From an uncultured bacterium (GTDB taxonomy: Bacteria; Pseudomonadota; Gammaproteobacteria; Burkholderiales; Burkholderiaceae_E): DNA of 32,272 nucleotides. Position numbers and translations under genes: made by a program. The stretch spans positions 1-32,272 of the forward strand of contig CAIPNM010000342.1 of the NCBI GenBank assembly GCA_903866395.1, in the 5' to 3' direction. The notes beneath the pieces are model-generated. The model searched no databases, was not told the origin of the DNA, and worked only from the letters and a program-made list of their open reading frames with translations. Within the stretch, counting starts at the first letter, position 1. Each line of letters starts with the position of its first letter. Of this stretch, positions 1 through 32,272 are shown one piece after another.

Positions 1-25
1 CGACCGAAGGGTCGCGACTGCGGGC

Positions 26-47
26 GGGCGGTGGCGTTACACCGCCC
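26..47 (-). terminator. Hairpin downstream of the thiolase gene
   Basis: A perfect 8-bp inverted repeat (GGGCGGTG / CACCGCCC) with a 6-nt loop lies 18 bases past the thiolase stop codon. A second small hairpin (CGACC-GAAG-GGTCG) sits at 1-14. Neither is followed by a clear T-run in the minus direction, so this is a possible transcript end or 3' stabiliser, not a textbook terminator. Confidence 0.35.
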
Positions 48-64
48 AGTGGCCGCGCCGATCT

Positions 65-1270
65 TTAGAGGCGCTCGACGATGGTGGCAATGCCCATGCC
101 ACCGCCTACGCAAAGCGTGATCAACCCGCGCCGCAACGACCTGCGTTCGAGCTCGTCGATGAGCGTGCCAAGCAGCATGGCACCGGTGGCGCCCAGCGGA
201 TGGCCCATGGCAATTGAACCGCCGTTCACATTGATTTTCTCCGCAGGAACGCCAAGCTCCTGCATATATCGAAGCGGGACGGCGGCAAAGGCTTCATTGA
301 CCTCGAAGAGATCGATGTCATCGATCGTGAGGCCCGCTTTCGCGAGCGCCTTACGGGTGGCGGGCATGGGGCCGGTGAGCATGATGGTTGGGTCGGTGCC
401 GGTCAGCGCCGTGGCCACGATTCGGGCGCGCGGCGTGATGCCGAGCGTGCGGGCGGCGGATTCGTTACCGATCAGAACCAGTGCTGCGCCATCGACGATG
501 CCTGAGGAGTTGCCTGCGTGATGAACATGGCGGATACGTTCGACCTGCGGATACTTGCGTAGCGCCACCGCGTCAAAGCCCATCTGGCCCATCTTTTCAA
601 ACGAGGGCTTCAGCTGCCCCATGGCCTCAAGCGAGGCGTCCGGGCGGATGGTTTCGTCGTGATCAAGAATGGTGAGGCCGATTTCATCGTGCACCGGTAC
701 GATCGACCGCTTGAAGCGGCCGTCGGCGCGTGCGGCAGCCGCCAACCGATGCGAACGAACGCCCCATTCGTCGACCTGCTCGCGCGACCAGTCGTCGAGC
801 GTGGCGATCAGGTCGGCGCCAATGCCCTGCGGAATGAACGCGGTGTCGAGATTGGTTTCGGGGTCCATCATCCAGGCGCCCCCGTCGCTGCCCATGGGCA
901 CCCGCGACATGGATTCGACGCCACCCGCCACGATCAGGTCTTCCCAGCCCGAGCGCACTTTCTGTGCAGCGAGATTGACCGCCTCGAGACCCGAGGCACA
1001 GAACCGATTGATTTGTACGCCTGAGACCCGGAGATCCCACCCTGCGGCCAACGCAGCGGTTTTGGGGATGACCGAACCCTGGTCGCCGACCGGCGACACA
1101 CAGCCCAGAACCACGTCTTCGACCAGCGACGTGTCGAGGTCGTGGCGCGACTGGAGCTCATGCATGAGGGTGGTGAGGAGCTTGACCGGCTTCACCTCGT
1201 GCAGCGAACCGCTGGACTTACCGCGGCCGCGCGGTGTGCGGATGGCATCGAATACGAAGGCCTCGGACAT
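65..1270 (-). CDS. Acetyl-CoA C-acyltransferase (thiolase)
   Basis: This is a 401-residue thiolase, which cleaves 3-ketoacyl-CoA with CoA or condenses two acyl-CoAs in the cytoplasm. The nucleophilic cysteine is C91 in the [11 protein letters not shown] motif, NEAFA is at 325-329, the catalytic histidine is H357 in [10 protein letters not shown], and the second cysteine is C387 in CVGGGMG. The length is normal for the FadA/PhaA family. The ATG at 1270 is chosen because GGAG precedes it by 7 nt and [15 protein letters not shown] is a typical thiolase N-terminus; an upstream in-frame start at 1312 would add an unlikely leader. It diverges from the acyl-CoA dehydrogenase at 1364, so the two probably share a regulatory region and serve one beta-oxidation pathway. 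Chain-length specificity cannot be read from sequence. Confidence 0.93.
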
Positions 1271-1363
1271 GACGGTGCTCCAGGTTGACGTGAACGGAGA
1301 GATCGGGCGCAATGCTGACCCGCTTCATCTCCAATCTTACAACCGTTGCCACCGGAGCCGCCG
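1271..1363. promoter_or_regulatory. Divergent intergenic region, thiolase / acyl-CoA dehydrogenase
   Basis: This 93-bp gap must hold the start signals for both divergent genes. Ribosome-binding GGAG elements are visible before each start (one 7 nt before the thiolase ATG, one at 1354-1357 before the dehydrogenase ATG). A -35-like TTGACG is at 1285-1290 for the plus direction, but the hexamer 17 nt later (CGCAAT) is a poor -10. No clear operator was found. Confidence 0.4.
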
Positions 1364-2518
1364 ATGCTGGAAAGAAAGCTGTTCAACGAAGACCACGCGA
1401 TGTTTCGCGACTCGGTTCGCCGCTTTCTTGAAAAAGAGGCGCTGCCCTTTCACGCTGCCTGGGAAGAGCAGGGTTATGTTGATCGCGAGATCTGGCGCAA
1501 GGCCGGTGAGAACGGCTTTCTTTGCAGTTCTATCCCTGAGGAGTGGGGTGGGCCGGGCGCCGATCGGCTTTACTCGGTGATCGTGATGGAGGAGATCGCA
1601 CGGGTGAACGCCACCGGGCTTGGCTTTGTGCTCCACTCGGAGATCGTGGCGCCCTACCTGCTTCGCTACGGCACTGACGAACAGAAGCGGCGGTACCTGC
1701 CCAAAATGGCCTCGGGCGACATGATTGGTGCCATCGCCATGAGCGAGCCGGCCGCGGGCTCCGACCTGCAGGGCGTTCGCACCACAGCGCTTCGCGACGG
1801 CGATCACTACGTACTCAATGGTTCCAAGACCTTCATTACCAACGGCTGGCATGCCGATCTGGTGGTGGTGGTTGCCAAGACCGACCCCGCAGCGGGCGCC
1901 AAAGGCACCAGCCTCTTCCTGATCGAGCGGGGCATGCCGGGGTTTGACAAAGGTCAACGACTGAAGAAGGTGGGTCTCAAGGCGCAGGACACCTCCGAGC
2001 TCTTCTTCAACGATCTGCGGGTGCCGGCCTCGCAGCTGCTCGGCAAGGAGAACCAGGGGTTCATTTATCTGATGCAGGAACTCCCCTGGGAGCGCATGCA
2101 GATAGCGATCGGCGCAGTGGAAAGCGCACAGGCAGCGATCGACTGGACCGTCGACTATGTGAAGAACCGGAAGGTGTTCGGCACCACGGTGGCGAGCTTT
2201 CAGAACACGCGGTTCCGGCTCGCCGAGCTCCAGACCGAGGTACAGATCGCGCGCGTGTTTGTTGACCGCTGCCTCGAGGCACTCATCGAAGACAAGCTCG
2301 ATACCGCCACCGCTTCCATGGCGAAATACTGGTGCAGCGATCTGCAGGGCAAGGTTCTGGACGAATGCGTACAGCTCCATGGCGGGTATGGCTTCATGTG
2401 GGAGTACCCGGTTGCCCGCGCCTGGGCCGACGCCCGCGTCCAGCGTATTTACGGTGGCACCAACGAGATCATGAAGGAACTGATTACCCGTTCGATGGGG
2501 CTCGCGGCACCGAAGTGA
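1364..2518 (+). CDS. Acyl-CoA dehydrogenase
   Basis: This 384-residue FAD-dependent dehydrogenase introduces the alpha-beta double bond in an acyl-CoA and passes electrons to ETF. Visible features are the FAD/substrate-binding AMSEPAAGSDLQG segment (about 126-136), FITNGWHAD in the middle beta domain, and the C-terminal QLHGGYGFMWEYPVAR and RIYGGTNEIMKELI, where E368 is the expected catalytic base. The order and length match the short/medium/long-chain ACAD family. ATG at 1364 is preferred over the in-frame TTG at 1346 because GGAG at 1354-1357 is 6 nt upstream. It precedes the liv-type transporter by 134 nt and is divergent from a thiolase, so it probably oxidises the imported acid after CoA activation. 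The exact substrate is unknown. Confidence 0.94.
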   Translation: MLERKLFNEDHAMFRDSVRRFLEKEALPFHAAWEEQGYVDREIWRKAGENGFLCSSIPEEWGGPGADRLYSVIVMEEIARVNATGLGFVLHSEIVAPYLLRYGTDEQKRRYLPKMASGDMIGAIAMSEPAAGSDLQGVRTTALRDGDHYVLNGSKTFITNGWHADLVVVVAKTDPAAGAKGTSLFLIERGMPGFDKGQRLKKVGLKAQDTSELFFNDLRVPASQLLGKENQGFIYLMQELPWERMQIAIGAVESAQAAIDWTVDYVKNRKVFGTTVASFQNTRFRLAELQTEVQIARVFVDRCLEALIEDKLDTATASMAKYWCSDLQGKVLDECVQLHGGYGFMWEYPVARAWADARVQRIYGGTNEIMKELITRSMGLAAPK

Positions 2519-2530
2519 CCACGGGAATTT

Positions 2531-2559
2531 TTGACGCCCGGCAGCCCCGTCGATAGACT
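2531..2559 (+). promoter_or_regulatory. Candidate sigma-70 promoter for the liv operon
   Basis: TTGACG (2531-2536, 5/6 match to the -35 consensus) is separated by exactly 17 nt from TAGACT (2554-2559, 4/6 match to the -10). It lies in the gap before livH, so the transporter operon could be transcribed independently of the upstream dehydrogenase gene. This is a consensus match by eye only. Confidence 0.45.
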
Positions 2560-2563
2560 CGAC
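2549..2563. promoter_or_regulatory. Dyad overlapping the candidate -10 element (possible operator)
   Basis: GTCGA-TAGAC-TCGAC is a perfect 5-bp inverted repeat whose centre is the first five bases of the -10-like TAGACT. A regulator bound here would block the promoter. The regulator is unknown. Two more small inverted repeats follow: AGCCGC-GTAA-GCGGCT (2576-2591), with a GNRA tetraloop, and GCCGGC-AAT-GCCGGC (2615-2629). Confidence 0.35.
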
Positions 2564-2652
2564 ACCCATCATCAGAGCCGCGTAAGCGGCTTCGATGCCA
2601 ATCAACAGCGGGGCGCCGGCAATGCCGGCAGCCGAAGCGGGACGTGGGGGAC

Positions 2653-3528
2653 ATGGAGTTTCTGCAACTGGCGATCGGTGGTGTCGCAATGGGCTGCATT
2701 TACGCGCTCATTGCGCTTGGCTTTGTATTGATCTACAAGGCCACCGAAGTGGTGAATTTTGCGCAGGGCGATGTGATGATGCTGGGCGCCTTTGTCGCGT
2801 TCACTTTCGCAAGCCTCTGGCAGTTGCCGTTTGCACTGGCGGTTGCAATGACCCTCGCGGTGTTGGTGGCCGTTGGCGCATTGTTTGACCGGTTTTTGCT
2901 GCGGCCAATCATCGGTCAGCCCACGTTTTCCGCGGTGATGGTCACCATCGGTATTGGCTTTGTCGCCCGCGGGATCGCCACCATGGTCCCCGGCTGGGGG
3001 ACTGACACTCATGCGCTCAAGGCGCCCTGGTCTGACAGCACGATCCATTTGGGCTCGCTGGTCGTGTCATCCGATGACCTGGCGATCATTGCGCTCACTG
3101 CAGCGCTCTGCTTGGTGTTGTGGCTTTTTTTCAGCCGCACCCGCATCGGTATCGCCATGCAGGCGAGTTCGCAGAACCAGCTGGCGGCCTACTACATGGG
3201 AATTCCGGTGCGCCGCATCAACACGCTGATATGGGGCATTTCCGCAGGCATCGCAGCCTTCGCGGCGGTGCTGCTGGCGCCGGTCACCTTTGTGCATTCC
3301 AACATGGGGTTCGTGGGCCTGAAGGCGTTTCCGGCCGCCGTGGTGGGGGGCTTTGGCAGCATCCCCGGTGCGATCGTTGGCGGTCTGATCATTGGCCTGG
3401 TTGAGGCATTCGCAGGCTTCTATCTGCCCGAGGGCTTCAAAAGCGTGGCAGCCTACATCGTGGTGCTGATTGTGCTGGTGGTTCGTCCCTCGGGCATCTT
3501 TGCCGAGATGCGGCGTAAGAAGGTCTGA
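2653..3528 (+). CDS. livH: LivH-type ABC transporter permease
   Basis: This 291-residue, very hydrophobic protein belongs to the branched-chain amino acid permease family (LivH). The N-terminal MGCIYALIALGFVLIYKATEVVNFAQG segment is highly characteristic of the family; further membrane segments follow, as does the AFPAAVVGGFGSIPGAIVGG stretch that contacts the ATPase. It would form the inner-membrane channel together with LivM. ATG at 2653 is taken; a GTG 9 nt upstream (2644) is also possible because the purine-rich stretch before it is ambiguous. It heads a run livH-livM-livG-livF-acyl-CoA ligase-binding protein. The symbol gives the family; genes around it suggest the cargo is an organic acid rather than leucine, which is inference. 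Confidence 0.93.
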   Translation: MEFLQLAIGGVAMGCIYALIALGFVLIYKATEVVNFAQGDVMMLGAFVAFTFASLWQLPFALAVAMTLAVLVAVGALFDRFLLRPIIGQPTFSAVMVTIGIGFVARGIATMVPGWGTDTHALKAPWSDSTIHLGSLVVSSDDLAIIALTAALCLVLWLFFSRTRIGIAMQASSQNQLAAYYMGIPVRRINTLIWGISAGIAAFAAVLLAPVTFVHSNMGFVGLKAFPAAVVGGFGSIPGAIVGGLIIGLVEAFAGFYLPEGFKSVAAYIVVLIVLVVRPSGIFAEMRRKKV

Positions 3529-3540
3529 GGCGGCCATCGC

Positions 3541-4617
3541 ATGCGATTCATTTTCAAGACCCGATACGAGCAGGATCTACAGCTGTTTCGTGACCGCACC
3601 GAAGCGGGCTGGTACGGGCTCCTTCTGGTGGTTCTGCTGGCTGCGCCGTTTGTCGTGCCCGAATACTGGCGCGCGCAGCTGGTATTCATTTACATCTGGG
3701 GCATTGTCGGCTTTGGCCTCATGCTGCTCAGCGGCTTTACCGGCCAGCTCTCCATGGGACATGCGGCTTTCCTTGCGATCGGCGCTTATACCGAGACGCT
3801 GCTGCAGGCGGCCGGTTGGCCGTTTCTGCTGAGTGCGCCCGCTTCGATTCTGCTCGCGGCCGCGGCAGGCATCCTGATCGGGGTGCCTGCGCTGCGACTC
3901 ACGGGCATTTATCTGGCCATTGCCACGCTCGCCTTCGGTTTCATCGTCGAGGAGGTGCTCGCGCGCTGGGAGTCGCTCACTGCGGGCAACTCCGGGCTGA
4001 TGGTGCCACCGCTTAATCTGGCGGGTAGCCCACTCACCGGCTCAAACAGCTTTTACTACCTGTGTCTCGTATGCATCGTGCTGGTGGCGCTTGTCGTACG
4101 CAACCTGCTGCGTGCCCCCACCGGTCGCGCCTTCATCGCCATCCGCGACTCAGAAATCTCGGCGCAGAGCATGGGTGTGAATCTGGCCCGCTACAAGACG
4201 CTGAGTTTTGCGCTATCGGCCGGCATTACCGGCCTGGCTGGCGCGCTTTATGCCCACCAGATCCGCTTCATCAGTCCCGAGCAGTTCACGTTGTTTCTGT
4301 CGATTGAGTTCCTCATGATGATCGTGATTGGTGGCATGGGGTCGCTGCACGGCGCGGTGTTCGGGGCAATTTTCATGATCGTGCTGCCTGAGTTGATCGC
4401 CATTACCAAAGACTATCTCCCGCAGGTGGTAGCCGAACAGACCGGGCTCAAGTCCACCGTGTTTGGCGTGCTCATGATTCTTTTCGTCCTGTTTGAACCG
4501 TTGGGTCTCTATGGACGATGGGTGAAGATCCGCACCTGGTTCTCCCTCTTTCCGATGTACAAGGCCGGCATGTTCAAGCGCCAGAAGACGTACCAGAAGT
4601 CGGAGCGGGTGCACTGA
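3541..4617 (+). CDS. livM: LivM-type ABC transporter permease
   Basis: This 358-residue protein is the second membrane subunit of a HAAT-family transporter. It has a polar N-terminus of about 20 residues, then membrane segments, and contains the family hallmarks GLMLLSGFTGQLSMGHAAF (about 60-78), GIYLAIATLAFGFIVEE and GGMGSLHGAVFGA. The C-terminus is long and basic (FKRQKTYQKSERVH), as is common in Burkholderiales homologues next to an acyl-CoA ligase. It starts 12 nt after livH and its TGA overlaps the livG ATG by one base, which points to translational coupling. It pairs with LivH; the substrate is not readable from the permease. Confidence 0.93.
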   Translation: MRFIFKTRYEQDLQLFRDRTEAGWYGLLLVVLLAAPFVVPEYWRAQLVFIYIWGIVGFGLMLLSGFTGQLSMGHAAFLAIGAYTETLLQAAGWPFLLSAPASILLAAAAGILIGVPALRLTGIYLAIATLAFGFIVEEVLARWESLTAGNSGLMVPPLNLAGSPLTGSNSFYYLCLVCIVLVALVVRNLLRAPTGRAFIAIRDSEISAQSMGVNLARYKTLSFALSAGITGLAGALYAHQIRFISPEQFTLFLSIEFLMMIVIGGMGSLHGAVFGAIFMIVLPELIAITKDYLPQVVAEQTGLKSTVFGVLMILFVLFEPLGLYGRWVKIRTWFSLFPMYKAGMFKRQKTYQKSERVH

Positions 4618-5375
4618 TGGAACTGCTTCGCGTCGAACAACTCACCAAACGCTTCGGTGGCCTCACGGCGGTCGATGATGTGAGTTTTGGTGTGCGCGAG
4701 GGCGAGATCTACACCATCATCGGTCCTAACGGCGCAGGCAAGACCACCATCTTCAATCTGGTGAGCCTGATTTATCCGGCGAGCGCCGGACGGATTGTGT
4801 ATCGCGGGGAAGACCTGGCAGCGCTTGCGCCCGATAGGGTGGTCTCGCGTGGCATCGGCCGCACATTTCAGAACATCGAACTGTTCGAGCACGCCACGGT
4901 GCTTCAGAACCTATTAATTGGCTGCCATGCCCAGGCGCAGCCGAACTTCATTGCTGAAATGCTCTTCCTGCCCTCGGTCCGGCGTCGCGAGGTCGAGCAT
5001 CGGCGTCGGGTAGAGAAGATCATCGACTTTCTCGATCTGCAGGTGCACCGGGACAGTCGGGTGGCGGGGCTGCCCTACGGCGTTCGCAAAGTGGTGGAGC
5101 TGGCACGGGCGCTCTGTGCGCAGCCCAAGCTGCTGCTGCTCGATGAACCCTCGTCGGGGCTCAATGTCGAGGAAACCGACGACATGGCCTACTGGATTCA
5201 GGACATTCGTGATCTGCTGGGGATCACGGTGCTGATGGTCGAGCATGACATGAGCCTGGTATCGCGCGTGTCTGATCGGGTGCTCGCGGTGAACTATGGC
5301 AAGGTGCTGGCCGAGGGTTCCCCTGCGGAAGTTCAATCGCATCCCGATGTCATTGCGGCTTACCTCGGAGACTGA
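4617..5375 (+). CDS. livG: LivG-type ABC transporter ATP-binding protein
   Basis: This 252-residue cytoplasmic ATPase drives the LivHM permease. Walker A is GPNGAGKT (36-43), the Q-loop region is RTFQNIELF, Walker B is LLLLDEPSSGLN, and the switch histidine is in MVEHDMSLV. The ABC signature reads LPYGVRK instead of LSGGQ; the LivG branch usually has a LSYG-type signature, so this is a mild variant. The GLTAVDDVSFGV N-terminus is typical of LivG. ATG at 4617 (TGATG overlap with livM) is used because an upstream start would only translate the livM tail in another frame. It works as a heterodimer with LivF. Confidence 0.93.
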   Translation: MELLRVEQLTKRFGGLTAVDDVSFGVREGEIYTIIGPNGAGKTTIFNLVSLIYPASAGRIVYRGEDLAALAPDRVVSRGIGRTFQNIELFEHATVLQNLLIGCHAQAQPNFIAEMLFLPSVRRREVEHRRRVEKIIDFLDLQVHRDSRVAGLPYGVRKVVELARALCAQPKLLLLDEPSSGLNVEETDDMAYWIQDIRDLLGITVLMVEHDMSLVSRVSDRVLAVNYGKVLAEGSPAEVQSHPDVIAAYLGD

Positions 5376-5379
5376 GCGC

Positions 5380-6156
5380 GTGACCGACGACGTGATTCTG
5401 CGGCTGTCGAACATCGAGTCGAGCTACGGCCCGGTGCAGGCGATTCGGGGTGTGAGCCTGGAAGTCCGGCGCGGTTCGATCGTCACCGTGCTCGGCGCCA
5501 ACGGCGCAGGCAAGACCACCATCCTGAAAACCATTTCCGGGATCATCGATCCGCAGAAGGGAACGGTATGGTTCGACGGCGAGGACATCCAGTGCCGCGA
5601 TCCCGATTGGGTGGTTCGGCGCGGAATCAGCCACGTGCCCGAGGGGCGCGAGGTATTTCCCATGTTGTCGGTGCGTGACAACCTGATGATGGGCGCTTTC
5701 ACGCGGCGCGATTCCGCCGGTGTAGCGGCCGATATCGAACGGATGTACGGCTACTTTCCCATTCTTCGCGAACGCGCGGCCCAGGAGGCTGGTCAGCTCT
5801 CGGGGGGGCAGCAACAGATGCTCGCCATTGCACGGGCACTCATGTCGCGGCCGCGCCTGCTGCTTCTCGATGAGCCCAGCCTGGGGCTGAGCCCCAAGCT
5901 CACCAAGGAGATTTTTGCGATCGTCAAGCGGGTCAATCGCGAGGAAGGCACCACCATGTTGCTGGTTGAGCAAAACGCCAGCATTGCGCTCGCCACCGCT
6001 GATTTCGGCTATGTGCTCGAGGTGGGTCGGGTGGTGATGGAAGACCACTGCGAGGCGCTGCTCCGCAAAGACGACATCCGTGAGTTTTACCTGGGCATGA
6101 AGGCAGAGTCGGCGCGCGGCGAACGTCGCTGGAAGAAGAAAAAGCAATGGCGATGA
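5380..6156 (+). CDS. livF: LivF-type ABC transporter ATP-binding protein
   Basis: This 258-residue second ATPase has Walker A GANGAGKT (39-46), HVPEGREVFPMLSVRDNL, which is diagnostic of LivF, the canonical LSGGQQQML signature and Walker B LLLLDEPSLGLSP. The start is taken as GTG 5380, 4 nt after the livG stop and 9 nt after a GGAG within the livG end; earlier in-frame starts would overlap livG by 80 bases. The C-terminus carries a lysine-rich tail (RRWKKKKQWR) beyond the usual LivF end, and its last codons overlap the acyl-CoA ligase start. With LivG it powers uptake through LivHM. Confidence 0.92.
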   Translation: MTDDVILRLSNIESSYGPVQAIRGVSLEVRRGSIVTVLGANGAGKTTILKTISGIIDPQKGTVWFDGEDIQCRDPDWVVRRGISHVPEGREVFPMLSVRDNLMMGAFTRRDSAGVAADIERMYGYFPILRERAAQEAGQLSGGQQQMLAIARALMSRPRLLLLDEPSLGLSPKLTKEIFAIVKRVNREEGTTMLLVEQNASIALATADFGYVLEVGRVVMEDHCEALLRKDDIREFYLGMKAESARGERRWKKKKQWR

Positions 6157-7988
6157 TGGCGACTCAAACTGCACGCCCGCAGGGCGAGACCGTCGGGCGC
6201 AAGTTTTGGCACGCGGTGCAGCTGCGAGGCGACCGGATCGCGCTGCGCCAGAAGGTGCTGGGCATCTGGGAAGAGCAATCCTGGCGCGATCTGGGTGGGC
6301 ACGCCCGGCGAATCGCCATGGCGTTGGCGGCAGACGGTGTACAGCCTGGCGAGGTCGCGGCAATCCTTGCCAACACTCGCCGAGAGTGGAGCTATGCCGA
6401 CTACGGCATTCTTCTCGCGGGCGGGGTATCGAGTGGCATCTATCCCACCGATGCGGCCTCTCAGGTTCACTACCTGTGCGCCGATTCCGCGGCCCGGGTG
6501 CTGTTCGTTGAAGATGATGAGCAACTCGACAAAGTGCTCGAGGTGCGCGACCGGCTCCCCTTGCTGTCCCGGGTGGTGGTGTTCGATATGGAAGGGCTTG
6601 AACGCCTCGACGACCCGATGGTGATGAGCCTCGAGGCGTTTGAGGCGCGCGGGGCGGCCCATGATGAAGCGAACCCTGATGAGTTCGAGCGCCGACTTGC
6701 CGCGCGCGGCCCGCATGATCTGGCCATTCTGATTTACACCTCGGGCACCACCGGCAAGCCGAAGGGGGCGATGCTCTCGCATAGGAATCTGTGCTCGGTG
6801 ATGGAGCGCTTTGCGCCTGAGTTATCGGCTGACGAGAACGACGACAAGATGGCTTTTTTGCCGCTTTGCCACGTTGCCGAGCGAATGGTCGGCCAGTTTC
6901 TGTCGCTTGAAACTGGAGCCCGGTTGAACTACGTTGAAAACCCGGAAACCATTGCCGAGAACATTCGCGAGATCGCACCCTCCATCATTCTGTGTGTGCC
7001 GCGCGTCTGGGAAAAATTCTATTCCGCGGTATCCATTCGGCTCCGCGAGGCCACGCCACTTCAGCGCTGGGCCTATGGTGTGGCACTTTCGATCGGTTAT
7101 CGCGTGGCTGATCGAAGGCTCTCCGGTCAGCCGGTGGGAGCCGGGCTCCTCGCGGCTTTCGGGCTGGCCCGTTTTCTGGTGCTGAACAACATCCGCAAGG
7201 CGATCGGCGTGAACCGCATGCGCTGGGCGATCAGCGGCGCGGCACCCATCTCGCCCGAACTCATTCGCTGGTATCACGCGCTTGGCGTTCCGCTCTACGA
7301 AGGCTGGGGTATGTCGGAGACCACCGCAGGGGGATCGCTCAATCTCCCTGGCGCCATCCGCCTGGGCACCATCGGTCGTCCTCAGCCCTGGGCGGAAATG
7401 AAAGTGTCGGCAGAGGGCGAGATCCTGATCCGTGGCGATAGCGTCTTCATGGGATATCTCAATCAGCCCGACAAAACCGCCGAGGCCATTGATTCCGAAG
7501 GGTGGCTGCACACGGGCGATGTTGGAACAGTCGATGAGGATGGGTTCTTCCGGATCACCGATCGGATGAAGGACATCATCATCACGGCAGGCGGCAAGAA
7601 CATCACGCCCTCAGAAATTGAGAACGAGCTCAAGTTTTCGCCCTACATCACCGATGCCGTGGTGATCGGTGACCGGCGGGCGTTCCTGACCGCCCTTGTC
7701 ATGATTGATCATGAAAACGTTGAGCGCTTTGCGCAGGAGCTCAACGTGCCGTTTACCAACTTTCAGAGCCTGTGCCGCACCCGAGAAGTTCAGGAACTGA
7801 TCCAGGGCGAGGTGGACCGTGTGAACGCCAAATTCGCGCGCGTGGAGCAGGTGAAGAAATTCCGTTTGATCGAACACAAGCTCACCGCTGAAGACGAGGA
7901 GCTCACGCCCACCATGAAGTTGAAACGTAAGCTGGTCAATGAAAAGTATCGTGATCTGATTGAATCGATGTACTCTGCAAAATCCTGA
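6147..7988 (+). CDS. AMP-forming long-chain-type acyl-CoA ligase
   Basis: This 613-residue ANL-superfamily enzyme activates a carboxylic acid with ATP to an acyl-adenylate and then to acyl-CoA. Visible motifs are the P-loop IYTSGTTGKPKGAM (196-209), YEGWGMSETTAG (384-395), HTGDVGTVDEDGFFRITDRM (455-474) and the hinge plus lysine region DIIITAGGKNITPSEIEN (476-493). Length and insertions fit the FadD15-like long-chain/AMP-ligase branch. Start 6147 overlaps livF by 10 nt; ATGs at 6153 and 6156 are equally close to the purine-rich GGAAGAAG. Sitting inside the transporter operon, it probably traps the imported acid as a CoA thioester. The substrate could be a fatty, alicyclic or aromatic acid. 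Confidence 0.92.
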   Translation: MAMMATQTARPQGETVGRKFWHAVQLRGDRIALRQKVLGIWEEQSWRDLGGHARRIAMALAADGVQPGEVAAILANTRREWSYADYGILLAGGVSSGIYPTDAASQVHYLCADSAARVLFVEDDEQLDKVLEVRDRLPLLSRVVVFDMEGLERLDDPMVMSLEAFEARGAAHDEANPDEFERRLAARGPHDLAILIYTSGTTGKPKGAMLSHRNLCSVMERFAPELSADENDDKMAFLPLCHVAERMVGQFLSLETGARLNYVENPETIAENIREIAPSIILCVPRVWEKFYSAVSIRLREATPLQRWAYGVALSIGYRVADRRLSGQPVGAGLLAAFGLARFLVLNNIRKAIGVNRMRWAISGAAPISPELIRWYHALGVPLYEGWGMSETTAGGSLNLPGAIRLGTIGRPQPWAEMKVSAEGEILIRGDSVFMGYLNQPDKTAEAIDSEGWLHTGDVGTVDEDGFFRITDRMKDIIITAGGKNITPSEIENELKFSPYITDAVVIGDRRAFLTALVMIDHENVERFAQELNVPFTNFQSLCRTREVQELIQGEVDRVNAKFARVEQVKKFRLIEHKLTAEDEELTPTMKLKRKLVNEKYRDLIESMYSAKS

Positions 7989-7993
7989 AGGAG
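7988..7993 (+). promoter_or_regulatory. Ribosome binding site of the substrate-binding protein gene
   Basis: AAGGAG is the strongest Shine-Dalgarno sequence in this operon. It overlaps the ligase TGA stop by one base and lies 8 nt before ATG 8002, which fixes that start. The strong site fits the need for excess periplasmic binding protein over the membrane parts. Confidence 0.7.
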
Positions 7994-8001
7994 ACAACAC
8001 C

Positions 8002-9183
8002 ATGAACTCACGCAGACAGTTTCTTGAACTCGGCGCGGCCGGTGGCGTGCTCGCCGCGGTGCCCGCCTCCAGTGCCTGGGCCGATCAGGGCGTCACCCGC
8101 GACCAGATCGTGCTCGGGTCCATCCAGGATCTGTCCGGGCCGTTGGTCACCCTTGGCAAACCCATCCAGAACGGCATGATCATGCGCACCGAGCAGATCA
8201 ATGCCGAGGGCGGCATTCACGGCCGCAAGATCCGTCTGGTGGTTGAGGATTCTGGCTATGACCCGCGCAAGGCGGTGCTGGGCGCACAGAAGCTTCTGAC
8301 GCAGGACCGCATTTTTGCGATGGTCGGATCGCTGGGCTCGGTCGTGTCGCTTGCCACCATCCCGCTGGTGATCGAAAAGAACGTCGCCCACCTGTTTCCC
8401 ACCACGGCGCACCACGGCAACTTCGACCCATTCCACAAGCTCAAGTTCGCGCTCGCCACCCCCTATCCGCAAAGCACAGCGGTGGGTCTCAAGGAAGTGG
8501 TGAAGCTGTCTGGCGCCAAGCGCGTTGGCATCCTGTATCAGGATGATGAGTACGGACTCGAGGTGTTGCGCGGCACTGAATCGGCGCTGAAGGATCTCGG
8601 ACTCGCCCTGGTCGAGCGCACCACCTATAAGCGTGGCGCCACCGATTTCGCCTCGCAGATGCAGCGCCTGCGCGCAGCCACCCCCGACCTGATTGTGCTG
8701 GGTACCATCGTTCGCGAAACCATTGGTGCCATGGCGACCGCGCGCCGACTGGGCTACACCGGGCAGTTCTTCGGTAGTCAGGCGGCTTACATGCCGGCGG
8801 TCCCGAAGGCGGGTGGTGCTGCGGTGGAGGGCCTGTTTGCCATCAGCGAAACGCCGGTGCCCTATCGCGATGATCCGTCCAATACCCGCTCTCTCAATGA
8901 ATGGATGGACGCCTTCAAGGCGCGCTTCAAGGAAGACGCCGAGTTGTGGGCAGCCACGGGCTGGATGTACGTGGATATTTTTGCCCGTGCCGCCGAGCGG
9001 GCTGGCCCCAAGCTCACCACTGACTCGCTGGTGAAGGCGCTCGAGGACCACCCCTACCCGCGTGGCTTCCTGGGTAATCCAGAGTTCGTTTTCGGGCCGC
9101 AGAAGCGCCTGGGTAACGATCAGACGCGTCTGGCGCAGATTCAAGGGGGACGCTGGAAAACGGTGTCGGACTTCCTTCGCTGA
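8002..9183 (+). CDS. Periplasmic substrate-binding protein of a HAAT-type ABC transporter
   Basis: This 393-residue protein is the type I periplasmic binding component (LivK-like). The N-terminus SRRQFLELGAAGGVLAAVPASSAWA is a twin-arginine (Tat) signal with cleavage expected after about residue 27, so it seems to be exported folded, unlike classical E. coli LivK, which uses Sec. The mature part starts with ITLGS-like DQIVLGSIQDLSGP and shows the two-lobe pattern (GRKIRLVVEDSGYDPRKAV; RVGILYQDDEYGLEVL). It is the last gene of the operon and is followed by a strong hairpin. The ligand is unknown; the linked ligase, dehydrogenase and thiolase suggest a carboxylate. The pattern of one binding protein at the operon end is common for this family. 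Confidence 0.93.
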   Translation: MNSRRQFLELGAAGGVLAAVPASSAWADQGVTRDQIVLGSIQDLSGPLVTLGKPIQNGMIMRTEQINAEGGIHGRKIRLVVEDSGYDPRKAVLGAQKLLTQDRIFAMVGSLGSVVSLATIPLVIEKNVAHLFPTTAHHGNFDPFHKLKFALATPYPQSTAVGLKEVVKLSGAKRVGILYQDDEYGLEVLRGTESALKDLGLALVERTTYKRGATDFASQMQRLRAATPDLIVLGTIVRETIGAMATARRLGYTGQFFGSQAAYMPAVPKAGGAAVEGLFAISETPVPYRDDPSNTRSLNEWMDAFKARFKEDAELWAATGWMYVDIFARAAERAGPKLTTDSLVKALEDHPYPRGFLGNPEFVFGPQKRLGNDQTRLAQIQGGRWKTVSDFLR

Positions 9184-9205
9184 GCCCGGGCGCTTTTCGC
9201 TGGCA

Positions 9206-9236
9206 CTTCCGTCTGGGCGAGTGGCCCGGGCGGAAG
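9206..9236 (+). terminator. Strong hairpin after the liv operon
   Basis: A 13-bp stem with a 5-nt loop (GAGTG) begins 22 nt after the binding-protein stop. Two of the pairs are U-G in plus-strand RNA and become mismatches in minus-strand RNA, so the structure favours the liv transcript. No T-run follows, so it may be a 3' stabiliser or an atypical terminator. The 118-nt convergent gap holds nothing else that I recognise. Confidence 0.5.
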
Positions 9237-9301
9237 CCGCCCGCGCAGCGGGATTGGGCAATCTTGCGGCCCAGGATGTCGAGGGTGGGTTGGCCAGCGG
9301 G

Positions 9302-9802
9302 TCAGCCGACCGCAAATACCGCGGATCCGGTCGCGATCAGCGTGTGATGCTCGTTCTCCAGACGCATCTGTATCGACGCCGTGCGCTCGCCCATCCGCAG
9401 CACCCGGGCAGAGGCCGCGAAGCGCTCGCCCAGACCTTTCTCTAGATAGTCGATTCGCAGGTCTACCGTGTGAGTGCGCGCCAGTCGGGCGAATACCTGC
9501 TCGGGCGCGGAATCACGATGACGCTCCATGAATGCGAGCATCACCGCAAGCCCGGCTGCGGAGTCCAGCGCGGTCGCAATCACGCCGCCGTGAAGCTGCC
9601 CGTGAACAAAATGTCCCACCAGCTCCGGGCGCATGGCAAATCCAAGCACGGGCCCGTTTGGGTCGAGTGACTCCACCCTGATGCCCAGCACCGCGTTGAA
9701 GCGGATCCGCTCCTCGAAGGTGTTGATCACCGTGCGCGACAGCCATGCCGCGCGTTCAGCGGGGTCTTGGGGCAATTCGGCAAACGGTTTGACGGACATC
9801 AT
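9302..9802 (-). CDS. Hotdog-fold thioesterase (PaaI/YigI-like)
   Basis: This 166-residue protein fits the hotdog acyl-CoA thioesterase family. The key segment is HGQLHGGVIATALDSAAGLAVM (about 86-107), with the conserved HGG helix start; the later strands DLRIDYLEKGLGERFAASARV and the terminal GSAVFAVG also fit. It would hydrolyse acyl-CoA to free acid and CoA in the cytoplasm. Two adjacent ATGs (9802 and 9799) can serve as start. It begins 7 nt after the acyl-CoA dehydrogenase stop, so the two are probably in one operon; the enzyme may release a product or relieve CoA trapping. The substrate is unknown. Confidence 0.85.
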   Translation of the reverse strand: MMSVKPFAELPQDPAERAAWLSRTVINTFEERIRFNAVLGIRVESLDPNGPVLGFAMRPELVGHFVHGQLHGGVIATALDSAAGLAVMLAFMERHRDSAPEQVFARLARTHTVDLRIDYLEKGLGERFAASARVLRMGERTASIQMRLENEHHTLIATGSAVFAVG

Positions 9803-9809
9803 GCAGCGA

Positions 9810-10961
9810 TCACGTACGGGACAAGAGCCCCATGGTTTTTGCGATGATGCCCAGCATCACTTCATCGGCGCCGCCGCCGATGGAGGCAAGCCGGGAGTCG
9901 CGCCAATGGCGGTTGACCGAGGTTTCCTCGATATAGCCCATGCCACCCCAGAATTGCAGGCACCAGTCGGCTGTTTCCCGCGCGACGCGTGCCGCCTTGA
10001 GTTTGCACATGGAGGCGAGCTGCGTCACATCCTGGCCGGCGATGTAGAGCCCGACAGTCTTGTGGAGCAGTGCGCCGGTGGCTTCCACCTCGGTCTGCAG
10101 CTCGGCGAGTTTGAACTGTATGAACTGGTTGGCCAGCAATGATTTGCCAAACGCCTCACGGCTCTTCAGATAGTCGATGGTTTCCTGGATGATGAGCGCG
10201 TTTTTCTGCCAGCCGGCGGCTGCCCACATGCGCTCTTCCTGAAACTGCATCATCTGGTAGGTGAAGCCCATGCCCTCTTCGCCGATTCGCCAGCGCTGCG
10301 GGACGCGAACGCCGTCAAAGTGAATCTGCGCGGTATCGGATGAGTGCATGCCGGCCTTGCGCAACTTCCGTGCAACGGTGATGCCGGGTGTATCCATGGG
10401 TACGCAGATCAGGGTCTTGTTGCGATGGGCAGCGCCCTCCGAGGTGTTGGCAAGGAGGCACATCCAGTCGGCCTGCGTGCCGCTGGTGGTCCACATCTTG
10501 CCGCCGTCGATCACGTAATCGTCGCCATCGCGGCGTGCCACGGTTCGGATGGAGGCGACGTCAGAGCCTGCGCCGACCTCGGATACTCCGAGGCAGGCCA
10601 CCCGCTCGCCGCTGATGGAGGGAGCGAGAAATTCCTGCTTCACCTCGTCAGAGCCGAAGCGCGCGAGTGCAGGCGTGGCCATGTCGGTTTGTACGCCGAT
10701 TGCCATCGGGACACCGCCGCAGCGTACCCAGGAGAGTGCCTCGGCCATGGCGAGGCCGTAGGAGTAGTCAAGCCCCATGCCTCCAAATTCCACCGGCTTG
10801 CAGACCCCGAGAAATCCCAGGCGTCCCATCTTGCGAAACAGTTCGCGCGCCGGAAAGATGCCGTCGGCCTCCCATTGATCGACGTGCGGATTGATCTCGG
10901 ACTCGATGAACTTCCTGAGCGAGTCCTGAAGCTGTCGGTGCTGATCGGTATAGAGGTTCAT
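9810..10961 (-). CDS. Acyl-CoA dehydrogenase (second copy, AtuD-like end)
   Basis: This 383-residue FAD enzyme has GVSEVGAGSDVASIRT (125-140), MWTTSGTQADW and the C-terminal FWGGMGYIEETSVNRHWRD. The catalytic loop reads SIGGGADEVMLGIIAKTMG, with E367 in the usual base position but ADE instead of the commoner TNE; this variant is known in dehydrogenases for branched or terpenoid acyl-CoAs such as citronellyl-CoA (AtuD). That assignment is only suggestive. It differs clearly from the dehydrogenase at 1364, so it is not a recent duplicate. It lies 17 nt downstream of the EamA gene and 7 nt upstream of the thioesterase, in one minus-strand operon. Confidence 0.92.
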   Translation of the reverse strand: MNLYTDQHRQLQDSLRKFIESEINPHVDQWEADGIFPARELFRKMGRLGFLGVCKPVEFGGMGLDYSYGLAMAEALSWVRCGGVPMAIGVQTDMATPALARFGSDEVKQEFLAPSISGERVACLGVSEVGAGSDVASIRTVARRDGDDYVIDGGKMWTTSGTQADWMCLLANTSEGAAHRNKTLICVPMDTPGITVARKLRKAGMHSSDTAQIHFDGVRVPQRWRIGEEGMGFTYQMMQFQEERMWAAAGWQKNALIIQETIDYLKSREAFGKSLLANQFIQFKLAELQTEVEATGALLHKTVGLYIAGQDVTQLASMCKLKAARVARETADWCLQFWGGMGYIEETSVNRHWRDSRLASIGGGADEVMLGIIAKTMGLLSRT

Positions 10962-10978
10962 GGTGTGACTGAATCGTA

Positions 10979-11902
10979 TCAGGGCTTCGTTGTAGTCGAC
11001 TGACTGGCCTGGCGTGTTTCTGCCACCATCGATGCGATGCCGCTTGCGCAGATGATGGCAATACCCAGACTGCCGATTGGGTCGGGAAGGTCGCCGAAAA
11101 AGAACCAGCCTGCGACTGCGGCTCCGACAATCTGCAGAAAGGTGAGCGGCGCCACGAAGGAGGCGCTCGACCAGTAGTAGGCCTGAACCAGACAGATCTG
11201 ACTAACCGTGCCGCACACACCAATTCCGACGAGCTGCGCCCACATCGCTAACGTGATGGTCTGAGGCCAGCCGCCCCAGACGGGCATCAGAGGCAGCGTG
11301 AGCGCCGACACGACCGTGCCGACCAGTGCGGTGATCAGTACGGTGGCTGTTGTTCCTTCGCCCGGTGTTGCGGAGAGCTTCCGGGTGAGCAGCTGAAAGA
11401 CGATGCTGCAGGCTACGGTAATGAGGGCGAACCCCACGCCTGTCGGGCTCAGATCGGTGCCGGGCCTCAGGATGAGGAGCATGCCGGCGAACCCGCCTGC
11501 TGCGCCAAGCCAGCGCCAGATCGTTACCCGCTCGCCGAGTAACGGTCCCGCGAGCAGCATCACAAAGAAAGGCGTGATGAATGCAATCGCCGTGGCCTCG
11601 GCCTGGGGCAGATAACCGAGCGCGCTGAAGAAGCTTAAGGTGAACCCGACCAGCATCAGTCCGCGGATGATTTGCAGCCAGGGCCGATGCGTCCGAATGA
11701 TGGCTGCGCCCAGCCGGGGGCCGAAGATCAGCACCATCAACACGGCATGGACAGCGTGACGGACGAACGAGATCAAAGGCGTGCCCATTTGCGTGGCGAG
11801 CGCTTTGGCAATCGCATCCATCAGGATGAAGAAAACCAATCCGGTCAGGAGAAAAGCGAAGGCACGGACTGGACGCGCGTGGTGAACAGATACCTCGCTC
11901 AA
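10979..11902 (-). CDS. EamA/DMT-family transporter
   Basis: This 307-residue membrane protein has about ten hydrophobic segments in two EamA repeats; the first ends with FFSALGYLPQAEATAIAFITPFFVMLLAG, a typical DMT half. Such proteins export metabolites or drugs across the inner membrane. No ATG precedes the first membrane helix; TTG at 11902 is chosen because AAGGA lies 5 nt upstream (11908-11912). It heads an operon with an acyl-CoA dehydrogenase and a thioesterase, so an acid-export role is possible but not shown. It is divergent from lemA with 101 nt between starts. No substrate can be named. Confidence 0.88.
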   Translation of the reverse strand: MSEVSVHHARPVRAFAFLLTGLVFFILMDAIAKALATQMGTPLISFVRHAVHAVLMVLIFGPRLGAAIIRTHRPWLQIIRGLMLVGFTLSFFSALGYLPQAEATAIAFITPFFVMLLAGPLLGERVTIWRWLGAAGGFAGMLLILRPGTDLSPTGVGFALITVACSIVFQLLTRKLSATPGEGTTATVLITALVGTVVSALTLPLMPVWGGWPQTITLAMWAQLVGIGVCGTVSQICLVQAYYWSSASFVAPLTFLQIVGAAVAGWFFFGDLPDPIGSLGIAIICASGIASMVAETRQASQSTTTKP

Positions 11903-11907
11903 TATGA

Positions 11908-11912
11908 TCCTT
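11908..11912 (-). promoter_or_regulatory. Ribosome binding site that fixes a TTG start
   Basis: On the minus strand AAGGA is 5 nt before TTG 11902. As no ATG or GTG with a good site is in frame between the upstream stop and the first membrane helix, this supports TTG initiation for the EamA transporter. Confidence 0.6.
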
Positions 11913-11991
11913 CTTTTGTTTTCGGTGCTCTGATTCGCTGACCTATGCCCGCTGCACTGAGCGCGAATTCAGGTATCTTGAAATGAATGAC

Positions 11992-11997
11992 GAAAGG
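11992..11997 (+). promoter_or_regulatory. Ribosome binding site that decides the lemA start
   Basis: GAAAGG lies 6 nt before ATG 12004, favouring that start over the in-frame ATG at 11983. Starting at 12004 also gives a compact lipoprotein signal. The rest of the 101-nt divergent gap shows no convincing promoter by eye. Confidence 0.5.
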
Positions 11998-12003
11998 TAT
12001 CTC

Positions 12004-12615
12004 ATGAATCTCGCCCAGTCGTTTCGCGCAGTCCCGATTTTCATGTTGGCTTTGCTCAGCCTGCTGCTTGGTGGCTGTGGGTATAACGATTTTCAGCGGC
12101 TTGACGAGCAGACCAAAGCGGCCTGGTCGGAAGTGCTCAACCAATACCAGCGGCGCGCCGATCTGGTGCCCAATCTGGTGGCCACCGTCAAGGGGGAAGC
12201 CTCGTTCGAACAGGAGACCCTTTTGCGGGTAGTGGAGGCGCGTGCCCGCGCAACGGCGATCCAGGTTACGCCTGAGACGCTCAACGATCCGCAGGCCCTG
12301 CAACGCTTCCAGCAAGCCCAGGGCAGCCTCGGCTCGGCGTTGTCGCGTCTACTCGCGGTGAGCGAAAGCTATCCCACGCTCAAATCTAATCAGGGCTTTC
12401 AGGATTTGCGAGTTCAGCTTGAGGGCACGGAAAACCGGATCACTGTCGCCCGCAATCGCTACATTCAGGCAGTGCAGCAGTACAACACGCTCGTGCGCAG
12501 TTTTCCGAGCAATCTCACTGCGCTTGCGCTGAGCTACCCGATCAAGCCCAACCTGAGCGTCAGCAACGAGGCGCAGCTCAGCCAGCCCCCTGCTGTCGAC
12601 TTCCAGAAAAAGTGA
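12004..12615 (+). CDS. LemA family lipoprotein
   Basis: This 203-residue protein carries a hydrophobic N-terminus ending in LLGGC, a lipobox with C25 as the lipidated residue. It then has the LemA hallmarks: DEQTKAAWSEVLNQYQRRADLVPNLVATVKG and VARNRYIQAVQQYNTLVRSFP. The rest is helical, fitting the LemA helical bundle. LemA proteins are membrane- or envelope-linked and of uncertain biochemical role. Its stop is 11 nt before a TPM-domain protein gene, and a second TPM gene follows; LemA with TPM proteins is a recurring bacterial trio. Start 12004 is preferred over 11983 because of the GAAAGG site. Confidence 0.92.
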   Translation: MNLAQSFRAVPIFMLALLSLLLGGCGYNDFQRLDEQTKAAWSEVLNQYQRRADLVPNLVATVKGEASFEQETLLRVVEARARATAIQVTPETLNDPQALQRFQQAQGSLGSALSRLLAVSESYPTLKSNQGFQDLRVQLEGTENRITVARNRYIQAVQQYNTLVRSFPSNLTALALSYPIKPNLSVSNEAQLSQPPAVDFQKK

Positions 12616-12625
12616 GCGTTTCAAC

Positions 12626-13537
12626 ATGATGCGCAGCCCGGCCCTCGCGCTCAGTTTTCTGCGCACGCTGGCCAGATGGGGGCTCGCGCTCGCGCTCGCG
12701 AGCCTTCAAGGTCTTGCGCACAGTCAGGCGCTTCAGGCGATTCCTCCGCTAAGCGCGCGCATCATCGACACCACGGCCACTCTGAAAGCCGAACAGGTGC
12801 AGGCGATTGAAGCCAGGCTGCGGGCTTTCGAAGCGGCCCGGGGTACCCAGATCGTTGTGCTGATGGTGCCCACTACGGCGCCGGAAGACATTGCCGACTT
12901 TACCCAAAGGGTCGGTGATGCCTGGAAGATCGGTCGCAGGGATATCGGAGACGGTCTGCTCCTCATCATCGCGAAGAATGACCGCACGCTCCGTATCGCG
13001 CCGGCCAAAGCGCTGGAGGGTGCCGTACCCGATCTCGCGGCGCGCCAGGTGATTGACCGAAGCATCGCGCCACGCTTTCGCGAGGGGGACTTCGCAGGCG
13101 GCATTGATGCGGGCCTCAGCCGGTTGATGGCCCTCATCGCGGGGGAAGCGCTGCCCGAACCGCGGGGGGCGAGCGGTACATCGAAATCCGCCTCCGACTG
13201 GACCGATGCCCTGGTACTTTTGCTGGTGGCCGTCCCGGTCCTGGCCCGCCGGCTGACGGGCTGGTTCGGGCGCAAACTGGCGTGCCTCGTCACCGGACTG
13301 GGAGCGGGACTCCTCACCTGGGCCTCAGGCGCGGGCTTGATCCTGGTCCTGCTTTCCGTGCCCCTGGCGGTTCTCTGGGGATTGATTGCGACCATGGCGA
13401 CCTGGCGGGTTCATCCCAGTCGATCCCATGGCGACTGGGCGAATTCGAGCGGCCGTTCCAGCACGTGGTCGGATGGCGGGTTCAGGAGCGGCGGTGGCGG
13501 AAATTTCGGTGGCGGCGGCGCCTCGGGGAGGTGGTGA
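12626..13537 (+). CDS. TPM-domain protein with membrane segments and Gly-rich tail (YgcG-like)
   Basis: This 303-residue protein starts with a signal peptide (cleavage near AHSQA, residue 35). A TPM domain follows at about 40-175, with GTQIVVLMVPTTAPEDI, RRDIGDGLLLIIAKNDRTLRI and the GDFAGGIDAGL end. Hydrophobic stretches at about 195-262 suggest two or three membrane helices, and the tail is Ser/Gly-rich (GGFRSGGGGNFGGGGASGRW). This architecture matches the YgcG family, in which the TPM domain faces the periplasm. TPM proteins have been linked to phosphatase activity or photosystem repair in plants; the bacterial role is unsettled. It is coupled with the neighbouring LemA and the second TPM gene. 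A GGCTCGCG inverted repeat (12681-12704) in the signal peptide is probably just repeated codons. Confidence 0.88.
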   Translation: MMRSPALALSFLRTLARWGLALALASLQGLAHSQALQAIPPLSARIIDTTATLKAEQVQAIEARLRAFEAARGTQIVVLMVPTTAPEDIADFTQRVGDAWKIGRRDIGDGLLLIIAKNDRTLRIAPAKALEGAVPDLAARQVIDRSIAPRFREGDFAGGIDAGLSRLMALIAGEALPEPRGASGTSKSASDWTDALVLLLVAVPVLARRLTGWFGRKLACLVTGLGAGLLTWASGAGLILVLLSVPLAVLWGLIATMATWRVHPSRSHGDWANSSGRSSTWSDGGFRSGGGGNFGGGGASGRW

Positions 13538-13538
13538 C

Positions 13539-14078
13539 ATGACACCGCGAGCGGGCACCCTCTCGAACTGGTTTGGCTTCGCAGCCCGGCAGTTGTGGTT
13601 CGACGAAACCGATATCGATCGGCTGCTGGGCCCAGGCTGGGCCGAGCGGCTGGCCGAGCAAATCCAGACCACTGAAGCGGGTGGCTCGGGTGAGGTGAGG
13701 CTATGCGTTGAAGCGGCTTTGCCCTGGGCTGATGTCGTACGGGCGCGCGAGCTTGGTATTGATCCGCTGATCCGCGAGCGCGCTTCGAATCTCTTTGCCC
13801 AATTGCGGGTCTGGGATACCGAGAACAACAGCGGTGTCCTGTTTTATATGCTCCTCTCCGAGAGAGCCATCGAAATCGTGGTCGACCGCGGCTTACGCCG
13901 CATAGACGCCCGCTGCTGGCAGGATCTGGCAGAGGACACGGCGCGGGGCTTGCGGGCGGGGCAAGGCTTGCGGGCGCTTTTAACGAGCCTCGAGCGGTGC
14001 AGGGGCCTGCTGCAGGGGGCTGGTCTGCCTGAGGACAGTGCAGGCAATGAGCTTCCCGATGCACCGCATCGGCAGTAG
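13539..14078 (+). CDS. Second TPM-domain protein
   Basis: This 179-residue protein follows the first TPM gene by one base (TGAC-ATG), with a GGAGG-rich site shortly upstream. Its central part (about residues 45-150) aligns in pattern with the TPM fold: GGSGEVRLCVEAALPW, ARELGIDPLIRERASNLFAQL, NNSGVLFYMLLSERAIEIVVDRG and ARCWQDLAEDTARGLRAG. It lacks a signal peptide or membrane segment, so it appears cytoplasmic or membrane-associated through partners. The GLRAG/GLRAL segment comes from a 12-bp direct repeat (13947-13958 and 13965-13976). It is the last gene of the lemA trio and ends 18 bases before the convergent tRNA-Arg. Confidence 0.82.
   Translation: MTPRAGTLSNWFGFAARQLWFDETDIDRLLGPGWAERLAEQIQTTEAGGSGEVRLCVEAALPWADVVRARELGIDPLIRERASNLFAQLRVWDTENNSGVLFYMLLSERAIEIVVDRGLRRIDARCWQDLAEDTARGLRAGQGLRALLTSLERCRGLLQGAGLPEDSAGNELPDAPHRQ
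14056..14072 (-). terminator. Hairpin downstream of tRNA-Arg
   Basis: CCGATGC-ACC-GCATCGG is a perfect 7-bp stem with a 3-nt loop, 24 nt past the tRNA 3' end in the minus direction and inside the last codons of the convergent TPM gene. It could end the folA/tRNA transcript or the lemA transcript. There is no T-run. Confidence 0.35.
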
Positions 14079-14096
14079 TGGGGAAGAGCCCAGTAG

Positions 14097-14172
14097 TGGC
14101 GCCCCCGACACGAATCGAACGTGTGACCCTCCCCTTAGGAGGGGGATGCTCTATCCACTGAGCTACGGGGGC
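14097..14172 (-). tRNA. tRNA-Arg (anticodon CCT)
   Basis: The minus strand folds as a full cloverleaf of 76 bases. The acceptor stem is GCCCCCG/CGGGGGC, the D arm follows TAGCTCAGTGGATAGAGC, the anticodon stem TCCCC/GGGGA carries loop CTCCTAA (CCT, reads AGG), and the T arm is ACACG-TTCGATT-CGTGT. The 3' CCA is encoded. The 5' end overlaps the folA stop codon by 10 nt on the same strand, and no integrase or att duplicate is seen next to it. AGG is expected to be a rare codon in this GC-rich genome. Confidence 0.97.
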
Positions 14173-14729
14173 GTGCCGTGGATTGTAGCCGAGCCGCCTG
14201 TTGCCTCGTGTGCCCGCTCGAGGTTGCGGTAATGCGAGATGGCGTAGCTGATGCCGCTTGCCGAGAGATGCGTCTGTCGCGACCGCAGCAACCACTTCGC
14301 GGGATCGAGGGATGGGAAGAATGCGTCGCCCTCAGGCTCGAGATCGATCTCGGTGATGATCGCCTGATCGGCCTGGTCGAGTACGGCGCGATAGATCTCC
14401 CCGCCCCCGGCAATAAAGACATGGGGGACATCGCCTGCGAGCCTGACTGCCTCACCAAGTGAGGCCGCGCGCTCGCAACCTGGGCTCGTCCAGGATGGAT
14501 CGCGGGTGAGTACGATGGTGCGACGGCCCGGGAGCGGCCGGCCGATGGACTCGAAGGTTTTCCTACCCATCACCAGCACATGACCCAGCGTGGTTGCTTT
14601 GAAATGCCGGAGATCTTCAGGCAGCTGCCAGGGCAGGGTGTTGTTCAGACCGATCACGCCATTGGCGGCACGGGCCACGATGAGGGTGATCAGGGGGCGC
14701 GGTGCCACCGCGCGAACGCCCCGCGTCAT
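14163..14729 (-). CDS. folA: Dihydrofolate reductase
   Basis: This 188-residue enzyme reduces dihydrofolate to tetrahydrofolate with NADPH, regenerating the folate used by ThyA. Motifs are [19 protein letters not shown] (22-40, with D39 as the substrate-binding acid), [19 protein letters not shown] (51-69), [11 protein letters not shown] (104-114) and the C-terminal strand [11 protein letters not shown]. The N-terminus has about ten extra residues and the C-terminus a dispensable-looking tail of about 18 residues ([13 protein letters not shown] end). The ATG overlaps the thyA TGA by 4 nt (ATGA). The stop codon TAG is bases 8-10 of the tRNA-Arg gene, so RNase P cleavage at the tRNA 5' end would remove the stop from the message. 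Confidence 0.96.
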
Positions 14730-15520
14730 ACCGCGACCGGGGCCTTGATATGCGGATGCGACTGATAGCCGGAGATCTCGAAGTCTTCAAACCGATAGTC
14801 GAAGATGGAATCCGGACGGCGCAGGATGGTGAGGCGGGGCAGCGGGAATGGCTCGCGCGCGAGTTGCGTGCGGGCCTGTTCGAGATGATTGAGATACAGA
14901 TGGCAGTCGCCGCCCGTCCAGATGAAATCACCGGGTTGCAGATCGCATTGCTGCGCCACCATGTGGGTGAGGAGCGCATACGATGCAATGTTGAACGGGA
15001 CGCCCAGAAAAATATCGGCGCTGCGCTGATACATCTGGCACGACAATCGCCCCCCCGCTACATGAAACTGGAAGAACGCATGACAGGGCGCGAGCGCCAT
15101 TTTTGGCAGGTCGGCGACATTCCAGGCCGACACAATGAGGCGCCGTGAGGAGGGGTCACGCCGGATTCGATCGACCACATCGGTGATCTGGTCGATGGTG
15201 CCGCCGTCGCCTGCCGGCCAATTGCGCCACTGATAGCCGTAGACCGGACCCAGCTCGCCCTGTTCGTCGGCCCATTCGTCCCAGATGCTGACACCGTTGT
15301 CGCGCAGGTAAGCGACGTTGGTAGAGCCCTGCAGGAACCAAAGAAGCTCGTGAATGATCGAGCGAAGGTGCAACTTCTTGGTGGTGACCAGCGGAAAGCC
15401 CTCGGCAAGGTCAAAGCGCATCTGCCAGCCAAACACCGACAGCGTGCCGGTGCCCGTGCGGTCGGACTTCGGTTCGCCGCGCTCGAGAACATGACGCATC
15501 AGGTCGAGATAGGCTTTCAC
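14726..15520 (-). CDS. thyA: Thymidylate synthase
   Basis: This 264-residue enzyme is the same length as E. coli ThyA. It methylates dUMP to dTMP with methylene-tetrahydrofolate, producing dihydrofolate for FolA. The catalytic cysteine is C146 in [10 protein letters not shown], the phosphate-binding arginines lie in SDRTGTGT (19-26) and RRDPSSRR (120-127), and [11 protein letters not shown] and [12 protein letters not shown] complete the dUMP site. It is intact. Its ATG overlaps the stop of the TetR gene by 4 nt, and its stop overlaps the folA start by 4 nt, so translation of all three is probably coupled. Confidence 0.97.
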
Positions 15521-16149
15521 GGGGCGAGGCCTTCGAAGGTGGCCGAGGTCATCTGGTCGACGATATCGTCTTCGCTCAGGGCGCCCGACTCACGCAGGAA
15601 ATCGAGCGTGGGGTCGCAGGAGCGCGCATAAAAATGATAGAGAAGGAACTCTTCGCGATAGTGCGAGGCGATTGCGCCGTCGGTCTGCGCGCGGTGGATC
15701 AGCGTGCCGATCCGCTCGGAGACTGCGATCAGCAGATCGACATACTCGCGTGAGCGAGTGAGCGCCTCACGCACCGCGGCGCTGGTGGAGGGCAGGTGCG
15801 GAACGCCTCCCGCCAGCCGCTCGCGCAGCACCCACTCCAGCAGGGCCCTGAGCTGCGCTGCTGCGGCAAGCGAGTCGGGAAGTGCATCGAGCGCTTCGCT
15901 GGTGCGCCGCAACAGCCGCAGCATCACCGCGACCGCCAGCGTGTCTTTCGAGGCGAAGTGCTTGTAGAGGCTGCCCTTCGCGATACCGACCTCTGCCGCA
16001 ATATCGTCCATCGACATGAGTTCGTAGCCACGCACAGCCAGCAACCGGTTGGTGGCATCGAGGATGGCCTCTTCGCGTGCCTCGAACTGCGTCGCCCGGA
16101 ATGATTTTCGCGGCGGCGACAGCGGTGCCGATTCCTGCGCGGAATGCAT
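15517..16149 (-). CDS. TetR-family transcriptional regulator
   Basis: This regulator is 210 residues from ATG 16149 or 221 from GTG 16182. It has an N-terminal TetR helix-turn-helix, with [47 protein letters not shown] spanning about 36-80 of the longer form, and an all-helical C-terminal ligand domain. ATG 16149 is preferred here because the GTG falls at the edge of a 14-bp palindrome that may be the operator. The stop overlaps the thyA start by 4 nt, an unusual arrangement for a regulator and a nucleotide-synthesis enzyme. Upstream on the same strand is gspC, 140 bases away. Ligand and targets are unknown; autoregulation is plausible. Confidence 0.85.
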
Positions 16150-16180
16150 GCCTGCCGAGCGGGTGGAAAGTTGCTCTGTC

Positions 16181-16194
16181 ACGATCCGGGTCGT
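16181..16194. promoter_or_regulatory. Palindrome upstream of the TetR gene (possible operator)
   Basis: ACGATCCGGGTCGT is a 14-bp palindrome with one mismatched (T/G) pair, 32 nt upstream of ATG 16149. TetR repressors commonly bind such short dyads at their own promoters. The remaining 140-bp gap (16183-16322) also holds GGTC-N6-GACC at 16207-16220 and no gene that I can see. Confidence 0.35.
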
Positions 16195-16322
16195 TGTCCG
16201 CGCGCGGTCATGATCGACCCGTGACGCGGTTGTCGTTATTGAATGGCGCGGATTCTATCGAACGTGCTGCCGTCCGAGCGGAGTATCAGAGCCCAGTTAG
16301 GGGCCTTGGCCCGCGGAGCCCG

Positions 16323-16793
16323 CTAGGGCTGGGGGGCATTGCGGTTGAGGAGCTCGACACTGGTGCGGCGCGGTGCAGCCACCTCGATGCGCTCGCCAAA
16401 GCGATCAAATACCGCGCCGTCGGCGTTGACTTCGCGCAGGTTGAGCCCCGGACTGACGTTTTCACCCACCGCGTAGGCCTTGGGCGGTGCCCCGTTCACC
16501 GACAGCAGGGCGGCCCCTAGTTTGGGGTGAACGATCACGCCGACCACCCGGATTGCGCCCAGGCGGGCATCAGGCGCGCTGGCGTTAACCCGCCCGACCG
16601 TGCCGAACAGCGCGAGCGCGGCCGCCGGGTCGGGTTGGTTGAGCGCAGGCTCAACCGCGGGGGCGATGGCCGGTTTCGGTGCGCTCAGCAAGACCCCCCA
16701 CCAGATTGCCGTCCCGGCGCAGGCGACGATCGTGAGTGCGCCCACCAGGCTGGCAGAGGAGATCCGTGACGGGCCGTAACGAAAGCGACTCAT
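16323..16793 (-). CDS. gspC: GspC-like type II secretion protein (short, no PDZ domain)
   Basis: This 156-residue protein has a short cytoplasmic N-terminus, one membrane helix (about 18-40) and a Pro/Ala-rich periplasmic linker. It then has the GspC homology region, with ALFGTVG near the start, AIRVVGVIVHP, GAALLSVNGAPPKAYAVGENVSPG, and DGAVFDRFGERIEV. In the T2SS this region bridges the inner-membrane platform and the secretin N0 domain. The usual C-terminal PDZ domain is absent, as in several short GspC proteins. It is on the strand opposite to the rest of the gsp genes, with 99 nt between it and gspG. ATG 16793 is preferred to TTG 16811; neither has a strong ribosome site. Confidence 0.85.
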   Translation of the reverse strand: MSRFRYGPSRISSASLVGALTIVACAGTAIWWGVLLSAPKPAIAPAVEPALNQPDPAAALALFGTVGRVNASAPDARLGAIRVVGVIVHPKLGAALLSVNGAPPKAYAVGENVSPGLNLREVNADGAVFDRFGERIEVAAPRRTSVELLNRNAPQP

Positions 16794-16892
16794 AGCAGTG
16801 CGACAGTTCAATGTCCGAGGTCAAGCGGCGCGTGGCAGCGGTTGCCATGGCCGCTGATATCATAGCTCGGGTTCTTTATCGGATTTCTTCAA

Positions 16893-17357
16893 ATGCAGCG
16901 GCGGCTTGGCAGGCAGCGTGAATCGTTCAGAGACCGGCTTCGGCAGCGCGGATTCACGCTGATCGAACTCATGGTCGTCATCGTCATTCTCGGCATTCTC
17001 GCGGCCATCGCCGTGCCCAGGATCATGAGCAAGCCAGATGAGGCCAGGGTTCGTGCGGCCCAGGCTGAGGTGGCGCAAATTCTCCAGGCGCTTGACCTCT
17101 ATCGGCTTGATAACCAGCGCTACCCCAGCACCGAGCAGGGATTGTCGGCGCTTGCCGTTCGGCCTTCGGTTGAACCGGTCCCGCAAAACTGGAAGGCTTA
17201 TCTCAAACAGGCGCCCAACGATCCTTGGGGGCGGCCCTATCAGTACTTGAGCCCGGGGGTTCGTGGCGAGATCGACGTCTTCAGCCTGGGCGCTGACGGC
17301 CAGCCGGGAGGCGAGGGCGTCAATGCCGATATCGGCAACTGGTCACTTAACCGCTGA
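16893..17357 (+). CDS. gspG: Type II secretion major pseudopilin GspG
   Basis: This 154-residue protein is the main subunit of the T2SS pseudopilus. A 20-residue basic leader ends at RQRG, followed by FTLIELMVVIVILGILAAIAVP; cleavage is expected between G20 and F21, with the conserved glutamate at mature position 5. The C-terminal part has the GspG pattern QAPNDPWGRPYQYLSPG and LGADGQPGGEGVNADIGNW, which includes the calcium-binding loop aspartates. It heads the plus-strand gsp operon and diverges from gspC. No promoter stands out in the 99-nt gap. The other subunits H-K are encoded just downstream. Confidence 0.96.
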   Translation: MQRRLGRQRESFRDRLRQRGFTLIELMVVIVILGILAAIAVPRIMSKPDEARVRAAQAEVAQILQALDLYRLDNQRYPSTEQGLSALAVRPSVEPVPQNWKAYLKQAPNDPWGRPYQYLSPGVRGEIDVFSLGADGQPGGEGVNADIGNWSLNR

Positions 17358-17388
17358 ACCACACCGCCCCGGGCAACCTGGGCGCGGG

Positions 17389-17835
17389 GTGCGCAGCCGC
17401 CAGACCGGCTTCACGCTGGTTGAAATGATGGTGGCCTTGCTGATCGCAGCGGTCCTCGCCGGCACGCTGATGCTCGCGGTGCCCGATCAGTCCAGGAGTC
17501 TGCGCTATGAGGCTGACCGGCTTGCCCGTCTCATGGCGATTGCGCGCGAGGAGGCGTTGCTGCGCGGTGCACCGGTTCGCTTTGAAGCCAATGCGGAGCG
17601 CTACCGCTTTGTGGTGTGGCTCGATCGCGCCTGGTGGCCGCTCGCCGATGATCCCGCCCTGCGTGAGCGCGTGTGGCTCGCGCCCACAACGCTGGTCCTG
17701 GAGCGCGCCGATGGTCAGCGGGTGATCGAATTCGGACGCGAACAGGTCGATGTGCCTTTTCGCCTGCGGCTCTCGCGAGAGGGCGCGCAGGCCGCGATCG
17801 TTGCCAATGGACTTGGCATTTTTTCAGTCGAATGA
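17389..17835 (+). CDS. gspH: Type II secretion minor pseudopilin GspH
   Basis: This protein is about 148 residues from GTG 17389. The prepilin motif is RQTG-FTLVEMMVALLIAAVL, with glutamate at mature position 5, followed by a soluble domain rich in ALLRGAPVRFEAN and YRFVVWLDRAWWPL, as in GspH. The start is uncertain: the GTG gives a 7-residue leader, while ATG 17323, overlapping gspG, gives a 29-residue leader and has a GGAGG/GAGGG region just upstream. Both keep the cleavage site. It is one of the pseudopilus tip proteins with I, J and K. Confidence 0.88.
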   Translation: MRSRQTGFTLVEMMVALLIAAVLAGTLMLAVPDQSRSLRYEADRLARLMAIAREEALLRGAPVRFEANAERYRFVVWLDRAWWPLADDPALRERVWLAPTTLVLERADGQRVIEFGREQVDVPFRLRLSREGAQAAIVANGLGIFSVE

Positions 17836-17842
17836 GCCTCGC

Positions 17843-18256
17843 ATGAGCCCGCGTCTCCGGCCACTCAGGACAGCACCGGCTTTTCGCCCGGGGGCTCGGG
17901 AGCGGGGTTTCACGCTTCTTGAGGTACTGATCGCATTGACCGTTGCCTCGATCGCGCTGGTGGCGGCGATGCGCGCGGGCGCATCGCTCGCGCAGGCCTC
18001 GGGCGAGATGAGGCTGCGTACCCATGCCCAATGGAGTGCGGAGAACCGGTTATCTGCCATCCGCCTGATGGGCGAGTTCCCGCCGGTTGGCCGCCGTACC
18101 TATGAATGCCCGATGGGGGCGGTGGCGCTGCGGTGTAGCGAAGAAGTGTTCGCAACGCCCAACCCGTCATTCCGACGGATCGAGCTGGGGGTCGAAAACC
18201 CGGCTGATGGACACCGGCTCGCCCGACTGACCGGGTTCGCGGTGAACCAGCGATGA
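17843..18256 (+). CDS. gspI: Type II secretion minor pseudopilin GspI
   Basis: This 137-residue protein has a leader of 22 residues ending ARERG, then FTLLEVLIALTVASIALVAAM with glutamate at mature position 5. It also has the short conserved C-terminal pattern AENRLSAIRL and RRIELGVENPADG. ATG 17843 lies 7 nt after the gspH stop and is preferred to 17750, which would overlap gspH deeply. Its stop overlaps the gspJ start. GspI is expected to nucleate the pseudopilus tip with GspJ and GspK. Confidence 0.92.
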   Translation: MSPRLRPLRTAPAFRPGARERGFTLLEVLIALTVASIALVAAMRAGASLAQASGEMRLRTHAQWSAENRLSAIRLMGEFPPVGRRTYECPMGAVALRCSEEVFATPNPSFRRIELGVENPADGHRLARLTGFAVNQR

Positions 18257-19008
18257 ATCCTGGGCGTTGTCGGCCTGCTAATGGGGGCGCTCACCAAACC
18301 GGTCGGCCGCTGCCTGCACGGGCGCCGCGCCTTCGAGGGCGCAGGCCGATGAGTGGGTTCACGCTGCTTGAACTGCTGATTGCAGTAACCCTGATGTCGG
18401 TGCTTGCGCTCATGTCCTGGCGAGCGCTTGACGCCCTGATTGATGCGCGCGAACGCATTACTCGCGCGGGCGATGAACTGCGCGCGCTGGTGGTGGCCTT
18501 TGCGCAGATTGAGGAGGACCTGCGGCGGTCCTGGCCGGTGCGGCTGCTCGATACGGGGCGGGGGCCGGTTGCGCTCACCGAATCGCCGGGCGGACGCGAC
18601 ACCACCACGGGTGGACAGCTTGATCTGATTCGTGAGGCGCCCGCTGTGGCGGCGTTCGCCCCCGCAGGTTCGCCCAGAGGTGATCCGTCGCGTGCAAGCG
18701 GGCTGCAGCGCGTGGTCTGGCGCCTCGACGGCGGCCGGCTCGAGCGCGGATTCGTGCTGTGGTGGCCGGGTAGCCCCGATGCGCTCGCTGACACTGCTTT
18801 CGGGGCGCGCTCCACGGTCGATGCCACCACCTGGCAGCCGCTGGTCGAGCGGGTCGACGCGATCAGCTGGCGCCTGTATCGACCCGGCCAGGGCTGGTTG
18901 CCGCCTGGCCAGCGCATCGACGGCACGGGTGACAGCGTCACCGGGGTTGAGGTGTCGTTGATTCGCGGCGGCGAGCGGCTCGTGCGCGTGTTTTCCATCC
19001 GGGACTGA
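18253..19008 (+). CDS. gspJ: Type II secretion minor pseudopilin GspJ
   Basis: This 251-residue protein has a long basic leader of 35 residues ending PMSG, then FTLLELLIAVTLMSVLALMSWRAL, with glutamate at mature position 5. GspJ markers include DDLRRSWPVR-like EEDLRRSWPVRL, RVVWRLDGGRLERGFVLWW and GVEVSLIRGGERLVRVF. ATG 18253 overlaps the gspI stop (ATGA); ATG 18349 would leave only a 3-residue leader without basic residues, so it is rejected. GspJ sits in the tip complex with GspI and GspK. Confidence 0.93.
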   Translation: MNPGRCRPANGGAHQTGRPLPARAPRLRGRRPMSGFTLLELLIAVTLMSVLALMSWRALDALIDARERITRAGDELRALVVAFAQIEEDLRRSWPVRLLDTGRGPVALTESPGGRDTTTGGQLDLIREAPAVAAFAPAGSPRGDPSRASGLQRVVWRLDGGRLERGFVLWWPGSPDALADTAFGARSTVDATTWQPLVERVDAISWRLYRPGQGWLPPGQRIDGTGDSVTGVEVSLIRGGERLVRVFSIRD

Positions 19009-19010
19009 TC

Positions 19011-20081
19011 ATGCGCCGTCATTTCCGTCGTGAGCATGGTGCGGCGATCGTGAGCGTGCTGGTGCTGGTCTCGATCGCGACGCTGCTGGTGGCCAGTCTG
19101 TTCTGGCGTCAGCACCTGGCCACGCGGTCGGTACAGAATCGTTTCGCGAGCGCGCAGCTGCGCTGGATCGAGACCGCTGTGCTCGACTGGGCCGCGGTGG
19201 TGCTTCGGTCCGACCAGAGCTCAAGCGGCCAGGTTGATCATCTCCAGGAGACCTGGGCTGTGCCGGTGGCCGAAACCCGGCTCGATGAAACGGTGACCGC
19301 AGGGGCTCGTATTTCCGGCAGCACCCGCTCGGCCCTGATCGCCGGACAGATCTTTGACGCCCAGGGACGGCTCAACCTGAGTAACCTGGTGCACGACGGC
19401 AAGCCCGTGGACAAGCAGGCGGCCGCGTTTCGCCGGTTGCTCGCCTTCCTCGGCCTCCCGCCCGAACTGGAATCAGCCTTGACGCGGCGCCTGCTCGAGT
19501 CTTACCCCGCGCCCACAGCGGCGGCAGCCGATCAGGGTGCTACGGGTGCCGGCGGGGCCACAGGTTCGGCAGGCGCGCCGGCGGCGTCGGGTTCGCCCCC
19601 GCCTGCCGCTCCTGCCCAAAGCGCCGCAGCGCCAATTCCGCTGCTCGCGCCGCCACTCAAAATGAGCGAACTCTTGCGGCTGCCGGGCTTTGATGAGCGG
19701 GTGGTGGCGGCCCTCATGCCATTTGCCGTGCTGCTGCCCAAACACATTCCCTCGGGCGATACCCGTCACAGCACGGCAAGCACGCGGGTGAACGTGAACA
19801 CTGCGCCTGCCGAGGTGATCGCGGCGCTGGCTGATGATTTGACCCTGGACGCCGCACGCGGGTTTGTTCTGGCGCGGGAGCGGGTGGTTTCCACCACGCT
19901 TGAACAGGCGGGTAGCCGGTTCAATCCCCCGATCTCGCTCAATGCGGAGCTATATTCAGTCGGATCGAGCTTTTTTCTGGTGGCCGGGATGGTACGCTTC
20001 GAACGAGTTGAGGCGTCTACCGAGGCGCTATTTTTCAGGGGGCCGGCGCGAGTCGATCTGTTATGGCGGCAGCAGTTCTGA
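19011..20081 (+). CDS. gspK: Type II secretion minor pseudopilin GspK
   Basis: This 356-residue protein is the tip pseudopilin of the T2SS. The leader is short and basic (MRRHFRREHG), then AAIVSVLVLVSIATLL; as is normal for GspK, mature position 5 is not glutamate (serine here). It contains the GspK motif RVNVNTAPAEVIAAL (259-273) and LSNLVHDGKPVD. Unusual is a low-complexity Ala/Gly/Pro/Ser stretch of about 45 residues (167-212) between the two alpha domains. It starts 2 nt after gspJ and overlaps gspL by 19 nt. It is probably intact. Confidence 0.93.
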   Translation: MRRHFRREHGAAIVSVLVLVSIATLLVASLFWRQHLATRSVQNRFASAQLRWIETAVLDWAAVVLRSDQSSSGQVDHLQETWAVPVAETRLDETVTAGARISGSTRSALIAGQIFDAQGRLNLSNLVHDGKPVDKQAAAFRRLLAFLGLPPELESALTRRLLESYPAPTAAAADQGATGAGGATGSAGAPAASGSPPPAAPAQSAAAPIPLLAPPLKMSELLRLPGFDERVVAALMPFAVLLPKHIPSGDTRHSTASTRVNVNTAPAEVIAALADDLTLDAARGFVLARERVVSTTLEQAGSRFNPPISLNAELYSVGSSFFLVAGMVRFERVEASTEALFFRGPARVDLLWRQQF

Positions 20082-21310
20082 GGCGGGGAGAGGCGATCGT
20101 CTGGCTGCCGCCGCGGGTTGCGGGCGAGCGGTCATTGGCGGGCGAAAACAGTCTTCTGGTGGCGGCGGGCCCTTCGCGCGATCGGCCCATGATGGTGCGC
20201 GCGAGTCTTGAAACGCTCCCGCCCATGAGGACTGTGCGCCTCATCGTTGACGCGCGAGACGTCACTCTGCTTCGTGCACGCCTGCCGGCGCTGCCTGCAG
20301 GCCGGTTGCAGCGGGCGCTTCCCAATCTGCTTGAAGATCAGATCCTGCAAGATCCTCAGACCTGCGCGTGGGCGCTGGGTGGCTCCGATGGTGGTGCGGA
20401 GCGCTTGGTGGCCGCGGTCGACAGGCATTGGCTCGATGTGGTCACGCAGGCCTTCGAGCGTCGCGGAGTTCGGGTGACGGCGGTGTGGCCGGCGCAGGCG
20501 CTTCAGCTGCAGCAGCCTGCTTCGGTGGCTGTGCTGCTTTGCGTCGGATCCTCAATCGCGGTGCTGCCGACCACGGGCGATGGGGTGGGGCTGGCCGCGG
20601 GCGCCGAGCCTTACACCCGTCGCGAGGCGCTGCGGTCGGCGTGGGCTCTGCTTGCGGCCGCTGGCGGGGGCGAAGTTCTGGGGCTGGCCGAAGACGAGGC
20701 TTGGCGCGCGGTGCTTCGCGATTCGGCAGCCGAAGCTGGCGTGGCGCTTCGGCTGGGTGAGCTGCCAACGCCTGGCTCGGCCTCGGTTGATTTGCTGGCT
20801 GCGCAGCGTGCGGGCGCGCTCGCGCGCTGGGCCTCGGCATTCGATTGGCGTGCCTGGCGCTGGCCGCTGGTAGGCGCGCTCACTTGCGCAGCCCTGGCGG
20901 TCGCGGGGCTCAATCTGCACTGGTATTCGCTCGCGCGGGAACAGACCGAGTTGCTGGCCACGCTCGACCGGTCGTTCGCCCAGGTGTTTCCTGCCGGCAC
21001 CACGCGGGTCGATCCAGTACTCCAGATGCAGCGCCACGTGGCGCAGCTGCGTGCCAGGGCCGGACAGGCCAGTCCCGATGATTTTCTGCCGCTGGTGGTC
21101 GGCCTGGGTCTTGCCCTGGGCACCCAGGCGCAGGATGCGATTGGGTCACTTGAATACCGGGACGGTCGGCTGCGAGCGCGATTCCGCCCGGGGATCGCCG
21201 ACACGCGTGCTGCGCGCGAGGCGCTCGAGCTTGCCGGGCGCAGACAGGGCTTGCGGCTGCGGTTCGACAGCGAGCGCGAGCCGCTCGCCACCATCACGGT
21301 TCTTCGCTGA
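20063..21310 (+). CDS. gspL: Type II secretion protein GspL
   Basis: This 415-residue protein has an actin-like cytoplasmic domain in the first two thirds; the LPALPAGRLQRALPNLLEDQI segment is characteristic of Burkholderiales-type GspL. A single membrane helix follows at about 272-291 (WPLVGALTCAALAVAGLNLH), then a periplasmic ferredoxin-like domain. It anchors the ATPase GspE to the inner membrane and pairs with GspM. ATG 20063 overlaps gspK by 19 nt. The periplasmic part ends QGLRLRFDSEREPLATITVLR. Identity rests on position in the operon plus this architecture. Confidence 0.9.
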   Translation: MAAAVLRRGEAIVWLPPRVAGERSLAGENSLLVAAGPSRDRPMMVRASLETLPPMRTVRLIVDARDVTLLRARLPALPAGRLQRALPNLLEDQILQDPQTCAWALGGSDGGAERLVAAVDRHWLDVVTQAFERRGVRVTAVWPAQALQLQQPASVAVLLCVGSSIAVLPTTGDGVGLAAGAEPYTRREALRSAWALLAAAGGGEVLGLAEDEAWRAVLRDSAAEAGVALRLGELPTPGSASVDLLAAQRAGALARWASAFDWRAWRWPLVGALTCAALAVAGLNLHWYSLAREQTELLATLDRSFAQVFPAGTTRVDPVLQMQRHVAQLRARAGQASPDDFLPLVVGLGLALGTQAQDAIGSLEYRDGRLRARFRPGIADTRAAREALELAGRRQGLRLRFDSEREPLATITVLR

Positions 21311-21322
21311 GGGCGCCCGGCG

Positions 21323-21826
21323 ATGGAACATCTACTTCAGCGGTGGCAGCAGCTTTCCTCCAGGGAGCGTCGGCTGATGGTGGGCGCCGTGGTGGCGGCA
21401 GCCTGTGCACTGGTCTATCTGCTCCTGATTGAACCCGCTTGGAATGGTCGCGAAGCGGTACAGGCGCGGCTGCCTGCGCTGCGCTCGCAAGTCGCCGAGG
21501 CCGACCTGATGGTCGCCGAGGCGCGCCGACTCAGCTCGGCGGCTGCAGCATCGCCCCGTCCGTCGCTCCAAGCGGTACGGGTTCGGCTCGAGCAATCCCT
21601 TGATTCAGCCGGACTACGACCGGGCTTGCAGCAGATTCAGGCAACCGAATCGCTCATCGACCTGCGCTTACGCGGTGTGCCCTTCGCGACCTGGGTCGGC
21701 TGGTTGGATTCAGCGCTTCGCGAGACCCGTTTGCGGGTGGCCGATCTGTCGGTGACGCGAGATGCCGATCCCGGACTGGTAAGCGTGCGCATGGTTCTGG
21801 AGCTGCCAGGGGGTGATCGGCGATGA
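21323..21826 (+). CDS. gspM: Type II secretion protein GspM
   Basis: This 167-residue bitopic protein has the GspM opening WQQLSSRERRLMVGAVVAAA, a membrane helix at about 19-36, a helical linker (EAVQARLPALRSQVAEADLMVAEARRL) and a C-terminal ferredoxin-like domain ending in VSVRMVLELPG. It stabilises GspL in the inner-membrane platform. It begins 12 nt after gspL and overlaps gspN by 4 nt (ATGA). Confidence 0.9.
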   Translation: MEHLLQRWQQLSSRERRLMVGAVVAAACALVYLLLIEPAWNGREAVQARLPALRSQVAEADLMVAEARRLSSAAAASPRPSLQAVRVRLEQSLDSAGLRPGLQQIQATESLIDLRLRGVPFATWVGWLDSALRETRLRVADLSVTRDADPGLVSVRMVLELPGGDRR

Positions 21827-22608
21827 CGGCCCGAACGATCATCGCTGCAGCCGTCACCGCGTTGGTGTCGTTACTGGTCGCGCTGGGTGTGATCTTCACC
21901 ACCGCGCCCGCAACCTGGCTTGATGCGCTTGCCGCCAGCCTGACGGGTGGCAAGCTGAGACTCGCCGAAGCCGCCGGTACCGTTTGGCAGGGGAGCGGCC
22001 GTCTGGTCTGGGTTGACACGGGTGAGTCGGCCCAATCGCGGCGCTCGCTCGCGGGCGTCGCCTTGCCCGGCCGGATTCACTGGCAGCTTGCGCCCGCGCC
22101 ACTGTTCCTGGGCCTGATCGAGGCGACCCTGAAAGTTGACGGCATGACCCAGCCCGTGGCGCTGCAGGGAAACTGGCGCGAACTGCGCCTGGGTAACGGA
22201 CGGCTGGAGCTTCCCCGAATCGAACTGGGTGCCCTGGGGTCGCCCTGGAATACCGTGCGCCCTGCCGGTGCCGTCATGCTGTCATGGTCCAACATCATGC
22301 TGGGGCCGCAGCGGTTTGATGGCGGCGTCACGATCGAACTGCGAAACGTTGCGTCCGCTTTGAGCGCAGTTCGGCCGCTGGGCAATTACCGGATCGAGAT
22401 TCAGGGGCAGGGTACTCAGGCCACGATCGGGATGCAGACACTTGATGGGGCCCTGACGCTTACTGGTCAGGGGACGGCCAGTGCGCGCGGGTTTTCGTTC
22501 GTGGCGCGCGCCCAGCCAGCCCAGGCGGACGATACCCGGTTGCGGGGTCTGCTCGGGTTGGTCGGGACACGCGATGGTGAACAGACGATTATCAGGGTAG
22601 GGTCATGA
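21823..22608 (+). CDS. gspN: Type II secretion protein GspN
   Basis: This 261-residue protein has an N-terminal signal-anchor (about 5-28) followed by a beta-rich periplasmic domain, with LRLAEAAGTVWQGSGRLVW, GRIHWQLAPAPLFLGL and LGALGSPWNTVRPAG. This matches GspN, a non-universal T2SS part whose role is poorly defined. The GspN domain is present in full. Both ends overlap neighbours by 4 nt (gspM and gspD), so translation is tightly coupled. Confidence 0.9.
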   Translation: MTARTIIAAAVTALVSLLVALGVIFTTAPATWLDALAASLTGGKLRLAEAAGTVWQGSGRLVWVDTGESAQSRRSLAGVALPGRIHWQLAPAPLFLGLIEATLKVDGMTQPVALQGNWRELRLGNGRLELPRIELGALGSPWNTVRPAGAVMLSWSNIMLGPQRFDGGVTIELRNVASALSAVRPLGNYRIEIQGQGTQATIGMQTLDGALTLTGQGTASARGFSFVARAQPAQADDTRLRGLLGLVGTRDGEQTIIRVGS

Positions 22609-24998
22609 ATAACAGTCTCATGCGCAGGATCATTCGTACCCACCCCAGGCTCGCAGAGAGCATCGCCGCGCGAGGGCTCGCCGTGGTCAGTGCGCTGGCC
22701 CCGCTTGCAACCAGCGTCGCTGCACGGGGGCTCGCCGTGGCCGCCACGCTGGTCCCGCTTGCGGCCAGCGCCCAGCCCGCCGCGCCGGTGCAGCCCGCCG
22801 CCGCGGCAGCCCCCAGCGGGGCGCTTGCGGCACCACCAGCGCTGACGCCGCGCGGCGATGAGGTGGTGCTCAACTTTCGCGATGCGGAGATCGAATCCAT
22901 CGCCAATGCATTCGCGCACCTGATCGGCCGAAACCTGGTGGTCGATCCGCGGGTGCGCGGCAAACTTACGCTGGAAACCGCCCGGCCGGTGGGTCGCCAG
23001 CAAGCGTTCGAACTGTTCCGGATCGCGCTGCGTGGTCTGGGGTTCGCCTACGTGGACGTGGGCGGTATTGGGCGGATCGTGCCGGAGGCCGATGGCAAGG
23101 TGCTGGCCTCTACGGTTCGGGGGCCGGAGGCAGCCGCCGCACCGGCCGGCGAACAGATCATCACGCAGGTGTTCCGGCTGAAGCACGAAACCGCGGCCAA
23201 CCTGGTGCCGGTGCTGCGTCCGCTCATCACGCCCAATAATTCGGTCGTCGCCTATCCGGGCAATAACTCGCTGGTGGTCACCGACTACGCGTCCAACATG
23301 GCCCGGCTCGCCGCGATCATCGAATCGATCGATACAGCAGTGGCCAATGAGGTTGAAGTCATCCCCATGGTTCATGCGCTGGCCATTGACGTGGCTGTAG
23401 CCGTCAATCGCATGCTCGATGAGAGCGCGCGCGCCGGCGCGCAGCAGCAGCAGTCTGATCCGACCCAGCGCGTGACCGTGTTTGCCGATGCTCGTCTCAA
23501 TTCGGTGCTGGTGCGCACCTCCAGCCCTGAGCGCATGAAGCTTGCGCGAGGCCTGATTGCGCGGCTTGACGTGGCGAGCAGCGAGCCAGGCAACATTCAT
23601 GTCGTCTATCTGAGAAACGCAGAGGCGGTGAAGCTCGCGCAAACACTGCGCGGCGTACTGGCGGGCGACGGCGGGCAGGGCGCGGGTCAAAGCTCCACGA
23701 CCTTCGGACAAAGCCTGTCCGGGGCGGGAGGGCAGCAGTCATCGCTTGGCGGAACCAGCCTTGCGAGCGGGCCGCAGGCCGGCCAGGGTGCGCTGGGCAG
23801 TAACGCGCCGCTGGGTGGCTCCATGGGTCAGTCAACAAGCGGCGGGCAGCAGCAGGGGGCCACCAGCGTCCGGGTGGGCGGGGCCATCATCACCGCCGAT
23901 CCGGCGAGTAATGCACTGATCATTACCGCACCTGATGCGATCTACCGCAGCCTGCGCGCGGTCATCGACAAACTTGATGCGCGTCGCGCCCAGGTGTTCA
24001 TCGAATCCCTGATCGTTGAAGTGCAGGCCGATAAGGCGGCTGAGCTCGGAATTCAGTGGCAGTTCCTTGGTGCGCCAGAGGGATCGACCCGAGGGTTCGG
24101 TGGCACCAACTTCGGTTCTGGCGGAACCAATATTGCGGCACTTGCAGCCGACCCCAGGCAGATCGCCACTGCGAACGGTCTCAACATCGGCGTGGTCCGC
24201 GGCACCACTCAGCTGGGCACCACCCAGGTGCTGAATCTGGGGCTCCTCGCCCGCGCGCTGGAGTCGGACGCATCGGCCAATGTCCTGGCAACGCCCAATC
24301 TGCTCACGCTCGACAACGAAGAAGCGCGCATCATGATCGGGCAGAACGTGCCGTTCATTACCGGTCAGTTCACCAGTCTCGCCAGTGCAGGCGCGGCCAC
24401 CGCCAATCCGTTCCAGACGATCGAACGGCGCGACGTAGGCACCACGCTTCGGGTGCGGCCCCAGATCTCGGAATCAGGTACGGTGCGCCTGCAGATCTTT
24501 CAGGAGGTCTCGAGCGTTCTTGATCGGACCAACGCATCGGGCATCATCACCAATCGGCGGGCCATTGAATCCAACGTGCTGGTTGATGATGGTGAAATCA
24601 TCGTCCTCGGCGGGCTGATCGAGGAAACGCTTTCGGGCTCCGAGTCAAAGGTTCCGGGCTTGGGTGATCTGCCGCTTGTAGGCGGGTTGTTCCGCTACGA
24701 GAGCCGCAAGCGGGTGAAGAACAACCTGCTGGTGTTTCTCCGCCCGGTCGTGCTGCGCGACATGGAGGCGGCGAATGCGGTGTCGGCCAATCGTTACGAC
24801 TACATCCGTGCGATCCGAAATGACGTCCGGTTGCCCTCCCGCAACGGCTTGCCCGACATGAACGGCACGCCGCTACCGGCTCGCCCCGAGGCGCCAGAGG
24901 GTCAGCCTCGGCTGCCTGCTGCAGTCAGGCAGCCCGGGTTCAGCTTCTTTCCCCAAGCACCCGCGGCACCGGCTCTTCCAAGAGTCGATACACCCTGA
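22605..24998 (+). CDS. gspD: Type II secretion secretin GspD
   Basis: This 797-residue protein forms the outer-membrane secretin ring. The N0 domain (about 86-160) starts VVLNFRDAEIESIANAFAHL, the N1-N3 domains run to about 455, and the secretin domain (465-720) carries VFIESLIVEVQADKA, ANVLATPNLLTLDNEEARI, GTTLRVRPQIS and VPGLGDLPLVGGLF. Odd features are an 18-residue tandem repeat in the leader (residues 19-54), a Gln/Gly/Ser-rich insertion of about 65 residues in N3 (355-420), and an Ala/Pro-rich C-terminal tail. The leader looks like an unusually long signal peptide with cleavage near ASAQP (about 55). ATG 22605 overlaps gspN by 4 nt. It is the first of D-E-F, placed after gspN. Confidence 0.96.
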   Translation: MNNSLMRRIIRTHPRLAESIAARGLAVVSALAPLATSVAARGLAVAATLVPLAASAQPAAPVQPAAAAAPSGALAAPPALTPRGDEVVLNFRDAEIESIANAFAHLIGRNLVVDPRVRGKLTLETARPVGRQQAFELFRIALRGLGFAYVDVGGIGRIVPEADGKVLASTVRGPEAAAAPAGEQIITQVFRLKHETAANLVPVLRPLITPNNSVVAYPGNNSLVVTDYASNMARLAAIIESIDTAVANEVEVIPMVHALAIDVAVAVNRMLDESARAGAQQQQSDPTQRVTVFADARLNSVLVRTSSPERMKLARGLIARLDVASSEPGNIHVVYLRNAEAVKLAQTLRGVLAGDGGQGAGQSSTTFGQSLSGAGGQQSSLGGTSLASGPQAGQGALGSNAPLGGSMGQSTSGGQQQGATSVRVGGAIITADPASNALIITAPDAIYRSLRAVIDKLDARRAQVFIESLIVEVQADKAAELGIQWQFLGAPEGSTRGFGGTNFGSGGTNIAALAADPRQIATANGLNIGVVRGTTQLGTTQVLNLGLLARALESDASANVLATPNLLTLDNEEARIMIGQNVPFITGQFTSLASAGAATANPFQTIERRDVGTTLRVRPQISESGTVRLQIFQEVSSVLDRTNASGIITNRRAIESNVLVDDGEIIVLGGLIEETLSGSESKVPGLGDLPLVGGLFRYESRKRVKNNLLVFLRPVVLRDMEAANAVSANRYDYIRAIRNDVRLPSRNGLPDMNGTPLPARPEAPEGQPRLPAAVRQPGFSFFPQAPAAPALPRVDTP
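22659..22766 (+). repeat. 54-bp tandem duplication in the gspD leader
   Basis: Two adjacent 54-nt units (22659-22712 and 22713-22766) match at 42 of 54 bases and encode SIAARGLAVVSALAPLAT and SVAARGLAVAATLVPLAA, 12 of 18 residues identical. The frame is kept. The duplication gives two hydrophobic cores in the signal peptide region; the divergence suggests it is not very recent. Confidence 0.85.
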
Positions 24999-25020
24999 GC
25001 CTGCCCGGTCCGCCCGCCTC

Positions 25021-26466
25021 ATGACCATGCAACCTGTTCCAGCCTCACGCTATGTGCCCTACGCATTCGCGCGGGCCAATCAGATTCTGGTCGCTGCGGC
25101 GAGCCCCGAGGCGCTCGAAATCTGGATTGGCGAGCGCACGCCGTTACGCGCCGTGGCCGAGCTGTCGCGCACCGTGCCCCTGCGTCTGGTGTCGGTCAGA
25201 AAGCCTGCAGATGAACTCGATCTCGCGATCACGCGCGCCTACGCGCAGCGCGAAGGGTCAGCGGCTCAAGTGGTCGATGAGGTGGAAAGTGATCTCGATC
25301 TTTCGCAGCTCATGCAGGACATTCCGCGTATCGAAGACCTGCTCGAGTCCGAAGATGATGCGCCCATCATCCGGATGATCAATGCGCTTCTCACGCAGGC
25401 GAGCCGCGACGGTGCATCCGACATTCATTTCGAGGCTTTCGAGAGCGCCTCGGTTGTGCGATTCCGAGTCGACGGCACGCTTCGTGACATCGCCCGGCCG
25501 CGTCGCGAATTACATGCGGCGATCGTCTCTCGGGTCAAGATCATGGCGCAGTTGGATATCGCCGAAAAACGCTTGCCCCAGGACGGTCGCATTGCGCTTC
25601 GAATCGGGGGGCGTGCCGTCGATGTGCGCGTCTCCACGCTGCCCACAGGCCATGGTGAACGCGTGGTGTTGCGGCTGCTGGATAAGGAAGCGGGACGGCT
25701 CGATCTTCAGTCGCTGGGAATGAGCGTTCCCACGCTCGCCGCATTCGACCGGTTGGTGCATCAGCCGCATGGAATTCTGCTGGTGACCGGACCCACCGGT
25801 TCCGGCAAGACCACCACGCTCTATGCCGCCCTGGGTCGCCTCGATTTCAATCGCATGAATGTACTCACGGTGGAAGATCCCATCGAGTATCACCTTGAGG
25901 GGATCGGTCAGACCCAGGTGAACGCACGGATCGATATGAGTTTTGCGAAGGCGCTTCGGGCCATTCTTCGACAGGATCCCGATGTCGTCATGATCGGCGA
26001 GATTCGCGACCTCGAAACCGCGCAGATCGCGGTGCAGGCCTCGCTCACCGGACATCTGGTGCTCGCCACGCTGCACACCAACGATGCTGTGTCGGCGGTG
26101 ACCCGCCTAACCGATATGGGGATCGAGCCGTTCCTGTTGTCATCGTCGCTGTTGGGGGTGGTTGCGCAGCGACTGGTTCGCCGACTCTGCGAGCAATGCC
26201 GCGAGCCCGATCCGGTTGCCGGGGGGTGGCGGGCGGTGGGCTGTCCTGCATGTGATCGAACTGGCTATCGAGGTCGCACTGGTGTACATGAGTTGTTCGT
26301 GGTCGATGATACGGTTCGCGCGCTCATTCACCGCGGCGCGTCCGAGAGCGAGCTGCGCGAAGCCGCGCGTCGGTACGGCATGATGTCCATGCGTGAGGAT
26401 GGTCAGCGTTGGGTCGAGGCCGGTGTCACGTCAGCCGACGAGGTGGTGCGTGTCACGCGCGACTGA
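25021..26466 (+). CDS. gspE: Type II secretion ATPase GspE
   Basis: This 481-residue cytoplasmic hexameric ATPase powers the pseudopilus. It has Walker A GPTGSGKT (257-264), the Asp box EDPIEYHLEGIGQTQVNA (285-302), Walker B DVVMIGEIRD (321-330) and the His box TGHLVLATLHTNDA (343-356). The zinc-binding cysteines are C390/C393 and C408/C411, and the loop between them is only 14 residues, shorter than in many GspE proteins. The N-terminal domain that binds GspL is present. The start is ATG 25021 or ATG 25027, 22 nt after gspD. It acts with GspF and GspL. Confidence 0.96.
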   Translation: MTMQPVPASRYVPYAFARANQILVAAASPEALEIWIGERTPLRAVAELSRTVPLRLVSVRKPADELDLAITRAYAQREGSAAQVVDEVESDLDLSQLMQDIPRIEDLLESEDDAPIIRMINALLTQASRDGASDIHFEAFESASVVRFRVDGTLRDIARPRRELHAAIVSRVKIMAQLDIAEKRLPQDGRIALRIGGRAVDVRVSTLPTGHGERVVLRLLDKEAGRLDLQSLGMSVPTLAAFDRLVHQPHGILLVTGPTGSGKTTTLYAALGRLDFNRMNVLTVEDPIEYHLEGIGQTQVNARIDMSFAKALRAILRQDPDVVMIGEIRDLETAQIAVQASLTGHLVLATLHTNDAVSAVTRLTDMGIEPFLLSSSLLGVVAQRLVRRLCEQCREPDPVAGGWRAVGCPACDRTGYRGRTGVHELFVVDDTVRALIHRGASESELREAARRYGMMSMREDGQRWVEAGVTSADEVVRVTRD

Positions 26467-26493
26467 CCAAGCTTCCACGCCGGGCGTTCTCTG

Positions 26494-27702
26494 ATGCCGG
26501 CTTTTCGATTCGAGGCGTCGGACGCTGCAGGTCGGATCGAGCGCGGTCTGATTGACGCCGATTCGCCGCGCCACGCCCGGGCGCTGCTTCGTGAGCGGGC
26601 GCTGGCCCCGCTCGAAGTCGAACCCTTACAGGCCTCCGTCGGGGCGGCGCGCCGGTCGTTAGGCGCACGCCTTCGCACCAGCGATTTGTCACTTGCCACC
26701 CGGCAGCTCGCGAGTCTGCTGTCTGCGAGGCTGCCGCTCGAGCAGGCGCTCGATGTGGTGATCGAACAGGCCGAGAGCCGGACCGTGCGGGAGCGGTTCG
26801 CCGCAGTGCGGGCGGAAGTGGTGGGCGGTCAGACCCTCGCGAGCGCGCTGTCAGGCTATCCGCGTGACTTTCCCGAGGTGTATCGCGCGCTGGTGGCAGC
26901 GGGGGAGCAATCGGGCGATCTCGCGGGCGTGATGACCCGGCTGGCTGACTACATCGAAGCGCGTGGCGCGTTAGTGCAACGCGTGGCGCTCTCATTCATC
27001 TATCCGGCGATTGTTACCGTGGTGGCCTCGGCGGTGGTGATCGTGCTCCTCACCTACGTCGTGCCGCAGGTGATCGATGTATTTCGTCAGACTGGGCAGG
27101 CGTTGCCGTTTCTCACGCAGGCGCTGATCGTGGCCTCCGATTTCACGCGCGAATGGGGCTGGGCGGTGGCGCTTCTGCTGGGGGCGGGCTGGGTTGCTTG
27201 GCGCGCCGCGCTGCGTTCGCCTACGGTGAAACTCGCCTGGCACACCCGAGCGCTGTCTTTGCCAATCGCCGGGCGACTGCTGTCAGGCCTGGAGACCGCG
27301 CGGTTTGCGTCCACGCTGTCGATTCTGGTTGCTTCCGGGGTGCCGCTCATCCGTGCCCTGGAGGCGGGCGCTCAGACGCTTGCGAACGAAGCGCTCAGGC
27401 ATAACGTGCATGATGCGATCGGTCGGGTGCGGGAAGGCGTGTCGCTTGCGAGGGCGCTTTCTGCCGCCAGGCGCTTCCCGCCCTTGATGGTGCATCTTAT
27501 TGCCAGTGGCGAAGCCACCGGCACGCTCGCCGACATGCTTGAGCGAACGGCCCGAACCTTGAGTTCAGAGACCGAACGCCGCGCCCTTGCGCTCACCAGC
27601 CTGCTCGAACCGCTTCTGATCCTGGTGATGGGCGCCATCGTGCTCCTGATCGTGTTGGCCGTGATGCTGCCGATCATCGAGATCAATCAGCTGGTTCGGT
27701 AG
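26494..27702 (+). CDS. gspF: Type II secretion inner-membrane protein GspF
   Basis: This 402-residue polytopic platform protein has two related GspF domains. The first has TRQLASLLSARLPLEQALDVVIEQ, LVAAGEQSGDLAGVMTRLADYIE and a membrane segment at about 169-195. The second has FASTLSILVASGVPLIRALEAGAQ, LIASGEATGTLADML and a last helix (LLEPLLILVMGAIVLLIVLAVMLPI). The N-terminus is the expected soluble segment. It is the last gene of the gsp operon, 27 nt after gspE, and ends 8 nt before the stop of the convergent lipocalin gene. No terminator fits between. Confidence 0.95.
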   Translation: MPAFRFEASDAAGRIERGLIDADSPRHARALLRERALAPLEVEPLQASVGAARRSLGARLRTSDLSLATRQLASLLSARLPLEQALDVVIEQAESRTVRERFAAVRAEVVGGQTLASALSGYPRDFPEVYRALVAAGEQSGDLAGVMTRLADYIEARGALVQRVALSFIYPAIVTVVASAVVIVLLTYVVPQVIDVFRQTGQALPFLTQALIVASDFTREWGWAVALLLGAGWVAWRAALRSPTVKLAWHTRALSLPIAGRLLSGLETARFASTLSILVASGVPLIRALEAGAQTLANEALRHNVHDAIGRVREGVSLARALSAARRFPPLMVHLIASGEATGTLADMLERTARTLSSETERRALALTSLLEPLLILVMGAIVLLIVLAVMLPIIEINQLVR

Positions 27703-27710
27703 CTGTCCAT

Positions 27711-28844
27711 TCAAATTCGCATCGCTTGCGCGTAGCCGGTGAGTTCCAGGTAGCCGCGGCCAATCGTACGTCCGGCTTCGGTGACCGTGACCGCGCCCTC
27801 CCAATAGGTGATGCCGGTGCTGCCGCGGGTCTCGAGCTCCTGATCATCAAACATGGGCTGTAGCTCGATCACTCGGGTGCCGACGCGCAACCGCTGCGCT
27901 ACGGGCCACGATGCGCCGCTACGCGGTGAACGCCAATGGCGAAGCGGCTCGAAGGTCACCATTGCGGTATCGCCCTGAGCACGGATCTCTCGCTGTTCCG
28001 CGTCAACCCACCGGGCGTACTGCCAGAGCGCTCGGCCGTCGGCGCGGCGGACCTGAAAGGCCGTGAGGGCGCTTCCGTCAGCGAGGTGAAGACCGACCCA
28101 GTCCCAGCCTTGTGCCTGGGCATCAAGCAGTTCGCTCGACCACTCATGATCGAACCAAGCGTGACCCTGTACCGTCCGCGGCGTGAGGCGCGGTCGATCG
28201 GGATCGGCCCACGCGATTTCGCCCCGGGCGGCAAGCCAGGGGCGGCTGTAGTAGTAGCTCGCCTGAACGGGTTGCGGGCCTTTCTGGGAAAAGCCCGCCT
28301 CGCCCTGAAGCAGCGGGGGGCGTTGCGCCTGAAAATCAATGCTGATTGACAGCGCAGAATCGCTGATACGAGCCTGGTAGCGATCGGCTGCATCGCGGAT
28401 CAGCTGCCAGTTGCCGATGCGAAGCGCGGTATCGGTTTCGTCAGCCTGCGCGATGCCCAGGCCGATTCGTGCAGCGCGCTCGGCCTTGATCAGCCGGCCG
28501 CGTCCCGGGACCGCGATCGCGGCATGCGCAAACATCAGCTGCTGTGCTGCAAAGCGGCTGGTGTGATCACGCTGCCAACCGGTGGCAACCCTGAAAAACG
28601 TGATTTGGAGGCCAATCGGCGCGCCCGCTTCGCCGGCTGATGCATCCATCCAGCCGGTCAGGTACCACCATTCAATCCTGAAATCGGGGTGTGCGCCGTG
28701 ATCGCGTGGAAACGACAGGCGCTTGCCGGGCGTGACCGATGCAAAGCGGGGCGCTGCACTGTCCGAGCGAGCGGACGCTGTCAAGGGTGCGGCACCCGCT
28801 GCGAGTGCAAGCGCCCGAAGCAGTTGACGTCGGGTCGCGCTCAC
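27711..28844 (-). CDS. AttH/CrtC-like lipocalin protein, Tat-exported
   Basis: This 377-residue protein has a twin-arginine leader (SATRRQLLRALALAAGAAPLTASA), so it is exported folded. The mature part has the signature FRIEWWYLTGWMD and later HAWFDHEWSSELL, which mark the AttH/carotenoid 1,2-hydratase (CrtC) lipocalin-like superfamily. No carotenoid genes are present, so carotenoid hydration is unlikely; attachment- or lipid-related AttH is a better comparison. GTG 28844 overlaps the permease stop by 4 nt. It is the last gene of a run fabI-ATPase-permease-lipocalin, which suggests it accepts or modifies what the permease extracts. Its activity is unknown. Confidence 0.88.
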   Translation of the reverse strand: MSATRRQLLRALALAAGAAPLTASARSDSAAPRFASVTPGKRLSFPRDHGAHPDFRIEWWYLTGWMDASAGEAGAPIGLQITFFRVATGWQRDHTSRFAAQQLMFAHAAIAVPGRGRLIKAERAARIGLGIAQADETDTALRIGNWQLIRDAADRYQARISDSALSISIDFQAQRPPLLQGEAGFSQKGPQPVQASYYYSRPWLAARGEIAWADPDRPRLTPRTVQGHAWFDHEWSSELLDAQAQGWDWVGLHLADGSALTAFQVRRADGRALWQYARWVDAEQREIRAQGDTAMVTFEPLRHWRSPRSGASWPVAQRLRVGTRVIELQPMFDDQELETRGSTGITYWEGAVTVTEAGRTIGRGYLELTGYAQAMRI

Positions 28845-31480
28845 CAGTCCTGCCTCACCGCCAGCACGGGCGCTGCGCCCGTGGCCTCCCGCGCAGACAG
28901 GCGTGCCGCCACGGCGGCCAACATGATCATGGCGAATGCGCTGGTGGCAAGCATGCTGGCGGGCCAGTGCATGGACATCGTCCAGTGAAAAGACTGCGGA
29001 TTGACACGATGCACCAGGACCCACGCAACGACCGCGCCCAGGACAAGCCCCCACAGACACGCTACCACGGTGCCCAGGGCCGCCTCGAGCGCGAACTGCT
29101 GTCCGATCTGCTTGCGGGTGAGCCCGAGGTGGCGAAGCATGCCGAACTCTCGCTGCCGCGCGAGGGCTTCGCCAGCGACCGAGGTGGCGACGCCAAACAA
29201 CGCCACTGCGATGGCAATGGCCTCGAGCACATGCGTGATCGCAAAGCTTCGGTCAAAGATCTTGAGCGAGAGCGATTTCAGCTGGCCGGTATCCCGAAAT
29301 TCCATGCTGTCAGTGAGCGGGGACAGGGCTTGCGCCTGCGCGATGAAAGCCTCGGTCTGCGAGCGATCGGCGAGCCACCACGCGACTTCATTGGCCGCAC
29401 CATCGCCCGTCAGACGACGGTAATCATCGATATCGATCGCAATCGCGCCGTGCTGTCGGGCATAGTCCCGCCAGATACCGGCAACCAGGGCTCGCACGGG
29501 AGTCGGGGTGTTGCCGATCGGCAGCGACAACATATCGCCAGGCTGTACCCGGAAAATATCGGCGAAGGGTTCACTCACCCAGACGCCCAGCTGATTCTCT
29601 GGCACCGCGACCGTTTTTCCTGTCAGGGGCAGACGTGCCGCGACACCGGCCGAGTTCAGCGGACGCGCCACCAGCGCGACAGCCGGGCGGCGCTCGTCGA
29701 GCAGGATTGAACCGACCCGCGAAAACTCGACCTGGCTCGCGCCCGACAGGGCCCGGATACGGTTCTGTAGCGATGGGTCGAAGCCCTCGCCTGCCGCGCT
29801 GGCGGGCAGTCGGGCATACAGGTCAGCGGGTAACACCTGATCGAGCCAATCAGAGACCGAGACCCGAAAGCTGGTGACCATGATGGCCATCGCACTGGCG
29901 AGCGCGAAGCTTGCGACCACACCGCCCAACGCTGAGCCAGCGCTGCCGGGTGCGCCCGCCATGCGCGACAGTGCGAGCCAGACCGTGGGCGGCGGCGCGC
30001 GCCGTTCCAGTGCCTGGATCACCGCCCGCGAGCATGGCCCGATCAGGGGGCCAGTTAGCATGACGCCAGCGAGGAGCAGTATCGCGATGCTGGCGTAAGC
30101 CGCAAGCGGCAGGTCGGCGATAGGCGGCGCCGCCAGCAGCAATAGTGCAATCGCTGCGAGCCCGGCCGCCCAACGCGCGCGCCCACTCGGATCGAGCACG
30201 CTTTCCGTCGAGCGAGCGCGTAGCGCACGCGCGGGAATGATGCGTTGTGCCGCCCGCATCGGTGAAAACGCGCCCATCAGCGCAATGGCAAGGCCGCCGG
30301 CCAGGCCTGCCGCGACCGATAGTGGGTCGATGGCAAGCGCGATCACGCGACGATCGAAGTAGCCGCCTCCGAGGTCGCCCCCGGTCACGGCGAGGAGTAG
30401 CGATGCGAGTGCCATTCCCCCCAGCACCCCGGTGACCGAGCCGAGTGCGCCGATCGCCAGTGCATCGATCAGTATCCGTTTTGCGGCAAAGCGGCGTGGC
30501 GCGCCCAACACGCCGAGCAGCGCAATCTCATGCTGCTGGCGGGCTACCCGCAGCGCGAGCGTGGCCTGAACGATGAAGGCGCCGGTAAAGAGCGCCACCA
30601 GCGCGAGCACATTGAGATTGACCCGATAGGCGCGCGACAGGTTTGACATCCGTTGCCCAGCCGCCTGGGGGACGCTCCAGAGCACCTGTATGGGAAGCGT
30701 GGGCTCGACCGCGGCGCGCACGCTGCCCGCGTCGGCGTTCTCCGTAAACCGCAGGTCGATCCTCGACAATTTCCCCAGTCGACCAAAATATTGCTGGGCA
30801 TTGGCAATATCGAGCACCGCCAGCAGCTGACCTTCATCGGCGCCCTCTACGCTGCCCGCCACGCGCAATGTCTGCTGGTGCGCCCCGGTCTGGATAACGA
30901 TCTGCTCGCCTGGCGCGATGCCGAGCGCACGCGCCGCCGCGCGCGACAGAAACACGGCATCGTCGGCAAAGAGCGCCGCCGGGTCGTTGCGATCGGCTTC
31001 AGCCAGTGAGGGTAAAAGCGTGGGCGTGACCTGGGCCGCGCGAAGCGGATCGATCCCCAGTACACGAAGTGCGATCGGCTGCGAGGCTTGCGGCGAGCCC
31101 GACTGCGTCAGCCCAGGGGATTCGGTCGCGCGGAGTGGTGCGCGACGGGCGGCCGGACCGACGACTGAGGCGAGGGCTTTGAACTCGATGACGGGGCTTG
31201 CTGCGGCGATGCCTGATGATTCGGTCAAGGTCGCATAGACCTGCTCGTCGAAGTCAGCGCTTCGGCCCACCAGTTGTGCCTGCGCGTCGCCGTTGACCAT
31301 GGCGATCGCGGCAGAAAATTCCGCTAATGCTGATCGGTTGACCCAGTGCACGCCCAGCGCGAGCGCTACACCGATCGCAATCGACAGCGCACCGGCCAGC
31401 ATGGCAGCAGGCCCTTCTCGCCAGTGGGCCGCGATCAGCCATCGAAGAAGCGCGCGGTGGGGGCTGGCCGACTGCGTCAC
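28841..31480 (-). CDS. FtsX-type ABC transporter permease
   Basis: This 879-residue inner-membrane protein has a first helix at about 25-48, a large periplasmic domain, then several helices (about 290-410) of the first FtsX domain. A second periplasmic domain and helices follow, and it ends with the second FtsX domain (EALARQREFGMLRHLGLTRKQIG). The double FtsX domain and length match the large MacB/YbbP-like permeases and AttG. Such systems move lipids or lipoproteins, or use mechanical force across the periplasm. GTG 31480 overlaps the ATPase stop by 4 nt. It pairs with the downstream lipocalin and the upstream ATPase. Confidence 0.9.
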   Translation of the reverse strand: MTQSASPHRALLRWLIAAHWREGPAAMLAGALSIAIGVALALGVHWVNRSALAEFSAAIAMVNGDAQAQLVGRSADFDEQVYATLTESSGIAAASPVIEFKALASVVGPAARRAPLRATESPGLTQSGSPQASQPIALRVLGIDPLRAAQVTPTLLPSLAEADRNDPAALFADDAVFLSRAAARALGIAPGEQIVIQTGAHQQTLRVAGSVEGADEGQLLAVLDIANAQQYFGRLGKLSRIDLRFTENADAGSVRAAVEPTLPIQVLWSVPQAAGQRMSNLSRAYRVNLNVLALVALFTGAFIVQATLALRVARQQHEIALLGVLGAPRRFAAKRILIDALAIGALGSVTGVLGGMALASLLLAVTGGDLGGGYFDRRVIALAIDPLSVAAGLAGGLAIALMGAFSPMRAAQRIIPARALRARSTESVLDPSGRARWAAGLAAIALLLLAAPPIADLPLAAYASIAILLLAGVMLTGPLIGPCSRAVIQALERRAPPPTVWLALSRMAGAPGSAGSALGGVVASFALASAMAIMVTSFRVSVSDWLDQVLPADLYARLPASAAGEGFDPSLQNRIRALSGASQVEFSRVGSILLDERRPAVALVARPLNSAGVAARLPLTGKTVAVPENQLGVWVSEPFADIFRVQPGDMLSLPIGNTPTPVRALVAGIWRDYARQHGAIAIDIDDYRRLTGDGAANEVAWWLADRSQTEAFIAQAQALSPLTDSMEFRDTGQLKSLSLKIFDRSFAITHVLEAIAIAVALFGVATSVAGEALARQREFGMLRHLGLTRKQIGQQFALEAALGTVVACLWGLVLGAVVAWVLVHRVNPQSFHWTMSMHWPASMLATSAFAMIMLAAVAARLSAREATGAAPVLAVRQDW

Positions 31481-32157
31481 GCCGGTTCAAGCCGACCCTG
31501 CCGCAGGACCAGCTGACGATCAGCGATGGCTGCCGCCTCGTGTGAGTGGGTAACGAGTAACAGCGCTGCGCCCGATTCGGCAGCCTGCTCGGCGATCAGG
31601 GCGAGCGCAGTGCGGGCGCTTGAGGGATCCAGGTTGCCGGTGGGTTCGTCGGCGAGCAGCACACGGGGCGCAGCCACCAGCGCCCGCGCGAGCGCGACCC
31701 GTTGTTGCTCGCCACCCGAGAGTTCGCGAATCGGGGCTTGGAGGCGGGTGCCCAGGCCCAGTCGGCCGAGCACGGTGGCGGCGCGATCGAGTGCTTCGGC
31801 AGGGGGAATGCCGTTCAGGAGCAGCGGCACCGCGACATTTCGCTGCACGGTGAGGTGACCAAGGAGATGAAACGCCTGGAAGGCGAATCCGATCAGCTGA
31901 CGGCGAAGCGCGGCGGCGTGATCATCATCGAGACCGATGAGCGAGCGGCCGGCGATCTCCACACGCCCAGAGTCGGCGGGCTCGAGACCGGCAATGATGT
32001 TGAGCAGGGTGGACTTGCCGCTGCCCGACTCACCAAGCAATGCAATCCGCTCTCCCGGCTCGGCTCGTAGCGTCAGATCCTGGAGGATGATCCGCTCGCC
32101 GAAGCGCTTGTGAAGTGCCTCGAGCAGGACGGCGGGCGGATCCTCCCGCTCAGCCAT
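31477..32157 (-). CDS. ABC transporter ATP-binding protein (LolD/MacB type)
   Basis: This 226-residue ATPase of the LolD/MacB branch has Walker A GESGSGKST (42-50), the Q-loop GFAFQAFHLLGHLTVQRNV, signature LSGGEQQRVALARAL (146-160) and Walker B VLLADEPTGNLD. The DEPTGNLD form is typical of this family. It is the motor of the FtsX permease encoded after it. ATG 32157 overlaps the fabI stop by 8 nt; earlier starts would run through fabI in another frame. Confidence 0.93.
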   Translation of the reverse strand: MAEREDPPAVLLEALHKRFGERIILQDLTLRAEPGERIALLGESGSGKSTLLNIIAGLEPADSGRVEIAGRSLIGLDDDHAAALRRQLIGFAFQAFHLLGHLTVQRNVAVPLLLNGIPPAEALDRAATVLGRLGLGTRLQAPIRELSGGEQQRVALARALVAAPRVLLADEPTGNLDPSSARTALALIAEQAAESGAALLLVTHSHEAAAIADRQLVLRQGRLEPA

Positions 32158-32272
32158 TCGGTGATTCTGCGATCCCGCCCACGGTCTGGCTGAATCCGCC
32201 GTCGACATAAGTGATTTCGGCGGTGACACCGCCCGCAAGCTCTGAGAGGAGGAAGGCCGCGACGTTGCCAAC
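32150..32272 (-). CDS. fabI: Enoyl-ACP reductase FabI, C-terminal fragment
   Basis: The window edge cuts this gene, leaving the last 40 codons and stop. The reading VGNVAAFLLSELAGG followed by VTAEITYVDGGFSQTVGG is the FabI C-terminus (VGN-AAFL-SDL...GEI-YVDGGF), an NADH-dependent enoyl-ACP reductase of fatty acid synthesis. Its TGA overlaps the ATPase gene start by 8 nt, so the export genes are probably co-transcribed with it. The truncation is an artefact of the window, not a pseudogene. Confidence 0.88.
   Translation of the reverse strand, partial: VGNVAAFLLSELAGGVTAEITYVDGGFSQTVGGIAESPNG

Follow-up and report, generated by a model that had tools for sequence, protein, structure and literature searches.

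GspD signal peptides in relatives from the genus and family of the organism studied here (G002, G003, G007, and G010) consist of a basic n-region, a single hydrophobic core, an AxA↓Q-type site (the arrow marks the expected cut), a linker, and the N0 domain; within the genus, the start of gspD also overlaps the stop of gspN. Longer signals have been described in two other settings. In the portions of the two accounts on which we draw, bacterial autotransporters have long signals with a two-domain organization (PMC2805444), and NtraC-type signal peptides, described for vertebrate precursor proteins, have at least 40 residues and two parts (PMC2447879). The gspD gene that we analyzed lies in a window of 32,272 nucleotides (the whole stretch of DNA under study). 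Its leader has all the elements of the one-core signal peptides, including the overlap with gspN, but it contains two cores and 56 residues up to the AxA↓Q site, versus 51, 50, 45, and 37 residues in G002, G003, G007, and G010, respectively. Like the autotransporter signals, it is long and belongs to an envelope protein that is expected to be exported by Sec; unlike those covered in the cited portion, it is extended by a tandemly copied h-region. It shares length and bipartite layout with the NtraC type as presented there; a second function would be hypothetical for it. The titles and abstract openings surveyed mentioned no such duplication for GspD leaders, which is no proof of its absence from print.

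We looked into the genetic context of gspD, which is part of the plus-strand gene order gspG-H-I-J-K-L-M-N-D-E-F. Its product is an ordinary type II secretin: it scored 603.7 bits against TIGR02517 (cut-off, 351.35) over model positions 1 to 600 of 600, and Pfam recognized the Secretin domain, three stretches of Secretin_N, and the GspD N0 domain at residues 89 to 158. Pfam matches above the cut-off were obtained upstream for gspG, -H, -I, -K, -L, -M, and -N and downstream for gspE and -F; the gspJ candidate scored below the cut-offs (Pfam, 24 versus 28 bits; NCBIfam, 48.2 versus 64.85) and occupies the expected position. On the opposite strand, a reverse open reading frame (22467 to 23711) had no Pfam match at an E value of 0.001. 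Elsewhere on the minus strand, the window contains a dihydrofolate reductase gene upstream of the gsp genes (14163 to 14729; Pfam DHFR_1, 181.4 bits) and, past gspF (27711 to 32271), overlapping open reading frames for a CrtC/lipocalin-type protein, an FtsX-type permease, and an ABC ATPase truncated at the edge of the window, a set reminiscent of an AttH-like hydrolase and its exporter.

Table 1. Features of the gspD leader region, with positions in the window.
Feature	Position	Strand	Remarks
gspN	21823..22608	+	Directly 5' of gspD; Pfam T2SSN, 97.8 bits (cut-off, 29.6)
G-rich stretch AGGGTAGGG	22594-22602	+	Just 5' of gspD start
gspN/gspD overlap (ATGA)	22605..22608	+	Start ATG 22605-22607, gspN stop TGA 22606-22608
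gspD, type II secretion secretin	22605..24998	+	797 aa; TIGR02517, Pfam
Leader	22605..22772	+	Residues 1-56; cut expected at A-S-A↓Q, as predicted from the sequence
Repeat unit 1, SIAARGLAVVSALAPLAT	22659..22712	+	Residues 19-36; first hydrophobic core
Repeat unit 2, SVAARGLAVAATLVPLAA	22713..22766	+	Residues 37-54; second hydrophobic core; adjoins expected cleavage site
Ala/Pro-rich linker, leader to N0 domain	22773..22862	+	Residues 57-86

The preliminary description of this DNA had proposed a tandem, in-frame duplication of 18 residues at 22659 to 22766, with 42 of 54 bases identical and with two hydrophobic cores. We confirmed its coordinates, period (54 bases, or 18 codons), frame, and count, and the cores were borne out by 11-residue Kyte-Doolittle averages, which peak at 2.24 (from residue 25) and 2.25 (from residue 43). 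The units share 12 of 18 residues at the protein level, and the best register of the 54-base repeat starts at 22663 (43/54). Tandem Repeats Finder reported the repeat at 22659 to 22770 (period 54, 2.1 copies, 79% matches), and its score of 140 was the top of the 21 rows for the window. An ungapped repeat finder also returned a period of 54 with the register shifted by ten bases (22649 to 22756, 74%), and a scan of the whole window for tandem periods of 30 to 120 placed the gspD repeat first in identity over one full period (0.80; runner-up, 0.67). The unit was rejected as a dispersed repeat: 151 bases around it gave 41 matches in its own genome at E values up to 10, of which only the locus itself fell below 0.01, and the next-best one (E value of 0.0145) spans 19 bases. 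The predicted RNA fold of 22575 to 22800 was no better than that of shuffled sequences (z, −0.54; equalled or bettered by 51 of 200 shuffles).

We then examined the relatives. The genus is represented by five genomes, including the window's own, and all were searched. One of them (G001), whose GspD is 91% identical to that of the window, carries both units at the same position (MKKSLVSRISRTQPPPAMGVAARGLVVVSALAPLAASVAAWGLAVAAVLAPLAASAQPA). Between the two genomes, unit 1 matches unit 1 at 45 of 54 bases and unit 2 matches unit 2 at 46, while unit 1 matches unit 2 at 42 bases within the window, at 38 within G001, and at 40 and 41 in the crosswise comparisons. The copies are alike beyond chance, and orthologous copies are closer than copies within a genome, as in a tandem in-frame duplication by descent. 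At five sites the copies group according to position, and at none according to genome, which points to one duplication before the split of the window and G001 as the simplest account; no site supports separate duplications or conversion in the two. A comparison of leaders in close relatives, proposed in the preliminary description, also showed one core each in the complete leaders of G002 and G003, and these two outgroup leaders within the genus suggest a gain in the window/G001 pair rather than a loss in G002 and G003. In a different genus, the single core of G007 begins AARGLAGVV and resembles the repeat unit. The fifth genome, G004, was kept outside the copy-number comparison: its contig C191 (locus L117, G004:C191:1-200) ends 75 bases into gspD, within unit 1, and the next gspD piece, on C219, begins at residue 445. 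A separate entry, L047 (positions 1 to 4060 of CAMBZS010000219.1), is titled Bordetella parapertussis, yet its match position is that of C219 of G004, from the window's genus, and the title looks mislabelled.

To place the repeat among other GspD leaders, we used 94 loci, from which 11 were dropped (no N0 region scoring at least 80) and 12 identical leaders were merged, yielding 71 distinct leaders; one of the 11, L116, was restored by hand for the hydrophobicity and leader-length analyses. A simple mechanical rule was used to choose start codons, and some of the choices are certainly incorrect (e.g., L016 and L018). Sixty-seven of the 71 leaders were long enough to be tested for tandem repeats against 500 codon shuffles each, and a repeat of the hydrophobic core was found only in the window and G001. 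Three leaders were matched by no shuffle (L001, L002, and L079), and the significant repeat of L079, of 36 bases, lies in an Asn/Pro/Ser-rich low-complexity linker after the signal core. Shuffle fractions ranged from 0.002 to 0.008 for L097, L070, L021, L056, and L057 and from 0.026 to 0.048 for six more, uncorrected for the 67 tests. Two separate hydrophobic peaks preceded the site in 4 of 65 leaders (L001, L002, L028, and L058), and neither L028 nor L058 belongs to the 14 leaders whose shuffle fraction was below 0.05. The gspD of L021 (G032) has an in-frame TAA between leader and N0 domain, in a stretch rich in Thr, Pro, and Ser; this could reflect a sequencing error, a disrupted gene, or a start farther downstream.

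The leader-length set consisted of 64 leaders plus L116, leaders truncated by a contig end or with fewer than 20 residues being omitted, and an [AVST]xA↓Q pattern was present in 34 of these 65, including the window's. The length to AxA↓Q, taken at the first pattern match and therefore possibly a few residues off (32 instead of 37 for L006), was obtained for 16 of the 27 leaders of the family, a set in which the membership of L043 and L050 was assumed: 26, 27, 28, 29, 32, 32, 37, 41, 42, 45, 50, 50, 51, 56, 56, and 98 residues. The two 56-residue leaders, those of the window and G001, are the longest except for L028 (98 residues), which has a doubtful GTG start within a long open frame. One-core leaders fall as little as five residues short of these two. 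The repeat had been thought to extend the leader to more than 50 residues. The leader does have 56, but one-core congeners reach 51 and 50, so the duplication is unnecessary for a leader of at least 50 residues. Since GspD leader length varies widely in relatives, a long leader alone is no reason for choosing a later start.

Constraint on the leader is weaker than on the remainder of GspD. Between the window (G000) and G001, dN/dS was 0.65 for residues 1 to 56 and 0.08 for residues 87 to 797. By part, it was 0.32 for unit 1 (5 synonymous and 4 nonsynonymous changes), 0.47 for unit 2 (about eight changes), 1.57 for residues 1 to 18 (with only 2 synonymous changes), and 0.16 for residues 55 to 86. 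Core hydrophobicity was kept, with peaks of 2.45 and 2.47 in G001. Although these counts are very small, the unit dN/dS values and the equal hydrophobicity speak for a need of the units to stay hydrophobic and translated and are compatible with some function of unit 1, which may not be free of constraint.

By pattern, the leader is a Sec signal peptide, with R7, R8, R11, and R15, the two cores, and ASA↓QP at residue 56. We considered export by Tat through R7-R8 and discarded it, as this pair is absent from G001 (MKKSLVSRISRT); the G004 leader has RR at the same position. Beyond the expected cleavage site, the linker contains a short imperfect repeat (22773 to 22812; period 16, 2.3 copies). The A-S-A↓QP site follows unit 2 only, and the same site closes the one-core leader of G002. 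Unit 2 is thus most likely the working h-region, and unit 1 would be an extra hydrophobic stretch before it.

Several other readings of the repeat can be weighed against these data. A chance likeness between two cores rich in alanine and leucine, or an artefact of assembly, has next to no probability: the leader is of low complexity and the assembly, with its 518 contigs, is fragmented, but the best of 2,000 codon shuffles of 22605 to 22900 reached 34/54 at period 54, the copies differ at 12 bases, and the presence of both units at the same place in a different genome, G001, argues against an artefact and already contradicts this reading. Translation could also begin inside the repeat, at one of the in-frame GTG codons (22683 or 22737), leaving unit 1 partly or wholly untranslated. 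A G-rich stretch ends six bases 5' of each of these codons and G001 retains GTG at both, but the GAGGG 5' of 22683 is not retained there, a leader starting at 22737 would be without a basic n-region, and one starting at 22683 would have its sole basic residue between the cores. Moreover, all five genomes of the genus (the window and G001 to G004) retain the ATGA overlap between gspN and gspD, which leads us to reject an internal start and makes a GTG start extremely unlikely. The only in-frame ATGs of the leader, at 22605 and 22620, precede both units, so that an ATG with a ribosome site after unit 1, which the preliminary description had named as evidence against its proposal, does not occur. 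Alternatively, unit 1 would act as an independent signal, either cleaved after VAA↓RG (residue 40) or remaining as an uncut membrane anchor, and some GspD would keep the second core as an N-terminal anchor. The VAA↓RG sequence conforms to the −3,−1 rule for signal peptide cleavage. However, VAA is followed by R in the window and by W in G001, and the site differs from the AxA↓Q after unit 2, a type of site that one-core relatives also have. A secretin anchored in this way would presumably end up in the wrong place. We regard this possibility as very improbable.

We consider it probable that an 18-codon micro-duplication in a signal peptide under loose constraint was retained as a length variant, with the second core doing the export. 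Replication slippage or unequal recombination is the most likely origin of a single 54-base in-frame tandem duplication in the gspD leader, which would have arisen in a common ancestor of the window's species and one sister species and would have persisted, presumably as a neutral change, since GspD leaders are loosely constrained in both length and sequence. The entire 56-residue leader would be translated and used by Sec with the second core as its normal h-region, and signal peptidase I would cut at A-S-A↓Q and leave mature GspD unchanged. Of the interpretations offered in the preliminary description, neutral length variation is therefore the better half. An effect of the duplication on export is possible, the sole hint being the mild conservation of both units. 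It is unlikely, in our judgment, that the second core is functional in the sense that two cores alter the handling of the precursor (SRP versus SecA/SecB, translocation speed, or membrane holding time) and were both kept for that reason. In two species both cores are still hydrophobic with conservative changes, the dN/dS of the units is lower than that of residues 1 to 18, and the two-domain organization described, in the portion cited, for long bacterial autotransporter signals (PMC2805444) would provide a parallel. Yet the core repeat occurs in just 2 of the 67 GspD leaders tested, G002 and G003, though closely related, have a single core, and an extra stretch that is merely passive would likewise have to be hydrophobic if export is not to be blocked. 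Still less likely is a regulatory feature in which two moderate h-regions in series would slow or re-route GspD export and allow orderly assembly of the pore. Altered targeting of the secretin, also suggested earlier, found no support: as reported in the part of the work on the Dickeya secretin OutD that we cite, outer-membrane targeting depends on C-terminal residues and the pilotin (PMC3276575), and by analogy a cut-off leader would not be expected to affect it.

The duplication is real and also occurs in one sister species, and it otherwise looks like ordinary, tolerated length variation. Its significance beyond annotation is small. It provides a clean case of an in-frame micro-duplication of a signal-peptide h-region, with two species that have it and two congeners without it, and if the two-core form does change export, these species would offer a natural test of the effect of core number on Sec.
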